A stretch of 64,000 nt of DNA from Chloroherpetonaceae bacterium. Its GTDB lineage: Bacteria; Bacteroidota; Chlorobiia; Chlorobiales; Thermochlorobacteraceae. This document shows positions 1-64,000 of this stretch, piece by piece. The notes under the pieces were generated by a model. The model searched no databases, was not told the origin of the DNA, and saw only the letters and a program-made list of their open reading frames with translations. The translations under genes were made by a program, and so were the position numbers. The stretch's first letter is position 1; each line of letters opens with the position of its first letter. Location of the stretch: positions 1 through 64,000 of the forward strand of contig JANWWA010000010.1 in assembly GCA_025056565.1 (NCBI GenBank), in the 5' to 3' direction.

Positions 1-2
1 AG

Positions 3-59
3 CCGTATAAGCTGAGCGATTTGCGTAGGGTGCTAAGCGAAATTGAAAATGCAGCGTAA
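3..59 (+). CDS. C-terminal end of an unidentified protein (partial)
   Basis: The frame starting at base 3 is open from the window edge and stops with TAA at 57-59. It encodes an 18-residue tail, PYKLSDLRRVLSEIENAA, charged and probably helical. The other two forward frames hit stops within the first 17 bases. The tail is too short to assign a family, and the gene body lies outside the window. About 240 bases without a recognisable gene follow before the next start at 300. Confidence 0.45.
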   Translation, partial: PYKLSDLRRVLSEIENAA

Positions 60-299
60 GGATTAAAAGGTAATGCTTGCTGCACCACTCGCCTCTGACA
101 CTGTGTGAAGCAAGTTCAGCACAAGCCAAGCATAAGTTTTTCTTCCAGACCTGTCCGCTTTGCCTTGTGGCTGATAGCCAAGGTTGGTGCAAGTGATGCG
201 CAATACTGTGCGTGTCTTCTCCAAAAGCGACACTAGCTACAGTCAAATACGCTATCTTGCATCGCAACTTGTCAGAACTTCATTGAAGGCTGCATTCAA

Positions 300-743
300 A
301 TGATTTACTTCTTTTTATTACTAGCTATCTGTGCAGGTGCTGTTCTACCAGTTCAGGTCGGTATGAACACCACCTTGCGCCAGCATCTGGGCAGTCCAAT
401 TCTGGCTTCACTTACTTCTTTCAGCGTGGGCACAATTTGCCTCTTGGTCTATGCAGTTGTAGGGCGCTTGCCAATTCCGTCGGTGCATACTATTTCGGCT
501 GCGCCGCTATGGTCGTGGTTCGGGGGCACAATTGGAGCGCTCTACGTAACACTAGCTATTGTGCTGGCACCACGGCTGGGTGCCACAACCCTAATTGCAG
601 CCACGATTGCAGGGCAGATGCTCGCATCTATGCTAATTGACCACTTCGGGTGGCTAAACTTTGCTGAGCGCCCGATTAGCATTGAACGCATAATTGGCAT
701 TATCTTGCTCTTTGTGGGTGTAATCCTCATTCAACGGCAGTGA
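300..743 (+). CDS. YdcZ-type (DUF606) DMT-superfamily membrane protein
   Basis: A 147-residue, very hydrophobic protein with about five membrane helices. It starts MIYFFLLLAICAGAVLPVQ and carries the early GMNTTLR segment and the closing GIILLFVGVILI helix that are typical of the YdcZ/DUF606 branch of the drug/metabolite transporter superfamily. Length matches the family (about 140-150 residues). These small proteins are inner-membrane carriers or exporters, often with unknown substrate; nothing here identifies one. Only 26 bases separate it from the BtuF-like gene downstream on the same strand, so the two may be co-transcribed. The ATG has a weak ribosome-binding site. Confidence 0.8.
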   Translation: MIYFFLLLAICAGAVLPVQVGMNTTLRQHLGSPILASLTSFSVGTICLLVYAVVGRLPIPSVHTISAAPLWSWFGGTIGALYVTLAIVLAPRLGATTLIAATIAGQMLASMLIDHFGWLNFAERPISIERIIGIILLFVGVILIQRQ

Positions 744-769
744 GAAGTAACGCAAGCAGGTGAAAGACA

Positions 770-1726
770 ATGAGAGTTGCCTCACTTTTAGCAAGCGGCA
801 CGGAAATCGTCGCAGCACTGGGCGCAGAAGAGAACTTAATTGGCATTTCGCATGAATGCGACTATCCCGAATCGATCATGCACTTGCCACGACTTACCAG
901 AGCCAGAGTCAATTACTTAGCGCCATCTGACCTGATTCATCTTGAGGTGCAGACGCTGATGCTGACAGCGCTTTCGCTCTATGAGGTGCATGCCGAGCAG
1001 CTGGAAGCGCTAAAGCCCGATGTGATTATCACACAAGAGCAGTGCAATGTCTGCGCCGTCTCGCTCGACGATGTGAAGCGTATCGTAGCACAGCTATTGA
1101 AGCAGCAAGTCGAGATTGTCTCGCTAAATCCAACTTCCTTGGATGAGATTTTTCAGGACATTTTTCGAGTTGCAAATGCGCTAAAGCGACAAAAGCAAGC
1201 AGAAACACTGGTGCAGTCGCTCAAGGCAAGAATTGCAGCGATTAGTGAGCGATGTAAGGATTTGCCTGAAAAGCCACGCACCCTCTTTGTGGAATGGCTC
1301 GACCCAATTTTCACAGGCGGCAACTGGATGCCTGAACTAATTGAGCTGGCAAATGGTGTATCACTGCTCTCGGAGCCAAAAAGCCGTTCAGTCGTTTACC
1401 CTATCCAAGATGTGTTGAACGCACAGCCTGATGTGATAATCATTGCGCCGTGTGGATTCAAACTCGAGCAGACGCGAAAAGACCTGCACTTGCTCACTCA
1501 AAAACCAGAGTGGAGAGCCTTGAAAGCGGTCGCAGAAGGGCGTGTGTTTTTAGCCGATGGCAATGCATACTTCAACCGCTCTGGCCCAAGAATTGTAGAG
1601 AGCTTGGAGATGCTGGCAGCGATGATGCACCCAACGCATTTTGCCGATACCTTGGCACGGTATCAAGCAACAGGACTGATTGAGCCACTGATGCCAGAAA
1701 TTGCCTCGGCTTCACTGCGGCAGTAG
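770..1726 (+). CDS. Cytosolic BtuF-like (cobalamin/metal-binding fold) protein
   Basis: The 318-residue product has the helical-backbone periplasmic-binding fold of BtuF/FhuD: it opens MRVASLLASGTEIVAALGAE, followed by GISHECDYP and the family signature PDVIITQEQCNVCAVS near residue 100. Unlike true ABC-transporter binding proteins it has no signal peptide and no lipobox, so it should stay in the cytoplasm. Proteins of this subfamily are usually annotated cobalamin-binding or ABC substrate-binding, but their role is not established. No BtuC/BtuD partner or B12 riboswitch is visible nearby. The conserved Cys pair in QCNVC could bind a metal or cofactor (inference). It follows the YdcZ gene by 26 bases. 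Confidence 0.75.
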   Translation: MRVASLLASGTEIVAALGAEENLIGISHECDYPESIMHLPRLTRARVNYLAPSDLIHLEVQTLMLTALSLYEVHAEQLEALKPDVIITQEQCNVCAVSLDDVKRIVAQLLKQQVEIVSLNPTSLDEIFQDIFRVANALKRQKQAETLVQSLKARIAAISERCKDLPEKPRTLFVEWLDPIFTGGNWMPELIELANGVSLLSEPKSRSVVYPIQDVLNAQPDVIIIAPCGFKLEQTRKDLHLLTQKPEWRALKAVAEGRVFLADGNAYFNRSGPRIVESLEMLAAMMHPTHFADTLARYQATGLIEPLMPEIASASLRQ

Positions 1727-1728
1727 TG

Positions 1729-2490
1729 CTACGCAGCGAGCGAAGTATAAAGTTTGATGAATGCCTCCACAGAGCTAGGCGAATGCCCAGCATAGTGATT
1801 GTTGAAATAGCCGAAGACCGTCTCGCACTCAAGGCTGTGAATAAACCGTGCCCACGCTAACATATCGGCTGTCTTGTCCAAAACCAGTTTGGTAAAAGGT
1901 TCAGAGAGTAGTTTGCGGTTGCCTAACCAGCGGATGTAGACGAAAGGAGCGGTCTGCACGCCAACGCCGCGCATAACAGGCTGGTCAGTGAGCACCAGTG
2001 CGACTCGACACTGGCGCAAATGCTCAAAAAAGCCATCTTTGAGCCATGAGCGATGCCGCACCTCGACAGCAATTCGAAAGGCTTGCGTTGGCAGCGCGGT
2101 GAGAAAGGCTTTCATCGCTTGAGCCGTGTCAGGTGTGGCTGCATAGTCAGGTGGAAATTGCAGCACCAGACACCCTAACTTTTCCTTCAAAAGCGAGATA
2201 ATGTCGAGAAACTCCTTAGTCGCATCCAGTGCATCAAGCAGCCGCTTTTCGTGAGTGATGAGTTGTGGAAACTTGGCGCTAAAGACAAAGTTGGGAGGCG
2301 TTTTGTCATACCACCCCTCGACGACACTTTTGCGGGGAATAGCATAAAAAGTGGAATCAATTTCAACTGTCGAAAAGCGCTTGGCATACTCAGTGAGGTA
2401 GTCAGCAGGTTTGGTGCCATGCGGGTAGAAGTTACCAACCCAATCTTTCTGCGACCAAGTGGAAGTGCCAATGTATAACTGTTTTGGCAT
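1729..2490 (-). CDS. DUF72 (YecE-like) family protein
   Basis: A 253-residue protein beginning MPKQLYIGTSTWSQKDW, with FYPHGTKPADYLTEYAKRF and VEIDSTFYAIP. This is the standard DUF72/YecE opening, and the length matches the family. DUF72 proteins have a TIM-barrel fold and unknown biochemical function. The later segments (FRIAVEVRHRSWL, PFVYIRWLG, VFGYFNNHYAGHSP) are the usual conserved blocks of the family. It is the last gene of the minus-strand run that includes DUF456, yqgE and purE, 33 bases after the DUF456 stop. It converges on the BtuF-like gene, with only two bases between the stops. Confidence 0.88.
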   Translation of the reverse strand: MPKQLYIGTSTWSQKDWVGNFYPHGTKPADYLTEYAKRFSTVEIDSTFYAIPRKSVVEGWYDKTPPNFVFSAKFPQLITHEKRLLDALDATKEFLDIISLLKEKLGCLVLQFPPDYAATPDTAQAMKAFLTALPTQAFRIAVEVRHRSWLKDGFFEHLRQCRVALVLTDQPVMRGVGVQTAPFVYIRWLGNRKLLSEPFTKLVLDKTADMLAWARFIHSLECETVFGYFNNHYAGHSPSSVEAFIKLYTSLAA

Positions 2491-2523
2491 GCAGAAGAAA
2501 AGCAGTTCAAAAAGGTATGCGAG

Positions 2524-3006
2524 TTAATCGAGAAAGTAAGCAATGATGAAAATACCAACCATCATCATTTGCAGGGCGATTTTGGCTGCGCTGCCGACAA
2601 TCATGCCAATCCAAGTTGCAATGCCAACTTTGGCAGATTGAGCAAGGTTGCGTTTAGCAAGATACTCGCCGATTGCTGCTCCAATCAGAGGCATAAACAA
2701 AATGCCAACGAAGCCAAAAAATAGCCCAATCAGCGTGCCGAGTGTTGCCCCAAAAATAGCCCAACCGCTGGCTTGGACGTGCTGCGCTCCAAGCGCTGTG
2801 GCTAAAAAATCTACCACGAATGTAAGAGCTCCCAAAAGACCAATAAAAATGAGTGGTAGCCACCCAACCTTTTGGAAGTCATCAATCCACGCGCCAGTCA
2901 AAAGACCTAAGAAGACCAGTGGGGCACCGGGCAATCCAGGCACAATAATGCCTGCAAACCCTAATATCACCAAGAGTATGCAAAGCGTCCAGTAGAGTAC
3001 GTCCAT
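2524..3006 (-). CDS. DUF456 domain membrane protein
   Basis: The chosen ATG gives 160 residues beginning MDVLYWTLCILLVILGFAGI. A longer reading frame exists upstream but would need a TTG start and adds only a short polar extension. The protein is almost entirely hydrophobic, with glycine-rich helices and the motif IVPGLPGAPLVFLG that marks DUF456. The internal IGLFFGFVGILFMPLIGAAIGEY segment and a repeated GxxxG pattern suggest closely packed helices. The function of the family is unknown. It lies between yqgE upstream and the DUF72 gene downstream on the same strand, about 100 bases after the yqgE stop. Confidence 0.85.
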   Translation of the reverse strand: MDVLYWTLCILLVILGFAGIIVPGLPGAPLVFLGLLTGAWIDDFQKVGWLPLIFIGLLGALTFVVDFLATALGAQHVQASGWAIFGATLGTLIGLFFGFVGILFMPLIGAAIGEYLAKRNLAQSAKVGIATWIGMIVGSAAKIALQMMMVGIFIIAYFLD

Positions 3007-3105
3007 CGCTGCAATAGGGATAGCGCATTGAAAATACGCATTCAATTCTCATATGAAAACTAAGCACGGTGCAGCGTAGGTGAAAGTCTTGGAGCGAAGC
3101 GATTT

Positions 3106-3672
3106 TTAGTTCAGTCGGGGGTCTTCAGGAAAGTTAGCAATGTAGGCATAGTCGCCGCCTTTGGCGCGCAGGACTCTGCCCCAGAGCTTTTCAGGCGGTT
3201 CGGTGAAGACAGTTTGGGCAGTTGCTTTTGAAAGATACCATGAACCGCTTCTCATTTCGTCATCAAGTTGCCCAGGCCCCCAGCCTGAATAGCCCAAGAA
3301 AAATTTAAGTTCAGCGGTGCTAACGGTTTTCAGTCGCACAAGCTCTCGGATTTCTTCGTAGTCACCGCCCCAAAAAACGCCGTCAATTACTTCCTGGCTG
3401 CCTTCAATGCGGTCGCCGAGTCGGTGAATCACGTGCAGCGTATTGGTTTGAACAGGTCCACCAAGCCAAAGCGGAGCGTCCCACTCGCCAAAGTCCTCAA
3501 TCACATCTTCCAGCCGCAAGTCCAGTGGGCGATTAAGAATCAAGCCAAAGGTACCGTTCTCATTGTGTTCGCAGACCAAGACAACGGTGCGCTTGAAGTT
3601 GGGGTCTTGCAGCATCGCATTTGCAATGAGAAGCGTGCCTTTGGTGATTTCAAACTCTTTGGCTTTGGGCAT
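3106..3672 (-). CDS. yqgE: YqgE/AlgH family protein (UPF0301)
   Basis: A 188-residue protein starting MPKAKEFEITKGTLLIANAM, then LQDPNFKRTVVLVCEHNENG and GLILNRPLDLRLEDV. It has the central GGPVQTNTLHVIHR block and FLGYSGWGPGQLDDEM, all hallmarks of the AlgH/YqgE family. Length is as expected. AlgH was first tied to alginate regulation in Pseudomonas, but the general biochemical role is unresolved. It follows purE by only three bases and is certainly co-transcribed with it, in a run that also holds rpiB and an ABC-2 permease. Confidence 0.93.
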   Translation of the reverse strand: MPKAKEFEITKGTLLIANAMLQDPNFKRTVVLVCEHNENGTFGLILNRPLDLRLEDVIEDFGEWDAPLWLGGPVQTNTLHVIHRLGDRIEGSQEVIDGVFWGGDYEEIRELVRLKTVSTAELKFFLGYSGWGPGQLDDEMRSGSWYLSKATAQTVFTEPPEKLWGRVLRAKGGDYAYIANFPEDPRLN

Positions 3673-3675
3673 TTC

Positions 3676-4239
3676 TTAGGCGTTATGGTAGAGTGATTGA
3701 TTTTTCTTGCGTGAACTGTCCGCCATTTTTTTCCGGAAATCTGCAAGCTGTGCACTCAGTCGCTCATCGCTGAGCGCGAGAATTTGCACCGCCAGCAGCC
3801 CAGCATTGCGTGCGTTGCCGATTGCGACCGTAGCTACTGGCACGCCCGCTGGCATTTGCACAATCGAGTATAACGAATCCAATCCGTTCAGGGTTTTGGA
3901 TTGCACAGGCACGCCGATAACTGGCAAAGTGGTATAGGCAGCGGTCATACCGGGCAAGTGTGCAGCCCCGCCTGCGCCAGCAATAATCACTTTCAAGCCC
4001 CTTGACTTTGCCGATTTAGCATACTTTGCCATGTCGTCAGGCGTGCGATGCGCTGAGACCACTTTCATCTCAAAGGGAATCTGAAACTCTTCCATCACGA
4101 AAGCAGCCTCTTGCATCGTTTGCATATCGGAATCCGAACCCATAATGATGCCTACCAGCGGTGCAGACGATGACGCAGTGCTTGCTTCACCATCTTTTGG
4201 CAGTGCTGCAGGCGTCTTCGACCGTGCAGATTTCGTCAT
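3676..4239 (-). CDS. purE: PurE, N5-carboxyaminoimidazole ribonucleotide mutase
   Basis: PurE converts N5-CAIR to 4-carboxy-AIR in purine synthesis. The 187-residue product shows the class I signatures [25 protein letters not shown] (catalytic His), [15 protein letters not shown] and the [17 protein letters not shown] block. About 28 residues of Ala/Ser/Pro-rich sequence precede the conserved core, longer than most class I PurE proteins, so the true start might be internal, but no better ATG is seen. Its ATG overlaps the rpiB stop by four bases (ATGA), showing translational coupling. No purK lies nearby. Confidence 0.96.
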
Positions 4240-4724
4240 TGCTGCTGGATATCCGAGACGTGTTGCAAGAGGTAACGTTTTTCAAGGTCTTGAAGTTCAG
4301 CAAGGCAGGCTCGGTTTTCTGCATCTGTATCGGGCAGTGTGATAAACCACTCGCGTAGCATTTCCATTGCAATAGGAATGGAAGTCGTGCGCAAGCTCAT
4401 CACAAGCACATTAGCATCGTTCCAGCGACGTGCACCTTTTGCAGTCTCCGCATCGCCACAAAGTGCAGCGCGAATGCCTGGCACTTTGTTGGCTGCCATT
4501 GCAACCCCTGTGCCAGTCCAGCAAAAAAGGATACCATTGTGGCACTCACCCCTCGAGACAGCTTCAGCAACAGCCTGTGCAGCAGCAGTCCAACGGCGCT
4601 CTTCAGGTGAAGCATTGTCTTTGAGGGCGCCAAAGCGCCTCAGCAAGTGTCCCTTTCTCTCCAATTCCTCTATGACCGCATCGGTCAGTGCGGTGCGTTC
4701 ATCACTTCCGATTGCAAGAATCAT
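4236..4724 (-). CDS. rpiB: RpiB/LacAB-family sugar-phosphate isomerase
   Basis: A 162-residue protein of the RpiB/LacA/LacB fold. It starts [17 protein letters not shown] and has [22 protein letters not shown], corresponding to the active-site Cys and phosphate-binding loop, followed by [14 protein letters not shown]. Most RpiB proteins have an MKIAIGSDHAG-type opening; here the His and Gly are replaced (GSDERT), and Trp follows the active-site Cys, so the exact substrate is less certain than ribose 5-phosphate. The conserved RxxNDAN is intact. It sits 17 bases after the ABC-2 permease gene and overlaps purE by four bases. A role in supplying ribose phosphate for purine synthesis would fit the linkage (inference). 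Confidence 0.85.
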
Positions 4725-4741
4725 AGCGACGGACTGTTTCG

Positions 4742-5536
4742 TTATCCACCAAATGCGCCATATTTGCGCAGAGCATAGTTCCAGAAGAGTTTATAAGAAA
4801 TATAAAATACCATTGCCCACGATAAAACCGCACCCAATCCCCAGAGCGTCTCACTAAGCGTGAGCTGGTTAGTGAGGAGTTTCGTCGGAAAGTAAGCAAG
4901 ATATCCAAACGGCAAAACACGGCTCAGCGTTTGCACGACGGGAGGAAACATATCAAGCGGTATAAGATGACCAGTGAGAAACCAGAGCACTAAATTTTTC
5001 ATGACGAAGAGTGTCCAGACTTCGTCCATCCAGAATGCCAGCATCGCAATAAGGAAGCCCATCATATATGCTACCACCATTCCAAGAAAGGTAGCCAAAA
5101 TCGTGCAGCCGAGCATAAGCCAGTTCATTGAAAGAATGCCAGTCGCTGCACAAGCCAGATAGAGCAACATGCCGCTGACAATCACAGGCGTATTGTCACC
5201 GAGAAACACCGCAAAGTAGTAAGTAGCAAAATCAATTGGCTTTGAGAGAAATTTATTAAGGTCGCCTTCACGGATAGCACGCGCAATCTCACGCTCCGTG
5301 TAGTCGGTTTTCATCAAGTTGTAAATGATGATGCTAAAGAGGCTATACTGAATGAGCGAGGAGAAGTCATAGCTGGCAATGCGTCCTGTCTCAGTGGATT
5401 CTGTAACGGCTTTCCAAAGCAACCCTTGAACGCTAATAGGAATAAAAATTTTGCCGACGAAATCAATTACTAGCTCACTGCGATACTCCACAAAGCGCTG
5501 GAGCGTGGCGCGGTAAACAAAGAAGTATTTTCTCAT
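4742..5536 (-). CDS. ABC-2 family transporter permease (no ATPase partner)
   Basis: A 264-residue membrane protein with about six predicted helices. It opens MRKYFFVYRATLQRFVEYRSE and matches the ABC2_membrane_6 type: an amphipathic N-terminal segment, a central REGDLNKFLSKPID loop, and the C-terminal GHLIPLDMFP and FPTKLL segments. In this family the permease is normally encoded beside a cognate ATP-binding protein and a second permease. Neither is present here; the neighbours are a response regulator 23 bases upstream and rpiB 17 bases downstream. The substrate is unknown and the ATPase must be encoded elsewhere. Confidence 0.82.
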   Translation of the reverse strand: MRKYFFVYRATLQRFVEYRSELVIDFVGKIFIPISVQGLLWKAVTESTETGRIASYDFSSLIQYSLFSIIIYNLMKTDYTEREIARAIREGDLNKFLSKPIDFATYYFAVFLGDNTPVIVSGMLLYLACAATGILSMNWLMLGCTILATFLGMVVAYMMGFLIAMLAFWMDEVWTLFVMKNLVLWFLTGHLIPLDMFPPVVQTLSRVLPFGYLAYFPTKLLTNQLTLSETLWGLGAVLSWAMVFYISYKLFWNYALRKYGAFGG

Positions 5537-5559
5537 TCGCTCAGCAAAGCAGCCCAGAG

Positions 5560-6483
5560 CTATGGCTTACGCTCGTTTTCTTTGAGAATACTGGTCTCAA
5601 GATTTTTCAAGTTAAGGCCGGGCGTGGCGGTGTAGGTTTTGTAGAGCTCGACCGCCGTTTGCACCGTGCTTTCCAGCGTGTCGCGCCGAAGCGGACGCAC
5701 CAAATAGCGAAAAATCTGCACCTGATTGATGAGCTGAATAGCCAAGCCAGAATCTTTCATAGAGCTGAGGACAATAATCGGCGTGTTGGGGTTAAACGAT
5801 TTGACTTCGCTTAGGAATTTGACAGGGTCAGTGTCAGGCAAACTCAGCTCGGTGATAATAGCAGCCATTGGCGTGCGCTTCAAAATTTCTATTGCTGACT
5901 GCGCCGTGCTGCTGATGTTGACGACGTAATTTTCTGCAAAAAGGTCTCGCATTGAGGCTAAGTGCGACTGATTGTTGTCAATGACGAGAATCGGCAATTT
6001 CTCTGGTATGAAGATGCGCGTGTGATTGGCAGAAGAGGAACTGCTATTAGTGCCAGCAGGCGCAGAGGTAGCAGTCGGTTGCGCAACAGGAGCTTTGGGC
6101 ATAATGAGGCGAGTGCGCTGCGCAAGTTCCATGGCAAGTTTCACAGTGCTGCGAAGCTTATCCACGTCCCATGGCTTTAAGATGTAACGATAGACCTCGC
6201 CCGTGTTGACAGAGCTGAGCACTTCGTTAAGGTCGGAGTAACCAGTCAGCAGTATGCGTATCGCAATAGGATTGATTTTCTTGGCTTCGCGCAAAAACTC
6301 GACGCCAGTCATCGTCGGCATACGCTGGTCGGTTACGATGACGTCAATTTCAGGGTGCTTGCGCAGAATATCTAAGGCGTCTCTGGCACGCTGAGCAGTG
6401 TATGGGCGCTCTTCTCGGAAAAGCTCAGTCAGTGAGAGCAGCACATTCGGCTCGTCGTCGACAAACAGCAATCTACTTGGCAT
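5560..6483 (-). CDS. Double-receiver response regulator, second receiver degenerate
   Basis: The 307-residue protein has two CheY-like receiver domains joined by a Ser/Thr/Ala-rich linker (about 130-160), and no output domain. Receiver 1 is complete: acidic pocket D9-D10, phospho-acceptor D52 in IVTDQRMP, T80 and K103 in ILKPWD, resembling the receivers of RpfG-type regulators. In receiver 2 the pocket keeps D169 (LVIDNN), but the acceptor position is Glu212 (AIITELSLPD) and the switch lysine is Arg263 (LVRPLRR). It therefore probably cannot be phosphorylated and may act as a fixed interaction module. It starts the operon that continues with the ABC-2 permease. No kinase is adjacent, so its partner is unknown. 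Confidence 0.9.
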   Translation of the reverse strand: MPSRLLFVDDEPNVLLSLTELFREERPYTAQRARDALDILRKHPEIDVIVTDQRMPTMTGVEFLREAKKINPIAIRILLTGYSDLNEVLSSVNTGEVYRYILKPWDVDKLRSTVKLAMELAQRTRLIMPKAPVAQPTATSAPAGTNSSSSSANHTRIFIPEKLPILVIDNNQSHLASMRDLFAENYVVNISSTAQSAIEILKRTPMAAIITELSLPDTDPVKFLSEVKSFNPNTPIIVLSSMKDSGLAIQLINQVQIFRYLVRPLRRDTLESTVQTAVELYKTYTATPGLNLKNLETSILKENERKP

Positions 6484-6616
6484 ACTTCACCGGTTAGTTT
6501 GCTTCTCGGATAAGAACTAAGTCTGGCAGCCAAGCAACGGCGCACGCTTGCAAGCGGTTTGCTCTAATATCAGAATAATTAAGCAAAAAAAATTGACTTG
6601 CAAGCGCCCTTACGAT

Positions 6617-7957
6617 TTAATTTTTCATTAACACGGCGGCAAAAAAACCGTCTGTATTCGTTTGGTGGGGCAAAAGCCGAAGGTAAGAATGCTCACCCAG
6701 ATATGCTATCAAATTTGAAAGCGATGAACCTGCTGCAGTGTTCAGTAGCTGTGCTTTGGGCAAAACCAGCGTAAAGGATGGGTGAGCTTGCAGGAACGCT
6801 TCTACTACCTCTTCATTTTCCTCGCGAAAAAGAGAGCAGGTAGCGTAGACAACCGTGCCCCCTGTTTTGACAAGTGGGGCATATTGGGAGAGAATGTCCT
6901 TTTGCTGCTGGGCAAGGCGCATTAGCAAGCCTTCGCTGAGACGGTGTTTTAAATCGGGGTTGCGGCGCAGTGTGCCTGAGCCAGAGCATGGTGCATCAAT
7001 CAGCACCGCATCGAGCTTGCCGCAATGTGTGCGAGCAAACTTTTCAAACATTGCTGGCATAATGAGCTCAATATTTTGCAAGCCTGAGCGACGAATGCGC
7101 AAGCGAATGTTGCCAAATCGTTTCTCAAACTTATCGTGCGCAAAAACCCTGCCGCGTCCTTTCATCAAAGTGGCAAGATGCAAGGTCTTTCCGCCCCCAC
7201 CAGCACAAGCATCTAAGATTTTCTCGCCAGACTTTGGATTCAGTAGCAGTGAAATAACTTGGCTTCCTTCGTCTTGAATTTCAAACAAGCCCTGTCTGAA
7301 TGCATCGGTTTGCATAACATTGTAGCGCTTTCGGCAGAGGAGCGCATCAGGCGAAAGCAAGCCTTCTTCCGTCTCAATGCCTTCTCTCTGCAAGATTTGC
7401 TGAAGCGCAGCACGTGAGGTCTTCATTGTGTTGACGCGTAATCCAAGTGGAGCAGGGGTATTTAGCGTGTGGTAGAGCGCATCAAGCTCTTGGATGTCAA
7501 AGTGCCGAAGAAGGCGTGCGGTCATCCATTCAGGAAAAGCGTGTCGCTGTGAAAGGGCTGATGGGTTTGTTGCATCAGTTAGATGCTTGCTCTCACTTGC
7601 GGCGATAACTGCGGCGTATAGTGTCTCAGGCTTGAAGGCAAATTTCTGTTGCATAGCGCCAAGCAAAGCATCGGCGTCTACTTGACCTTTCCGCAGAAGA
7701 AAGAAGACCAGTATAAACACAGTGTTTAGGCGTGCTGGTAAGCCTTGTTCAGAAAGAAAGGAGCAGGCAAGCTTTTCCAGTTCTAAATGCTCGCGGAGCG
7801 CACCGTAGACGGTTTCGCTGATAAACTTGCGGTCGTGTGAGCCTAAGTATTTGCGCGCTCGCAGATATTCTGACAACACTGCATCAGCAGGGCGACGACT
7901 CTTTAAAATCTCTTCATAGACTTCTGCGCTATGTGAAAGCACAAGAAGAAGGTTCAT
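6617..7957 (-). CDS. rsmB: RsmB/NOP2-family rRNA cytosine-C5 methyltransferase
   Basis: A 446-residue SAM-dependent RNA m5C methyltransferase. The N-terminal part (about 15-140) is the NusB-like RNA-binding region, starting with EEILKSRRPADAVLSEYLR. The catalytic part has LDACAGGGGKTLHLA (SAM loop, about 250), LIDAPCSGSGTLRRNPD with one essential Cys, and YATCSLFREENEE with the catalytic Cys. Length matches RsmB (about 430). The likely target is C967 of 16S rRNA in E. coli numbering, though another family member cannot be excluded. It follows the small membrane protein gene by six bases. Confidence 0.88.
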   Translation of the reverse strand: MNLLLVLSHSAEVYEEILKSRRPADAVLSEYLRARKYLGSHDRKFISETVYGALREHLELEKLACSFLSEQGLPARLNTVFILVFFLLRKGQVDADALLGAMQQKFAFKPETLYAAVIAASESKHLTDATNPSALSQRHAFPEWMTARLLRHFDIQELDALYHTLNTPAPLGLRVNTMKTSRAALQQILQREGIETEEGLLSPDALLCRKRYNVMQTDAFRQGLFEIQDEGSQVISLLLNPKSGEKILDACAGGGGKTLHLATLMKGRGRVFAHDKFEKRFGNIRLRIRRSGLQNIELIMPAMFEKFARTHCGKLDAVLIDAPCSGSGTLRRNPDLKHRLSEGLLMRLAQQQKDILSQYAPLVKTGGTVVYATCSLFREENEEVVEAFLQAHPSFTLVLPKAQLLNTAAGSSLSNLIAYLGEHSYLRLLPHQTNTDGFFAAVLMKN

Positions 7958-7963
7958 TCCGCA

Positions 7964-8491
7964 TCACGCCGATTCATTCTTTTCGCCTTTCTGGAACAAA
8001 GCTGCACCAACTGCGCCGCCAATGCCGCCAGCTAACGGGTAGAGAATAAGCGTCGACCCTAAGCCAATGATAACATTCAGAACAGTTAAGCCTTCCTGTT
8101 GCTGCGTGCGCAGTGCTTCTTCTATCTGCTCGCGTGCCGCAGGGTCAGAGCCAAAGAGTGAGAGCAGCAGTTGACGCCATTCCTCTGCGCCAAGTTGGTA
8201 ATCAAAAAGCGTTTGGAGGAGAAGAAAAAGCGCATAGTATGCTACACCGCCGACCAGTCCAGCCAGTGCACCTAATTTGAAGCCCTCACCACCTTTGAGC
8301 GTAAGTTGATATGCACTGGTGTATTGGAATGTGGCCACCGCACCGCCTATCATAACACCCAAACAGCAGAAGTTAATAAGGCTAAGGTAGGGCACAAGAG
8401 AAGTAATCACAACAACTGCCGCACCCCACATTACGGCTGTGAAGTTGTCGGGCTGCTCTTTTGCAGGTGTAGGTAAATTTTCTTCTGGCAT
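7964..8491 (-). CDS. Conserved hypothetical membrane protein, about four TM helices
   Basis: A 175-residue protein with a short polar N-terminus, then hydrophobic segments at about 18-36, 40-58, 72-95 and 137-165. Glycine-rich helices such as LGALAGLVGGVAYYALF and YPLAGGIGGAVGAALF are separated by an acidic loop (about 105-135). The layout resembles DUF4199-like proteins of Bacteroidota, but I cannot place it with confidence. The start is firm: a perfect AAGGAGGT ribosome-binding site lies at 8494-8501, just before the ATG. It is followed after six bases by rsmB. Confidence 0.7.
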   Translation of the reverse strand: MPEENLPTPAKEQPDNFTAVMWGAAVVVITSLVPYLSLINFCCLGVMIGGAVATFQYTSAYQLTLKGGEGFKLGALAGLVGGVAYYALFLLLQTLFDYQLGAEEWRQLLLSLFGSDPAAREQIEEALRTQQQEGLTVLNVIIGLGSTLILYPLAGGIGGAVGAALFQKGEKNESA

Positions 8492-8560
8492 ATTACCTCC
8501 TTGACAGTTTGGTGTCAGGTTGTGTTACTGACGCTTAAGCATGTTCGGTTCTCACCCAAT

Positions 8561-9622
8561 TTAGAACGGTTCGCAGGCGGGTTCTTCATGCGTAACGCAG
8601 TGAATTGCACCAAGACCCCAGATAAGGTGGGTGCAATCAATGCCGTGCACGCGGCGTGTCGGGAAAAGGCTTTGCAAAATTTCCAGTGCTCTGATGTCGT
8701 TCTTAGAGCGAAAGGTAGGCACTAACACAACATTATTTGCAATGTAAAAATTCGCATAGCTGGCAGGCAAGCGTTGCCCTCGCTCATAGACTGGTTCGGG
8801 CATTGGAATGGTTACAATCCTGAATGGCTTGCCATCTTGATCGGTCATTTTTTGCAGTCGCTCGTAGTTTTCTCTGAGTGGCTCATAGTTGGCATCGGAT
8901 TTGTCTTCTTCAATTGCTGTAACAATAGTATCAGGACTGACAAAACGCGTGATGTCATCAACGTGACCGTCTGTATCATCGCCAACAATGCCTTCGCCGA
9001 GCCAAAGAATATGTGTAACCCCCAGATAGTCTCTAAGCATTTGCTCAATTTGTGTTTGAGAGAGATGGGGATTGCGGTTCGGGTTTAGAAGGCACGAAGT
9101 AGTAGTGAGGAGGCAGCCTTTGCCATTTACATCAATTGAACCGCCTTCGAGAATCATTTGCGGGTGAAAGCAAGGCAAGCCTTGCCATTCTGCAATTTTA
9201 GTTGGGATAGCGTCGTCTAAGTCGAATGGTGGGTATTTGCCGCCCCACGCATTGTAGCCCCAATCAATGATGGCTTTCTCAATTTTGCCATTCTGCTCGC
9301 GTAGAATGTAGTTCGGACCATGGTCACGGCACCATGCATCATTTGTGCCAAACGGGTGAAAGAAAATGCGCTCAAAATAATCACGTCCGATACCACTCTT
9401 TCGCATAAGGGTGAGAACCTCTTGCTCCATTTCAGTGCCTGTTGTGTTGATATGCACTTCCTCGTGTGGCACAAGAAAGCGGACAAGCTCCACAAATGTA
9501 GCCCAGATTTGCTCCATTGATTTTTCAGGCCATGTGTGAATGTTGTGCGGCCATGAAAGCCAAGTGGCTTTGTGCGTAACCCATTCGGGAGGCATTCGAT
9601 ACCCCAGTTCTCTTGGTGTCAT
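8561..9622 (-). CDS. aguA: Agmatine deiminase
   Basis: Agmatine deiminase hydrolyses agmatine to N-carbamoylputrescine and ammonia, the first step of arginine-derived putrescine synthesis. The 353-residue product (start MTPRELGYRMPPEWVTHKAT; the longer upstream frame is spurious) has TWLSWPHN, WCRDHGPNY, the LEGGSIDVNGKG block, DGHVDDITRFV with the catalytic His/Asp, and LIWGLGAIHCVTHEEP with nucleophile Cys near residue 342. Length is typical of the PAD_porph family. It lies 25 bases after terC. The next enzyme, N-carbamoylputrescine amidase, is not in the window. Confidence 0.93.
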   Translation of the reverse strand: MTPRELGYRMPPEWVTHKATWLSWPHNIHTWPEKSMEQIWATFVELVRFLVPHEEVHINTTGTEMEQEVLTLMRKSGIGRDYFERIFFHPFGTNDAWCRDHGPNYILREQNGKIEKAIIDWGYNAWGGKYPPFDLDDAIPTKIAEWQGLPCFHPQMILEGGSIDVNGKGCLLTTTSCLLNPNRNPHLSQTQIEQMLRDYLGVTHILWLGEGIVGDDTDGHVDDITRFVSPDTIVTAIEEDKSDANYEPLRENYERLQKMTDQDGKPFRIVTIPMPEPVYERGQRLPASYANFYIANNVVLVPTFRSKNDIRALEILQSLFPTRRVHGIDCTHLIWGLGAIHCVTHEEPACEPF

Positions 9623-9647
9623 TGCAAAAGATGAGTGTTTGCAGCTC

Positions 9648-10397
9648 TTAGAACTTCTCGGGCGTGTCGCTGGCAGTAACTGATTCAATGGGTCTGGAAA
9701 CCTTGCGCACGCGAATGTTGATACTTTCCACAAAGAGTGAGAAGGCAATTGCAAAATACATGTAGCCTTTCGGAATCTCGAAGTGCAGCCCTTCTGCAAC
9801 CAGCACCACACCAATCATCAGCAGCATTGACAAGCCTAAGACTTTCATTGTAGGGTGGCGCTCAATGAAATCGCTAATGCCTTTTGCAAAGGCAATCATC
9901 ACGGCAGTTGAGATAAGGATAGCCAGCGCCATCACAAGAATCTCTTTGGCAAGCCCAATAGCAGTAATGATCGAATCAATTGAAAAGACAAAGCTTAGCA
10001 CTGTCGACTGCAAGAGCACACTACCAAGTGAATCTTTGACAGCTGCTTTTGGTGCGTTTTCACCTTCCAGCTTGCTATGAATCTCCATAATTGCTTTGAA
10101 CATCAGAAACAAGCCGCCCAGCATCATTACAAGGCTTTTGCCAGATAGGGCGATGCCAAACAGTGAAAAAAGTGGTTCATTGAGCGTAGCAAGCCATGAG
10201 ATTGCAAAGAGAAAAAGTAGGCGCAGCAGAAGCGCAATCACAAGGCTTAGCACGCGAGCACGCTCCTTAAGCGAAGCAGGGAGCTTGCCTACCAAAATTG
10301 CAATGAAAATGATATTATCGATACCCAAAACAATTTCCATAATCGTAAGGCTCAGGAGACTAAGGAGGCTATCGAGCTGCAAGAGCGTATCAAGCAT
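9648..10397 (-). CDS. TerC family membrane protein
   Basis: The chosen ATG gives 249 residues, MLDTLLQLDSLLSLLSLTIM; a longer upstream frame lacks family similarity. The motif EIVLGIDNIIFIAILVGKLP, with the conserved acidic DN pair in the first helices, and the later VFSIDSIITAIGLA with a second Asp identify the TerC family. It has seven to eight predicted membrane helices. Members are linked to tellurite resistance and more recently to manganese or calcium export and metal loading of exported enzymes; which applies here is not visible. It is first in a minus-strand run with aguA 25 bases downstream, and is divergent from the TPR kinase gene. Confidence 0.88.
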   Translation of the reverse strand: MLDTLLQLDSLLSLLSLTIMEIVLGIDNIIFIAILVGKLPASLKERARVLSLVIALLLRLLFLFAISWLATLNEPLFSLFGIALSGKSLVMMLGGLFLMFKAIMEIHSKLEGENAPKAAVKDSLGSVLLQSTVLSFVFSIDSIITAIGLAKEILVMALAILISTAVMIAFAKGISDFIERHPTMKVLGLSMLLMIGVVLVAEGLHFEIPKGYMYFAIAFSLFVESINIRVRKVSRPIESVTASDTPEKF

Positions 10398-10611
10398 TGC
10401 TATCTTAGGTTTCGGCGCAAAGCTATACAAATCACGCTCTCTGCACAACTTTCTGGCTAAGCATTTACGGCTTTTCAAGAATAGGAAGCTTGCCACAGGC
10501 AGAGCACACATTCATGGCTCGCCTTCGCCAAAGCAAACAAGGTAGTGCGCTAACTCAACATTGACTTAACAGAGAAGCGTTAATTTGTACAAATTGCAAA
10601 CCCTTTGAGCT

Positions 10612-12504
10612 ATGCTGGAACTCTTAAAAAAGTTAGATGCAAGGATTCAAGCAGCAAATGATCCACGCGACATTGTCGACGCCCTCAACGATTACGCTTG
10701 GAGCGTAATGCGCACCGACCTTAGAAGCGCAATGACGCGCGCAGAGCAAGCCTTGGAACTGGCAAAGAATTTTTCATATGAAGGCGGCGTAGCCCGCAGT
10801 TTGCGCAACCGGGGATTGTGTCATCACCAGTATTCAAACTATGAGGCAGCTCTGCACGACATCAACGAAGCACTCTACCTTTTCCGAAAAGTGGGCGATG
10901 CTTCCGGTGAAGCCAGCGCACTCAACAACTTGGGGAGCATTTACGCCGACCTTGGTGAATATACACGCGCACTCGACTACTTTGAGCAAAGCTACAAACT
11001 TTACCGCGACCTTGATTACAAAATTGGCGAAGCGGCGAGCATTACCAACTTGGGGGACATTTACTACCGATTGGGTGAATACTCCCGCGCACTGGGATAC
11101 TTTCAGCAAAGCCTTGAACTCTACAAAGACATCAAACACAAACAGGGCGAAGCCACTGCCTTAGCCAGCATTGGCAATGTCTATTCTGCGTTAGGTGCGC
11201 ATACTCAAGCCCTCAATAACCTGCTTGCTAGCCTCCAACTCTTTGAATCCTTAGGCGATAAGCAAAGTCTGGCTACCACGCTAAAAGACATTGGCGCAGT
11301 CTATGAAAAATTAGATTCCAGTGAGCAAGCGATTGAGTATTTTGAGCGCAGCCTTTCTTTGATGGAGCAGATTGGAGACCGACACGGGCAAGCGATTGTG
11401 CAGTTATCGCTTGGGCAATTTCTACTCTCCAAAGAATTGCTTGACCAAGCGCAGCCACATCTTGAACGCAGCTTGGAGGTAGCTGAAGAAATCAATGCCA
11501 AGCCTGAGATTTACCGCGCCCATCAAGCACTGGCAGAACTATACAAACTCAAGGGCAACTATCGTAGTGCGTTTGACCATATTGAAAAGTTCTACCAAAT
11601 CCGCTCCGAAGTGATAGGCGAAGAACTAAACCGCAAGCTGACCAATCAGAAAATCACATTTGCAGTCGAGAAAGCAGAAAAGGAAGCGGAGATTTACCGC
11701 CTCAAAACAGTGGAGCTGGCTCAGGCAAACAAAGCACTGGAAGAGGCAAACGCGCTTAAAACCGAGCTGCTGCACATTGCCGCTCACGACCTCAAAAATC
11801 CCCTCACAGCCGTGATGACCTTCGCTGAGCTGATTCGTGAGCAAGCAGACGATGTAGAGTTTGTCCGCACTCAAGCCCAAGCGATTTATCAGTCGACTGA
11901 GCAGATGTTTAACCTTGTAAAAAGCCTCTTAGAGCAAGCGGCCCTGGAGAGCGGAAAAGTGGAGTTAAATAAGAAGGTTGTCGATATAGCCACGATTGCA
12001 GAGTTTGTAGTGAAGCACAACGAAATGAACGCACACAACAAAGGTCAGCAGATTCACTTGGCGTTAGAGCGAGAAGCATATGCGGAAGTAGATGTCGAGA
12101 AGATGCAGAGCATTTTTGATAACCTGATTTCCAACGCCATCAAGTATTCGCCGCACGGACGCCACATTTGGGTCAGTGTCAAGAAGAAATTGCTCACAAT
12201 CGATGGCGTCGAGCTGACCAGTGGCAACATTCCGACCAAAATCATCTTTGAAGTGCGTGATGAAGGCCTAGGGCTGACCGAAGAAGACAAGCAAAAGCTC
12301 TTCGGCAAATTTCAGCGGCTGTCGGCACGTCCAACAGGTGGCGAAAGCTCCTCTGGCCTGGGGCTTGCAATTGTCAAACAGTGGGTAGAATTACACGGCG
12401 GACGAGTGTGGGCAGAGTCGGAAGGCAAAAACAAAGGGGCAACATTTTTTGTCGAACTGAATGCCGCAGAAAAGCCGGCTGCACTCGAGGCAGAAACGGC
12501 ATAG
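10612..12504 (+). CDS. Cytoplasmic TPR-repeat sensor histidine kinase
   Basis: A 630-residue kinase with no membrane segment or signal peptide. Residues about 55-335 form tandem tetratricopeptide repeats of 40 residues (repeated motifs such as ALNNLGSIYADLGEYTRALD), a coiled coil follows (about 345-385), then HisKA with H392 in HIAAHDLKNPLTAV, then the ATPase domain with the N box DNLISNAIKYS, G1 DEGLGL and G2 SGLGLAIVK. All key residues are present. The phosphorylation relay partner is not encoded nearby. Its C-terminal 150 residues resemble those of the propeller sensor at 15.8-19 kb (shared KFQRLSA-PTGGE signature), so the two catalytic modules are paralogous. The input is presumably a protein partner bound by the TPRs (inference). 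Confidence 0.93.
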   Translation: MLELLKKLDARIQAANDPRDIVDALNDYAWSVMRTDLRSAMTRAEQALELAKNFSYEGGVARSLRNRGLCHHQYSNYEAALHDINEALYLFRKVGDASGEASALNNLGSIYADLGEYTRALDYFEQSYKLYRDLDYKIGEAASITNLGDIYYRLGEYSRALGYFQQSLELYKDIKHKQGEATALASIGNVYSALGAHTQALNNLLASLQLFESLGDKQSLATTLKDIGAVYEKLDSSEQAIEYFERSLSLMEQIGDRHGQAIVQLSLGQFLLSKELLDQAQPHLERSLEVAEEINAKPEIYRAHQALAELYKLKGNYRSAFDHIEKFYQIRSEVIGEELNRKLTNQKITFAVEKAEKEAEIYRLKTVELAQANKALEEANALKTELLHIAAHDLKNPLTAVMTFAELIREQADDVEFVRTQAQAIYQSTEQMFNLVKSLLEQAALESGKVELNKKVVDIATIAEFVVKHNEMNAHNKGQQIHLALEREAYAEVDVEKMQSIFDNLISNAIKYSPHGRHIWVSVKKKLLTIDGVELTSGNIPTKIIFEVRDEGLGLTEEDKQKLFGKFQRLSARPTGGESSSGLGLAIVKQWVELHGGRVWAESEGKNKGATFFVELNAAEKPAALEAETA

Positions 12505-12549
12505 CAAATGCGACATTTGACAAATCACGTGCAGCCTCAAGGTTTAAGC

Positions 12550-13188
12550 TCATTCGCCCAGTGCCTTCAGCTTAAAGCTCTGGCGATGCAAAGGTGAGCG
12601 ACCATATTTGCGAATAGCAGCGATATGCTCGGGGGTAGGGTAGCCAAAATGCCGCGCAAACCCATACTGGGGAAATGCCGCATCTAACTCTATCATATAC
12701 GCATCACGATACACTTTTGCCACGATGGAAGCAGCAGCAATCGAGAACACCTTCGAATCACCTTTCACAACGGTCTTGAAGGGAATGCTCAGTGAGGATT
12801 TGAAAGAGTTTCCGTCAATAAGCAGAAAGTCAGGGAGAGGGGAAAGCTGTGCAATCGCTTGCGACATGGCTAAAAAGCTTGCATTAAGAATGTTGAGGCG
12901 GTCAATCGTTGGAACATCAACTACCCCGATAGCAACCGCAGCGGCATACAGGCGAATTTCGGCAGCAAGGTCAGCCCGCTCGCTGGGAGAGAGTTGCTTA
13001 GAGTCGGCTACGCCTTGCAAGGCAGCTGGCGGAACAAAGCCCCGTTCAAACATCACAGCCGCAGCCACCACAGGCCCTGCTAATGGGCCACGACCAACTT
13101 CATCGACACCGCAAACCCACTGATATTGCGCCCAGAGCAGTTGCTCGTAAGCAGTGTCAAGTGTTTGATGAACTCGACGATGGCGCAT
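12550..13188 (-). CDS. rnhB: Ribonuclease HII
   Basis: RNase HII nicks RNA in RNA-DNA hybrids and starts removal of misincorporated ribonucleotides. The 212-residue product has CGVDEVGRGPLAGPVVAAAV with the metal-binding D29 and E30, the GVADSKQLSP block, LLIDGNSF with a further catalytic Asp, and SIAAASIVAKVYRD. All four conserved acidic positions appear to be present, and the length is normal. It ends an operon with the macro-domain gene (12 bases upstream) and msrB. Confidence 0.95.
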   Translation of the reverse strand: MRHRRVHQTLDTAYEQLLWAQYQWVCGVDEVGRGPLAGPVVAAAVMFERGFVPPAALQGVADSKQLSPSERADLAAEIRLYAAAVAIGVVDVPTIDRLNILNASFLAMSQAIAQLSPLPDFLLIDGNSFKSSLSIPFKTVVKGDSKVFSIAAASIVAKVYRDAYMIELDAAFPQYGFARHFGYPTPEHIAAIRKYGRSPLHRQSFKLKALGE

Positions 13189-13200
13189 CTGGCAAGAGCA

Positions 13201-13734
13201 TCACTCAATGTTTTTATGCCGCATCGCCTCATACAAAAGCGACTGATAGATGTCGTAATCGCGCTGGAGGAAGCAAACGAAGAAAACTTTTTTCAGCATG
13301 TAACTCTTTTGAAGAAAGGCGTCGACTTCAGAGACCGCAATTTGAGCCGCACGCTCATTAGGAAAACTGTATGCGCCTGTGCTAATGCAGGGAAAAGCCA
13401 GCGTCTCAATGCCATTTTCTTCAGCCAATTTGCACGAATTGCGGTAGCACTCCGCTAAGAGTTCATCTTCGCCAAATGACCCACCTTTCCAGACAGGGCC
13501 AACAGTGTGGATAACATACTTTGCAGGCAAGTTGAAACCTGGCGTCAATTTTGCCTCGCCTGTCTGGCAACCGCCTAACTTGGCGCAGGCTTCCCGCAGG
13601 AGCGGCCCTGCAGCACGATGAATGGCTCCATCCACTCCGCCACCGCCCAAAAGTGTGGGATTGGCAGCATTGACAATCGCATCAACATAAAGACGCGTAA
13701 TGTCACCCAAAATTGCTTCCATTCGAGATTCCAT
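13201..13734 (-). CDS. Macro domain protein (ADP-ribose deacylase type)
   Basis: A 177-residue, single-domain macro protein. [20 protein letters not shown], then [16 protein letters not shown], and [13 protein letters not shown] are the ADP-ribose-binding signatures of the MacroD/YmdB group, which removes acetyl from O-acetyl-ADP-ribose and mono-ADP-ribose from acidic residues. The [19 protein letters not shown] loop is also standard. Two in-frame ATGs lie close together (13734 and 13722). It lies between msrB (36 bases upstream) and rnhB (12 bases downstream), a small maintenance operon. Confidence 0.93.
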
Positions 13735-13770
13735 AGCAGCACATATTTTTTATGCCGTTGCAACCCTGCT

Positions 13771-14367
13771 TCAATGTGGCGTTTTGGGTTCAAACACCAG
13801 CGCAGCCGAATTCATACAGTAACGCAAGCCTGTTGGCGTTTGTGGTGCATCATTGAAGACATGTCCAAGATGTGCATTACAGCGACTGCAAAGCACTTCG
13901 TCACGCACCATACCGAAACTGTAATCTTTTTCCGTCTCAATGCAGTCAGGTTGAATCGGAGCGTAGAAGCTAGGCCAACCTGTGCCAGAATCAAACTTGG
14001 TGTCGGAACTAAAAAGCGGCTGACCGCAGCAAGCACACTTGTAAATCCCAGCTTGCTTGTTGTTCCAATACTTATTCACGAAAGGAAACTCCGTGCCTTT
14101 CTCACGCGTGATGCGATACACATCAGGTGGCAGAATTGCTTTCCACTCTTCAGGTGTCTTGACGATTTTCTCTTTCATTTTCTTCTTTGGATTTGTGTTA
14201 AGTGAATCGCTTGAAGGAGGCGGCAGGGTTTGTGTCTGAGCAGATTGCGACAGCTCTCGTGCCGATGGCGCCACGCATGCGCATAGCGTTAGCAAGAGAA
14301 AGCTAACGGGGGATGTGCCGAAGGAAAATCTTGCCCAACGTAGCTTGGAATTTTCAAAGCATCGCAT
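13771..14367 (-). CDS. msrB: Peptide-methionine (R)-S-oxide reductase, probably a lipoprotein
   Basis: MsrB reduces methionine-R-sulfoxide in oxidised proteins. The catalytic domain is complete: [10 protein letters not shown], the zinc Cys pairs CACCG and [14 protein letters not shown], and [13 protein letters not shown] with the catalytic Cys. Before it lies a 90-residue N-terminus with a hydrophobic stretch [11 protein letters not shown] that fits a lipoprotein signal with C31, then a Ser/Pro/Thr-rich linker. This suggests a periplasmic, membrane-anchored enzyme. The start used (14367) is only 26 bases from the divergent EnvC-like start, so the promoters must overlap; an internal start ([12 protein letters not shown]) would give a cytoplasmic form and cannot be excluded. 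Confidence 0.88.
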
Positions 14368-14393
14368 ATAGATTGCCAAAGCAGGAACTTGAA

Positions 14394-15716
14394 ATGATTT
14401 GGTGCGCAAAAATACAACACGCAGCGTGTATTGCCATCGCACTGCTTTTCTTAGCAAGGCAATGCGGGTTTGCGCAATCTACCACGACCAAAGATAGGTC
14501 TGAGGTAGAAACTTTGCGGAAAGAGCGACGCGAAACACAAGAAATGCTGCGCTCACTGCAGACGCAAATTGAGCAGTATGAGCAAGCCCTCCGCACCATT
14601 GCCGAAAAAGAACGCCTCTCACTGAAAGCGCTGGAAACAATCGAAAAGCAGCTTAGTCTTTACCGCGCAGTCCTCAAAGGGTTAGAAAAAAATCAAGAAA
14701 AACTGAGGCGAGAAATTGAGCTAACCCAGCGCGAGCTTCTGCAAGCTGAAAAGGAGCTGGCAAAGATGAAAGAAGATTTTGCACGCTATGCAGTAGGCAT
14801 CTACAAGTTTGGAGTGCAACGCAATGAAGAAGTGCTATTCTCAGCGGCATCGCTTAACCAAGCAATCGTGCGTCTGGAGTATATCAAGCGCTTTGAGCAA
14901 GCCGGTAAGCTTAAAATTTTAGACATCACCGCAAAGAAGCGCCAAGTTGCAATGCTGTATGACACGCTCTCGGAAAAGTATCAGGAAAATCGTCAAACAC
15001 TGGACGAGAAATTGCGTCAAGCAGCGGCTTTTGAGCGGCGCAAAAAAGAGCGAGAGACGCTGCTATGTGAGCTGCAGAAAAATAAGAAGAAGTTAAAAGA
15101 AGAGCTCGAGCAGCGGCAAGCCAAAGCCAAGACTTTGCAGGCTGAAATCAATCGCTTGCTGGCACTGGAAGAAAAAGCAATCGAGGCAGAGCGAGCACGC
15201 GCCAAAGAAGCAGAAAAACGGCAGCGTGAGAAGAAAGTCGCTGAGGTTGCACCTCACAGTGCTGCAGCGGCTGGTGACGGAATACCGCCCCTGAGTGGAG
15301 AGGTCAAACGCTTTGAGGACTATCGCGGACGCTTGCCCTGGCCGGTGCGTAGCGGGGTGATTGTGCGCGCCTTTGGCGAAAATGTAAACCGCACTCTGAA
15401 GATTGTAACCTTTAACAACGGTGTGGATATTTCCGTCGAGAAAGGGGCAGAAGTCTTTGCCGTGGCACCCGGAAAAGTTACGCAGGTGAGCTACCTGCCA
15501 ACCTTTGGCAACATTGTGATTATTCGCCACGCCGATGGATTTATCACTGTCTATGCGAATTTAAAGGATGTGCGCGTGGCAAAAGGTGAACTGGTCGGGG
15601 CACGTCAAGCGATTGGGCGCGTGCAGCCAAGCGAAAACGGCAACGCGATTGTGCACTTCGAGGTCTGGCAGGGCAAAGAAAAGCATAATCCCGAGCTGTG
15701 GCTTGCAAAGAATTGA
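14394..15716 (+). CDS. EnvC-like coiled-coil protein with degenerate LytM (M23) domain
   Basis: A 440-residue exported protein. The ATG at 14394 has an AGGAA site and gives a signal peptide ending near CGFAQS. Residues about 35-280 are heptad-rich coiled coil ([20 protein letters not shown] and so on), then a C-terminal LytM/M23 domain from about 330. The zinc ligands are missing: the HxxxD position reads NNGVD, the HxH motif reads IVHFE, and YxHL reads YANL. This is the arrangement of EnvC, which activates periplasmic amidases and does not cut peptidoglycan itself. The same role in cell separation is likely (inference); no amidase gene lies nearby. Confidence 0.87.
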
Positions 15717-15836
15717 GGAATTGACACACCCTCTTGCACTGCTTGACGTGCTAAGAGAGGATGTCCACCTCACAATCTGTAACACAAGTGCAACAAGCAA
15801 GCTAGTCTAATAAGCAGCAGAGTGATAGCTACATGG

Positions 15837-18800
15837 TTACTCTACAGCGGGAAGTTCCACGATAAAGGTTGCACCTTTGCCTTTGCCGTCGGATTCTGCC
15901 CACACTTTGCCGTTGTGCAAATCCACGATGCGCTTAACCAGCGCTAAGCCCAAACCGACTGATGTTTCACCGCCTGTTGGCTGAGCTGACAGTCGCTGAA
16001 ACTTGCGAAACAGTAGAAACTTATCCTCCTCGCTAAGTCCCTGTCCTTCATCATGCACTTCAATGCGCCCCATCTGATTTTCTTTGCATACCGTTACCCA
16101 AATCGTTTTACCAAATGGCGAATACTTAATTGCATTAGAGATAAGCTGCCCGACCATTTCTGTGAGGCGGTCTTCATCACCAAAGACGATGCAATCGCTT
16201 CTGACACTGAGTTCAATTCGCTGCGATTTTTTCGCCGCAAGGTCTTGGTGGCGCATTACAGCAAGCTCAGCAAGACCTTTGAGGGAAATATCTCGTTTGC
16301 GAAGCACGAGGCTTTCGATGCCGAGAATATTTGAATCCAGCAGCTTATCGACCGTTACGCTCATTCGGTTGGCAAGGTCACGAATAATGTTCAGGTATTG
16401 AACTTGTAGATGGAGCGGCACCTCGCCATTTAGAAGCATAGTTGTGAAATCCATAATGCTTTTAAGTGGCGTTTTAAGTTCATTTGCGGCTACGCCAATC
16501 AGTTCAGTCTTGAACTCATTAGCTGCTTGGGCAATTTCTCGCTGGCGTTCAGAGTTCTCTTTCTCGAGCTGCAAGTCGCGTGTGCGCTCCTCGACCAGCT
16601 TGCGTAGCTCTTCTTGCTTGGCATTCATTTGGCGAATGCGCCATGACCACGCACCAAAAGCTGTCAGCACGATGCTGAATGCACAAACTAAGATGAACCA
16701 AAGTGATTGATAAAAGCGCGGTTCAACTTTGAACGAAATGCTAGCACCTTGCTCATTCCAAATGCCATCATTGTTGCATGCTATGACGCGAAAGGTATAT
16801 AGCTTCGGAGGCAAATTGGTGTAAGTAATCTCCCGCTCATTGCCCATATCGTTCCAGTCTGCGTCGAACCCTTCCAGCTTAGTCTTGAAGCGCATCTTCT
16901 CTGGGGCAACGAAGGAGAGAGCCGTGTAGTGAATGTTGTAACGCTGCACGTCAGGAGGAAAGACAAGCTCAGGTGAGGGGGATGTGATACCTTTGTCCGT
17001 GCGAATGTGCTCAATGCGGACAGGCGGTACCAGCGGGTTGTAACGAATTCGATAAGGGTTCACGACCACGACGCCTTTGCCAGTTGGAATCCATAGCTCG
17101 CCAGTTTTGCTGGGACGCACAGGCATACAGGCGCCAGTTACCTCACTAGTTTTCATTCCGTCGGAGCGATCGAAGGATTTTGCGTTAAGTCTCGCTATCT
17201 TGCCATCTAACACATCGCATAGCTCCTGAAACGGGAAAAATGAAATGCCGTTGTTCCCACCTGTCCAAACATTGCCTAGTGAGTCCATTACAAGAAAAAA
17301 GACGGCCTGCGAGTAAAGCCCGTTGTTAGTGGTTGCATTTGTGATGCGTCCAGCTTTGAGGCGAGAAATGCCCATATTGGAGCCGAAGAGCATAGATCCA
17401 TCGGGCGCTTCCATTGCACAGAGCACAACTCCTGAAACAAGACCATTAGCAGATGTGTAGGTAATCAGCGAATCGCCTTTGATGCAGCCAATACCGTTAC
17501 CATCGGTGCCAAACCAAATGCACTTGTCTCGGGATTCATAAATGAAGGTAATGGAGTAGCGTGTGAACTGACCAAACTTGGGCAAGTTGTAAGGTCGGAG
17601 CGAATCATCTACCAGTTGGTATAAGCCACCGACACTGCCTGTCCAGATGCGCTTGCGAGAGTCTTCATAGACGACACGCACGCGGTCGCCCGCGCCGCCA
17701 CCAACGGAGAAACACCTAAATGAATTGCCCTCTAAGCGGCAGATGCCAGAGTAGGTGGCAAAGTAAAGCTCCCCACGAGAGGTGCGCAAAATGTAGCGCA
17801 CAAGGTCATCAGGCAACCCATTTGCGGTAGAATAGTTGATAAACCGACCGTCGACAAAGTGACTAATCCCACCAGCGGTTGCAATCCAAAATGAGCCATC
17901 ACGGTCTTGATACACGCCATAGACAATATCATCTATAAGCCCTTCACGTGAGGTGTAGGTAAGAAACTTGCCGTCTTTGAAGCGGTTCAGTCCGCCACGA
18001 TAAGTGCCAACCCAAAGGTTGCCTTCACAGTCAAAAGCCATCGTTTGAACTTGGTTATCGGTCAGCCCATCTTTTTTGGCAAAGTAGGCAAACACAGGCT
18101 TGCCCGTTTGCCCAAAGCGCATACGACAGATGCCGCCATTGTAAGTGCCAATCCAAAGCACGCCAGCTGTATCGACCAGAACCGAAAGCACGCGATTGTG
18201 GGGCAATCCGTCAGCCGTTGTGTAGAGCGAGAAGCGACCATGTTGATATCGGTATAGCCCACGGTCGCCTGTGCCCATCCAAAGTGAGTGCGTGAGTGTG
18301 TCTTCAGTGATAGTCCAAACTGAACCTAAACTGAATCCATCTGACTCTGTAAACTGCTTGAAGACACCCTCTTTGAAACTCCAAAGGCCGCCCACGGAGC
18401 CAATCCAAAGTGTGCCTTCTTGGTCTAAGGTCACGTGGTTGATGGCATTTTGCTGCACATCGCCTGGGATTCGGTAACTGGTGATTTGCCCACTGGCAGA
18501 AATGTGAGCAATGCCTTCGCGTGTGCCGATCCACATTCCGCCAGCTCGGTCAGAGCAGAGATGATGCACCACATTGCTGGGTAAGCCATCTTCAACCGTG
18601 AAGGTCTTGAAACGACCGTCTTTAAGCCGCGTAACGCCGCCGCCATTTGTTGCAAACCACAGGCTACCATCTGCAGCCTCGCGAATTGACCAAATGCCGT
18701 TGCCTTTCAGCTCGGGCGTATTGGTGGTATTGAAAATGGTAAAAGAAACACCATCGAAGCGCGCAAAGCCGTCAAAAGTGCCAATCCAGATGTAGCCATC

Positions 18801-18977
18801 CGACGATTGAAAGATGCTGAGAATCGCGTTGGAAGGCAGCCCCTGCTCACGCTGCCAGATGTCGTGCATATATTGCGTAAAGCTCTTTTGCGGGTCTAAT
18901 GCAAAAAGCCAGCGAGGCGCAAACGCTATCGTGAGAAGTAGGGAAATCAAAACGGAAGAGAGCGCATAAGTGCTCAT
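15837..18977 (-). CDS. Propeller (Reg_prop/Y_Y_Y) sensor with kinase domain lacking the phospho-acceptor His
   Basis: A 1046-residue sensor. From the ATG used, a signal peptide (LLLTIAFAPRWLFA) leads into about 13 Reg_prop blades (recurrent GLPSN...DGxxWIGTxxGGL) that should form two periplasmic propellers, then a Y_Y_Y domain (about 685-750), one membrane helix (about 756-778), a coiled coil, and a HisKA-HATPase module. Where HisKA should read xHELRTPL it reads GVAANELKTPLKS; codon 16482-16484 is AAT, so residue 832 is Asn. The ATPase domain keeps the N box QLISNAIKYS, G1 DEGQGL and G2 VGLGLALVK. It resembles hybrid two-component sensors of Bacteroidota but has no receiver or DNA-binding domain. 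An alternative ATG at 19046 adds 23 residues. Confidence 0.9.
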   Translation of the reverse strand: MSTYALSSVLISLLLTIAFAPRWLFALDPQKSFTQYMHDIWQREQGLPSNAILSIFQSSDGYIWIGTFDGFARFDGVSFTIFNTTNTPELKGNGIWSIREAADGSLWFATNGGGVTRLKDGRFKTFTVEDGLPSNVVHHLCSDRAGGMWIGTREGIAHISASGQITSYRIPGDVQQNAINHVTLDQEGTLWIGSVGGLWSFKEGVFKQFTESDGFSLGSVWTITEDTLTHSLWMGTGDRGLYRYQHGRFSLYTTADGLPHNRVLSVLVDTAGVLWIGTYNGGICRMRFGQTGKPVFAYFAKKDGLTDNQVQTMAFDCEGNLWVGTYRGGLNRFKDGKFLTYTSREGLIDDIVYGVYQDRDGSFWIATAGGISHFVDGRFINYSTANGLPDDLVRYILRTSRGELYFATYSGICRLEGNSFRCFSVGGGAGDRVRVVYEDSRKRIWTGSVGGLYQLVDDSLRPYNLPKFGQFTRYSITFIYESRDKCIWFGTDGNGIGCIKGDSLITYTSANGLVSGVVLCAMEAPDGSMLFGSNMGISRLKAGRITNATTNNGLYSQAVFFLVMDSLGNVWTGGNNGISFFPFQELCDVLDGKIARLNAKSFDRSDGMKTSEVTGACMPVRPSKTGELWIPTGKGVVVVNPYRIRYNPLVPPVRIEHIRTDKGITSPSPELVFPPDVQRYNIHYTALSFVAPEKMRFKTKLEGFDADWNDMGNEREITYTNLPPKLYTFRVIACNNDGIWNEQGASISFKVEPRFYQSLWFILVCAFSIVLTAFGAWSWRIRQMNAKQEELRKLVEERTRDLQLEKENSERQREIAQAANEFKTELIGVAANELKTPLKSIMDFTTMLLNGEVPLHLQVQYLNIIRDLANRMSVTVDKLLDSNILGIESLVLRKRDISLKGLAELAVMRHQDLAAKKSQRIELSVRSDCIVFGDEDRLTEMVGQLISNAIKYSPFGKTIWVTVCKENQMGRIEVHDEGQGLSEEDKFLLFRKFQRLSAQPTGGETSVGLGLALVKRIVDLHNGKVWAESDGKGKGATFIVELPAVE

Positions 18978-19231
18978 AGAAAAGAAAGACCCTGACTTGC
19001 CCTTATACTGACACTCAAAGTCTCGAAGAAGTGGTGCGTCGTGCATTAATCGCTATGTGTGAAGAAGCGCAGAGTAAAATATACTCAAATGCGTAGGAAT
19101 TGCGATAAGACAGCGTTAAATCGGAACATTACGAAGAGAGGCAAAGCCTGCAAGCATAGCGCAAGTTGTGCATTGCGCAAATGAAGCCATGCGCCGTATC
19201 TTTACATTTCTTCAACCAAAGCATCACAAAA

Positions 19232-19645
19232 ATGCATCGTTTGCTGATTAACTTACTTATCATAGCTGCACTGGCAAGCTCTATAATGCTCATCAGTCAC
19301 TCAGCTGCTGCACAGGCGACGCAAAAAGGCTTTAAGATTGACTCTACCACGCAAGCGGCGCTGAAAGCTGACAAGAAAGCCAGCGACCTGTACGCCAAAG
19401 TGCGAGCAATTGAAGAAAGTGGTAAAGCCCAAGAGAAAAAGGCGGAGTTGGTAAAGGCGTATATGGAGTTTGCAAACTATATGACTTTTTCGGCACCTGT
19501 TCCACCCGCTATCAAGTATCGACCTGCACTGAAAGCTTATCGACGTGTGTTAGAGCTGGAGCCGAATCACGCTGAGGCGATGAAGAACAAGCAGCAAATC
19601 GAGGAAATCTACAAAGCAATGGGGCGACCCATTCCGCAAGATTGA
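19232..19645 (+). CDS. Small secreted TPR-like protein upstream of porU
   Basis: The ATG at 19232 gives 137 residues starting MHRLLINLLIIAALASSIML, a clear Sec signal peptide cleaved near SAAAQ. The mature part is helical and Lys/Ala-rich; RPALKAYRRVLELEPNHAEA near the C-terminus is one tetratricopeptide-like helix pair. The ORF can be extended upstream to 19166 but that would bury the signal peptide. Its stop overlaps the next start by one base (TGATG), so it is translationally coupled to the PorU gene. I do not recognise a family; a role in the envelope with PorU is inferred from linkage only. Confidence 0.72.
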   Translation: MHRLLINLLIIAALASSIMLISHSAAAQATQKGFKIDSTTQAALKADKKASDLYAKVRAIEESGKAQEKKAELVKAYMEFANYMTFSAPVPPAIKYRPALKAYRRVLELEPNHAEAMKNKQQIEEIYKAMGRPIPQD

Positions 19646-22600
19646 TGACCAGCAAGGCGGTGCGGCAAAATGCAACGTGGTTCACTCCAAGTGCGGTAGG
19701 TCTTTTGGGGCTGTCGCTGTGGCTGCTGTGGCCGCTGTATGCGAAGGCACAGGACAGCGATGTGCGTGTCTTGCAGTCTTCTGAGCAGAGCCTAACGCTG
19801 GAATTCAAGCCAGTCTGGCAAGCCCCTGTGCAGCGTGAGATTGAGGGGCGAAGTTACCTCGAGCTAAATTTTCTATTCGCCTTGCATCAAAGAGAGCGCA
19901 TAGGCTTGCCGCAAAAGCCACTACGTGCAGTGTCTGTAATTGTGCCTTCACGCAATAGGCCTACCGTAGAAGTCGTTGCGGCTGAAAGCGAAGAGTTGCC
20001 AAATGTGCTACTTGCCCCTGTGCCCCGTGAAGGCGCAATCCTCCACGAGCGAGTCTATCAGTGTGCACCAAATTACTTTGTGAAGCAGCCTGCAGTGCTG
20101 GTTGAAGTGTCAGAACCCAAAGTGGCGCGTGGTGTCTATATCTCGCAGCTCTCCTTTTATCCTTTGCACTTTAATCCAGAGAAACGCAGCGTTAGAAAAT
20201 ACACACGCATCGTAGTAAGGCTAAATTTTGCCGAACCGCAAGGCGTGACGCCTATTTTGCAGGCGGCGGAAGATGAGTTTTGCGCGGGACTACTTGGCAA
20301 AGAAAACACAATAAAACTTTTCTCCTCATCGCCAAGAGACAAATCGGTGCAAGCTTCCTCTGCGCTGCAAAGTGTGCTACGCTCAGGCAGGTTCTACAAG
20401 CTCGAAATTCGTGAAGAGGGCGTGTATCGACTTGACCGTGCCTATCTGGAATCGATTGGCATCAATGTGGCAACCGTGAACCCGAAGCGCATTAAAGTTT
20501 ATCAGAACGGAGGCGAAGAATTAGATAAGCGCGTGAATGCACCAAGAATTTCAGACTTGCAAGAATGTGCCATTTTCGTATCAGGCGAAGAAGACGAGCG
20601 CTTCGATGCGAATGATTTTGTGCTCTTTTATGCCAAAGCTGCCTCGGGCATCAAATACGATTCTGTGCGCGGGCGGCTGACGCACTACCTGAACCGACTG
20701 TCAAACTCAGCGTTTGTTTTTCTTGCGCTTGATGGTGAAAATGGTAAGCGCATTCGCACCGTGCCATCGGTGCAAGCGACATCGCCTTTGCGACCAAGTG
20801 CATTTGAGTGGCTGTCGTTTGTGGAAAACGACCGCATCAATTTTTCAAATACAGGACTAAATTTTTTTGATAGTCCGCTAACACTAAGCCGCAATCGCGT
20901 AACCTACAATCTCAGTGCAGCTGGCATTGACCGCACACGCCCTGTGCAGGTTTCGGCGCGCATTATTGCTGCAACTACAGCCAGTGAGACATTCATATTG
21001 CGTGAGTCTGGCTCGCTTATCGCACAGCGCGCCACAGGCATCACGCAAAATTTAGATGCCTACATTTTGGGCGCTGAATTCCGCATTGAGCAAACGCTGC
21101 CGGGCACAGTGATTCAAGGTGAGCAAACAAATACGCAGCTGGAGTTTCTTGCAAGTTCAGAAACCTCAAACCTCTACCTCGACTGGATTGAGCTAAGCTA
21201 TGCACGGCAGTTCGTAGCACAAAACGACTTGCTGCGCTTTAATTCGCTGGTGGGCTTGCGTGCATCGCAAGCGGTGCAGTATGAGGTAACGGGTTTTTCT
21301 GCCACGCCGACCGTTTGGGACATTACCGACCTTGCAAATCCAGTGCGTGTGGCAGGGGAAGTGGCACCGACCAGCATGCGCATGATCCGCAATGAGCAAC
21401 CACAAGCCTATCGTGAGTATGTGGCATTTTCAGAACGCACGGCATTTCTCCGACCTGCGTCAGCGCAACTTGTGCCAAACCAAAATCTGCACAGCCTTGC
21501 TGATGCAAGCAATCCGAATGCTTTCCCAGAGCATCTGATTGTCTATGGCGAAGACTTTCGCACCGAGGCGGAGCGACTGGCGGCCTATCGCAGCAACCGT
21601 GCACGGCATGGCGACCTTGCGCTGCGAAGTGTAGCAATTAGCGTAGGACAAATTTACAATGAGTTCTCTGGCGGCAAGCAAGATTTTACGGCAATTCGTG
21701 ATTTTGTAAAGCTGCTCTACGACTATGCACCTGCGGGACGCAAGCCAAAGTATCTCCTACTTTTCGGCGATGGCGATTGGGATTATCGGGATATTACAGG
21801 ACGGCGATATAGCAAAGTGCCCGTCTATTCGTCTGAGGAAAGTCTGTTAGAACTCTCATATGCTGCAACCACCGATGACTTTTTCGTCTCCGTCGATGGC
21901 GAAGACCTTGTGCCTGACCTTGCCGTAGGGCGCTTCACGGTGCAATCGTTAGCAGAAGCGCGCACTGCAGTGGATAAAACCATTGAGTATGAAACAGCAG
22001 CAGAGCAGGGCGACTGGCGCAATCGAGTGGCATTTGTTGCAGATGATGGGCCGAATGGAAACAAGCCCTCAGATTTCAACCTATTTGTGCGCGATAGTGA
22101 AAACACAATTGAGGTGATGCGTCGTATAGCGCCATATATCAACCCAGTTAAAATTTATGCTTCATTTTTTCGGGCTGAGGCGGCAGCAGGTGGTATGCGT
22201 CGTCCAGGTGCAGCTCGAGAAATCATCACTCAACTCAATCGTGGCGCACTAATTATCAACTACATTGGGCATGGCAATCCGAGCGTCTGGGCAGCAGAGC
22301 GAATCTTTGAGCCAGCCGTGTCATTGCCGCAACTGTTCAACCGAGCACGTCCCACACTGTGCATTACGGCGACATGTGATTTTGGACGCAATGACGACCC
22401 CAATCGACAGAGCGGGGCAGAGCAGATGTTTGTGCTGCCTACGGGAGGGGCAAGCGTGCTGATTCCAACGAATCGCTCCATTTTCACAACCAGTGGCTCA
22501 GCGTTGCCGCCCTTGCTATTTCAGCGTCTCTTTGAGCGGGATGCAAACCAACTGCCTATCCCGCTGGGCATTGCGCTGTTTCGCTTTAAGTTGGGGCTGC

Positions 22601-23772
22601 TCAATACAAGCGATGCAGAAAAGTTTTACCTTTTGGGTGACCCCGCCTTGCGCTTAGGCACAGGACGCACACTGGCTCAACTCGATTCGCTAAACAACAT
22701 AGCGTTGCCGACGGCGCGCCCGCTTCAAATCAAAGCGCTCTCCCGCGTCTCGCTCTCAGGTTCAGCGCGCTTGCCCTCTGGTGCAGTAAATACAGCGTTC
22801 AATGGCATAGCATCGGTATTGGTCTTCGATGCGCCGCGTCAGGCAGCTGCTGACCATGAGGGACGCGGCACAATCGATGAATTCTACGATGTGCAAACTG
22901 CTCTCATTTATCGTGGCACGGCAGAGGTGCGGAATGGTCGTTTCCGCCTCAATTTTGTTGTGCCCAAAGACATTAGCTACGACAGCGTAAAGTTCGGCAA
23001 GATTAGTCTCTACCTTTGGCAGAATGACACAGAGCCTCGCAATACAGTTGCAACTGCAGTGGGTAGTTTCGAGCAATTTGTAGCAACAGGCACCAATCCC
23101 GATGCACCAAACGACACACAAGGCCCTGACATCACCATTTACCTAAATGACCGACAGTTCGTCTCTGGCGGTGTAACCAATGAGCAACCGCTTTTTATTG
23201 CTGAACTCTTCGATGAAAGCGGTATCAACTTGGCGCAAGGTATTGGTAATGCACTAACGCTGATTCTCAATGATGATGAGCGAAATCCAATTATCCTGAA
23301 CGACTTCTATCAAGCAAAGCCTGAGAGTTTTACAGAAGGAGAGGTGCGTTACCGTTTGCCAGTGTTGCAAGAAGGACGCTACACGATACGCTTTAAGGCG
23401 TGGGATACATACAACAACTCCAGTGAAAAAGAGCTAGCGTTTGTCGTGCGACGTGCATCGACCTTGGCGGTTCAGTATGCACTGAGTTTCCCAAACCCAA
23501 CAAGTGGGCGAACTGCATTTTTCATCTCCCACAATCAACCAGGCGAAGTCATGCAAGCTCGCATTAAAATCTACACAATCGCTGGACGACTCGTCAAAAC
23601 GCTGGAGACATTTGAAGCAGCCGCGCCATCGCTACTGCGCTTAGATTGGGATGGCAGAGATGAAGACGGAAGCGACCTTGCAAATGGTATCTATCTCTAC
23701 AAGGTCATTGTCCGAAACCCGCAGCTTAACCAGCAAGTTGAAGTTTTGGAGAAATTGGCAGTGATGCGGTAG
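19645..23772 (+). CDS. porU: PorU-like C25 cysteine peptidase, type IX secretion sortase
   Basis: A 1375-residue exported protein of peptidase family C25 (gingipain). The signal peptide ends near LYAKAQ. A beta-rich N-terminal region leads to the catalytic domain with H876 in NYIGHGNPSVW and C911 in ITATCDFGRNDD, the His-Cys dyad. The C-terminus (about 1280-1375) has FPNPTSGRTAFFI, KIYTIAGRLVKTL and NGIYLYKVI, a FlgD-like/T9SS C-terminal domain. In the type IX secretion system PorU cuts off this signal from cargo proteins and attaches them to the surface. The length (porphyromonad PorU is about 1150) is somewhat larger. No other por gene is visible here. It starts with an ATG overlapping the upstream stop by one base. 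Confidence 0.88.
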   Translation: MTSKAVRQNATWFTPSAVGLLGLSLWLLWPLYAKAQDSDVRVLQSSEQSLTLEFKPVWQAPVQREIEGRSYLELNFLFALHQRERIGLPQKPLRAVSVIVPSRNRPTVEVVAAESEELPNVLLAPVPREGAILHERVYQCAPNYFVKQPAVLVEVSEPKVARGVYISQLSFYPLHFNPEKRSVRKYTRIVVRLNFAEPQGVTPILQAAEDEFCAGLLGKENTIKLFSSSPRDKSVQASSALQSVLRSGRFYKLEIREEGVYRLDRAYLESIGINVATVNPKRIKVYQNGGEELDKRVNAPRISDLQECAIFVSGEEDERFDANDFVLFYAKAASGIKYDSVRGRLTHYLNRLSNSAFVFLALDGENGKRIRTVPSVQATSPLRPSAFEWLSFVENDRINFSNTGLNFFDSPLTLSRNRVTYNLSAAGIDRTRPVQVSARIIAATTASETFILRESGSLIAQRATGITQNLDAYILGAEFRIEQTLPGTVIQGEQTNTQLEFLASSETSNLYLDWIELSYARQFVAQNDLLRFNSLVGLRASQAVQYEVTGFSATPTVWDITDLANPVRVAGEVAPTSMRMIRNEQPQAYREYVAFSERTAFLRPASAQLVPNQNLHSLADASNPNAFPEHLIVYGEDFRTEAERLAAYRSNRARHGDLALRSVAISVGQIYNEFSGGKQDFTAIRDFVKLLYDYAPAGRKPKYLLLFGDGDWDYRDITGRRYSKVPVYSSEESLLELSYAATTDDFFVSVDGEDLVPDLAVGRFTVQSLAEARTAVDKTIEYETAAEQGDWRNRVAFVADDGPNGNKPSDFNLFVRDSENTIEVMRRIAPYINPVKIYASFFRAEAAAGGMRRPGAAREIITQLNRGALIINYIGHGNPSVWAAERIFEPAVSLPQLFNRARPTLCITATCDFGRNDDPNRQSGAEQMFVLPTGGASVLIPTNRSIFTTSGSALPPLLFQRLFERDANQLPIPLGIALFRFKLGLLNTSDAEKFYLLGDPALRLGTGRTLAQLDSLNNIALPTARPLQIKALSRVSLSGSARLPSGAVNTAFNGIASVLVFDAPRQAAADHEGRGTIDEFYDVQTALIYRGTAEVRNGRFRLNFVVPKDISYDSVKFGKISLYLWQNDTEPRNTVATAVGSFEQFVATGTNPDAPNDTQGPDITIYLNDRQFVSGGVTNEQPLFIAELFDESGINLAQGIGNALTLILNDDERNPIILNDFYQAKPESFTEGEVRYRLPVLQEGRYTIRFKAWDTYNNSSEKELAFVVRRASTLAVQYALSFPNPTSGRTAFFISHNQPGEVMQARIKIYTIAGRLVKTLETFEAAAPSLLRLDWDGRDEDGSDLANGIYLYKVIVRNPQLNQQVEVLEKLAVMR

Positions 23773-23959
23773 TCGAAGGACACTCGAGGGCGATTTAACC
23801 GATATTGCCATTAAGTCTTGACAAGCGTAGTAGCTGGCATGTTTGGAAATTGGCGATGAATCTGGGGCGATAAACTGCTTGTCCTGTCCAAAACGTCGTA
23901 GTTTTGCTCGAAAAGTTTGGGAAACAGAAAAAGTGAATGCAGTATGAATCGCTCTGGTA

Positions 23960-24928
23960 ATGAAGACCAAAATTACCACCTCCGTGTTGGAGGCTGCGCG
24001 GTTTATTTTGAAGGGCGAGCTAGTGGCATTCCCAACCGAAACGGTCTATGGACTGGGTGCAAATGTCTTTGAGGAAGAAGCGATTAGAAAAATTTTTGCG
24101 GTGAAGGGTCGCCCAGCCGATAACCCACTGATTGTTCACATTGCGCACTTTTCAGAGCTGGGCATTTTAGCTAAGCGCATAACAAAATATGCTGAAAAGT
24201 TCATTGAACACTTCTTTCCGGGACCGCTCACCGTTATTTTGCCGCGCAGCAAGTTCGTGCCAAAGGTTGTCTCAGCAGGGTTGGATACAGTAGCCGTGCG
24301 TATGCCCGCGCATCAAGTGGCGCATCGCTTCTTGGAAGCATGTGGCGTGTCCATAGCAGCCCCGTCTGCCAATCTTTCAGGTAAGCCTAGCCCAACTACA
24401 TGGCAAGCTGTCAAGGCAGACTTGGGTGGGAAAATCAGTTGTATCTTGAAAGATGAGCAAAGTCAAATTGGTTTGGAATCAACCGTCGTAGATTGCACGG
24501 GCAACACACCACTGGTAATGCGTTTGGGCGCCGTAACGCTAGAAGACTTGCAAGTAGTTGTCCCTGAAACCAAGCTCTATCAGCCGAAGAACCTCAAGGC
24601 GCCAAGAAGTCCGGGAATGAAGTATCGCCACTATGCGCCTGATGCACATCTGACGATTATCACCTCGCCAGCTGAAATGACTGCGCCAAACTCGACTGCA
24701 GCCTACATTGGTCTAGATGCGTTGCCGAAAGGCATAGAGGTGGCGAAAAAAAAAATCTGCACCAGCTTGCAGGAGTATGCACATAGTCTCTACCGCTTCT
24801 TGCGTGAGTGCGACCAACGGGGCATTGAGCGCATCTACTGCCAAGCCGTGCCTGAGCAAGGGATTGGGTTAGCGATTATGGATAGACTTCGCAAAGCAGC
24901 TACGCCAGACTCAAGCATGCATCACTAA
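23960..24928 (+). CDS. L-threonylcarbamoyladenylate synthase (Sua5/YwlC)
   Basis: This enzyme makes threonylcarbamoyl-AMP from threonine, bicarbonate and ATP for the universal t6A37 modification of tRNAs. The 322-residue product has the YrdC core: LVAFPTETVYGLGANVF, KGRPADNPLIVHI, FFPGPLTVILPRS, TVAVRMPAH and SIAAPSANLSGKPSPT. It also has the C-terminal Sua5 domain, joined by a linker with SPGMKYRHYAP. So it is the long Sua5 form, not the short YrdC. It stands alone after porU with about 190 bases between, in which nothing else is recognised. Confidence 0.94.
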   Translation: MKTKITTSVLEAARFILKGELVAFPTETVYGLGANVFEEEAIRKIFAVKGRPADNPLIVHIAHFSELGILAKRITKYAEKFIEHFFPGPLTVILPRSKFVPKVVSAGLDTVAVRMPAHQVAHRFLEACGVSIAAPSANLSGKPSPTTWQAVKADLGGKISCILKDEQSQIGLESTVVDCTGNTPLVMRLGAVTLEDLQVVVPETKLYQPKNLKAPRSPGMKYRHYAPDAHLTIITSPAEMTAPNSTAAYIGLDALPKGIEVAKKKICTSLQEYAHSLYRFLRECDQRGIERIYCQAVPEQGIGLAIMDRLRKAATPDSSMHH

Positions 24929-25102
24929 TCCTGCAGAGGTATCGGCTAAACTGCAATCACGGCGGCTGGATTTTTAGAGCACCTGCAAGGTGGCACGCAC
25001 CTTGTCGGAACAGACCTATACAGCAACATTTCGCATTTTTTGCATATCGGGTGGCTATATTATTTTTGTCGCTTGCAGAAAGATTGCTAAAGGCAAGCTT
25101 GA

Positions 25103-27457
25103 ATGGAACATCAGGACACTCAAAAGCCCTTTTCGCCCGAATCATCTTCAGATGCTCTAACCTATTCTTCAAAGGAACGCGAAGCATATTTCAACAATCC
25201 TGAATATCGGCGACGTGTGGCACGTCGGCGCCGATTCTTAGACCGCCTATTCTACGTAATACTGGGTCTATTAGCCGCGGCATGCTTAGGGGGTGTAATA
25301 ACGCTGATTGTGTTGTCTCGCAATCTGCCAAGCCTTGAACAGCTCGAAAACCCGAAGCCACAAATTGCCACAGAAGTGTATTCGGCTGATGGGGTTTTGC
25401 TGACGAAGTTTTTCAACCAAAATCGCACCATCGTGCCGCTGGATTCCATCTCTAAACACGTTATCAATGCACTGATTGCGACAGAAGATGTGGGGTTCTA
25501 TGACCACTGGGGCTTGGATATGCCGCGTCTGATGCGAGCGATGGTGGAAAATGTAGGACTGGTTCTGCGCGGTCGGCGGGCACGCGGCGCCAGCACCATT
25601 ACGCAGCAGCTTGCTCGCAATCTTTGGCTGACACCTGAACGCAGCCTTTGGCGCAAAATTCAAGAGCTGCTGATCTCCATTCAAATTGAGCGCACCTACA
25701 CCAAAGACGAAATTCTTTCGCTATATCTCAATACCGTGTATTTCGGTGAAGGTGCATATGGAGTGGAAGCTGCTGCTTGGACTTACTTTGGAAAGCCTGC
25801 CTCGCAACTAACTGTGCCTGAAAGTGCGCTCTTGGTTGCCACGCTGAAAGAACCTGCGCGCTACAACCCTGTCAAGCACCCCAAAGATGCGCTGGCACGA
25901 CGCAATCTGGTCATCAGCCTGATGGAACGAGCGCGGTTTATCACTGCTCAGGAAGCAGAACAGTATCGCAATACCAAAATTGTTTTGAACTACACGCCCG
26001 TTACGGACATCGGCATTGCACCTTACTTCACAGAATATGTGCGCCGACAAGTGCAAGCAGAGGCGGAAAAACACAAGTTTGACATCTACCGTGATGGGCT
26101 GGTGATTTACACCACACTGGATACACGTGTGCAAGCCCACGCAGAAGCAGCCGTGCAGCGACACTTGCCATGGCTACAGAGCGAGTTTGACAAAAATTGG
26201 CGATGGGACTCTCGGCGTGGCGATAGTCTGCGCACGGTGTTCATCAAAGAAACAGATCGATACAAGGAGCTTATCTCAAAAGGCGTCTCTGAGAAAGAAG
26301 CCTTGCGTCAGCTTCGTAACGATAAAGGTTGGCTGGATACATTGCTTCGTGAAAAATCGCTGGTTCAGGTGGCGTTTGTCGCCATTGAGCCTTCGACGGG
26401 GCACATCAAGGCATGGATTGGCGGGCGAGATTTCTTGAAGTATAAGTTTGACCGCGTCTGGCAAGCTAAGCGTCAGCCCGGCTCTACCTTCAAACCTTTT
26501 GTCTATACAGGTGCGATTGACCAAGGCATTCCACCCAACTATCGCATTCTCAACCAGCCAATTGCCATTAAGACGCCACAGAAAATGTGGATGCCCGAGA
26601 ACTCTGAAAAAGATGTGGGTGGCTTAGTTACGCTGCGTGATGCGATGGCAAACTCGCTCAATCTTGTTACTATTCGGTTGGCACAAGCGCATGTGCCTCC
26701 GTCAAAAATTGCTTACTATGCGCGTCGGATGGGGATTGAAACGCCACTGGAAGAAAATCTGGCACTGGCACTGGGTGCTTCCGTTGTAACCCCACTTGAA
26801 TTGACCTCTGCTTACAGCACGTTTGCAAACAACGGTGTCCATGTTGACCCCATCAGCATTTTGCGCATTGAAGACCGCTTTGGCAATGTGATTTTGTCGA
26901 ACAAGCCCAAAAAGCGAGAAGCCCTCAATCCAGCAACGAATTATGTAATGCTAACGATGCTGAAAGGCGTAATGGATCGGGGCACGGGCGCTGCAGCGCG
27001 CTCCAAGTATAATTTTCGCTATGAGGCGGCTGGCAAGACCGGCACCACGCAAGAGCAGGCCGATGCATGGTTTATGGGCGTAACGCCGCAGCTTGCCGCA
27101 GGCGTGTGGACAGGTTTCGATGACCACCGAATGAAGTTTACCTCAATGAGCTATGGGCAAGGCTCACGTGCAGCCCTGCCGATTTGGGCAATGTTTATGA
27201 AAGCCTGCTACGATGACAAGTCACTTAAATACGAACCCCAGTATTTTGTGCGCCCCAGCAATGTCTATACGCGCCTGATTTCACTGGACACCAATCAACC
27301 AACTGATGCGTCCTCACCACGTGCATATGTGGAATTTTTCACCGAAGCCTGCTTGCGACGATATGCTTCACTGATGCCCGGCAGCGACTCTGTGCGAATT
27401 AACGCACCAATCGCCCTACCCACTTCTACTAAAAAACGGGGTGAAGGCGAATACTAA
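25103..27457 (+). CDS. Class A penicillin-binding protein (PBP1A type)
   Basis: A bifunctional cell-wall polymerase of 784 residues: a cytoplasmic Arg-rich segment, one membrane helix (about 48-72), the GT51 glycosyltransferase with E128 in ATEDVGFYDHWG and RGASTITQQLARNLWL, then a transpeptidase domain with S461 and K464 in QPGSTFKPFVYTG, SLN in NSLNLVTIR, and KTGTTQ. All catalytic motifs are intact. The class A layout and length fit PBP1A/MrcA. About 120 bases separate it from the convergent citrate synthase gene, whose terminator lies between them. Confidence 0.95.
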   Translation: MEHQDTQKPFSPESSSDALTYSSKEREAYFNNPEYRRRVARRRRFLDRLFYVILGLLAAACLGGVITLIVLSRNLPSLEQLENPKPQIATEVYSADGVLLTKFFNQNRTIVPLDSISKHVINALIATEDVGFYDHWGLDMPRLMRAMVENVGLVLRGRRARGASTITQQLARNLWLTPERSLWRKIQELLISIQIERTYTKDEILSLYLNTVYFGEGAYGVEAAAWTYFGKPASQLTVPESALLVATLKEPARYNPVKHPKDALARRNLVISLMERARFITAQEAEQYRNTKIVLNYTPVTDIGIAPYFTEYVRRQVQAEAEKHKFDIYRDGLVIYTTLDTRVQAHAEAAVQRHLPWLQSEFDKNWRWDSRRGDSLRTVFIKETDRYKELISKGVSEKEALRQLRNDKGWLDTLLREKSLVQVAFVAIEPSTGHIKAWIGGRDFLKYKFDRVWQAKRQPGSTFKPFVYTGAIDQGIPPNYRILNQPIAIKTPQKMWMPENSEKDVGGLVTLRDAMANSLNLVTIRLAQAHVPPSKIAYYARRMGIETPLEENLALALGASVVTPLELTSAYSTFANNGVHVDPISILRIEDRFGNVILSNKPKKREALNPATNYVMLTMLKGVMDRGTGAAARSKYNFRYEAAGKTGTTQEQADAWFMGVTPQLAAGVWTGFDDHRMKFTSMSYGQGSRAALPIWAMFMKACYDDKSLKYEPQYFVRPSNVYTRLISLDTNQPTDASSPRAYVEFFTEACLRRYASLMPGSDSVRINAPIALPTSTKKRGEGEY

Positions 27458-27526
27458 GAACGCCAAAGGCCCAAGGGAGACGCAAAGCTGCATGAGCCGC
27501 AATCAAACACAGCGACATGTTGAAAT

Positions 27527-27556
27527 AAAAAAGCCTCAGCAAGGGTGCGCTGAGGC
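27527..27556 (-). terminator. Intrinsic terminator of gltA (minus strand)
   Basis: An 8-bp perfect stem, GCCTCAGC at 27533-27540 and GCTGAGGC at 27549-27556, with an 8-base loop. On the minus strand it is followed by six Ts (complement of 27527-27532) and another T-rich stretch, so it ends citrate synthase transcription. On the plus strand the stem is not followed by T, so it is not a clear terminator for the PBP gene. Confidence 0.85.
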
Positions 27557-27577
27557 CTAGCAAGCAAGTCTCCCAAA

Positions 27578-28774
27578 CTACTCTCGCTCATCAATTGGAA
27601 TGAATTTTTCATCGAGTGGTCCAACATACTCCGCTGTGGGACGAATCAAGCGGTTGTTGGCGTATTGCTCTAAAATGTGCGCAATCCACCCTGCCGTGCG
27701 GCTCATGGCAAAGATGGGCGTAAAAAGGTCAATTGAGATGCCCATCAAGTGGTAGACCGACGCAGAGTAGAAGTCAACGTTCGGATAGAGACCCTTTTCT
27801 TGCAACATCAGTGCTTCAATGCGGCGGGAGATTTCATACCACTTGAGGTTGCCTGTGCGATAGCCTAAAAGTTCTGACATCTTGCGCAGATGCGTTGCGC
27901 GCGGGTCTTCGGTCTTATAGACTCGATGCCCAAAGCCCATGATCTTCTTCTTTTCAGAGAGCAACTTTTTGACATAGCCTTCAGCACGGCTGGGGTCGCC
28001 GATTTCAATCAGCATGCGCATCACTTGCTCGTTTGCGCCGCCATGTAGTGGACCTTTGAGCGCACCAATTGCCCCAGCAATCGCTGAATACATATCGGAA
28101 AGCGTAGCTGCAATAACGCGTGCGGTGAAGGTGGAAGCGTTAAGCTCATGGTCAGCATGCAGAATCATACAAATGTCAAACAGTCGCTCGGTTTCTGCAT
28201 CGGGCAATTTGCCAGTGAGCATATAGAGGAAGTTTGCAGAAAACGAAAGACTGGGGTCAGGCTGAATCAGATCTTTCTCATTGCGAATGCGCTCATCGAA
28301 GGCAACGATGGTGGCTACTTGCGACATGAGCTTAAAGGCTTTCTCGAAATGCGCTTCGGTGGTCATTCGTTCATCATTGTCGTAGAGCGCAAGTTCCGAG
28401 ACCGCAGAACGCAAGGCTTCCATTGGAGGCGCAGAAGTCGGGATGGTGTAAAGGTGTGCAACCACTTCTCGTGGCAAGCGACGGTGCTGCGCCAAACGCT
28501 TTGTAAAGTCGCTAAGCTCTCGCCGATTGGGCAATTTGCCATACCACAAGAGATAGATAACTTCCTCAAAGGTAGCACCGCCATTGACTAAGTCGTGAAT
28601 ATCGTAGCCACGATAGACCAGTCGCCCTTTCTTGCCATCAATGAAGCAAATTTGTGAGGTGGCCGCAACAATATCTTCAAGACCTGCCTTCGGTGGAACA
28701 ACTTTTTGCGTCTGCTCTTGCATTTTGACCTCCGAGTTACCAGCAGAGCTGCCGTTGGTGAGAACATCTGGCAT
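27578..28774 (-). CDS. gltA: Citrate synthase
   Basis: Citrate synthase condenses acetyl-CoA and oxaloacetate, the entry step of the TCA cycle. The ATG at 28774 follows AAGGAGA and gives 398 residues starting MPDVLTNGSSAG; an upstream frame extension is spurious. The core has QICFIDGKKGRLVYRGYDI, LHADHELNASTF, GALKGPLHGGANEQV and KIMGFGHRVYKTEDPRA with the catalytic His residues, then NVDFYSASVYHLMGI, TPIFAMSRTAGW and ending near ERE. It resembles the short, type I (Gram-positive-like) citrate synthase. A strong intrinsic terminator follows. The enzyme supports oxidative or reductive TCA operation; direction is not decided here. Confidence 0.95.
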   Translation of the reverse strand: MPDVLTNGSSAGNSEVKMQEQTQKVVPPKAGLEDIVAATSQICFIDGKKGRLVYRGYDIHDLVNGGATFEEVIYLLWYGKLPNRRELSDFTKRLAQHRRLPREVVAHLYTIPTSAPPMEALRSAVSELALYDNDERMTTEAHFEKAFKLMSQVATIVAFDERIRNEKDLIQPDPSLSFSANFLYMLTGKLPDAETERLFDICMILHADHELNASTFTARVIAATLSDMYSAIAGAIGALKGPLHGGANEQVMRMLIEIGDPSRAEGYVKKLLSEKKKIMGFGHRVYKTEDPRATHLRKMSELLGYRTGNLKWYEISRRIEALMLQEKGLYPNVDFYSASVYHLMGISIDLFTPIFAMSRTAGWIAHILEQYANNRLIRPTAEYVGPLDEKFIPIDERE

Positions 28775-28960
28775 AGTTATCTCTCCTTTCTTCAATGAGT
28801 TTGAAAATCTTTGGCAATGCCCTGCACTGCCGAAAACTGCGGAAATATAGGCATTTCTTGGCGGAAGTTTGCATAATTTTGCACTGTGATTTTGGCGGCT
28901 ATCGTAGCGTGACTGCTGTGCTGTGGCTGAAGCGTCCAATCGCTGCGACAGGAGGCGCTC

Positions 28961-28989
28961 TTGCAAAAGCGTCTTTTTTTTGCTACACT
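28961..28989 (+). promoter_or_regulatory. Putative sigma-70-type promoter of the foldase operon
   Basis: TTGCAA at 28961-28966 and TACACT at 28984-28989 with a 17-base spacer, about 50 bases before the ATG at 29039. Both boxes match 4 of 6 consensus bases. It lies in the 264-base divergent region between gltA and the lipoprotein gene, in which nothing else is recognised. Confidence 0.4.
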
Positions 28990-29038
28990 TGCGCCTTTCA
29001 AAATAAAAAACGGTGCCCAAGGCCTCATTCATCAAGCA

Positions 29039-31252
29039 ATGAGACAAATACGAGGTGTTTTTTTCTGCACGTTCTTTTTCTGCTGCGTTACGCTTGGCAT
29101 CTCGGCTTGCAGCAATACCCAACTTACAAGCTCACCAGAGCAAGTTGTAGTTGCGCGTATCAAGCAAGGTAATTGGCAGACAGATATCACACTGGCTGAG
29201 TTTGAAGAACGCTACCTTGAAACTCGCCGCTCGGCTGAGGAAGCGCGCAAAGATTCACTCACTTCATACCGAGAATTTCTTGACCGCCTCATTGACTTCA
29301 AACTCAAAGTAAAGGATGCGATTGACAAAGGTTTAGAAAATGACCCTGAGGTGCAAAACGAACTACGCCAGTATCGCAATCAGCTGGCACAGCCCTACTT
29401 AACTGAAAGAGAGCTCTATGAAAATGCTATCAAAGACCTTTATGAAAAGCGCAAGTATGAAATTGATGCGTCACACATTTTGGTCTTTGTAGCGCCCGAT
29501 GCATCGCCGGCAGATACCGAAAGAGCTTTCAGGAAAATTGAAGAAGCCTTAGCGGAGTTGAAGCGCGGCGTGCCATTCGACAGCGTGGCATACAAGTATT
29601 CAGAAGACCCAACTGCAAAGCAAAACTACGGTCGTTTGGGCTACTTTACAGGCGGCGTGATGGTGCACCAGTTCGAAGATGGTGTGTATGCGACGAAGGT
29701 GGGAGAAATTAATGGTCCATTTCGCACGCGCTTTGGCTACCACATCGTTAAAGTCTGGGACAAGCGACCACGCACGCCCGATATTCGCGTAGCGCATATC
29801 CTGATTGGCTTCGGCAATGGCTCTCCTGAAGACACACTCAAGGCGTTTGAAAAAATTTCAGCGTTGTTGGATTCCCTAAACCAAGGCGCCGATTTTGCAG
29901 AGTTAGCACGGCGGCACTCAGAAGACCTCGGCACGGCTGCACAGGGCGGCGACTTAGGTTTTTTCGGCTTGGGACGCACCGTAAAACCGTTTGAAGAAGC
30001 AGCGTTCGCTCTAAAAAACATAGGCGATGTGTCACCAATCGTGCGCACGCAATTTGGCTACCACCTCATTAAGCTGCTCGGACGCAAAAAAATCGCTTCG
30101 CTCGAAGAAGAACGCGAAGAACTCAAAGCAATGCTGCGGCGCAACCCTGAAAAAATCAATGCCGAGACCAATAAACTCACTGAGCGCTTAAAGAAACTCT
30201 ACGGCTACCAAGAAAACCCACGCGCAATAGCGCTGTTTCTAACAAAGCTCGATACCACCGAAGAAGGCTATGCCAAATTGGAGACGCTTTCGTTAGGAGA
30301 GCTAAAAGACACACTGTGCTTTGCCTTTGCAGGCAGGCGCTACACACTCGACAGCCTCCTTGCCTATCTGCGACTCTTTGCAGAGAGACGCAAACTAACC
30401 GAGCGCGACCTTGTGAGCTTTCGCAATAGTTATGCTCAGCGTGAGCTGATTGACTATGAGACCTCACAGTTAGAAGTGCGATACCCTGAGTTTGCAAAAT
30501 TGATGCGTGACTACAAGGACGGGATTTTGCTCTTTACCGTCTCAGAGCGAACCGTGTGGCAAAAGTCCACTGCAAACGACTCAATTGCACGCGCTTACTA
30601 TGAAGCCTACAAAGATGATTTTCAATTCGGAGAGCGTGTCAAGGTCTCCCAAATCGTCTCTTCAAATCGTGAGCTGATTGATAAATTGCGTGCAGAATTG
30701 GTGGAGAAGAACCGCACGCTGGACATCATCACGCCTGACAGCGTAAAGAAAGCGCAAGAGGCTATGCGAGCGGCACTCAAAGCCTTAAAGCGTGGCAAGA
30801 CGTACATCGCTCAGCGTGACTCAATTTTGCAACGCCTGAGGGCACTTAAACCCGATACCGAGCCGCGCTCATTTGATGAACTGGCAAAGCGATACAGCGA
30901 ACAGTATGACTCAACCCGTCGCGCAGAGCTTGGCACGTTCCAGCGAGGCGAAAATATGCTTGCCGATATTGTCTTTGGCAATGAAGTAGGAAGCATTAGC
31001 GCACCGATTCAATACGAGGAAAAGCACTACCTTTTGCGAGTTGATGGACGAGAAGCCCCGCGCCGCAAAACTTTTGAGGAAGCCTTGCCCGAGATTTACT
31101 CTCGCTATCAAGACGATACCAATCGCCGACTGGAGGCAGAGTGGGTGCATGGGCTGCGTGCAAAAAGTGAAATTCAAATCTTTGAGGAACGCTTAAAACA
31201 AGCCTTCCGCACCGCTGCAAACACTGAAACAGCCTTAACCAGCAAACCTTGA
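29039..31252 (+). CDS. Lipoprotein peptidyl-prolyl isomerase with parvulin domains
   Basis: A 737-residue PrsA/PpiD-like foldase. The ATG used gives a lipoprotein signal with lipobox GISAC (C24); a longer upstream frame lacks it. After a helical N-terminal chaperone part, parvulin domain 1 starts at ASHILVFVAP and ends at YHIVKVWDKR, domain 2 runs from VRVAHILIGFG to GYHLIKLLGR, both with the LGYF/DLGFF and GYH motifs. A third, degenerate parvulin-like part lies near the C-terminus (RSFDELAKRYSEQYD). It probably folds outer-membrane and exported proteins in the periplasm. It overlaps the next gene by four bases, starting an operon of three foldase-like proteins. Confidence 0.88.
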   Translation: MRQIRGVFFCTFFFCCVTLGISACSNTQLTSSPEQVVVARIKQGNWQTDITLAEFEERYLETRRSAEEARKDSLTSYREFLDRLIDFKLKVKDAIDKGLENDPEVQNELRQYRNQLAQPYLTERELYENAIKDLYEKRKYEIDASHILVFVAPDASPADTERAFRKIEEALAELKRGVPFDSVAYKYSEDPTAKQNYGRLGYFTGGVMVHQFEDGVYATKVGEINGPFRTRFGYHIVKVWDKRPRTPDIRVAHILIGFGNGSPEDTLKAFEKISALLDSLNQGADFAELARRHSEDLGTAAQGGDLGFFGLGRTVKPFEEAAFALKNIGDVSPIVRTQFGYHLIKLLGRKKIASLEEEREELKAMLRRNPEKINAETNKLTERLKKLYGYQENPRAIALFLTKLDTTEEGYAKLETLSLGELKDTLCFAFAGRRYTLDSLLAYLRLFAERRKLTERDLVSFRNSYAQRELIDYETSQLEVRYPEFAKLMRDYKDGILLFTVSERTVWQKSTANDSIARAYYEAYKDDFQFGERVKVSQIVSSNRELIDKLRAELVEKNRTLDIITPDSVKKAQEAMRAALKALKRGKTYIAQRDSILQRLRALKPDTEPRSFDELAKRYSEQYDSTRRAELGTFQRGENMLADIVFGNEVGSISAPIQYEEKHYLLRVDGREAPRRKTFEEALPEIYSRYQDDTNRRLEAEWVHGLRAKSEIQIFEERLKQAFRTAANTETALTSKP

Positions 31253-32121
31253 TTGGCATTGTTACCTCAGGGCAACAGACCGCAGCCACTGTGCTTTGTT
31301 TGCTTGTCTTTGCGTGTTGTTCTGCCTGTCAGCGTGCGCCAGAAGAACCGCCTGTTGCAAAACTGGGTCGCAGCGTGCTCACGCGTGAGGAGTTGCGGCG
31401 GTCGCTGTCATATCAAAATGCGCAGGATAGCCTAACCCAAGCGATGATGTATCTGGAAGATTGGTTAGCAACAGCGGCACTGTATGAGCAAGCCTTGAAA
31501 GAGCGATTTGACCAAGATACGCTCACACAGCTCTTGGTTGAAAAGGCGCGCCGAAAGATTATTGCTCGCCGCTACTTTGAGCACAAATTGCAAGAAGAAA
31601 TTGCAAAAGGCAACTTGCGTGTCGACTCTGCAGAAGCGCAAGCGTTTTATGCGGCTAATCTTGGGCTATTTGAGCGCCGTGAGCCACATTACCGTGTAAG
31701 GCGCATCTTTGCTGCCACGCAAGAAGCAATGCTGAGTGTGCGCCAGAAACTGATGAGTGGCATACCTGACCCTGATGTGCTAAGGCTGGCCGACTCGCTT
31801 TCACCAGCAACTCAAGAGCGCAATCGCGTGTTTTGGCAACGCGACAAAGACGCATATCCTGCACGGCTACTGCAGCTGGAATCCGAAGTGCTAATGCAGC
31901 TTTTGGAACGAATGCGTCCAAAAGACCTTACGCCAGTGGTAAAGCTGCAAGACTCGCTCTTTGTGGTGCTGCGCTTAGACGAAAAGCTCGAGGCAGGTAC
32001 GCCAATGCCTTTTGAGCAGGCTTATCCCGATGTAGCGGAACGACTTTGGCGACAGAAGGAAAAAGCGTTTTATCAGTATCTTGTGCGCACGGCAAAATCG
32101 GCACTGGAAGCGTCAAAATGA
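31249..32121 (+). CDS. SurA/PrsA-like lipoprotein without a clear PPIase domain
   Basis: A 290-residue product starting at TTG 31249, which overlaps the upstream TGA; no in-frame ATG precedes the signal sequence. The signal contains LCLLVFACCSAC with C27 as lipid-modified Cys. The body is helical: KLGRSVLTREELRRSL matches the N-terminal domain of SurA/PpiD foldases, and PHYRVRRIFAATQEAM is where a parvulin would start, but the rest of the PPIase fold and its LGYF motif are missing. It is probably a periplasmic chaperone helper of its two neighbours (inference). It is joined by coupled stop/start to the upstream gene; seven bases separate its stop from the surA-like start. Confidence 0.75.
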   Translation: MIGIVTSGQQTAATVLCLLVFACCSACQRAPEEPPVAKLGRSVLTREELRRSLSYQNAQDSLTQAMMYLEDWLATAALYEQALKERFDQDTLTQLLVEKARRKIIARRYFEHKLQEEIAKGNLRVDSAEAQAFYAANLGLFERREPHYRVRRIFAATQEAMLSVRQKLMSGIPDPDVLRLADSLSPATQERNRVFWQRDKDAYPARLLQLESEVLMQLLERMRPKDLTPVVKLQDSLFVVLRLDEKLEAGTPMPFEQAYPDVAERLWRQKEKAFYQYLVRTAKSALEASK

Positions 32122-32128
32122 CATCGCA

Positions 32129-33472
32129 ATGCAAAGCAAAAGTCTTAAACGGTTCTATGGTCTTAGACACGGCTTAACCTGCATCGGACTGGTGGTGAGC
32201 ATGCTGGCGCTTATGCCTGCAGCAAGCCACGCGCAGCTTATTGATGGTGTCGTAGCCGTCGTGGGCGATGAAGTCATCTTGAAATCTGATGTGGATTCGC
32301 AGGTTGCGCTTTATGCCTATCAAAATCAAATTGACCCGCGCACGCCCGGCTTGTGGATGCGAGTGCTCAATGCAATGATTGACCAGAAAATTTTAGTCGC
32401 CAAAGCCAAGCTTGATAGCATTCAGGTGAATACCAGCCAGCTTGACGCACTGGTAACAGAGCGAATTAACTTTATTCGGCAGCGACTGGGCTCTGATGAA
32501 GAGGTAGTCAAGTATTTCGGAAAAACGATTCCCCAACTGCGCATTGACCTGCGTGAGGAACTCAAGGCGCAACAGATGGCGGCAGAATTACAACGCAAAA
32601 AGTTTGCAAACCTAACCATCTCCAATGAAGAGGTAGTGCGGTTTTATGAAACTTACAAAGACTCTTTGCCAGCTGTGCCAGCTGAGGTGGAACTGGCTCA
32701 CATTTTGATTCGCCCGAAAGCAGATAGTGCAGCGCGGCTTTCTGCGCTGGAGAAAATTCGGAAAATCGAACAAGAGCTGCGTGCTGGAGCAGACTTTGCA
32801 GAATTGGCACGGCGATACTCCGAAGACCCTGGCTCTGCTCGAAGCGGTGGAGATTTGGGCTATGTCAAGCGCGGTGAATTTGTCAAGCGCTTCGAAGAAG
32901 TCGCCTTTTCTTTGCGGGAAGGGCAAATTTCCAAAATCGTAGAAACAGAGTTTGGCTTTCACATCATTCAGCTCTTAGACCGACGTGGTGAATCGGTGCA
33001 CACCCGCCACATTCTTGTGCGCTTCGACCAAACGAAGCGAGATGACCGCACAGCGATTGCACGCCTTGACTCAATTCGCGCACAAATTCTGGCTGGCGAA
33101 CTAAGTTTTGGGCTGGCAGCGCGACTGTTCTCTGAAGATGAACGCACAGCACCGCAAGGCGGCGACATTACCTCGCCACAAACTGGCTCAAACCGAATCC
33201 CAATCGAGGCCATTGATCCGAGCTTTCGCGACATTATCGATAGCCTGAAAGTAGGGGAGATTTCTGCACCGCGCCGCATCTCGATTGTAGGCACTGGCGA
33301 CTACGCCTACCACATCGTATTGCTCAAATACAAAGCCCCACCACACAAGATGAACTTAGAGATGGACTACACGCGCATCAAAAACTTTGCCTTGCAGAAA
33401 CGACAAGCCGAACTATACGAACAGTGGATTGAGCAACTCCGCAAGGAAATTTACTGGCAAATAAAACTCTGA
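32129..33472 (+). CDS. surA: SurA-like periplasmic chaperone / PPIase
   Basis: A 447-residue SurA homologue. The ATG at 32129 opens a signal peptide cleaved near ASHAQ, followed by IDGVVAVVGDEVILKSDVD, the classical SurA N-terminus. Two parvulin domains follow: ELAHILIRPK ... SGGDLGYVKRGEF ... GFHIIQLLDRR, and TRHILVRFDQ ... PQGGDITSP ... YHIVLLKYKAPP, the second less conserved. The order matches SurA, which chaperones outer-membrane proteins to the BAM complex. It is third in the operon 29.0-34.6 kb, with the GH3 gene four bases after its stop. Confidence 0.9.
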   Translation: MQSKSLKRFYGLRHGLTCIGLVVSMLALMPAASHAQLIDGVVAVVGDEVILKSDVDSQVALYAYQNQIDPRTPGLWMRVLNAMIDQKILVAKAKLDSIQVNTSQLDALVTERINFIRQRLGSDEEVVKYFGKTIPQLRIDLREELKAQQMAAELQRKKFANLTISNEEVVRFYETYKDSLPAVPAEVELAHILIRPKADSAARLSALEKIRKIEQELRAGADFAELARRYSEDPGSARSGGDLGYVKRGEFVKRFEEVAFSLREGQISKIVETEFGFHIIQLLDRRGESVHTRHILVRFDQTKRDDRTAIARLDSIRAQILAGELSFGLAARLFSEDERTAPQGGDITSPQTGSNRIPIEAIDPSFRDIIDSLKVGEISAPRRISIVGTGDYAYHIVLLKYKAPPHKMNLEMDYTRIKNFALQKRQAELYEQWIEQLRKEIYWQIKL

Positions 33473-33476
33473 GCCA

Positions 33477-34634
33477 ATGACGCCTTGTAGAAGATGTGCC
33501 AGAGCGACAGTGCTGGCTTGGCTGATAGTGCTTTCATCGTGCGTGGCTCGAGCGCAAAAACCAGCGCTGGATAGCCTCGAGTTTAAGATTGGGCAAATGG
33601 TAATGGTCGGCTTTCGGGGGCTGAGCGTTGCAGATACCAGTGCAATTGTGCAAGACCTCCGCCAGCGTTACATCGGTGGCGTCATTCTCTTTGACTACGA
33701 TGTGCCAGCTAAATCGCCTGTGCGCAACATTGAGTCGCCAGCGCAGGTTAGGCAGCTCATTCATCGCTTAAAGCAGATTGCAGCAGAGCATTCGACGCTG
33801 CCACTATTTGTCGCAATTGACCAAGAAGGAGGGCGGGTAGCGCGTCTCAAGGAAAAGTTTGGCTTCCAGCGCACAGTGTCGGCTGCATACTTGGGCACAC
33901 AACCACTTGATTCCACACGCTTTTACGCCGCACGCATCGCTAAGGAACTGGCATCGCTTGGCATCAACATCAACTTTGCACCGTGCGTCGATGTCAATCT
34001 CAATCCAGAGAACCCAGTGATTGCAAAGTATGAGCGCAGCTTTTCAGCTGACGCGCGTCAAGTTGCGCGCTACGCAGAGGCATTTATTGATGAGCATCGC
34101 AAGCAAGGGATTCTGACCACCCTCAAGCATTTTCCAGGACATGGCAGCTCACGCAGCGACTCGCATGTGGGCTTCGTAGATGTAACAGCAGTCTGGTCAC
34201 CAGAAGAACTTATGCCATACCGCACCTTAATACAAGCGGGCAAGGTCGATATGGTAATGACCGCTCACATTTTCCATTCTGGACTAGATTCAGCGCTGCC
34301 AGCCACGCTGTCGCAAAATGTGGTCAAGCGACTGCTGCGCGATTCTCTGCAATACAAGGGGGTGGTCGTCTCTGACGATATGCAGATGAAAGCTATTTCA
34401 GCGCAATATGGACTCGAGACAGCTATCAAGTATGCACTACTTGCTGGCATAGATATGCTCCTTTTTGGCAATAACTTGGACTATGACCCTGAAATTGCAA
34501 GGAAAGCCACAGCTTGCATCAAGCAACTGGTTGCCGATAAAGTAATCTCTCCAGCTCGTATTGAAGAATCATACCAACGCATTGTAGCACTAAAACTGCG
34601 CCTACAGAGCGAGCCGAGAGAAGCAAAGCGATAA
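33477..34634 (+). CDS. Family 3 glycoside hydrolase (NagZ-like beta-N-acetylhexosaminidase)
   Basis: A 385-residue exported enzyme; the N-terminal signal LIVLSSCVARAQ could be a lipobox (C22) or a Sec cleavage site. The catalytic part has AIDQEGGRVARL, GININFAPCVDVN, LKHFPGHGSSRSDSH (general acid loop typical of NagZ) and VVVSDDMQMKAIS with the nucleophile Asp. It should remove N-acetylglucosamine from muropeptides or other GlcNAc chains. Export rather than cytoplasmic location differs from proteobacterial NagZ, and fits the periplasmic NagZ and NamZ pairing known in Bacteroidota; a NamZ homologue is encoded at 47.6 kb. It ends the foldase operon. Confidence 0.9.
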   Translation: MTPCRRCARATVLAWLIVLSSCVARAQKPALDSLEFKIGQMVMVGFRGLSVADTSAIVQDLRQRYIGGVILFDYDVPAKSPVRNIESPAQVRQLIHRLKQIAAEHSTLPLFVAIDQEGGRVARLKEKFGFQRTVSAAYLGTQPLDSTRFYAARIAKELASLGININFAPCVDVNLNPENPVIAKYERSFSADARQVARYAEAFIDEHRKQGILTTLKHFPGHGSSRSDSHVGFVDVTAVWSPEELMPYRTLIQAGKVDMVMTAHIFHSGLDSALPATLSQNVVKRLLRDSLQYKGVVVSDDMQMKAISAQYGLETAIKYALLAGIDMLLFGNNLDYDPEIARKATACIKQLVADKVISPARIEESYQRIVALKLRLQSEPREAKR

Positions 34635-34733
34635 GACGTTACTTGTCTCCGGAGAATTCCTTTTGATGTGTTTGCACACAAAGAAAGCGAAAGATAAATT
34701 GCGCAAAAACTTAGGGAGCAAAAACACCAAAAA

Positions 34734-35771
34734 ATGTATTGGCGCGATTTAGGCTACCTTCTGAGCCTGATTCCTGTGAGCCTAACGCTTCTCGGCAACA
34801 TTTTGGGCGGCGACTGGACGCTGGGTAACATTCTCTTTACGCTGGTGGGCTTAGTGCTAACCGACTGGTTTATCGGCGAGCGCAAAGACCAGCCAGAGCC
34901 GCACTCGCCACTCATCGCAAATGTGCTGCTTGTCATTCACGTCCTCACTCATACAGCAGCGATTGCCAGTTTGGCAGTGGGAGCAGCGACCGGTAAACTA
35001 AGCGGCAAGTTTCTGCTTTTTGCAACAGTATCAACGGGCGTAAATTCAGGCGTGTCGGGCATTGTAGTGGCGCACGAGTTGATACACCGCAAAGAGAGAC
35101 TTTGGCAAGCACTCGGCATCTGGAATCTGCTGCTGGTAAATTACGCTCACTTCTTCATTGAGCATATCAAGGCGCATCACAAGTATGCTGCCACACCAAA
35201 AGATGCAGCAACGGCCCAGTATGGCGAGACCGTGTATGGCTTTATTAGGCGCACCATTCCGGCACAGTTCCAAAGCGCCCTTAGCCTTGAGGCAGAGCGC
35301 TTGCGAAAGAAAGGCAAAGCGCCATTTGGCTTAGAAAACTTTGTCGTCCGAAATACCTTAGTGCAAGCACTCATAACAGCCAGTGTCTTTTTGGGGCTTG
35401 GACCCGCAGCAGGACTGGCATACCTTGGGCAAGCTGCCATAGCCGTCTGCTTGCTTGAAATTACCAACTATGCGCAGCACTATGGTCTGAGGCGCAGTGA
35501 AAACGAGCGCATCTCAGCTGCACACTCGTGGAACACCGACCATCTCTCATCACGCTTTTTCTTGCTTGAGCTGCCACGCCATAGCGACCATCACTACTAT
35601 GCTGCTCGTCCTTATCAAGAGCTGCGGAGCTATCCTGAAAGCCCAACCTTGCCTACGGGCTACCTAGGGCTGTTGCCAGTTGTGCTCATTCCACCACTTT
35701 GGTTTAAGCTAATTCACCCTATTCTGGCAGAGCACCACAAAGTGCAGAAAGTGCAGCCCGTGTTGAGCTAA
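34734..35771 (+). CDS. alkB: AlkB-like diiron membrane monooxygenase (alkane hydroxylase)
   Basis: A 345-residue integral membrane enzyme with about six helices. All nine diiron-ligand histidines of alkane hydroxylases are in place: H114 and H118 in HELIHR, H144, H148 and H149 in EHIKAHHK, H249 in NYAQHYGL, and H283, H286, H287 in LPRHSDHH. The usual NYxEHYGL has Gln248 instead of Glu. The family hydroxylates medium-chain alkanes or related terminal methyl groups with O2 and a rubredoxin. No rubredoxin or reductase gene is adjacent, so electron supply is encoded elsewhere and the substrate is uncertain. It stands alone between the foldase operon and the pxp operon, about 100 bases after the GH3 stop. 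Confidence 0.92.
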   Translation: MYWRDLGYLLSLIPVSLTLLGNILGGDWTLGNILFTLVGLVLTDWFIGERKDQPEPHSPLIANVLLVIHVLTHTAAIASLAVGAATGKLSGKFLLFATVSTGVNSGVSGIVVAHELIHRKERLWQALGIWNLLLVNYAHFFIEHIKAHHKYAATPKDAATAQYGETVYGFIRRTIPAQFQSALSLEAERLRKKGKAPFGLENFVVRNTLVQALITASVFLGLGPAAGLAYLGQAAIAVCLLEITNYAQHYGLRRSENERISAAHSWNTDHLSSRFFLLELPRHSDHHYYAARPYQELRSYPESPTLPTGYLGLLPVVLIPPLWFKLIHPILAEHHKVQKVQPVLS

Positions 35772-35891
35772 GCACAGTCGGAGTGCCGACAACTTTACGG
35801 AAAGCAGGCTTGCATGCACTCTCGAAAGCGAGACCACAGTAGCTAAATTTCAGCGCAAGATGATGAGCTGCAAAGCATTTGCGGACTTACA

Positions 35892-36581
35892 ATGACCTGT
35901 TTCCCATTAGGTGATGCAGCGCTGGTGATAGAGTTTGCGGAAAAGAGTTCATCAGAAGTGCGCCAGCGCATCCGAGCATACTGTGAGGTCTTGCGTGCAT
36001 CTTCGGTATTGGGCTTCTTGGACGTGATTCCTGCCTACACGACTGCGACAGTGCTATACGACCCACTTCAGCTTGACTACCCAGCTGCCAAAGCACATGC
36101 TTTACGCTTGTTAGAACATAGTCATACGCTGTCAGCATCGTCAGCTCGACTGCATGAGATTCCAGTGTGCTATGCGGAGCAATGTGCGCCTGACCTGCAA
36201 AGTGTTGCTGCAGCACTAAAGCTCACGCCGCAAGCGGTGGTCGATGTGCATTGCAGCGTGGAATATGAAGTGGCAGTCGTTGGCTTCGTGCCAGCCTTTC
36301 CGTACTTGGTGGAGTTGCCAGAGCAGCTTCGGCTTCCACGACGTGCAACACCGCGTCTGGCTGTGCCAGCAGGTTCGGTCGGCATTGCAGGTGCGCAGAC
36401 AGGAATTTATCCCTTCGAGACACCGGGCGGCTGGCATCTCATTGGTCGTACACCTCTGAGATTATTTCGTCCAACTCATCAGCCACCTAGCCTTTTGCAG
36501 CCGGGTGACCGTGTGAAGTTTTACCCAATTTCTGAGCAAGAGTTCTTTCGCCAAAGTCAGTACCTTACGAATGAGCCTTGA
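35892..36581 (+). CDS. pxpB: 5-oxoprolinase subunit B (PxpB/KipI)
   Basis: PxpB is part of the ATP-dependent 5-oxoprolinase PxpABC, which returns the metabolic by-product 5-oxoproline to glutamate. The 229-residue protein begins MTCFPLGDAALVIEF, and has HEIPVCYAE, VEYEVAVVGFVPAFPYLVEL and PRLAVPAGSVGIAGAQTGIYP, the KipI/PxpB core. It overlaps pxpC by 11 bases, showing tight coupling. The pxpB-pxpC-pxpA order is common in bacteria, with an NRAMP-like carrier at the end. Confidence 0.94.
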   Translation: MTCFPLGDAALVIEFAEKSSSEVRQRIRAYCEVLRASSVLGFLDVIPAYTTATVLYDPLQLDYPAAKAHALRLLEHSHTLSASSARLHEIPVCYAEQCAPDLQSVAAALKLTPQAVVDVHCSVEYEVAVVGFVPAFPYLVELPEQLRLPRRATPRLAVPAGSVGIAGAQTGIYPFETPGGWHLIGRTPLRLFRPTHQPPSLLQPGDRVKFYPISEQEFFRQSQYLTNEP

Positions 36582-37590
36582 AGTGCTTGCAGGGGGCTTG
36601 CTGACGACGGTGCAAGACTTAGGTCGGCGGTCGTGGCAGCATCTTGGAGTGGCACCATCAGGCGCAATGGATTGGGTCTCGCATACGCTTGCAAACTGGC
36701 TTGTAGGAAATGATGAAGGTGCGGCCACATTGGAAATGACGCTGCAGGGCGCAACCGTGCGTTTTCATGCTGACAGCCTCATTGCACTCTGCGGCGGTCG
36801 ATTTTCAACCGCCATAGCTGACAGAGCTGTGCCACTTTGGCGACCAATTTGGATACGTGCAGGGTCAGTGCTGGACTGTGGACGTGCAACAACAGGCGCA
36901 CGGCTCTACATGGCGATTGCTGGCGGCATAGACGTGCCAGAAGTAATGCAAAGTCGCAGCACCAATCTGGTAGCCCATTTCGGTGGCTGGCACGGTCGCT
37001 CGCTACAGAGAGGCGACTTTATTCCAGTTGGCAAGCCAAATACACGCGCACTAAGCTTGCAAGCATACCTTCACCACACTTGTGCACATCGTGAAGCATT
37101 TTCTCAGGCATTTTGTGCAGCCCCATTTTTCGTAAGCGATGCGTTGCACACAGTGAAACGCGCGCCGCTGGTTGTGCGGGTCGTGCGTGCACCGAATTTT
37201 GAACACCTCACGCTCGAGAGCCAATTGCGCTTTTTTGCAGAACCCTTCACCATCACGCCCGATTCAAACCGAATGGGATATCGCTTGCAAGGACCAGTGC
37301 TGCAGCGAACCAGCCAGAGTGAGCTGCTCTCGACGGCTACGGTCAGTGGCGCTATTCAAGTGCCACCCGACGGTAATCCGATTATTTTGCTGGCAGACCG
37401 ACAGACCGTTGGAGGGTATCCTGTCGTAGCCGTCGTTGCGACGGCAGATATACCACGCCTTGCTCAAGCGAAACCCAACGATAGGGTGTGGTTTCAGGAA
37501 GTGTCACTGCGAGTCGCACAGGCGCTGTTGATTCGCCAGAAAAATGATATGTTTTGTGTAAAAGCCTATCTTGATGCACTGGTTTTGTAA
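36571..37590 (+). CDS. pxpC: 5-oxoprolinase subunit C (PxpC/KipA)
   Basis: A 339-residue biotin-carboxylase-fold-like subunit (allophanate hydrolase subunit 2 family). Motifs include [62 protein letters not shown] and [19 protein letters not shown]. With PxpB and PxpA it forms the ATP-dependent 5-oxoprolinase. It overlaps pxpB by 11 bases and is followed after 17 bases by pxpA. The unusually complete conservation supports a functional enzyme. Confidence 0.94.
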
Positions 37591-37607
37591 TCACAACTTG
37601 CAAAGCA

Positions 37608-38393
37608 ATGCGTAGCATTGACCTGAACGCCGATATGGGCGAAAGTTTTGGTGCCTACACAATGGGCAACGACGAAGCCCTACTTGAGGTTGTCTCCTCT
37701 GCCAATATCGCTTGTGGATTTCACGCAGGCGACCCTAGTGTGATGCGCCGCACTGTGCGTTGGGCACTGGAAAAGGGTGTAGCAATCGGGGCACATCCAA
37801 GTCTGCCAGACTTGATGGGGTTTGGTCGGCGTGCAATGGCGGTCTCGCCAGAAGAAGTTTATGACCTGACGCTGTATCAACTGGGCGCTCTGTCGGCATT
37901 TGTAAAAGCAGAGGGCGGCAGACTCCAACATCTAAAACCACACGGCGCGCTCTACAACATGGCGGCTAAACAGCGTCCCCTTGCCGACGCTATTGCCAAA
38001 GCTGTAGCGCAGTTTGATGAGAGCTTGATTCTGGTGGGGCTATCTGGGAGCGAGCTGATTGCTGCAGGTCAAGCCTTTGGACTGCGCACGGCTAGCGAAG
38101 TGTTTGCTGACCGCACCTACCAAGCGGATGGCTCACTCACCCCTCGCACCGATGCAAAAGCACTGATTGACAGTGTGGATGAAGCGGTGGCACAAGCGCT
38201 GAGGCTAGCAACGGAAGGTATCGTTACAACAGTTCAAGGCACAACCTTAATGCTCCAAGCTGACACTATTTGCATTCATGGCGATGGAGCAAATGCAGTG
38301 GAAGTTGCAAGGGCGATTCGCGCAGCGCTGCAAGCAGCAGGCATTGAGATTCGAGCGCTGGCAAAGCGTGAGGTAGTAGCTTGTGAACGCTAA
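37608..38393 (+). CDS. pxpA: 5-oxoprolinase subunit A (PxpA, LamB/YcsF family)
   Basis: A 261-residue protein of the LamB/YcsF family, the third 5-oxoprolinase subunit. It begins [17 protein letters not shown] and has [64 protein letters not shown] and [14 protein letters not shown], all conserved family blocks with the metal-like Asp/His set. Its stop is immediately followed, with no gap, by the GTG start of the carrier gene, so translation is coupled. Confidence 0.95.
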
Positions 38394-39593
38394 GTGTTCG
38401 CGCAACGCACTGTGCTGACCTCGTCTTTGCGCACGTTGCTCGGTGCAGCCTTTCTGATGGCAACTTCTGCCATCGGCCCTGGCTTTTTAACCCAAACCAC
38501 TGTTTTTACCGAGCGCTTAGGTGCAAGTTTTGGCTTTGTGATTCTCGCTTCCGTGCTGATTGACATTGCGGCGCAGCTCAATATCTGGCGCATTCTTGCT
38601 GTAGCAGAGCAGCGGGCGCAAGATATTGCCAATCGAGTGCACTTTGGGCTTGGTTTCCTGCTCTCTTTTCTGGTGGCGATAGGAGGACTGGCGTTCAGCA
38701 TTGGCAACGCAGCAGGTGCGGGACTAGGTCTCAATGTGCTGACTGGGCTTGCCCCTGAATGGGGTGCAGTGCTCAGTGCGCTGGCTGCGATTGCAATGTT
38801 TCTCTACAGAGATGCAGGCAAAGCCATGGACATCTTTATGCAAACGATGGGATTGCTCCTATTAGGTCTGACGCTATATGTAGCGCTGACTGCAAAGCCG
38901 CCGTTACAAGAAGCGGCTGTCAGAACCTTTGTGCCTGAGACGATTGATATGTTTGCAATTCTGACGCTGGTAGGTGGCACGGTAGGGGGATACATCACCT
39001 TTGCAGGTGGACATCGCTTGCTGGAAGCAGGCATCAAGGGTCAAGCCGCACTATCCGCTGTGTCGCAAAGTGCAGTGTCAGGTATTGTGGTAACAGCCGT
39101 CATGCGCAGTCTGCTATTTATGGCGACTCTGGGCGTGCTGGCGCAAGGCACAGTGCTTGATGCGTCGAACCCTACTGCAGCAGTGTTTAGAGCCGCAGCG
39201 GGAGAATGGGGCTACCGTTTTTTCGGGGTGGTGCTTTGGGCAGCAGCTATCACCTCGCTGATTGGCGCAGCTTACACCTCTGTATCGTTTTTGCAAACAC
39301 TTTCCCCATGGCTGGAGCGGCAGCAACCAAAACTGATTGTGCTTTTCATTGCGTTAGCCACGTTCATTTTTGCAACGGTTGGGCGACCCGTTAAGGTATT
39401 GGTGATAGTAGGCGCATTGAACGGCTTAATTCTTCCACTTGCGCTCAGTGTGATGCTGCTGGCAGCATATCGCACCGACATCGTCGGGGATTACAAGCAT
39501 CCACGCTGGCTAACGGCGGCTGGAATCGCAGTGAGTACGGTGATGGCGGTAATGGGAGTATATGCGTTCTTTAAAGAGCTTGAACGGCTTTAG
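38394..39593 (+). CDS. NRAMP-family carrier of the 5-oxoprolinase cluster
   Basis: A 399-residue membrane protein with 10-11 helices and the NRAMP/LeuT fold. It starts with GTG directly after the pxpA stop. The helix-1 metal motif DPGN of Mn/Fe NRAMPs is replaced by IGPGFLTQTT, and the helix-6 MPH motif is not found (GGYITFAGGH at about that place). This matches the NRAMP-related proteins of B. subtilis type (YcsG) found beside pxpA/kipI genes, which are not expected to carry divalent metals. The likely substrate by context is 5-oxoproline or a related acid (inference). An inverted repeat lies just downstream. Confidence 0.85.
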   Translation: MFAQRTVLTSSLRTLLGAAFLMATSAIGPGFLTQTTVFTERLGASFGFVILASVLIDIAAQLNIWRILAVAEQRAQDIANRVHFGLGFLLSFLVAIGGLAFSIGNAAGAGLGLNVLTGLAPEWGAVLSALAAIAMFLYRDAGKAMDIFMQTMGLLLLGLTLYVALTAKPPLQEAAVRTFVPETIDMFAILTLVGGTVGGYITFAGGHRLLEAGIKGQAALSAVSQSAVSGIVVTAVMRSLLFMATLGVLAQGTVLDASNPTAAVFRAAAGEWGYRFFGVVLWAAAITSLIGAAYTSVSFLQTLSPWLERQQPKLIVLFIALATFIFATVGRPVKVLVIVGALNGLILPLALSVMLLAAYRTDIVGDYKHPRWLTAAGIAVSTVMAVMGVYAFFKELERL

Positions 39594-39616
39594 ATGCAAA
39601 GGGAAAGATGCAGTCG

Positions 39617-39655
39617 CACTTTGTTCCCTCCCTCAGTGGGAGAGGGAACAAAGTG
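39617..39655. repeat. Perfect 14-bp inverted repeat between convergent genes
   Basis: CACTTTGTTCCCTC at 39617-39630 is exactly complementary to GAGGGAACAAAGTG at 39642-39655; the 11-base loop can extend the stem by a few GC pairs. It lies 24 bases after the carrier stop and before the convergent ndk stop. There is no T-run on either side, so it may be a factor-dependent or bidirectional terminator or a copy of a short intergenic palindrome family of the TTCCCTC...GAGGGAA type. Confidence 0.8.
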
Positions 39656-39683
39656 AGCATACATAGGAGCGTCCTAACCAGAG

Positions 39684-40109
39684 TTAGGTAAGTAAGCTCA
39701 CGACTTCATGCGTTGCGAAGAAAAAAGCAGCCTCAATTTTGGCGTTTTCCACCGAGTCTGAACCGTGAATGGCATTTTCGCCAACGTTTGTGCCGTAGAG
39801 CTTTCGAATTGTGCCTTCGGCTGCTTTGGCAGGGTCCGTAGCGCCAATGAGTTCTCGGAATGCTGCAACGGCATTTTCCTTTTCCAAAATCATTGGCACG
39901 CAAGGGCCAGAAGACATAAAGTCCACCAGCTCGCTATAAAAACTGCGCTCCCTATGCACAGCGTAAAATTCGCCAGCTTGGGCTTTGCTGAGACGCACCA
40001 GCTTCATGGCAAGAATCTTAAAGCCAGCACGCTCGATTTTATCAATAATGGCGCCAACAACTTGCTTACGCACGCTGTCAGGCTTGATGATTGCAAGGGT
40101 TCGTTCCAT
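39684..40109 (-). CDS. ndk: Nucleoside diphosphate kinase
   Basis: Ndk transfers the gamma phosphate from ATP to other nucleoside diphosphates through a phosphohistidine. The 141-residue product has [17 protein letters not shown], the [17 protein letters not shown] block and [12 protein letters not shown] with catalytic H115. Length fits the short bacterial type. It is a single gene, convergent with the carrier gene and divergent from the VanX-like gene 94 bases away. Confidence 0.96.
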
Positions 40110-40203
40110 CGTTTTTTGAGGCTTGATTGATTAAACTTGCACGACAAAAATTGCGGCGAAAATAAATCACTATGCGGGAAACCCAAAACTGGAACAGACT
40201 GTT

Positions 40204-40839
40204 ATGCAAAGAAATTTGCACACACTTCTAATGCAACTTCTTTTAATGACGCTTACAGCCAATGCAGCAGTTGCACAAGCTCTCAAGCCTAAGCACGATT
40301 TGGTCGATGTGCAAAAAATCAATCCGCGCATTCTGATAGAGATGCGCTATGCAACAGCGAACAACTTTATGAAGAAAGCAGTCTATAAATCAGCGCGCTG
40401 TCTCCTGCAGCGCAGCGTCGCTGAGCGACTGTCACGCGTACAGGAGCGCTTAGAAAAGCTGGGTTATGGACTCAAAATCTACGATGCCTATCGTCCGCTG
40501 TCTGCACAGTGGGAGCTGTGGAAAGTGGTGCCCAATCCGACCTTTGTGGCAGACCCACGCAAAGGCTCTAAACACAATCGTGGTGCTGCAGTTGACCTAA
40601 CGCTGGTTGATAGAGAGGGCAATGAAGTTGAGATGCCAACTGAATATGATGCCTTTGTCAAAGAAGCGCGCAGTGACTATATGGACTTGCCCCCGCACAT
40701 TCTGCGACATCGCCAGATTCTGCACGATGCAATGAAGGCTGAAGGCTTTCTTCCCAATCCAAGCGAGTGGTGGCATTTCGATGACCCCGATTGGCACACG
40801 TATCCAATTCTGGACATTGACTTTGATGAGATTCCCTAA
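40204..40839 (+). CDS. VanX/DdpX-type D-Ala-D-Ala dipeptidase, exported
   Basis: A 211-residue zinc dipeptidase. The N-terminal signal peptide (LLLMTLTANAAVAQ) indicates the periplasm, like DdpX. Zinc and catalytic residues are in place: R97 in YDAYRPLS, H124 and D131 in SKHNRGAAVDLTL, and E188, H191 in EWWHFD. DdpX/VanX enzymes release D-alanine from D-Ala-D-Ala; as an exported enzyme it fits scavenging of cell-wall peptides rather than vancomycin resistance (no vanHA partner is seen). Six bases separate its stop from the DUF5686 gene start. Confidence 0.93.
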   Translation: MQRNLHTLLMQLLLMTLTANAAVAQALKPKHDLVDVQKINPRILIEMRYATANNFMKKAVYKSARCLLQRSVAERLSRVQERLEKLGYGLKIYDAYRPLSAQWELWKVVPNPTFVADPRKGSKHNRGAAVDLTLVDREGNEVEMPTEYDAFVKEARSDYMDLPPHILRHRQILHDAMKAEGFLPNPSEWWHFDDPDWHTYPILDIDFDEIP

Positions 40840-40845
40840 TGCAAA

Positions 40846-43224
40846 ATGATGAGGCGAGGACTTTTCCCGATTCTGCTGGTGTTGCTAACCTACACAGCAC
40901 TTTGGGCACAATCAGAACCTGCACTGTATGGCAAAATCACGGACAAGAAGACAGGCGAACCCTTAGCAGGTGCAACGATTCGTGTCAAAGATGCCAGTGG
41001 TAACATCCTCCGTGGAGCAAAAGCCAATGCAGAAGGACGCTATAGAATTGTGTTGCCGATGGGACGCTATACGGTGGAAGTCCGCTACTTGGGCTATCAG
41101 ACACGCATTGAGCAGGTGGCAGTAGCGCTGCCTATTGAGAAAAATTTTGAGCTTGTGGAAGGCGAAGTGCGCACAGCTGAGATTGTCGTGGATGCAGGCG
41201 AAGACCTTGTAACCACAATCATGAAGCGTGCGATTCGTGAGAAGAAGCGGCAACGCGACTCGCTTCGCACCTATGAGCTGGAAGCCTACACCAAACGACT
41301 GACTCGGCGTGATACCAGCATTGCGGGCATCACTGAAACCTTCGCAAAAGGCTATTGGCGTAAGGGCGATACACTGCGCGAAATCGTCATTCAAGAGCGC
41401 ATTACGGAAAATATCAAAGCACAAATTCCATCTGGTGCAGTCATTGCCGCTGGCATTCGTAACATCATTGACTTTTCAGAAGAGCGTATCCCGATTGTTG
41501 GCAATCGCTTCGTCAGTCCCTTAGCAAATGATGCATTTTCTTGTTACGGCTTTGAACTGCTCGAGACCACGCACAGCGAAATCGGCGATATTTTCACCAT
41601 CAAACTCATTCCAAAGAACAGCTTCATTCCACTGTTTAGCGGCACAATTAAAATTGCAGCAAACACCTACGCCCTTGTTGCCGCTGACCTTGTGCCCAAT
41701 CGCTCGGGGTTCAAATTGCCATATGTCAAGGACATCAAGCTCGCCTACAAGCAAACACAAGAGCTCTATCATGATGCACAGGGCAATGCCTTTTGGTTGC
41801 CAGCGACGCAATTTTTGGAAGGCGGTCTAACCGTCTCAGTAGCAGGGGGATTTGTGGAATTGCCACGCATTTCGTTCACGCAAACCACAATGATTTATCG
41901 CTACACGGTGAATGAACCTGTGCCTGACACAGTGTTTGAAAAGCGCCTTGTAACAAAATCTGCCAGTGCCGAAAAGTTTGATTCAGCGTTCTGGAAAGAG
42001 CGGGCATTTGTCGCCCTAACCAAAGAGGAGGAAGTCGCCTACCAGACGCTAGATAGCTCCAAAACGCTGCTGTCGCAATTTCAGCCGAGAGGTATGGGGG
42101 CACGGTTAGGTGTGGGAGCACAAGCACCGCAAGGATTTTGGGGACATTTGCTCAACTTCCCAAACATTCGCTTCAACCGCGTCGAAGGCTTCTTTCTTGG
42201 CGGCAAACTGTCGCTGGACTCGCTCACGGCCTTAACCGCATTCAACGGCTCACTTGGCTACGGCACGGAACGAAAGGAGTGGCTCTGGACAGTAGGGGTA
42301 GAGCAGTGGTTCGATAAAGAACGAAAATTTAGTCTCGGACTTGAAGCCTATCGCACCACGACCTTTACACCAGAACGCAATGGGATGATTCCAATTGCGA
42401 ATGCCTTGCTGGGGCTCTTTGAGCGACGCGATTACCACAACTATTTCCAAGCTGAAGGCTTTAAGGCACTGGTGCGCTACAGACCTAACTTGCGCTTTAG
42501 CTACACGCTAAGCTTTCTGAGCGAGCAGCAGCGCACAATGCCAGTAGTGCCGCCCGGACACCGCTGGTTTAGTTGGCTCGAGTCAGTCAGCTTTCGCGAC
42601 AATCCGCCCATTCAAGACGGCATGATGCGAAGCCTGACGCTGGAATTCAACTATGGCACGCCGTTTGCCACATTTCTTGGCCAGCCCACATTTTTTGTGC
42701 AGGTCGAGCACGCCTCAGCCACATTAGGCAGCGAGTTTGATTTTACACGGCTCTGGGCAACAGGGTCGCTGCGCCTGCGCAGTTTCTTCTCGGAGCGATT
42801 TCTTTCACCTTACTTTGCCTTCTACCTTGAGCTGGGCACGTTTTTTGGCAGCAGTCTTCCGATGCAGCGATACTTCTCAGTTGAGTCGCCAATTGGAGGA
42901 CTGGCATTCTCAAATGTGTTAGTTGGCGTAAGCGAAAAGGAGTTGATTGGCACAAGCCTTGCTTCGCTCATCATAGAGCACAACTTTCAAGCCGTGCCGT
43001 TTGAGCTTTTGGGCATTGACTTTTTAGCAGACGAGAATATTCAGCTCATTCTACGCGCAGGAGGGGCAAGTATTTGGCAAGGCACAGCATCCAAACTCTA
43101 TGGCGAGGTCGGCGTAGGTATCGGTGGCATTTTGGGTCTCATTCGGCTTGATGGTACAGTAGGATTCTTACAAAGCCACTCGCCACGCTTCCGCTGGGCA
43201 ATCGGTTTAGGGTTGCTGCTTTAG
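40846..43224 (+). CDS. CarboxypepD_reg / DUF5686 outer-membrane protein
   Basis: A 792-residue exported protein (signal LLVLLTYTALWAQ). The N-terminal 80 residues after the signal form a carboxypeptidase-D regulatory-like domain (GKITDKKTGEPLAGATIRVK, YTVEVRYLGYQ) as in TonB-dependent receptors of Bacteroidota, followed by a DUF5686 region (about 110-350) and a beta-strand-rich C-terminal half that probably is an outer-membrane barrel, ending in the aromatic/Leu-rich IGLGLLL. It is typical for the phylum; the function is unknown. No SusC/SusD pair lies nearby. It follows the VanX-like gene by six bases and converges on the HIT-NuiA gene. Confidence 0.87.
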   Translation: MMRRGLFPILLVLLTYTALWAQSEPALYGKITDKKTGEPLAGATIRVKDASGNILRGAKANAEGRYRIVLPMGRYTVEVRYLGYQTRIEQVAVALPIEKNFELVEGEVRTAEIVVDAGEDLVTTIMKRAIREKKRQRDSLRTYELEAYTKRLTRRDTSIAGITETFAKGYWRKGDTLREIVIQERITENIKAQIPSGAVIAAGIRNIIDFSEERIPIVGNRFVSPLANDAFSCYGFELLETTHSEIGDIFTIKLIPKNSFIPLFSGTIKIAANTYALVAADLVPNRSGFKLPYVKDIKLAYKQTQELYHDAQGNAFWLPATQFLEGGLTVSVAGGFVELPRISFTQTTMIYRYTVNEPVPDTVFEKRLVTKSASAEKFDSAFWKERAFVALTKEEEVAYQTLDSSKTLLSQFQPRGMGARLGVGAQAPQGFWGHLLNFPNIRFNRVEGFFLGGKLSLDSLTALTAFNGSLGYGTERKEWLWTVGVEQWFDKERKFSLGLEAYRTTTFTPERNGMIPIANALLGLFERRDYHNYFQAEGFKALVRYRPNLRFSYTLSFLSEQQRTMPVVPPGHRWFSWLESVSFRDNPPIQDGMMRSLTLEFNYGTPFATFLGQPTFFVQVEHASATLGSEFDFTRLWATGSLRLRSFFSERFLSPYFAFYLELGTFFGSSLPMQRYFSVESPIGGLAFSNVLVGVSEKELIGTSLASLIIEHNFQAVPFELLGIDFLADENIQLILRAGGASIWQGTASKLYGEVGVGIGGILGLIRLDGTVGFLQSHSPRFRWAIGLGLLL

Positions 43225-43232
43225 GAGCCCAG

Positions 43233-44138
43233 TCAAGTTTCAATCAACTTTGTCTTGAAGCCAACGACATCGTTGCCAATTTTGCCGATTGCATACACAT
43301 CAATTTCAACGGTGCCAATGCGATAGACTTGCAAGCCTTTGAGATGCGTCTTCATCAAATCCGCCAGTGCTTTGAAGCGAGGAACTTGCGCTCTTTGCGT
43401 CTCGTCGTGCCAGTCTTTTTCTTCGGCGAGATTGCGAAAAAGATAATCCAAGCTCACGCTCTCAACAGGTGTGTTCTCTGCATAGCCGCCTTGGCGGAGC
43501 ACCTCATCCATCGTGGGCATGGCATTTTCCCAACGGATGATTTCAAATGGATAGTCTGATTCGCTAGGCATCAGTAAATCCTTCGACGCTTCTTTTAGCG
43601 CCTCCATAAGCTCGGGTGCGGTCATCGTCTTACCTGATTTTGAGAGTTGTTGCATAGCCGAGCGAAGCTTGTAGTAAAGTTCCTGCATATCGTTGCTAAT
43701 AACCTTCGTGTCAGCGATGACAGGCATAAAGTTTGTGTCGCCATGCCAGCGAGGCACAACATGGAAATGAAGGTGTGAGTCGACACTACCGCCTGCTACC
43801 GACCCTAAGTTTAAGCCGACATTAAAGCCGTGCGGTGAAAGCACTTCGGTGAGTGCCTGAATAGAGAGGTCAATCAAGTTCATAATCTCGAGGCGGGTTT
43901 CGCTGTCGAGGTCAGAAAGAGTAGGGGTTTGTTTGTAAGGGACAATCATTACATGCCCTGCGTTGTAGGGATAGAGATTCATAATCACAAAGCTAGTCTT
44001 GCCACGATAGACCACAAGGCGTGCCTCATCTTCTTCGGGTGGAATGTCGGCAAAGATGGATTTACCTTTGGCGGCTTGTGAGGCATCCTTAAATGAGGCA
44101 ATGTATTTAGAGCGCCAAGGCGAAAAGAGTTGCTCCAT
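43233..44138 (-). CDS. HIT-domain protein fused to a NuiA-like nuclease-inhibitor domain
   Basis: A 301-residue two-domain protein. Residues 1-160 are a HIT hydrolase/transferase domain: MEQLFSPWRSKYIASFK, FVIMNLYPYNAGHVMIVPY and the catalytic triad HLHFHVVPRW (H122, H124, H126), like Ap4A phosphorylase-type HIT proteins. Residues about 173-301 align end to end with NuiA, the inhibitor of the non-specific nuclease NucA from Anabaena: MTAPELMEALKEASKDLL, ESDYPFEIIRWE, VYRIGTVEIDVYAIGK and FKTKLIET. The start at 44138 is ATG; an upstream TTG adds four residues. It lies 56 bases downstream of tmRNA on the same strand. The fusion is unexplained; no nuclease gene of the NucA type is adjacent. Confidence 0.88.
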   Translation of the reverse strand: MEQLFSPWRSKYIASFKDASQAAKGKSIFADIPPEEDEARLVVYRGKTSFVIMNLYPYNAGHVMIVPYKQTPTLSDLDSETRLEIMNLIDLSIQALTEVLSPHGFNVGLNLGSVAGGSVDSHLHFHVVPRWHGDTNFMPVIADTKVISNDMQELYYKLRSAMQQLSKSGKTMTAPELMEALKEASKDLLMPSESDYPFEIIRWENAMPTMDEVLRQGGYAENTPVESVSLDYLFRNLAEEKDWHDETQRAQVPRFKALADLMKTHLKGLQVYRIGTVEIDVYAIGKIGNDVVGFKTKLIET

Positions 44139-44194
44139 TTTGCTCTGCAAGTTGTGGATAGTGGGCAGCGTCAGTTAGCGTGAGCCAGTAGCAC

Positions 44195-44594
44195 TGGTGG
44201 AGATGGCGGGACTCGAACCCGCGTCCAGAACCGCTTCAAAATAGGCTCCCACACTCATCGTCAATGTTTAGGATTCGCGATTAGCGACCGCATTGACACG
44301 GTTCTAACCGCTATCTCAACTAAGTATTCGCACTTGCCGTTGAGAAAAGCAAGCACGAAGCCTAAAGCGCGAGCAAAGCTCAAGCGCAGCGTTATGACAT
44401 TTGCAAGCCTCCGTATAGGCGCTTCAGCTTGCAAACGGGCGTGCCTAAATTAGCGCTCTGCTAATTAGGCAGCCATTGCGTAAGAATAATCTTCCGCAGT
44501 TACTTTTGCACAGACTTCTTTAACGAGTCCGTCCGTGCGGAAACTCGGAGTGCAACCTACCTCTCAGTCGGTCCTGTCGAAACCTGTCATCCCC
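44195..44594 (-). ncRNA. ssrA: Transfer-messenger RNA (tmRNA)
   Basis: A tmRNA of about 400 bases. The 5' end GGGGATGACAGGTTTCGACA (from 44594) pairs with the 3' end CATCTCCACCA (to 44195) to make the tRNA-like acceptor, and the T arm contains GGGTTCGAGTCCC. The resume codon is at 44497; the tag reads AEDYSYAMAA (10 codons, 44468-44497) and ends at TAA 44465-44467. The tag is the Chlorobium type, one residue different from the one I recall for C. tepidum. Pseudoknot regions occupy the space between. It rescues stalled ribosomes and tags their products for proteolysis by ClpXP and probably Lon, which is also encoded in this window. Confidence 0.97.
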
Positions 44595-44616
44595 AATTTT
44601 TCAAAGAGCAAGGGGA

Positions 44617-44652
44617 AATATAGCAAATGTTTGATTCTCAGCGAACATTATA
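44617..44652 (-). promoter_or_regulatory. Candidate tmRNA promoter -10 elements
   Basis: Upstream of ssrA on the minus strand two -10-like hexamers occur: TATATT (complement of 44617-44622) and a perfect TATAAT (complement of 44647-44652). Neither has a strong -35 box at 17 bases. Either would give a precursor with a 5' leader for RNase P to remove. The remaining bases to 44750 show no gene. Confidence 0.35.
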
Positions 44653-44750
44653 TACGCCCTCTGTTGGCAAAAAAGTTTCGCACTAACGCCCTGTGGCGTT
44701 GTGCAAAGCTTATGACCAATCATCGTGCCGGCCTTACTTCCAGTGCACCC

Positions 44751-45419
44751 TTACTGTGGCGACACAGCGAGCGTATAGTAATGACACTTGCCTTCTGTAT
44801 GTAAGGTAATGACACCAGCTCGAACAAGTGAGATTAAAATCCGTGCGGCGCGGCGGCTGGAGATGTTGACCAGCTTGCTGTATTCGGATAATGTGATGCG
44901 ATGGTAAGCACTGAGATACCGCAGTAGCGTGCGCTCGTTATCTGTGTAGGAAATTCGAATCGGTCGCTTCTCGGCTTTCATCAGGTGCACCATTTCACGC
45001 GAGGCAGCCACATTTTGATTGCCTTGGCGCAGATATACCTTTCGGTCTGGCACCTTTCGCAGGGTTTTCGGGTCACGTGTTTCAGAAACGCAGTAATGCG
45101 GTTTTTCATCGCTTGCTTGAATGACCACAGCAAGCACATCACGACCTTTGAACCCCAACACTTCGGTGTGAAAGCGAACAACAGGGTAGGTATGCCGTGT
45201 GGCGGCTTCGTGAAGGATTTCCAAAGTTTCTTTTTCACTTTCAATGCCAACAATGCGTTTGTCGTCATCGACGCCAATGAGAATCACGCCGCCAGCTGTA
45301 TTTGCAAAGGCACATAGTGAGCGAGCAATTTTCTCAGGGGAGCGCACCAAACGCTTAAACTCCGTGTGGGCGTCCTCGCCAGTCTCAATCAATCGGTGCA
45401 GTTCTAAGTCTATGGGCAT
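44751..45419 (-). CDS. AlbA_2 (Schlafen-like) domain protein with winged-helix C-terminus
   Basis: A 222-residue protein. The ATG at 45419 is preferred over an upstream TTG. Its first 120 residues are an AlbA_2/Schlafen-type domain: ETGEDAHTEFKRLV, CAFANTAGGVILIGVDDDKRIVGI and the KVYLRQGNQNVAASREM closing block. The rest is a winged-helix DNA-binding-like domain with LSEYSKLVNISSRRAARILI and an RxG-V wing. Such proteins are usually annotated as ATP-binding or transcriptional regulators; real function is unknown. It lies about 150 bases upstream of ssrA on the same strand. Confidence 0.85.
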   Translation of the reverse strand: MPIDLELHRLIETGEDAHTEFKRLVRSPEKIARSLCAFANTAGGVILIGVDDDKRIVGIESEKETLEILHEAATRHTYPVVRFHTEVLGFKGRDVLAVVIQASDEKPHYCVSETRDPKTLRKVPDRKVYLRQGNQNVAASREMVHLMKAEKRPIRISYTDNERTLLRYLSAYHRITLSEYSKLVNISSRRAARILISLVRAGVITLHTEGKCHYYTLAVSPQ

Positions 45420-45532
45420 CGGTCGCAAAGTTTAGAAGTTGTGCGAAGACCTGCTTGCATTGCAAAGGTGGTCTTTCGCGTCAAAAGAAGACTCTATCAA
45501 AGAACAGCACATCAAAGTTGGTTCAGCGGCTG

Positions 45533-46699
45533 CTACTTTTTCTTGCTGGGCTTACTGGATGTTTGTGCCGTGGCTTTTTCGGCTTTCTTCGCAAGCACCT
45601 TGATCGTGACCAGACCTGTTACCTTCGGGTCATAATCAGCACGCAGGCGATTGGCCGCAATGCCTTTGCTGCGCAGGTATGCCACAATCGCTTGGGACCG
45701 TTTCAAACCAATGCGGCGGCGGGCATCTTCCAGCCGCTTCTTATAGTCCCGCTCTTTTTCGTTTTTGCGCTGTTCCAGCGTAACATCGTCGGCGTAGGCA
45801 TAAACACCAACCGTCGTGCCCTTCTCAGCTTGCATAAGCTCAACGACAATGTCAAGCCCGCCGACATTTGCAGGCAGCTTGTCTGAGCCTTTTGCAAAAG
45901 GCACATCTACGCTGCGTGTGTCACCGACATTTTTGAGTTCCGCCGAGGCATCGCTAAAGACGGTTCGAACAGGCAATGGAATCTCAGTTTTCGGTTTTCC
46001 AGTTGCAACAAAGCTGGCGAGGATATAGTTGATTGCTTTTGCTTCTTGCTCAGTGAGAGATTTCAAAGGATGCTCGACAATCACATTATACTGCAGCTCG
46101 CCTGACTTGAAGAAAGCAAGATTATACTGCTTGCCGTTAAACTCGTAGCGACCAAAGTAATTTTGCGTAGTGTTGGTGCGCGCGGAGTTCATTGCAAGCT
46201 CCATTGACCAATCGTCTCTTGGAAGCTGATTTTTGCCAAATGAAATCGCTTCTTGCACTTGTGCCCAGATGCTAACGGAGTCGAAGGTAGGACGCGCAAC
46301 AGAAATAATAACAGAGATTTTATTGTTGCCGTAGTAGTTGACAAGATTTTTATACCGCCGTTGTGAACTGACCCACTCTTTGGGAATGGCGTATCGGCAG
46401 CCTAATGTATCATCTTGAATGGTTTCCATCGGCAGACCACTGTCGGTCAATAAGCCCAAACGAATGAGGCGAACAGGGTTGATGCGCTCATCAGTCGTGA
46501 TGGGCACATAGTCAAGCTCTTCTACCTGCGATGTCTCTCGAAGTTGAGCTACATCAAGCGTCGTAGTCGCAGTGTCAGATTTGGCAGCAGTCGTGTCAGC
46601 AGAGGGCACATCCGTTTTTGCCGCTTCTTGCGTGCCGCCACAGCTACAAAGCACTGCCAGCAGCACGAGCAAGAAAACCCTTACGCTATGCTTAGGCAT
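45533..46699 (-). CDS. Lipoprotein with OmpA-like C-terminal domain
   Basis: A 388-residue lipoprotein with signal LLVLLAVLCSC (C20) followed by a Thr/Ser/Ala-rich linker. The middle region (about 85-240), with ISVARPTFDSVSIWAQVQEA and QYNVIVEHPLKSL, matches no family I know. The C-terminal part has VPFAKGSDKLPANVGGLD, a YADDV position, and RRIGLKRSQAIVAYLRSKGI, which is the peptidoglycan-binding OmpA/Pal-like fold. The tail (about 370-388) is Lys/Ser-rich. It probably tethers the outer membrane to the wall. No partner genes are adjacent; the AlbA_2 gene lies about 110 bases downstream. Confidence 0.82.
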   Translation of the reverse strand: MPKHSVRVFLLVLLAVLCSCGGTQEAAKTDVPSADTTAAKSDTATTTLDVAQLRETSQVEELDYVPITTDERINPVRLIRLGLLTDSGLPMETIQDDTLGCRYAIPKEWVSSQRRYKNLVNYYGNNKISVIISVARPTFDSVSIWAQVQEAISFGKNQLPRDDWSMELAMNSARTNTTQNYFGRYEFNGKQYNLAFFKSGELQYNVIVEHPLKSLTEQEAKAINYILASFVATGKPKTEIPLPVRTVFSDASAELKNVGDTRSVDVPFAKGSDKLPANVGGLDIVVELMQAEKGTTVGVYAYADDVTLEQRKNEKERDYKKRLEDARRRIGLKRSQAIVAYLRSKGIAANRLRADYDPKVTGLVTIKVLAKKAEKATAQTSSKPSKKK

Positions 46700-46877
46700 T
46701 GACTGGAGTGGTTACAGGATTTTTTGCCTAATCGAAGTCGAAGATATGCAATTCAAAACAATACACAAAGATAAGGGCTTTTGCGATGAAAAAAAATCAC
46801 TTGAAAATAGGCTTGGCAAACGCATAAGAACGTGTAACTTGCGCGCATCTTGATGGAATTGAAAAACCAGTATCCTT

Positions 46878-47591
46878 ATGCACACCGAATACCACAAGTG
46901 GTTCAGTCCGCGCCTGCAACGCGATATGGAGCTACTTATTTTCGGGCACACAGGTGCACCAGTAATCGTATTCCCAACTTCCTACGCACGATTCTACGAG
47001 TGGAAAGATTTCCAGATGATTGATACCGTAGCAGATAAAATTGATGGCGGATACCTTCAATTCTACTGCATTGATAGCTGCAGCACCGAAAGCTGGTATA
47101 ACTACTGGGCACACCCAAACTGGCGTATGCAGCGCCATAACCAGTGGGAAAGCTATGTGATGCACGAGCTATATCCGTTCATTCGTTACAAAAATCCGAA
47201 CACCTTTACAATTTTAGCGGGCACAAGCTTCGGAGCATTCTTAGCCGTGCTTTTTGCATTAAAACACCCTTGGTATGCCAATAAGGTGGTGGCAATGTCT
47301 GGCGGTTACGATACGCACTCCTTTTTTGATGGTTACTACGACGAGGATATTTACTTCAATTCGCCACTGGATTTTGTGCCAAATCTTCATGACCACAATG
47401 AGCTGGAACGAATGCGCCAGATTGATTTTAAGCTCATTACAAGTCGCTGGGATATTCCAACTTGCTACCACACCACGCTTGAACTCTCAACCAAGCTGTG
47501 GAACAAAGGCATTTGGAATCAATGCGATGTCTGGGAAGATGCACAGCATGACTGGCCAGACTGGCGGCGAATGATTCGCGTCTATCTCTGA
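46878..47591 (+). CDS. Alpha/beta-hydrolase fold esterase
   Basis: A 237-residue protein of the esterase D/antigen 85-like group. The nucleophile S117 is in LAGTSFGAFLA (GxSxG), a catalytic His H224 is in DAQHDWPDW, and the early VIVFPTSYARFYEW forms the oxyanion region. There is no signal peptide. The length is short for the family, and the aromatic-rich CSTESWYNYWAHPNWRMQRH loop is typical of a subgroup often annotated as putative esterase. Substrate unknown. It converges on the namZ gene 22 bases away. Confidence 0.8.
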   Translation: MHTEYHKWFSPRLQRDMELLIFGHTGAPVIVFPTSYARFYEWKDFQMIDTVADKIDGGYLQFYCIDSCSTESWYNYWAHPNWRMQRHNQWESYVMHELYPFIRYKNPNTFTILAGTSFGAFLAVLFALKHPWYANKVVAMSGGYDTHSFFDGYYDEDIYFNSPLDFVPNLHDHNELERMRQIDFKLITSRWDIPTCYHTTLELSTKLWNKGIWNQCDVWEDAQHDWPDWRRMIRVYL

Positions 47592-47613
47592 GGCAACTGA
47601 GACTCGAGCAACC

Positions 47614-48849
47614 CTATTCATAAAGCCAGTATGTTTTCCACCTGCGTAGGTATGTAGCAAGGCTTTCTTGGCTTTCTGCAAGAATAGTTGGCAGTGAAGC
47701 GTGCGCTTCAATAAGCTCACGCAAGCGAGCCGTGCCAGCAAGTCTATCCAGCGATTTGCCACCATCGACCCACTGCAGCTCCTTCGGGTGCACGCGCTGT
47801 ATCGCCAGCAAAATCGCTACGCCAAGTGCAAACGGCTGAAAAGCGTGTCGGTCAGTTATCGTGATGCGAATGCCTTTGCACCACCTATCACGAAACTTTG
47901 GACGGCTGGATTTGCCTGCAAGACTTTTGGGCATAAACGAGAGCGTATCGAACCGCACGCCAGAGAGCTTGAACTCATACAACACAGAGCGCACCTTCTC
48001 AGCATCCAAGAAGGGGGCACCGAAGACTTCAAAAGGCATGTCAGTGCCGCGACCCTCGCTCAGGTTAGTGCCTTCCAAGAACACAAGCGCAGGGTAGAGT
48101 AGCATTGCATGGAGGCTGGTAATGTTAGGTGAGGGAGGAATCAAGCGAAACTGCGAATCTTCATCTGCAAAACGCTGACGCCTAAAGTTCTGCATCGCAA
48201 CAACGCGTAACCTAAGGTGAGGCAACTCTTCAGACTGAATCATTTGAGCAAGCTCTCCAGCGGTGAGTCCATGCACGAGTGGCACTTTGACATAGCCTAC
48301 AAATGAGCGATAAGCCGTGTCCAGCATAAAGCCCTGTGGCAAAATAGGGGCAATCGGGTTAGGACGGTCTAACACCACAAACAGCTTGCCCTGCGCTGCA
48401 CAGGCCTCCATGGCAAGCTGCATCGTGGAGATGTAGGTGTAGCAGCGCGTGCCAATATCTTGAATGTCGAAAAGCAAGGCGTCAAGGTTTTGGAGCATCT
48501 CGGGGGTAGGCTTTTTGGTTGTCCCATAGAGCGAGTAGATAGGAATTTGCTCGCTGGTTTTGCCAGTGTAGATGTGCTGGCCGGCTTCTTCACGGATTTG
48601 AAAACCGTGTTCAGGTGCAAACAAGGCTTCAATGCGGAAGCCGGCTTGCAATAGTCGCTCGTAGTTTGGTTTGCCGTTGGCATCGACGCCCGTCGCATTT
48701 GTAATAAGACCAAGCCGCATAGACTGGAGCGCACTATCGCCACGCTCGAGCAGCACATCAAGCCCCATCTTGACCTGTGCTGCGGCGGGTGCATAAAGTC
48801 CACACAGTAGCAGAAGGGTAGGAAAGGAAATGAGACGATGTAGCACCAT
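47614..48849 (-). CDS. namZ: DUF1343 protein, exo-beta-N-acetylmuramidase NamZ type
   Basis: A 411-residue exported protein. The ATG at 48849 is used; the signal peptide ends near APAAAQ. DUF1343 blocks include LGLITNATGVD, ALFAPEHGFQIREEAGQ, PIYSLYGTTKKPTPEML, LLFDIQDIGTRCYTYI, VLDRPNPI and LFLEGTNLSEGRGT-like FLEGTNLSEGRGTDMPFE. NamZ removes the terminal MurNAc from peptidoglycan fragments. With the exported NagZ-like GH3 (33.5 kb) it could strip peptidoglycan sugars in alternating order (inference). It is convergent with the esterase gene and preceded by lon on the same strand. Confidence 0.9.
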   Translation of the reverse strand: MVLHRLISFPTLLLLCGLYAPAAAQVKMGLDVLLERGDSALQSMRLGLITNATGVDANGKPNYERLLQAGFRIEALFAPEHGFQIREEAGQHIYTGKTSEQIPIYSLYGTTKKPTPEMLQNLDALLFDIQDIGTRCYTYISTMQLAMEACAAQGKLFVVLDRPNPIAPILPQGFMLDTAYRSFVGYVKVPLVHGLTAGELAQMIQSEELPHLRLRVVAMQNFRRQRFADEDSQFRLIPPSPNITSLHAMLLYPALVFLEGTNLSEGRGTDMPFEVFGAPFLDAEKVRSVLYEFKLSGVRFDTLSFMPKSLAGKSSRPKFRDRWCKGIRITITDRHAFQPFALGVAILLAIQRVHPKELQWVDGGKSLDRLAGTARLRELIEAHASLPTILAESQESLATYLRRWKTYWLYE

Positions 48850-48889
48850 TCCAAAATAGCGATGCGGCAAAGGAGGCTTTATCCAGAAA

Positions 48890-48910
48890 GGGCAGGCAAA
48901 AAGCCTGCCC
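48890..48910 (-). terminator. Hairpin after lon, possible terminator
   Basis: Perfect 8-bp GC-rich stem GGGCAGGC (48890-48897) and GCCTGCCC (48903-48910) with a five-base A loop on the plus strand (T on the transcribed minus strand). It lies 23 bases past the lon stop. The following minus-strand bases are TTTCTGG, only weakly T-rich. Confidence 0.5.
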
Positions 48911-48933
48911 TAAAAGCAGCTAAGCAAAGTTGC

Positions 48934-51537
48934 TCACACTAGCTTAATCATCAGGTCACCGCGTTTTGCACCTTTCTTTGCTGCGACCGAAGCACTATGC
49001 GCAGGTTCTTCCTCTTCTTGCTGGATTTTTCGCTCAGCATCTTCAGGTATCCGACTCTGACCTGAATACAGCCGCTCTGCCTCTTCGTCAGAAATGGGTT
49101 CGAGCGCATAGTCCAGAAGGTCGTCCATTTCCGAGAAGAACTTAAAGCTCATATTCTCTAACGCTTCCTTGTTGGTTTCCATTACCTCGAGCACATCGTT
49201 GCGGTTGCGTTCAGGCAGGAGAATTTCGGTAATGCCTGCACGGCGCGCCGCAAGAATTTTCTCCTTGATGCCGCCTACTGGCAAGATGTGTCCACGCAGG
49301 GTAATTTCACCCGTCATTGCAATGCGAGGTTTGACCTTGCGCTGCGTGTAAATTGACGCTAAGGAAGTAAGAATTGATACCCCAGCAGAAGGACCATCTT
49401 TTGGAATTGCGCCTTGCGGAATGTGCAGGTGCACGTCCCAATATCGGAAAGCTTCATCAGGGATGCGGAAGTATTCAGCGCAGGATTTTAGATATGAAAG
49501 CGCGGCTTGTGCGGATTCTTTCATCACATCGCCAAGCTGACCAGTGAGCGTCAACCGCCCAGAGCCTTTCGTGACAGTCGATTCAATGAAAAGAATATCA
49601 CCACCGACTGGGGTCCATGCAAGACCGATCGCTACGCCAGCCAGTTGCACAGGTTCGCTCATTTCGGGGAAATACTTCTCTAAGCCCAAATACTTTTTCA
49701 GGGCAGACTCTTCAATCGTGATAGCTGGGCGCTTAGCACGCGCTTCAGGCCCCTCACTTTCTATTGCAAGTGCAATGTCTTTTGCGACTGAACGGCAAAT
49801 GCTGGCAATCTCTCGCTCCAAATTCCGCACCCCAGCCTCGCGTGTGTAAGAGTTAATGATTTTGAGCATCGCAGAGTCGGTGATGTGCAGCTCATTTGGC
49901 AAAATGCCGTGTTCGTCCATCTGCCGCTTTAGGAGATACTCTTTGGCAATATGCAGCTTTTCGTAATCGGTGTATCCAGTGATGTGAATGACCTCCATGC
50001 GATCTTTTAGCGCCAAAGGAATGGTATCAAGCGTATTTGCTGTAGCAATGAACAGCACGCGCGAGAGGTCGTAACTAACCTCTAAGTAGTGGTCGCTAAA
50101 TGTGCTGTTTTGAGCTGGGTCTAAAACCTCAAGCAAAGCAGAGGACGGGTCGCCACGAAAGTCAGAACCGAGCTTATCGATTTCATCGAGCATGAAAACT
50201 GGGTCACTGGTGCCAGCGCGCTTGATGCCTTGAATGATACGTCCGGGCATAGCGCCGATGTATGTGCGGCGATGACCTCTAATTTCTGCTTCATCGCGCA
50301 CACCACCCAGTGCCACACGAATAAACGCACGTCCTAAGGCGCGAGCGATTGACTTGCCGAGTGAAGTTTTACCCACACCGGGCGGACCACAGAAGCAAAG
50401 AATAGGCGCTTTCATGTTCGACTTGAGCTTCAAGACGGCCAGATACTCCAAAATGCGCGCCTTGACTTTCTCTAAGCCGTAGTGGTCTTCGTTGAGCACA
50501 CGCTCGGCTTCGTGAAGATTGATTTTCGTGCTCGAGTAGGTGTGCCATGGCAACGAAAGTAGCGTGTCAATGTAGTTGCGCGTTACGCTGTAGTCAGGGG
50601 AAGCTTGTGGGATGCGAAGCAGTTTTTCAATTTCTTTCTCGACCACTTGCCGCACTTCATCAGGCATAGATTTCTTGGCAAGAGCCTCTCGGAGTTTAAC
50701 GGCGTCTTGCATCTGAAGGTCATACTCGCCAAGCTCTGCCTGAATCGTTTTAAGTTGCTGGCGCAGGTAGAACTCTCGCTGCGCCTTGTCCATATCCATC
50801 TTGACCTTCGTCTGAATCTGCTTTGTCAGCTCCAAGATTTGAGCCTCGCGCGCTAAGTATTCAATCAGCTTTTCAGCGCGTGCTTGCAGGCTCGGCGCTT
50901 CAAGCAGACCTTGCTTATCCGCAGCAGGCACGTTCAGGTTTGACGCAATGAAGTGCACAAGGAATGGTGGGCTGTCAATGTTCTGGATGGCGTAGCTGGT
51001 CTCATTAGGCAGGTTAGGTGAAAGCTCAACGACTTTGGCAGCTAACTGCTTGATGCTACGCACAAATGCAACAAGTGTCGGCTCTTCATTGGGCAGCTCG
51101 TCCAGCACACTGACGCGCGCCATCAAGTATGGCTCATCTTGCACTACAGATTCCAGACGCACGCGCTGCAAGCCTTGCACGATGACGCTTGCGCTGCCAT
51201 CGGGCAGTTTAAGCACTTTCAAAATCTGACCGACTGTGCCGACTGAGTAAAGGTCTTTGGTAGTAGGCTCTTCGACTTCTGCATCGAGCTGAGCCACAAA
51301 AGCCACCTGCTTGCTAGCAGGCAAATTCTCAATAAGTAGAATGGATTTCTTCCGCCCAATGCTAACGGGCGTGATGACATCAGGAAAAAGCACCGTGTTA
51401 CGAAGCGGCAGAACTGGCACAGTTGTGTCAATTTTGGTTTCGCTTCGCGACGGCGGTGCTTGCGGTAGGTTCTTCGCCAAGTTATCTAATAATCCCGCCG
51501 GCGAAGATTCCTCGAGATTATCTTTCGTTTCACTCAT
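48934..51537 (-). CDS. lon: ATP-dependent protease Lon
   Basis: Lon degrades misfolded and regulatory proteins in the cytoplasm. The 867-residue product starts at ATG 51537 with a GGAG site (a longer ORF upstream is spurious; [12 protein letters not shown]). It has the N-terminal LON substrate-binding domain ([18 protein letters not shown]), the AAA+ module with Walker [14 protein letters not shown] (about 383) and [10 protein letters not shown], and the protease domain with catalytic S717 in [11 protein letters not shown] and the Lys in [15 protein letters not shown]. The final 60 residues are a Lon-typical acidic and Lys-rich tail. It is a single gene with a 400-base upstream region. Confidence 0.96.
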
Positions 51538-51891
51538 CTTGGTCTCCATAATCCGTATAAGGTTCGCTATGTCTGTAATCAAGCGACACTGAACACTGCG
51601 CCACACTCCTTCTTCGCACAAAGAGCTATCACGCAGAACGGCACAGCTCTTTCTGCAACTCCTTCACAAACACTGCTTACAACGCTACGGGAACACCAAT
51701 TGAAGCGGAACTACTGCGGGAAATCGCATCACGCTTTCTCTGGTTGAGTTCCAGTCTCAACCCATCAAAAACGCACACTGCTTTGAGTTCAATTTAACAC
51801 AAAAACGACAAAAACGGTTTTCTTCTGCGACCTTTTTCAGCCGTAGAAGACAAGCAGCGTGAATTCAGGTTGGTTGGGGCAACCCTGCCGC
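51538..51891. other. Intergenic region between lon and SRP RNA
   Basis: No gene is supported here. It contains the lon leader and a perfect 7-bp dyad, GGTTGAG at 51742-51748 and CTCAACC at 51756-51762, about 205 bases before the lon start. A and T-rich runs lie near 51795-51835. I find no CIRCE-type heat-shock operator in it. Confidence 0.6.
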
Positions 51892-51920
51892 TTGACAAAG
51901 AGCCCTGATTGTTCTATATT
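51892..51920 (+). promoter_or_regulatory. Sigma-70-type promoter upstream of SRP RNA
   Basis: A perfect -35 TTGACA (51892-51897) and -10 TATATT (51915-51920) with exactly 17 bases between. Transcription would begin near 51927, leaving a leader of about 37 bases before the SRP RNA stem at 51964. This is the best promoter in the window. Confidence 0.8.
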
Positions 51921-51963
51921 TTCGCCCCAATTTTTGCGACAGGGCAGTACGGCACAAGGAATT

Positions 51964-52060
51964 GGGCAAGTCCTATACAACGCTTGGCGACTCAACCATG
52001 TCAGGTCCGGAAGGAAGCAGCATCCAGTCTGCCTAAGCGTGTGATATAGTCCGCTTGCCC
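51964..52060 (+). ncRNA. ffs: Signal recognition particle RNA (4.5S type)
   Basis: A small bacterial SRP RNA. The closing stem is GGGCAAG (51964-51970) with CTTGCCC (52054-52060). The conserved tetraloop/asymmetric-loop region TCAGGTCCGGAAGGAAGCAG lies near 52001-52020 and gives the Ffh M-domain binding site. Size is about 97 bases, as for 4.5S RNA of Gram-negative bacteria. It is followed by TTTTTT at 52065-52070, which with the closing stem should terminate transcription. The RNA guides secreted and membrane proteins to the translocon. Confidence 0.95.
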
Positions 52061-52062
52061 AC

Positions 52063-52070
52063 TCTTTTTT
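52063..52070 (+). terminator. U-tract terminator of SRP RNA
   Basis: TCTTTTTT directly follows the GC-rich closing stem of the SRP RNA at 52054-52060. Together they form a typical intrinsic terminator for the short transcript. Confidence 0.6.
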
Positions 52071-52135
52071 GAGCGGCGCACCCTCGCAGGTTTTCTCAGT
52101 TTGTTTAATTACTCAACCCGCAAGGAGGAATTTGT

Positions 52136-53182
52136 ATGCCAACCAAGCAAGATTTTCTGAGGGAAACGGTCGAACATCTGGATATGAAGCGTTTTAATGT
52201 CGTGCCGATGGTCGAGGCGATGGCGAAGATGGCCTTTCAAGCTCGAAATCTCTCACGCGCCGCAAAAATTTACGATATGATGCTAGCCGACAAAGACTGC
52301 GCAATTATTCTCACACTAGCTGGCTCGCTCATTAGTGCAGGCTTGAAGCAAATCATTATTGACCTTGTGGAACACAATATGGTAGATGCGATTGTGGCTA
52401 CTGGGGCGAACATTGTGGACCAAGATTTTTTCGAGGCTTTAGGCTTTAGGCACTACATTGGCACACCTTTCGTTGATGACCGCATTTTACGCGAGCTGCA
52501 TATTGACCGCATCTATGACACTTTTATTGATGAAGACCAACTGCGCATCTGTGACGAAACTACAGCGCAAATTTTTGGCGCGCTGCTACCTAAGCCTTAC
52601 TCTTCTCGGGAACTAATGATTGAGTTTGGCAAATATCTCGAGCAACATTACCCTAATGCCAACTCCATCATTCTTTCATGCTACCGCAAAGGCGTGCCGA
52701 TTTTCGTTCCAGCTCTGAGCGATTGCTCGGCTGGCTTTGGCATCGTGCATCACCAGTGGCATCACCCTGACGCACATATTTCGTTTGATTCGGGCAAGGA
52801 TTTCCTGGAGCTCACTCGTATTAAGATTGAACACCCGACCACTGGCATTTTTATGATTGGGGGCGGCGTGCCAAAGAATTTCACGCAAGATATTGTCGTA
52901 GCCGCTGAGGTGCTTGGCTTTGAGAACGTGCAAATGCACAAATACGCCGTGCAACTCACCGTTGCAGATGAACGGGACGGGGCACTGTCAGGCTCAACTT
53001 TGAAGGAAGCAAGCTCTTGGGGCAAAGTGGATACGACCTTTGAGCAAATGGTGTTTGGCGAAGCAACGGTTACATTCCCACTGGTAGCGGGCTATGCCTA
53101 CCACAAGCGTAGCTGGGAGGGAAGAAAGGGCTTTCGTTTCAACGATCTGCTGGCAACCCGCCACACCGTTGCAGCGTGCTAA
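52136..53182 (+). CDS. Deoxyhypusine-synthase-family protein
   Basis: A 348-residue member of the deoxyhypusine synthase family. It has LTLAGSLISAGLKQIII, VDAIVATGANIVDQDFFEAL, and near the C-terminus STLKEASSWGKVDT with the catalytic-type K297, then EATVTFPLVAG. The NAD-binding GGGVPKNF block is present. True deoxyhypusine synthase acts on eukaryotic/archaeal eIF5A, which bacteria lack; bacterial relatives are thought to act as homospermidine-synthase-like polyamine enzymes. A polyamine role fits the agmatine deiminase at 8.6 kb. The ribosome-binding site AAGGAGGA lies at 52122-52129. It follows SRP RNA by 75 bases. Confidence 0.9.
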   Translation: MPTKQDFLRETVEHLDMKRFNVVPMVEAMAKMAFQARNLSRAAKIYDMMLADKDCAIILTLAGSLISAGLKQIIIDLVEHNMVDAIVATGANIVDQDFFEALGFRHYIGTPFVDDRILRELHIDRIYDTFIDEDQLRICDETTAQIFGALLPKPYSSRELMIEFGKYLEQHYPNANSIILSCYRKGVPIFVPALSDCSAGFGIVHHQWHHPDAHISFDSGKDFLELTRIKIEHPTTGIFMIGGGVPKNFTQDIVVAAEVLGFENVQMHKYAVQLTVADERDGALSGSTLKEASSWGKVDTTFEQMVFGEATVTFPLVAGYAYHKRSWEGRKGFRFNDLLATRHTVAAC

Positions 53183-53264
53183 GGTGGGAACGTCTGAACT
53201 GGATTCAACCTTACTTTTGACGTAATTCGGTTGCGGTTTCTTTCAACTTAACTCTACTCCAACG

Positions 53265-53939
53265 ATGAAATTCTTCATTGACACCGCTAACTTGGATGAG
53301 ATTCGTGCAGCGCAAAGCCTTGGCGTCTTGGACGGCGTGACGACCAACCCAACCCTCATCGCAAAGGAGCTCAAGCCGCTGACCTATGATGCCTTTATGA
53401 ACCACATTCGGAAAATTTGCGAATTGGTTGACGGCCCCGTCAGCGCTGAAGTAACCACCCTCAAAGCCGACGAGATGATTGCCGAAGGTGAAGCCCTCGC
53501 TGCGATTCACGAAAATGTGGTCGTAAAGTGCCCCGTTACAATTGAAGGAATTAAGGCAATTAAGCATTTTTCATCCGTTGGCATTAAGACGAACGCGACC
53601 CTTGTTTTTTCACCAAATCAAGCTTTGCTAGCGGCAAAGGCAGGAGCAACCTTCGTTAGTCCATTCATCGGGCGGCTCGATGATGTAAGCACCGATGGTA
53701 TTGCACTGATTGAACAAATCGTAACGATTTTCCACAACTACGAAATCCCAACCATGGTGCTGGCGGCAAGCATTCGTCACCCTGTGCATGTGATTAACTG
53801 CGCACTGCTGGGTGCAGATGTGGCGACTATGCCCTTCAAAGTCATTGAGCAGCTAATTAAGCACCCACTGACGGATGTGGGGCTGCAAAAGTTTATGGAC
53901 GATGCCAAAGCCCTACGTGAGAAAGTAGCAGTCCCTTAA
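53265..53939 (+). CDS. Transaldolase (TalC/small type)
   Basis: A 224-residue small transaldolase/fructose-6-phosphate aldolase. [27 protein letters not shown] and the Schiff-base lysine K88 in [12 protein letters not shown] are conserved, as are [24 protein letters not shown], and [12 protein letters not shown]. It is of the short type (about 220 residues) where transaldolase and fructose-6-phosphate aldolase are hard to separate; the Bacteroidota-Chlorobi homologues are usually transaldolases of the non-oxidative pentose phosphate path. It follows the deoxyhypusine-family gene by 82 bases and precedes the histone-like gene by 18 bases. Confidence 0.92.
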
Positions 53940-53957
53940 CCTTAATCGTTAAAGGAT

Positions 53958-54179
53958 ATGAGCACCATAAAGCCCTTTGAAGAGCTTAGGCAAATGGTTG
54001 CCGAGATGGAAGAAGATTTTCGAAAATTCTATGAAAAGCGTCAAAATGCAGCTGGCACACGCATTCGCAAAAAGCTCTCTGACCTCAAGCGAAAAGCCCA
54101 AGAAATTCGTAATGAGGTGCAAGCCATAAAGCAAGCGGCAAAGCAAGAGAAAGCCAAGAAAACTACATCTGAAGGGTGA
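53958..54179 (+). CDS. Hc1-like histone H1 family protein
   Basis: A 73-residue, basic, helical protein: FEELRQMVAEMEEDFRKFYE, then AGTRIRKKLSDLKRKAQEIR and a Lys/Ala-rich tail. This matches the Hc1-like small histone H1-type proteins of Bacteroidota and Chlamydiae relatives, which bind DNA without sequence preference and compact it. AAAGGA just ahead of the ATG serves as ribosome-binding site. It lies 18 bases after the transaldolase stop and is followed by an intrinsic terminator. Confidence 0.82.
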   Translation: MSTIKPFEELRQMVAEMEEDFRKFYEKRQNAAGTRIRKKLSDLKRKAQEIRNEVQAIKQAAKQEKAKKTTSEG

Positions 54180-54205
54180 GACATTTTTTAAGTGAGCATA
54201 TCGCA

Positions 54206-54231
54206 AAAAGGCTACTTTAAGGTAGCCTTTT
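54206..54231 (+). terminator. Intrinsic terminator after the histone-like gene
   Basis: A 10-bp perfect stem, AAAAGGCTAC (54206-54215) and GTAGCCTTTT (54222-54231), with a six-base loop, ending in a T-run. It ends the transaldolase/histone transcript. Confidence 0.85.
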
Positions 54232-54442
54232 CTGTTGTGACCAAGCACGAAAGCGCGACCTATACCCGTGCTGCCAAATCAAGAGGGTTGAACTAGATTA
54301 GATGTGATGCGATAGACGCACAAGCGCAATGTGTGGTCGCCCATTATTTTGCTGCGAGAATTGTCTGCGCATTTGCGCAGTAGTATGCAAGCGGAACAGG
54401 GAATAGGAAAAGAAAGTGATTCATTCTCAAAATTTTTATACC
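54232..54442. other. Intergenic stretch before the WG-repeat gene
   Basis: Part of a 321-base region without a gene (54180-54500), which holds the histone terminator and a promoter at its ends. The middle shows no ORF of merit, RNA motif or repeat that I can identify. Confidence 0.6.
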
Positions 54443-54470
54443 TTGCTGGGCAAACTTAATCGAGTATTAT
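54443..54470 (+). promoter_or_regulatory. Probable promoter of the WG-repeat lipoprotein
   Basis: TTGCTG (54443-54448) and TATTAT (54465-54470) with a 16-base spacer, about 30 bases before the ATG at 54501. The -10 box matches 5 of 6 consensus bases and the -35 box 4 of 6. Confidence 0.45.
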
Positions 54471-54500
54471 GCCTGCACAGGCAAACGCAACTAAGCCACT

Positions 54501-56021
54501 ATGCTCCGTCAAGTGTATCTCTACTGGCTAAGCGGTCTAGTGCTTCTGATAGTAGGTTTTAGCAGTGGCTGCGGTGGTAAAAAAACTGCAAGCGAGTCAG
54601 TGACCGCTTCACCATCGAAGCCAGCCAGTACTGAACCAGCCAGCATGCCAGTGCACAACGCACCGTCTGGGAATACACTCTTTGTCATTAAAGAAACCGG
54701 CAAGTTCGGCTACATTGATTCCTCTGGGCGAGTGGTTGCCTCTGCAATGTATGAAGAAGCGGGTGAATTCTCAGAAGGCTTTGGGCGCATTCGGCTGGGC
54801 AATCGACACGGCTACCTGGATGCGTCAGGTAACCTTGTAATCAATCCACAATTTGATGCGGCAGGGGAGTTCAAAGAGGGATTTGCCAGAGTACGGCTTG
54901 GTTACAAGTGGGGATATATCAACCGAGAAGGTAAGTATGAAATTAACCCGCAATTTGATGCTGCAGGGAACTTCTCAGAAGGATTAGCCAAGGTGCGCCT
55001 TGCAGGCAAGTGGGGATTTATTGATAAGACAGGCAAACTGGTCATTCACCCCGAGTTTGAAAATGTAGGCGATTTCAAAGGAGGTGTAGCTCGCATCAAG
55101 CAAGCAGGTAAGTGGGGATTTATTGACAAAACAGGTAAGCTGCTTGTGTCACCTGTCTATGACCTTGCCTTTGATTTCTCGGAAGAAATGGCGCTGGTCA
55201 AACAGGGTGGCAAATATGGTTACATTGACCAATCAGGTCAGCTGGCTGTGCCTATTCAGTATGCATCGGCGCAGAGTTTTTCGGAAGGACTTGCAGCCGT
55301 AACCAGTCCCAATCCGCAAGATAAAGGCAAGTCGGGCTACATTGACAAGACAGGGCAAATGGTGATTAAGCCAGACTTCTACCGAGTAGGCCGTTTTTCA
55401 GAAGGCTTAGCGAAAGTCGGGTTCTACCGAAAAGAAGGGTATGTGTATGGATACATTGACAAAGCAGGCAAGTATGCCATCAATCCACAGTTTGATGCGG
55501 CACTGGATTTCTCTGAGGGGCTGGCATGTGTCAAATCGGGTGAAAAATGGGGCGCAATCGATGCCAGTGGTCGATATGTGATTCCGCCTCAGTTTGATAC
55601 CATTTACGCTTTCAAAAATGGTCTGGCGCAAGCAAAGCAGGGCACGATGCTCGGTTACATCAATGCTACAGGCAGCTTTGTGTGGAGTACGGAGCTGCCT
55701 GAAATAGAGACTGTGTTCAGCCGCTTGTTTTACGGCACAATTGAACGACTGGAGATTCAAATGCGCCTTGAACGCAACGGAGAGGAGCTGTTCGGCACAT
55801 ACTTCTACAAGAACATTGGCACTGACATACGCCTAAAAGGCAAAATCGACAAGGAAAACAATATCACACTGGATGAGCTGGATGAGCAAGGTCATGTGGT
55901 AGCCACATTCAAAGGGGCATTTGTTGCACCTGATGTAATTGAAGGCAAATGGACAAAAGGCAATCGAACCTTGCCTTTCGCCTTGCGAGAAATGGTCTTA
56001 GAGACCAGCGAGGAAAATTGA
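54501..56021 (+). CDS. WG-repeat lipoprotein
   Basis: A 506-residue lipoprotein (signal ending GFSSGC, C24, then a Ser/Pro-rich linker). Ten WG-type repeats of about 34 residues each follow, seen as recurring xGYIDxxGxxVxxPxFDxAxxFxEGLA (for example WGFIDKTGKLVI twice in a row, with near-identical DNA 102 bases apart at 55008 and 55110). The C-terminal 100 residues are beta-rich and not repeated. WG-repeat proteins are typical of Bacteroidota and probably form a propeller or a solenoid that binds something outside the cell; function unknown. A promoter is seen upstream. Confidence 0.88.
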   Translation: MLRQVYLYWLSGLVLLIVGFSSGCGGKKTASESVTASPSKPASTEPASMPVHNAPSGNTLFVIKETGKFGYIDSSGRVVASAMYEEAGEFSEGFGRIRLGNRHGYLDASGNLVINPQFDAAGEFKEGFARVRLGYKWGYINREGKYEINPQFDAAGNFSEGLAKVRLAGKWGFIDKTGKLVIHPEFENVGDFKGGVARIKQAGKWGFIDKTGKLLVSPVYDLAFDFSEEMALVKQGGKYGYIDQSGQLAVPIQYASAQSFSEGLAAVTSPNPQDKGKSGYIDKTGQMVIKPDFYRVGRFSEGLAKVGFYRKEGYVYGYIDKAGKYAINPQFDAALDFSEGLACVKSGEKWGAIDASGRYVIPPQFDTIYAFKNGLAQAKQGTMLGYINATGSFVWSTELPEIETVFSRLFYGTIERLEIQMRLERNGEELFGTYFYKNIGTDIRLKGKIDKENNITLDELDEQGHVVATFKGAFVAPDVIEGKWTKGNRTLPFALREMVLETSEEN

Positions 56022-56075
56022 ATCCAGTAGTGCACATTGCGGTGTGCGGTGAAAGGCGCAGTAATTCAGCATCTT

Positions 56076-59000
56076 TCACTCTGCTCTAACAATGATGGTC
56101 GCTGAAGTTGGCTTTGAACCCTCGACGTCTTCTTCACTGGCTTCTACCACGAAGATGTTTTCGCCTTTGCGGAGCGGCACTTCCAGCGTTCTGCCGTAGC
56201 CTAAGACGCGCTTTCCTTGCAGCCACCTATAAACCACTTTGCGCTCCTCAGGGCGGTTGACAGGCGGCGCACTTACAATTGTTGAAGGGTTAGCAGGATT
56301 CCAAGTTAGCACAATGGGCTTCGGCGATGCGGTGAACTTCAAAGCCTCCCAAACCGTTAGCTCATATGTTTCAACTCTCAAAATCTCGCTGCGCGGTCGC
56401 CAGCCTAACTTGATGTCGTTTTTGCCAAGCACAGTGGCTTGAAATCTCGGCACAATCGTTTCAGCTGAGCCAGTGGTAACAAATCCAATCGCACGCGTCT
56501 CAAACACTTTGGAAAGATCAATTGCCGCACCTTGCACAATGTGCTTAGGTAGTGCAGTTGGAAAAGCGGGTGCAGGCACCACATCAATTTCCTTTACAAT
56601 TGAATCGCGTGAGTTACGCAAATTTCGCTGGTCATCCGCAATCAGCTTGATAAGGTGTCGACCAGCAGAAAGTTGCACAAAATCGCTATCGTATGGCTGA
56701 CCGTCAATAATCCAAGCAAAGCGCAGGGGGTCGCCATCGGCATCTTGCGTGGGCTTGGCTTTCAATGCAAGACGCTCGTTTTCATAAACAGGTAATGGGA
56801 GGCTAATTTCAGGCTTAGGTGCAGAGTTGGCAAATACGGTAAAAGTTTGAGTAGCGGTGCGATTACGCGTCGGGGAGTCATCACTAATGGTGAGTTCAAG
56901 ACGATGCGTGCCAGCTTGTGAGAAAACGTGGGCAACTTTGGGCGTGGTACCAATAAGTTTGCCATCGGCTTTCCACTCATATTTTGTGATGAGGCCATCA
57001 GGGTCAGTAGATTGCGACGCATCTAAAATGAAGCGCTCACCCACTGCAACAGCCTTAGGCACGCTAGCCACTGCAACTGGTGGTGCATTGACACGAATGA
57101 ACTTGGTCTGACTGGCTGACTTGCAAGCCACTTTCGAGTCAGTGGTAATCGTCAGCGTGATAGGGTAGATGCCCGGTTTGCTGAAGCGATGGGTCGCTTT
57201 AACGCCTGTTTTCACAATAGACGCCAGCTCACCTTGTTTTAAGGTATCGCCGTGAATCTGCCACTCGTAAGCGATAATTCTATCGCCTGATGTAGATGGT
57301 GAGGCGTCGAGGCTCACTTCATCATCAGTGGCAACCCATGTTGGCACACTAAACTCAGCAATCGGTCCTGCGACAACACGCACAATAGATGTAGCTTGAC
57401 TGACGTTGCTACACTTGCCACGTTTCGCTGTGCCTTCCGTCCCAACTACGGTCAGCGCCACGCTGTAGACGCCGGGCTTAGTGTAGCTATGCTGCACAAT
57501 TTTACCAAGTGCCGTTTCACCGTCGCCAAAGTCCCAAGCATAGGAGCCAATCGCCCCCACTGGATTGATGCTCCGACTGCCATCGAAGGTGAGCATTGCT
57601 TGCACGCAGACGGTTGTGTCGGTAAAAGAGGGAATAGCGAGTGGCGAACCGCCAATGAAGACAGGAATCGTAGCAATCGTTGGCTCTTGAGCAAAGCCGT
57701 CATCGAGTTTTAAGACCACGCTGTATTGTCCGGGCTTGGTGTAGATGTGAGCAGGGTCGGTTTGCATAGATGTCGTGCCATCGCCAAAGTCCCAAAAAAA
57801 TTTAATTGCGTCGCCATCGGGGTCGTAGCTACGCGAGCCATTGAAGAGAATCGTTTGACCAGTGCAAGCCATCACAAGTGAATCGACAACCGCAACGGGT
57901 GGACGGTTGATGAGCACTTTGATTGTCTCACGCGTTCTGCTATTCGGCAAGTTTTGTCCATCGTCCGCTGTAAGCGTAATGAAGTGCACGCCGTCGCTCG
58001 GCGCATCCCAAAAAAGCACGGCTCCGTTTTGCTTCGTGCCGTCAGGGAAAAGCCACTCAAACGACAGTGCGTGCTTATCAATGTCATAGCTTCTTGATGC
58101 ATCAAGCAAAATGCGCCGAGTGTTAGAGCGAATGATGGTTTCGGTTACAATGATAGGCGCACTGTTGATGAGCAGCTCACCCTGAACCGATTGCTGGCTA
58201 TTGGTAAAGCCTTGACCATCGCTGACCGTAAGCGTGAAGCGCTGCAACCCTGTTTTGCTGAAAGCTTTTTTGACGACAGCACCTTTGATGACCGAGCCAT
58301 CTGCAAATTGCCAAACAATCTGGCGAATCTTCCCATCTTTGTCAAATGAAGTGGAGGCGTCAAATGTAACAGGTTGATTCGGAGCGGCAACTTCCGCAGA
58401 GAGCTGATACTGTGGCACAGGAGCGTAGTTGAGGTGAATTTTCTTCGTAGACACGCTTTGCGCATCTTCAAAGCCAGAGTCGTCTCGCACGACAAGTCGC
58501 AAGTTATGGTCGCCTGACTCTGCGATGACAATCGTAGCGGTGTCGCCCTCAGCGACTTTCTTGTCATCTACAAACCACTCAAACGAGGTGATTTTACCGT
58601 CGGGCGCAAAACTTTTGCGACCATCAAGAAAAATTGGTCGATTCGGCTCAGCGACGCTCGGAGCTTCAAATTGTGCGGTTGGGTAGCGTAAAAGTCGAAA
58701 CGTATGCGTAGTGCGCTGAATGCTGTTAGTTTGCCGTCTGCCATCGTCAACGGTAAGCGTAATAGTGTATTGCCCACTTTTTTGAAAAGTGTGCACAACT
58801 TCAATGCCCTCCGCTTTTGTGCCATCGCCAAAGTCCCAAAAGTATCGGAGCGTAGTGTCGTCGCCATCTGTAGTGCCACGAGCGGAGAAAGTTTGTTTGG
58901 CAGCAGTCGATTTTTCCGCTGCATCAATTTTAGGCACGGGTGGGAAGTTAATGTGAATCTCTTGTGAAAGCGATTGAATGGAGTTTGATACGCCGTGCCC

Positions 59001-60851
59001 ATCATCAGCGGTGAGTGTAACAGTGTAGTCGCCGGGCTGTGCGAACTCAACAGTTACATCGCGTCCCTCAAAAGTCTGACCGTCGGAAATGTCCCACGAA
59101 TACGAGAGAGTGCGGTCATCTGCATCAGTTGAAGCAGCTGCAGAGAGCCGGATTTTGTCGCTGGGTGCAGCTAAGGCAGGTAGCGAAAAGCGTGGCACAG
59201 GTGGTGCATTGACGCGATAACGCACTGTGGTTTGATACGATGAATTAGCTACGCCTGTCCCATCGCTGACGCGTAAAGTCATAGCATAATTGCCATATCG
59301 CTCATGCAAAACAGCCACGCTATCCTTCGTGGGGTCGCTGGCAATGCCTGCACCTAACCACTCGTATCGTAGCGAATCACCGTCGCTATCGCGAGCGGCT
59401 TTAGCTGCAAAGGTAACAGTTTCCTCTGCGGCAAATTCTTTGGGGTAGTCAATTTCCGTGTATGGCTGCGAATTGACTGTCAGGACAAAAGTGTCGGTTG
59501 CTGCTACGCAGGGTGAGTTAGTGGCGTCATCAAGAACGCGCAAGACTACTTGGTAACGATTCGGCTCAGCGCTCGAGAGGCGCAAGCGTGGCTCTTTGCT
59601 ACGAATACCGCCATTGACAAACCACTCGTAGCGAAGTTTGCCACCATCAGGGTCAAAAGAATTTTCTGCGGAGAAAGTGGCGACTTCATTCGGCGCAATG
59701 ATGCGTTTATCACTGCTGATTTTGGCAACAGGTGCTTGGTTAATGCGCACGCTGAAAGGCTTGACCCATCGCTTGGGAAAATAGACCCCTTCTGTAGGAA
59801 TCCAAAGTTCTGCCGTATAAGTGCCGGGCTTGCCAAAGGCGATGCGAGCTGTGTCTCCCACAGCACGCTGAGTGCTGTCAGGCAGTTTTGCAACCCAAGT
59901 AAGAGGTCTAACAAGACGTTTAGGCAGCGTCCTATCGCTTAGGCTGAAGCGCACTTCATCGCAGCGGTCGCCCGGCATTTGCTGAATTGTAACGCTTGGT
60001 GGCGATTGAATCTTGGAAAGGTTCGCTTGCAAGTTCCAGAGAACAGGCTCTTTTGCGCCAACAACCGTGAAGAAGTTGTAGCGACCTGAGCGCGTAACGG
60101 AAAGCCCCCAGTGATTGGGTTCGCCCGAAATGACGGGCTGCCAAAAAGATTGGGCTTCTGAAAGCCGGGCTGAATGGCCGAAATCATCTTTGAGCACAAT
60201 CAGTGCGCCTTCTTCACCTTCCAGCAGAAGTAGGGGCGGAGGTTCACTTTCAAAGTAAGGCTTCAGTTGCACTTCCTGTGTAAGCCCCAGATTGATAGTG
60301 CCGATGGAAAGGTCAATTGCAATTAGTTCCCACTGTGTGCTTTGCTTTGAGGGCTCTGAAAGTTCTGTGGCAGTAAGTTTGAATGCATTCACATCATTGC
60401 CATCAGGAGAAACGCTGGCACGCACAATGTAGCCAAGTGAGTCAGGCTCGACTTGTGCCAAAAGCTCCCAACGGTTACGGTATCGCTCTTCATCTAAGAC
60501 AGAGAGCACAGCGATAGGTTTTGCTTCTGCATTTGCTTGTGCAATGAGACGCTTGCCATTGAGTGTATAGAGGTCAGCAAAGCGAAAGAGTGAAAAGGTT
60601 GTGCGCATGTCAATTTTGCCATAGATAACATCGTTGCTTTTGAGCGAAAGCGAAGCATCAAAAATGCGAATTGCGGCGGCATTTGCGTTGGGTTTAGGCT
60701 TTATCCAGTAGTCAAAGTAGGGGCGGTAGAGACCACTGATGTTGTTGGGAGTTTTTCCAGCGATGTGCAAAGTCAGTTCTTGCGCAAAGCTTACTGATGT
60801 GCTGAGCACCGAGAGCGCCACTATGATGAAAAGAGTTTGCCGCACACTCAT
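56076..60851 (-). CDS. Giant PKD-repeat secreted protein
   Basis: A 1591-residue exported protein (signal LSVLSTSVSFAQ). After an N-terminal region of about 290 residues unlike known domains, about 12 PKD-type Ig-like domains follow, each about 90 residues, with the repeated pattern SxDxDGxxLxYxWDFGDGT...YTVTLTVDDGxG; the domains before residue 600 are less regular. A C-terminal region (about 1450-1591) has GWRPRSEILRVETYELT-like and GKRVLGYGRTLEV segments. There is no T9SS C-terminal domain and no membrane anchor. It overlaps the FecR gene upstream by four bases (ATGA). PKD domains usually mediate adhesion or polysaccharide binding at the surface. Confidence 0.88.
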   Translation of the reverse strand: MSVRQTLFIIVALSVLSTSVSFAQELTLHIAGKTPNNISGLYRPYFDYWIKPKPNANAAAIRIFDASLSLKSNDVIYGKIDMRTTFSLFRFADLYTLNGKRLIAQANAEAKPIAVLSVLDEERYRNRWELLAQVEPDSLGYIVRASVSPDGNDVNAFKLTATELSEPSKQSTQWELIAIDLSIGTINLGLTQEVQLKPYFESEPPPLLLLEGEEGALIVLKDDFGHSARLSEAQSFWQPVISGEPNHWGLSVTRSGRYNFFTVVGAKEPVLWNLQANLSKIQSPPSVTIQQMPGDRCDEVRFSLSDRTLPKRLVRPLTWVAKLPDSTQRAVGDTARIAFGKPGTYTAELWIPTEGVYFPKRWVKPFSVRINQAPVAKISSDKRIIAPNEVATFSAENSFDPDGGKLRYEWFVNGGIRSKEPRLRLSSAEPNRYQVVLRVLDDATNSPCVAATDTFVLTVNSQPYTEIDYPKEFAAEETVTFAAKAARDSDGDSLRYEWLGAGIASDPTKDSVAVLHERYGNYAMTLRVSDGTGVANSSYQTTVRYRVNAPPVPRFSLPALAAPSDKIRLSAAASTDADDRTLSYSWDISDGQTFEGRDVTVEFAQPGDYTVTLTADDGHGVSNSIQSLSQEIHINFPPVPKIDAAEKSTAAKQTFSARGTTDGDDTTLRYFWDFGDGTKAEGIEVVHTFQKSGQYTITLTVDDGRRQTNSIQRTTHTFRLLRYPTAQFEAPSVAEPNRPIFLDGRKSFAPDGKITSFEWFVDDKKVAEGDTATIVIAESGDHNLRLVVRDDSGFEDAQSVSTKKIHLNYAPVPQYQLSAEVAAPNQPVTFDASTSFDKDGKIRQIVWQFADGSVIKGAVVKKAFSKTGLQRFTLTVSDGQGFTNSQQSVQGELLINSAPIIVTETIIRSNTRRILLDASRSYDIDKHALSFEWLFPDGTKQNGAVLFWDAPSDGVHFITLTADDGQNLPNSRTRETIKVLINRPPVAVVDSLVMACTGQTILFNGSRSYDPDGDAIKFFWDFGDGTTSMQTDPAHIYTKPGQYSVVLKLDDGFAQEPTIATIPVFIGGSPLAIPSFTDTTVCVQAMLTFDGSRSINPVGAIGSYAWDFGDGETALGKIVQHSYTKPGVYSVALTVVGTEGTAKRGKCSNVSQATSIVRVVAGPIAEFSVPTWVATDDEVSLDASPSTSGDRIIAYEWQIHGDTLKQGELASIVKTGVKATHRFSKPGIYPITLTITTDSKVACKSASQTKFIRVNAPPVAVASVPKAVAVGERFILDASQSTDPDGLITKYEWKADGKLIGTTPKVAHVFSQAGTHRLELTISDDSPTRNRTATQTFTVFANSAPKPEISLPLPVYENERLALKAKPTQDADGDPLRFAWIIDGQPYDSDFVQLSAGRHLIKLIADDQRNLRNSRDSIVKEIDVVPAPAFPTALPKHIVQGAAIDLSKVFETRAIGFVTTGSAETIVPRFQATVLGKNDIKLGWRPRSEILRVETYELTVWEALKFTASPKPIVLTWNPANPSTIVSAPPVNRPEERKVVYRWLQGKRVLGYGRTLEVPLRKGENIFVVEASEEDVEGSKPTSATIIVRAE

Positions 60852-62650
60852 TTGACGAAGTAAGTTCGAATGATGATGGGTTCTTTGGAGTCAGGTGATT
60901 CAAATGACACAGTTAGGGTTTGGTTTGGAGTAGGCTCAACTGAAATAGCCCAATTGCCTTTTGAGTCGGCGATGGCTGAGTAGATTTTCCCGCTGTGCGT
61001 AAGATGCAGCGTTAAGTTTGGATAAGCCAAGCCACGCACCTGAATCGGCAAGCCTTTGGAGAGCAAAGTGTCAGTATTCACGATGCACGACCACGAAAGT
61101 TCTCGCAGCTGTTCTATGCGAATTCGCTTTATTCTGAGAACGAGATTGCGGCGATTTTGTGCAGCATCGAGCGCAGAAAGTTGCACTAATTTTTCAGCCA
61201 GAGTGTCTAACTGAACTGTGAATTCAAATGTGCCGTTCGGCATCGTGGTGAGCAGTTCGCCATCTTTGAGTAGTGTACTATTCGGTTCGGTTTCACCGCG
61301 AAGTGTGAGGCGATTGAGCGTTGTGTAGCGCAGCAATGTATCACCCAGTTGAGTCGGAAAATCCTGAACGAAGAGGAAAGGAGGCTCGGTATCAGGGCTG
61401 CGCAAAATGCGGTAAGTGGGACTATCAGCGCCGCGCAAGCCCAGTCGGTCAATTGCTTGAAGGCGCACAAAGTGCGTCTCGTGGGGCAAGTTTTTGAGCT
61501 GAAGCGACAGCGCAGTTGTGAAATAGGCCTTCACATGTCGGCTAAAATCGCTCTCGGGACTCACCTCAATGTGATACTTTGCGGCGCTTGGCACGGGATT
61601 CCATTGAAGCGTAAGTTCATTACGAAAAATGACAGTGTCTAGGCCATTCCATCTTAGACGTGGCGCAGGCAGAAGTTCCACAGGGGGAAGTGGCTCTTTG
61701 CCTTGAAGCACCACAGTGCCTTGATTTTTTTGGAGTGTAACGAGCATCTTGCCGGCCTGCACTTGCATAGTGCCATCGTAGTTTGCAATGCGTGCGATGC
61801 GTACAATGCGTGCATCACTGACGCTAGCCCAAAATTTGCCTGAATTGACAATCGCTTCGGAGCTGCCTGCATTGAGCTTGAACATGCCTGCTTCTTGGGC
61901 TTGCGCCGAAAGCTGAGAAAGCAAAGTGCCTTTAACCAGCACCACATCTGCGCGCAGCGTTTTGTCTAATCGGTCAATGCGAGCAGTGCGCACAATTGCA
62001 GTGGTGTTTTCACTCACGAAAAGGGTGCTGCCATCAACAAAGGCAAGCAAGGCAGAGCTTTGTGCAGCAGTGCGAATGCCATCAGATTCAGCCAAAAGAT
62101 CGCCTTCCGAAGCTGGTTGCCACACTCCCAGCAAGCCTTTGCGCTTGTCTACGGTGCCCGCTTTCTTTTTAAGTTTGGCTTCAATCGCTTCGGTGCGGCG
62201 CGCTTCCACCGTTGAAGAAAGCTCTGGCAAGAGCGAAAGGAATTTCTCCCCTGCAGAGAGAGCTGGTTCAAGCTTGCCATCAGAGACAGCTTTGTCGTGT
62301 GCCTGAAGCGCTGCGCTTGCCGCAGAGAACTCCGCTTCTGCTAAAACGGGTGCGCCGCGCTTGATAAGTTGGCTGAGCGTTTGGCGTTCCAGATTCACTT
62401 TTCGGCGTAGCTCTGCAAAGGGCTTGAGCGCTTTCTGTGCAGAGGCAGGAAGGCGAAATTCATTGCGAATCAAGTATCGCTCCGATAACCCTACGACCAG
62501 TGGCCACGCTGCAGAATCTCCAGCCACCTTTTGCGAGACTTGCATAAGGTCACTGGCTTTGAAGACAAAGCCACTCTCGCGTGGTTGGGCACCTAGCCAT
62601 ACCGCAAGAAACACAAATGCAAGGGTGCTACAAAGATGCCGTAACATCAT
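60848..62650 (-). CDS. Secreted FecR-domain protein with Fn3/Ig-like domains
   Basis: A 600-residue exported protein (signal FLAVWLGAQ). It has an alpha-helical N-terminal part (about 40-160), then a FecR domain (about 175-300, with GDLLAESDGIRTAAQSSALL and VLVKGTLLSQLS), a fibronectin-III-like domain (about 335-410, LTLQWNPVPSAAKYHIEV), and two Ig-like bacterial domains ending with NWAISVEP and TYFVK. Unlike iron regulator FecR there is no sigma factor or membrane helix nearby. Its first ATG overlaps the kinase stop by four bases, and its stop overlaps the PKD gene start by four bases. FecR-PKD pairs of this kind are probable envelope sensor or matrix proteins. Confidence 0.85.
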   Translation of the reverse strand: MMLRHLCSTLAFVFLAVWLGAQPRESGFVFKASDLMQVSQKVAGDSAAWPLVVGLSERYLIRNEFRLPASAQKALKPFAELRRKVNLERQTLSQLIKRGAPVLAEAEFSAASAALQAHDKAVSDGKLEPALSAGEKFLSLLPELSSTVEARRTEAIEAKLKKKAGTVDKRKGLLGVWQPASEGDLLAESDGIRTAAQSSALLAFVDGSTLFVSENTTAIVRTARIDRLDKTLRADVVLVKGTLLSQLSAQAQEAGMFKLNAGSSEAIVNSGKFWASVSDARIVRIARIANYDGTMQVQAGKMLVTLQKNQGTVVLQGKEPLPPVELLPAPRLRWNGLDTVIFRNELTLQWNPVPSAAKYHIEVSPESDFSRHVKAYFTTALSLQLKNLPHETHFVRLQAIDRLGLRGADSPTYRILRSPDTEPPFLFVQDFPTQLGDTLLRYTTLNRLTLRGETEPNSTLLKDGELLTTMPNGTFEFTVQLDTLAEKLVQLSALDAAQNRRNLVLRIKRIRIEQLRELSWSCIVNTDTLLSKGLPIQVRGLAYPNLTLHLTHSGKIYSAIADSKGNWAISVEPTPNQTLTVSFESPDSKEPIIIRTYFVK

Positions 62651-64000
62651 TTGTGCTCTGCAGCAAATTCAATAGGTTCAGCGGCTTTAGTGGCTTCGAC
62701 GGGCAAGGTGATGGTAAAGCGAGAACCGATTTGTGCGTTTGACTCCAGCGAAATTGTGCCGCCGTGTCGTGAGACAATTTCTTTCACATATGCTAAACCC
62801 AACCCTGTTCCAATTTCCTTTAGGTGCTTGTCGCTCTGCACGCGATAAAATTTTGTGAAAAGCTTGGCTTGCGCTTCAGGTGGAATGCCGTAGCCGTAGT
62901 CAGTAATAGAGAAAACAACGCTCTTTGGTGTAGCACGCAGTTCAAGTTCAATTGTGCGGTTTGGGTCGCCGTATTTAATGGCGTTGGTCATCAGGTTCTG
63001 AATCGCTTCAGCAATCAGCTCTTCAGATGCGTAGATAGTGGGAATATCGTCATCGCACTTGAAGGCAAATGAAACTGATTTCTCTTCTGCCTGCGGACGC
63101 AAAAGGTCAATAAGCATTCGCACAATATCGGGTAAATAGACAGGCACGCGCACGATTTTTTGTCGCCCTGACTCCAAGCGCATCACATCAAGAAAGCGAT
63201 TGACCAGCTTTAGGAGCTTGTGGCCGCTTTGATGAATCAGCGTGATAAATTGCTGCTTAGACTGCTCATCAAACCCTGAAGGTTGCATTAGAAGGTCGGA
63301 AAAGCCAATCACGCTATTGAGAGGTGAGCGTAGCTCGTGCACCACGATGTTGAGTGTTTCTTCTTTGATTTTTTCCAGCTCGCGCTCTTGAGTGAGGTCG
63401 TGCAAGATAATAAATGAGCCTAACAAGATTTTTTCCTGCGAGTAGAGTGCAACCGCTTGCGCGCGATAGACTTCGGTTGTCTCGCCTAAAGTGATGCTTA
63501 TCTCGCGTTGGTCTCGCACAGCTTCAAAGTGAGCGGCGTGCTCGGTCTGCGTGCCATGTTTGACCACCGTGATAGCAGAGTGCTCAAAGAATGCGGTGCG
63601 TGTGGGTGGCTCTTGAAATCCTAAGCGCTGGCAAAGCTCAGCAAACCGTGCATTTTGAAACGTAAAGCGGTCGTCGCTGCCTGCAATGCCAATCAAGTCT
63701 TCGCTGTAGGTCATTAGCAGCTTGGTTTTCCACTCTTCGAGAATAATCTTCTCGACGTTCATTTTTTGGTATCGGTCGAGCGTTTTGCGCATTGCCTCAA
63801 TCGTTTGCGAGAGTGTGTGTAGCTCGGGCAGCGCAAACAGTTCAATCTTATGAGAGAAATCCAGTGCCTGCATAGGTCTGACGGCTTCCACAAGCTGCTG
63901 AACAGGCTTTGTAACTTGTGCAGAGGCGAGCCAACCTGCAATAAACATCACAGCGCAGACCACTGCAACAAAGACCAGTGAAAACCACATTAGCTGCGCA
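62647..64000 (-). CDS. HAMP-PAS histidine kinase (partial, 5' end beyond window)
   Basis: The frame is open to the window edge, so the N-terminus (sensor region and first helix) is missing; the visible part is about 450 residues. A membrane helix is followed by HAMP (about 25-75 from the ATG at 63990), a coiled coil, a PAS-like region (about 85-200), HisKA with the phospho-acceptor His (codon 63337-63339) in NIVVHELRSPLNSV, and the ATPase domain with QNLMTNAIKYGD, DYGYGIP and GTGLGLAYVKEIV. All catalytic residues are present. Its stop overlaps the FecR-gene start, making a kinase-FecR-PKD operon. The cognate regulator is not in the window. Confidence 0.92.
   Translation of the reverse strand, partial: AQLMWFSLVFVAVVCAVMFIAGWLASAQVTKPVQQLVEAVRPMQALDFSHKIELFALPELHTLSQTIEAMRKTLDRYQKMNVEKIILEEWKTKLLMTYSEDLIGIAGSDDRFTFQNARFAELCQRLGFQEPPTRTAFFEHSAITVVKHGTQTEHAAHFEAVRDQREISITLGETTEVYRAQAVALYSQEKILLGSFIILHDLTQERELEKIKEETLNIVVHELRSPLNSVIGFSDLLMQPSGFDEQSKQQFITLIHQSGHKLLKLVNRFLDVMRLESGRQKIVRVPVYLPDIVRMLIDLLRPQAEEKSVSFAFKCDDDIPTIYASEELIAEAIQNLMTNAIKYGDPNRTIELELRATPKSVVFSITDYGYGIPPEAQAKLFTKFYRVQSDKHLKEIGTGLGLAYVKEIVSRHGGTISLESNAQIGSRFTITLPVEATKAAEPIEFAAEHK

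Follow-up and report, generated by a model that had tools for sequence, protein, structure and literature searches.

The window, the whole 64,000-nucleotide stretch of Chloroherpetonaceae DNA analysed here, carries on its minus strand a long open reading frame (15837-19046), which codes for 1069 aa if read from position 19046 and for 1046 aa if read from an ATG at 18977. In full-protein searches, homology to the orthologues sets in at about residue 32-39 of the 1069-aa ORF, and the sequence following the ATG at 18977 (MSTYALSSVLISLLLTIAF...) resembles a signal peptide, so that 18977, the start adopted in the original prediction, is the likelier one. The gene has the following features:

15837..18977, minus strand: gene for the propeller pseudo-histidine kinase; likely start ATG at 18977 (ORF list, homology onset)
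16977..18908 (approximate), minus strand: Reg_prop repeats, two-component regulator propeller, predicted to be periplasmic (Pfam PF07494, E = 2e-48)
16725..16913, minus strand: Y_Y_Y domain, residues 712-774 (Pfam PF07495, E = 9.3e-15)
16638..16700 (approximate), minus strand: predicted transmembrane helix LWFILVCAFSIVLTAFGAWSW (hydrophobic stretch in the translation)
16335..16511, minus strand: HisKA DHp (dimerisation/phospho-acceptor) domain, residues 846-904 (Pfam PF00512, AlphaFold2 DHp helices)
16482..16484, minus strand: AAT codon for Asn855 at the position of the phospho-acceptor His (read from the sequence; all four orthologues have Asn, all 27 relatives His)
16479..16481, minus strand: Glu856, acidic residue that follows the acceptor position (the 27 His-type relatives all have Asp)
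16470..16472, minus strand: Thr859, the HisKA phosphatase Thr/Asn position (Thr in 4/4 orthologues, Asn or Ser in relatives)
15846..16181, minus strand: HATPase_c (CA) domain, residues 956-1067 (Pfam PF02518, E = 7.5e-25)
16146..16148, minus strand: CAG codon for Gln967 where the N box normally has its first Asn (Gln in all four orthologues, Asn in all 27 relatives)
15957..15959, minus strand: GTC codon for Val1030 of the G2 box, where His-type relatives carry Thr or Ser

From its N-terminus onwards, the protein comprises a signal-peptide-like start, Reg_prop repeats, a Y_Y_Y domain, one membrane helix, and HisKA and HATPase_c domains, the last two in the expected order and both with Pfam matches exceeding the curated cut-offs (for HisKA, 28.7 bits against 26.9; E = 1.4e-6). 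HATPase_c ends the chain, and Pfam returned no PAS, receiver or AraC-type DNA-binding domain in this protein. A periplasmic propeller and Y_Y_Y domain joined to HisKA/HATPase_c is also the arrangement of the Bacteroides Reg_prop/Y_Y_Y HTCS, whereas the window chain is devoid of their receiver, AraC-type DNA-binding domain and acceptor His.

On the minus strand, ATT GGC GTA GCC GCA AAT GAA CTT AAA ACG CCA reads I-G-V-A-A-N-E-L-K-T-P. In phmmer alignments, Asn855 (numbered on the 1069-aa ORF; Asn832 when counted from 18977) falls on the phospho-acceptor His of Thermotoga HK853. The claim from which this analysis started, that AAT at 16482-16484 puts an Asn into the HisKA acceptor position, is therefore borne out by both the reading and the alignment. 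The searched genomes hold only four such Asn-type proteins, the window protein included: its orthologues are 73% (G001) and 74% (G002) identical to it in the same genus and 57% identical (G003) in another genus of the same family. Asn occupies the acceptor position in all four, across two genera, within the flanks V-A-A-N-E-L-[KR]-T-P, and is encoded by AAT, AAT, AAC and AAC. The alignment of orthologues that had been proposed as a check thus shows Asn to be fixed, with synonymous codon differences, and a sequencing or assembly error at this codon is rejected. By comparison, the acceptor His is retained in each of the 27 related His-type kinase modules that were fetched from the same genomes for the final comparison.

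Few residues are invariant in the four Asn-type proteins yet different from the 27 His-type modules, and several of these lie in the active site. The common changes are H855N, D856E, N859T, N967Q, T1030V and six others. Gln967 aligns with N376 of HK853 (phmmer), and the N box reads Q967-L-I-S-N971, departing from the canonical N-x-x-x-N by the replacement of the first Asn while the second is kept. The glycine motifs G1, F and G2 read DEGQG, LFRKFQRL and GLGLA, with Thr changed to Val in G2. The original prediction had described the ATP-binding boxes as all intact; this holds for the second N-box Asn and for the G1, F and G2 motifs, but not for the positions of Gln967 and Val1030. Because the former elements are present, the CA domain probably still binds nucleotide; efficient phosphoryl transfer by it is doubtful. 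With the acceptor His replaced by Asn and the first N-box Asn by Gln, the protein is not expected to autophosphorylate on the canonical residue. The +4 residue of the HisKA phosphatase motif (E/D-x-x-T/N) is Thr859 in all four orthologues.

Conservation is distributed unevenly along the protein. Compared with its G003 orthologue, the window protein is 83% identical over the DHp core, 72% over the CA domain and 50% over the propeller; a pair of His-type orthologues taken from these two genomes gives 76%, 63% and 70% (sensor), respectively. In the DHp/CA module dN is 0.07-0.20, and dS is near or past saturation, so that no dN/dS ratio is usable. Given the stronger conservation of the DHp and CA domains relative to the propeller, the module appears from these comparisons to be strongly constrained and not decaying, and the data do not show relaxed constraint. 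Three of the four ORFs are intact; the G002 orthologue (G002:C8:71978-75077), which comes from a draft genome, is interrupted by two propeller frameshifts, for which recent inactivation and an error of assembly are both possible causes. In a maximum-likelihood tree the Asn clade is monophyletic (support 100/100), with a long stem (1.95) and short tips, and its position among His-type kinases is unsettled. A long stem followed by short tips would fit a change of role with subsequent renewed constraint.

To assess how widespread such proteins are, we searched 395 genomes of the phylum with the DNA-level pattern [AS]-N-[DE]-[LF]-x-x-P. All 39 matches were read; they consist of the four orthologues and 35 non-kinases, with no further Asn-type kinase among them, and a reversed-pattern control gave a similar number of matches. 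The His form of the same pattern, which like the Asn form catches only part of all HisKA kinases, gave about 730 matches in 118 genomes versus 5 in the control. When named genomes were scanned at the protein level, the matches were limited to distant relatives in a Rhodothermaceae MAG and a Treponema MAG (28-33% identity). HisKA domains without the His make up about 0.9% of the family (722/76,471; PMC12632262), an uncommon but known class; few of them have a known role, and the window protein adds to the pseudo-histidine kinases. In the literature searched, which was covered in part, we found no description of a pseudo-histidine kinase with a propeller sensor or of the Asn-plus-Gln signature, and the NtrB variant H139N had no match in the open literature searched. 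The four proteins offer a clean natural case, in that the residue at the acceptor position is fixed in two genera, a further active-site change matches it, the transmitter is strongly constrained and the genome has numerous His-bearing paralogues for comparison.

An AlphaFold2 model based on a 31-sequence module alignment reached a mean pLDDT of 81.9 and a pTM of 0.64; it describes a single chain and is silent on the dimer and on nucleotide arrangement. Foldseek searches with this model gave HK853-RR468 complexes as the best matches, with DivL (4q20) also among the top ones. With HK853, CrdS, EnvZ and NtrB the window protein shares domain order, DHp fold, a Thr/Asn at +4, the second N-box Asn and the glycine boxes, but it differs from them in the absence of the acceptor His and in having Gln for the first N-box Asn. 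Its likeness to Caulobacter DivL lies in a HisKA plus HATPase_c fold with an intact DHp domain in which the acceptor His has been replaced (Tyr550 in DivL). However, DivL has PAS sensors and a Tyr and controls CckA/CtrA, whereas the window protein has a propeller/Y_Y_Y sensor, an Asn and the N-box Gln; the Tyr, PAS sensors and CckA/DivK link by which the DivL family is recognised are all absent, and there is neither orthology nor a common set of partners. A third comparison is offered by a ChrS pseudokinase variant of Corynebacterium glutamicum (PMC9491836), a kinase-dead sensor able to influence a paralogous two-component system. That variant is a laboratory-selected CA frameshift with its His present, in contrast to the natural, fixed loss of the His with the CA domain kept that is seen here.

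The surroundings of the gene were compared among the orthologous loci. The window and both congeners have an EnvC-like gene convergent with the Asn-kinase gene; the G003 gene sits among unrelated genes, with no neighbour in common with the window. A conserved genomic partner is rejected on these grounds: the convergent EnvC-like side is common to the congeners only. In the window genome, G001 and G003, neither a kinase nor a response regulator is a conserved neighbour, and no response regulator adjoins the gene at all. The nearest receiver matches in the window lie about 9 kb away, at 5662-6468 (minus strand), in a 308-aa ORF with two receiver domains. This genome yields 55 receiver matches in all and contains several double-receiver ORFs, some of them near kinases of the wider family of the Asn-kinase. 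On the other side, at 19642-23772 (plus strand), a 1376-aa secreted protein resembles, by its sequence, a PorU/C25-type peptidase of type IX secretion. A TPR kinase 3 kb from the gene, at 10612-12504, had been noted as a paralogous module that keeps its His (H392). It has orthologues in G001 (84%) and G003 (70%), on contigs other than those of the Asn-kinase; the linkage is not conserved, and a partnership resting on it is rejected. The DHp domain of the Asn-kinase is closest to that of another TPR kinase of the same genome, G000:C1:96517 (42% identity, 40% for its G001 orthologue; others at most 34%), which makes the latter a possible partner, a lead and not evidence. Propeller kinases and TPR proteins are found side by side elsewhere: a TPR kinase is the immediate neighbour of a His-type propeller kinase in a different family of the order (G010:C391:1150-6633), and the pairing of a propeller kinase with a TPR protein recurs at G000:C15:62428-66788 and on G001:C22.

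The acceptor His is lost in every orthologue and the module is under purifying selection. The pseudokinase role suggested in the original prediction is credible because the canonical His is unusable, Asn is fixed in its place and selection acts on the module. We regard it as highly probable that the window protein is a pseudo-histidine kinase, whatever its mechanism, and it probably signals without self-phosphorylation, as do a few other known pseudo-kinases.

As for the mechanism, the simplest one, given the Thr retained at +4, is that of a phosphatase, a reading absent from those listed in the original prediction. In HisKA proteins the acidic residue after the His is needed for kinase activity and the Thr/Asn at +4 for phosphatase activity, the His itself serving mainly the kinase reaction (PMC3510030). 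Accordingly, CrdS H371A still shortens the half-life of CrdA~P from 53.5 to 2.6 min, and CrdS N375T is partly active (PMC3510030). ADP stimulates the phosphatase activity of HK853 and EnvZ (PMC7005713), which would explain why the nucleotide pocket has been retained. In the scheme that we propose, a single membrane helix would link a periplasmic propeller/Y_Y_Y sensor to a folded HisKA and HATPase_c transmitter, which presumably dimerises and binds nucleotide. Least certain are the next two steps, in which helix 1 of the DHp domain would dock an unlinked response regulator and, with Thr859 at the phosphatase position, the protein would remove or shield the aspartyl phosphate of that regulator. 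It may in this way oppose at least one of the many His-type paralogues of the genome, gated by the propeller signal. The loss of the His and of the first N-box Asn, together with the kept Thr859, nucleotide pocket and conserved DHp domain, fits a signal-gated phosphatase or regulator-binding protein. Such a phosphatase or binder is the likeliest mechanism, held tentatively and at somewhat less than an even chance; phosphatase activity taken by itself is about as probable or slightly less so. Several points temper it. The presence of the phosphatase Thr is no proof of activity, and the acidic residue specific to the kinase reaction persists (as Glu), although a pure phosphatase could do without it. 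PleC H610A loses both its kinase and its phosphatase activity (PMC3510030), DivL, when tested, had neither and acts through binding of DivK~P (PMC4211667), and the authors of a survey contend that His-less kinases do not generally act as phosphatases (PMC12632262). In its own genome, G001 and G003 alike, the gene has no adjacent response regulator that could be named as a substrate of the proposed phosphatase. The broader proposal, that the four proteins form a lineage-specific family of propeller-sensing, dedicated response-regulator phosphatases without the acceptor His and first N-box Asn, gating the phosphate set by His-type paralogues, is speculative and should be considered rather unlikely as it stands.

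An allosteric role like that of DivL deserves the most serious attention among the alternatives, even if we think it unlikely. The protein would then be non-enzymatic and would bind a phosphorylated response regulator or a partner kinase, shifting that kinase between its kinase and phosphatase states. DivL is the nearest characterised precedent, with Tyr for His, weak ATP binding and phospho-specific regulator binding (PMC4211667), and its structure recurs among the top matches of our model. The second fixed change in the ATP site, Gln967, suggests that catalysis is dispensable, and the unusually conserved DHp domain has its closest relative in the TPR-kinase family of G000:C1:96517, a possible partner. 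However, the phosphatase Thr and those nucleotide motifs that remain have been conserved intact, which exceeds the needs of a pure scaffold, and no partner is linked to the gene.

Considerably less probable is that the protein acts as one half of a mixed dimer, its CA domain phosphorylating in trans the His of a paralogous kinase. Heterodimers of paralogous kinases are documented for ChrS/HrrS (PMC9491836), the genome encodes many paralogues with the same type of DHp domain, and the CA domain is largely conserved. Nevertheless, Gln replaces the first N-box Asn that all 27 His-type relatives have, the G2 box is changed by T1030V, and DHp identity to any paralogue does not exceed 42%, which is low for mixed dimers. 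Phosphorylation of another residue, in the protein itself or in a different one, was also among the earlier suggestions; we consider such an atypical kinase very improbable. An ATP-binding fold is present according to both Pfam and AlphaFold2, and the domain contains other nucleophiles, but neither position 855 nor its flanks have acquired a fixed nucleophile, nothing else points to a substitute site, and the fixed N-box change, mildly adverse to this idea, is likelier to weaken catalysis than to redirect it. A non-functional or decaying gene, or an error in the sequence, is the least credible explanation, for despite the two propeller frameshifts of the G002 copy, Asn occurs in four genomes with different synonymous codons, three ORFs are intact, the transmitter is more conserved than the sensor and dN is far below the saturated dS.

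The four natural proteins, together with point mutants, make the role of His-less sensors (phosphatase, regulator sink or kinase modulator) directly testable. Two further variants were met in the same genome. A paralogous kinase at G000:C9:34851-35660 has the motif H-D-V-K-N-I-I, in which His and Asn are kept and the conserved Pro is lost. At G000:C6:122800-127000, a propeller/Y_Y_Y protein appears, from a reading of its sequence, to end in a SpoIIE/PP2C-type phosphatase-like domain that replaces the kinase.

Follow-up and report, generated by a model that had tools for sequence, protein, structure and literature searches.

A sensor kinase, a secreted FecR-domain protein and a twelve-domain PKD protein as a probable envelope receptor with apparently exchangeable inner enzymes

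In this study, we have explored a three-gene operon that encodes a membrane sensor histidine kinase, a secreted FecR-domain protein and a long protein built of PKD domains, and we consider it fairly probable that the three products constitute one envelope receptor, in which the FecR and PKD proteins form an extracytoplasmic complex that signals to the kinase. The trio is intact over nine families and its output is replaced in distant relatives, and these two observations together point to the FecR-PKD pair as the signal input. To our knowledge, there is no agreed role for FecR domains beyond iron regulation, and the trio represents a defined system amenable to testing in bacteria that grow in culture.

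Results

The window, that is, the whole 64,000-base stretch that was analysed, is the first part of a contig of 117,615 bases from a genome of 2.92 Mb, and its organism belongs to the same genus as one of the relatives compared below (G001). All three genes lie on the minus strand: the kinase gene at 62647..64000 (the C-terminal 450 of 719 amino acids, from the ORF translation and Pfam matches to HisKA, HATPase_c and, weakly, HAMP), the gene for the FecR-domain protein of 600 amino acids at 60848..62650 and that for the PKD protein of 1591 amino acids at 56076..60851, the latter two from ORF and Pfam evidence. The first-pass annotation had reported four-base ATGA overlaps at both junctions, and we confirmed them on the minus strand: the TGA stop of the kinase and the FecR start share 62647-62650, and the FecR stop and the PKD start share 60848-60851. 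The codon after the FecR ATG is also ATG, so a one-base overlap with the kinase gene is an alternative start. The kinase that this annotation had described from inside the window is incomplete there, as its frame crosses the window edge and runs to a GTG start at contig base 64806; contig bases 64001-64806 carry this start and the sensor segment. Beyond the remainder of the kinase gene, and 122 bp 5' of it on the same strand, is a gene for a transporter of the Na/sulfate-symporter family (PF00939), which is itself preceded on that strand by a gene for a TPR protein, and downstream of the PKD gene there is a convergent gene for a WG-repeat protein. A promoter scan of the locus was uninformative (5 promoter-like sites, with 8.2 expected from shuffled sequence).

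The gene order on which the first-pass annotation had built its proposal is kept in relatives, so that the proposal passes the check that the annotation had itself named. Among 61 related genomes, close FecR relatives occur in seven (G000, G001, G004, G005, G006, G007, G009), always with a kinase gene before and a PKD gene after; the 49 genomes of family f4, which is probably Chlorobiaceae, yielded none, and neither did G002, G003, G008, G010 and G012. A profile search over 394 genomes of the phylum gave a FecR match in 47 genomes, and at all 41 full-length loci, defined by a FecR match score above 450 and with the DNA read around the match, the match is directly adjoined by the kinase gene on its upstream side and by the PKD gene on its downstream side, all on one strand, in nine families (L038, L039 and L040, whose contigs are, by their length, identical to those of L072, L071 and L073, were counted once, as were L034-L037, which repeat G006, G001, G007 and G004). 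When 197 genomes from the class of G111 were searched, matches turned up in 9, which makes the distribution patchy, and one new full-length locus with the trio was obtained (G596), bringing the count to 42 of 42. The junctions themselves are less constant: the four-base overlap between FecR and PKD genes is present in six of ten loci examined and ATGA between kinase and FecR genes in three of the ten, with gaps or overlaps of other sizes elsewhere among the trio loci. The idea that the overlaps hold the three proteins at a fixed ratio is not supported, the four-base overlap being kept in only part of the loci.

A simpler account would be that the trio has stayed together through common descent and a lack of rearrangement, without any shared function. 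Part of the linkage is due to vertical descent: a single family (f18) accounts for 22 of the 41 loci, within which flanking genes are conserved as well, and the correlated divergence of the proteins (595 pairs from 35 loci; r of 0.97 for kinase and FecR, 0.96 for FecR and PKD, 0.91 for kinase and PKD) is what vertical descent alone could yield. However, nine families keep the trio at a mean identity of 34-40% to the window proteins while the flanking genes differ between families, and in a second phylum a FecR protein, a membrane protein and a PKD protein are still encoded side by side, though in another arrangement (L145, L147). We regard descent without function as very unlikely. The divergence comparison omits L025, L026, L071, L077, L081 and L085. 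At L085, the kinase is split in two frames of 432 and 270 amino acids.

There are also exceptions to the linkage. PKD genes with neither a kinase nor a FecR gene beside them were found at L121-L125, L128 and L129, and the cases include PKD-like genes in G229 and G292. In G131 (L121) the PKD gene is alone, and its relative G596 (L150) has all three genes between matching flanking genes, while L122-L125 are second PKD copies in four f5 genomes that carry the trio. The FecR gene is missing between kinase and PKD genes at L126 (G111, contig C81) and the PKD gene is missing after kinase and FecR genes at L105 (G111, contig C79), and the whole trio is absent from G002 and G003, which belong to the family of the window's organism and are 96-100% complete. 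The solitary genes suggest that the PKD protein either has an independent function or works for a receptor whose gene lies elsewhere. We also considered a link to type IX secretion. SprA (TIGR04189) is present in 12 of the 61 relatives, including all seven trio carriers and five genomes that lack the trio (G002, G003, G008, G010, G012); since the 49 negatives are one family (f4) and five SprA genomes have no trio, this pattern gives no independent support, and the candidate was rejected.

The first gene is predicted, from its H-box, G boxes and membrane helices, to encode a two-component sensor histidine kinase. On the minus strand of the window it includes a HAMP-like segment (residues 296-343, 63778..63921; Pfam HAMP E 0.0018, below the family cut-off), a HisKA phospho-acceptor domain (residues 481-547, 63166..63366) with the H-box HELRSP, and a HATPase_c catalytic domain (residues 595-704, 62695..63024), the last two from Pfam. 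HisKA and HATPase_c are matched in 40 of 40 kinases, and fewer than half of them give PAS-like signals (PAS_4 in 15 of 40). The motifs are intact in nearly every member, with the H-box in 39 and the G1 and G2 motifs in all of the 41 sequences that score above 400. Most members have two membrane helices with the sensor segment between them, and this segment has a mean pairwise identity of about 30%, against 49% for the kinase part. A dCache_1 domain is matched in the sensor segment of four of five distant kinases and, weakly, in three of 40 in the clade of the window, whose own kinase has none; CHASE2 is absent from the Pfam matches listed for the 40 kinases. The order of HAMP, PAS-like, HisKA and HATPase parts is shared with kinases of the WalK and PnpS types, but the window kinase falls outside both families, with 190.6 bits for WalK (NCBIfam NF033092, cut-off 725) and 216.5 bits for PnpS (NF046044, cut-off 400). 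When flanking genes were grouped in BLAST clusters, a response-regulator cluster was near the trio, outside it, at just two of the 41 loci (L026, L073), and the kinase may be an orphan with no regularly adjacent response regulator.

The FecR protein runs, in order, through a signal-peptide-like start, a LysM-like element, a helical stretch, the FecR domain, a fibronectin-III-like domain and two beta-sandwich domains. The LysM-like N-terminal domain (residues 28-67, minus strand 62450..62569) is a beta-alpha-alpha-beta element of the predicted structure; Pfam LysM is matched in 5 of 47 relatives, and the window protein has no match. The FecR domain (PF04773, residues 192-281, minus strand 61808..62077) scored 23.8 bits in one search (cut-off 24) and 27.4 bits, over the cut-off, in another, and is found in all 47 relatives at E 0.01 or better, as expected of COG4254-like LysM/FecR proteins. 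Structure comparison assigned residues 324-417 (minus strand 61400..61681) to a fibronectin-III-like domain, with single-domain matches at Z of about 9-11, rmsd of 2-2.8 and 79-96 residues aligned, and the model together with structure comparison gave two more beta-sandwich (Ig-like) domains in residues 418-600 (minus strand 60851..61399). The model has a mean pLDDT of 70, with 54 or less per block in the FecR domain, so we used only its C-terminal beta domains and the order of its N-terminal elements; structure matches for this protein and for the N-terminal model of the PKD protein were taken from Foldseek lists. In 48 FecR sequences, a hydropathy scan found no internal membrane-helix-like segment, and a lipobox was absent from all of them; an N-terminal hydrophobic stretch scored in 32 of the 48 only, and start codons are uncertain. 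The protein is probably anchored to the cell wall, where it would bind peptidoglycan.

In the FecI/FecR/FecA system, FecR has a cytoplasmic anti-Sigma part, a membrane helix and an adjacent Sigma factor gene. One could accordingly propose that the protein described here is a FecR-type anti-Sigma factor, or the periplasmic half of one, and that the operon is a Sigma factor switch, and the match to PF04773, which both proteins share, speaks for this. Unlike that FecR, the present protein has no cytoplasmic anti-Sigma part, no membrane helix and no immediately adjacent Sigma factor gene: a signal-peptide-like start and a LysM-like N-terminus stand where the cytoplasmic domain is expected, an internal helix occurs in none of the 48 sequences, and the immediate neighbours at 41 of 41 loci are the kinase and PKD genes. 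Apparently secreted, lacking an internal helix and LysM-like near its N-terminus, the protein is hard to see as an anti-Sigma factor; its predicted architecture already contradicts that reading, which we hold to be extremely improbable.

PKD proteins are mostly regarded as adhesins or as appendages of enzymes, and a rod of nearly constant length with fixed cysteines was unexpected. The window protein (minus strand throughout) begins with one or more beta-rich domains without a named family (residues 24-281, 60009..60782, from the structure model), followed by an Ig-like domain with invariant Cys297 (residues 282-372, 59736..60008, from model and alignment), 12 PKD-type domains with invariant Cys448, Cys996, Cys1082, Cys1147 and Cys1243 (residues 374-1427, 56571..59732, from Pfam and alignment) and a C-terminal part in which Pfam finds no sorting domain (residues 1428-1591, 56079..56570). 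Neither Por_Secre_tail nor CHU_C is matched by Pfam in this protein, though the genome has SprA. The model of residues 22-465 has a mean pLDDT of 91. The beta-rich residues 24-281 have no sequence match in the PDB, and among the rows listed no structure match to residues 22-281 was convincing, the matches covering mainly the Ig-like and first PKD domains, which does not show that the fold is new. Over 40 sequences (entries cut by a contig end, entries of 700 bits or less and L026, which has a run of unknown bases, being excluded), the six cysteines are invariant and no other column has cysteine in more than 30%. All 12 PKD segments are occupied in 35 of the 40, the other five, all from genus g46, missing all or part of PKD2-3, and the mature length is 1510-1596 residues in 38 and 1374-1387 in two. 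An N-terminal hydrophobic stretch scored in only 32 of 46 PKD sequences, for which start codons are again uncertain. This near-constancy of length, domain count and cysteines speaks in favour of a machine component rather than a variable adhesin or a matrix protein, and the label of matrix protein given in the first-pass annotation does not fit a protein of near-constant length and domain count that has no Por_Secre_tail or CHU_C match.

The main reason for reading the FecR-PKD pair as the input is that it stays constant while the inner enzyme is swapped. In a first-look profile of six distant loci (L105-L110), a kinase-like protein was upstream in five and a PKD gene downstream in four, a picture that the domain content of the proteins then altered. 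At L107 (G111), the first gene encodes a HAMP-cyclase (Pfam Guanylate_cyc), followed by FecR and PKD genes, and in G304 (L152) a response-regulator/SpoIIE gene is followed in a row by cyclase, FecR, PKD, kinase, FecR and PKD genes. In a second phylum, that of L041 (Candidatus Neomarinimicrobiota), of which 100 genomes were searched, five have a FecR relative at E 1e-40 and eight some PKD-type match at 1e-20, the whole N-terminal profile being covered in one only. The order at L145 is FecR, a HAMP-SpoIIE membrane protein (Pfam) and PKD, and L147 has the same order around a membrane protein of the same length and profile match; at L146, FecR is accompanied by the N-terminal portion of a protein of this kind, and at L148 a HAMP-SpoIIE protein is accompanied by PKD. 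Cyclases, SpoIIE proteins and distant kinases are homologous in their sensor-HAMP parts, with profile hits within positions 1-367 of 644 and E values of 6e-78 to 2e-41 for complete cyclase and SpoIIE proteins. Between the clade of the window and the distant clade, the comparison gave no significant match for the periplasmic part of the sensor alone (probability of 1.4%), against a probability of 95.5% with HAMP included. These comparisons, which are of sequences, indicate that the extracytoplasmic FecR-PKD pair is the conserved part and the inner enzyme, whether kinase, cyclase or SpoIIE phosphatase, the exchangeable one. Of the first-pass proposal, the part in which secreted proteins report to a membrane protein is strengthened by this exchange.

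Discussion

Based on our results, we propose a receptor in which the kinase would cross the membrane with two helices, holding its sensor segment outside and its HAMP, PAS-like, HisKA and ATPase parts inside. The extracytoplasmic complex would be formed by the LysM-like/FecR/Fn3 protein, probably bound to peptidoglycan, and by the long rod of 12 PKD domains with its conserved N-terminal head. Rod and wall-bound protein would probably inform the sensor segment about a state of the envelope, such as attachment, load or spacing, and the kinase would then pass the signal by phosphotransfer to a response regulator presumably encoded elsewhere. A wall-anchored sensor of tension or spacing goes a step beyond the conserved module, and that step is inferred.

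The main alternative is that the kinase is an ordinary receptor controlling the production or assembly of a FecR-PKD surface structure, so that the pair would be its target and share its operon for autoregulation. Solitary PKD genes (L121-L125) are what a structural product with a role of its own would give, and of the 595 pairs, 81% show higher similarity in the PKD protein than in the kinase (89% when the FecR protein is the comparison, but just 9% when it is the kinase domain alone). The surroundings of L023 and L024 may be read in the same direction, as a gene for a C25 peptidase or a type IX secretion substrate lies upstream in both and a gene for a PMT-type glycosyltransferase lies just 3' of the PKD gene in L023, with a similar start in L024. 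On the other hand, the FecR and PKD genes remain when the output becomes a cyclase or a SpoIIE phosphatase, and partners kept through a change of output fit an input better than a transcriptional target; in addition, LysM/FecR or FecR proteins accompany kinases and cyclases in other phyla, according to the accessible parts of two reports (PMC5192318, PMC9239204). We consider the target reading rather unlikely, and we retain the pair as input.

The tie between FecR and a kinase, which had been put forward as a novelty, was published before: the accessible text of one paper reports LysM/FecR genes beside histidine kinases for Burkholderiales (PMC5192318), and that of another describes FecR-domain proteins beside CHASE2 cyclases in Campylobacterota (PMC9239204). 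In the BiofilmReg operon of Burkholderia contaminans, as far as that text describes it, a response regulator gene is followed by genes for a LysM-FecR protein, a CHASE2 histidine kinase and a DUF4136 protein; the LysM/FecR protein is secreted and proposed to sit on peptidoglycan and to aid sensing, and biofilm formation was lost when the first gene was interrupted (PMC5192318). Both systems are same-strand operons with a sensor kinase and a secreted FecR-domain protein, whose N-terminus is LysM there and LysM-like here (PMC5192318). Unlike BiofilmReg as described there, the operon studied here has no regular response regulator, no CHASE2 match and, as a third part, the 12-PKD protein. In the accessible part of the other report, the Campylobacterota clusters of CHASE2 adenylate cyclases contain a FecR-domain protein, a phosphodiesterase and a TPR protein; they share with the trio an envelope FecR-domain protein and a membrane signalling enzyme, resembling the cyclase variants at L107 and L152, but they have a CHASE2 input and no PKD protein is described in that part (PMC9239204). 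In the literature that we searched, whose coverage left out most subscription papers, FecR beside kinases and cyclases is thus already known, and no paper was found on a PKD partner in such an operon or on an exchange between kinase, cyclase and phosphatase. One further paper lists PKD-domain proteins beside FecA/FecIR, but among ordinary fec genes (PMC6461280).

It is tempting to extend these observations to a modular family of envelope receptors in at least two phyla, in which a wall-anchored LysM-FecR protein and a PKD rod of fixed length would constitute a shared periplasmic input, perhaps a ruler or tension gauge spanning from the wall to the outer layers, with interchangeable outputs (histidine kinase, nucleotide cyclase or PP2C-type phosphatase) and at times two such receptors in tandem in one genome. 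We offer this extension as a tentative possibility.

FecR-kinase pairs outside the trio

A different histidine kinase (HK)-FecR pair was present in each of the two genomes of the same family that lack the HK, FecR and PKD trio, G003 (L030, 8988-13765) and G002 (L031, 5967-10820). In both, an HK with HAMP and PAS signals (and with dCache_1 in L030) is overlapped by the gene for an OmpA-FecR protein, and the pair is accompanied by one or more genes that we named, by sight, as response-regulator-like. The proteins of these two loci matched the profiles of the trio proteins weakly, at 237-261 bits for the HK and 37-52 bits for FecR. One more FecR-kinase pair is found in G260 (L151, 5277-10687), where the gene for an OmpA-FecR protein precedes that for a hybrid kinase, which combines dCache and HAMP with two receivers and Hpt.

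The distant relative G304 carries tandem modules (L152, 9646-14908, and L109, 2566-19001), and a single stretch of this genome has the gene order RR-SpoIIE, cyclase, FecR, PKD, HK, FecR, PKD. In Candidatus Neomarinimicrobiota, genes for STAS, HATPase_c_2 and metallo-beta-lactamase-fold proteins lie near FecR (L144, 2758-4512, assigned with Pfam; L146, 5171-6920). This set of genes resembles that of partner-switching systems with SpoIIE phosphatases.

Genes flanking the trio and other genes of the source genome

On the 5' side of the trio in relatives lie a C25-type peptidase (L023, 10793-15172) and a Cleaved_Adhesin protein (L024, 1579-5754), both with Por_Secre_tail; downstream, L023 has a PMT-type glycosyltransferase, assigned with Pfam, and L024 a gene with a similar start. 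Upstream of the intact HK of G001, a 168-aa fragment matching the HK N-terminus (L026, 12816-13322) resembles a partial duplication.

Besides the trio FecR, the sole FecR-domain protein found in the source genome is one of 234 aa on contig 5 (L130, 6688-7392; PF04773 above cut-off), and no kinase was recognised beside its gene when the ORF list was inspected by sight. Within the window, a secreted-looking protein with nine WG repeats is encoded at 54501-56021, convergent to the PKD gene, and a deoxyhypusine-synthase-family gene (PF01916; 52136-53182), here in a bacterial host, directly follows the small SRP RNA gene.
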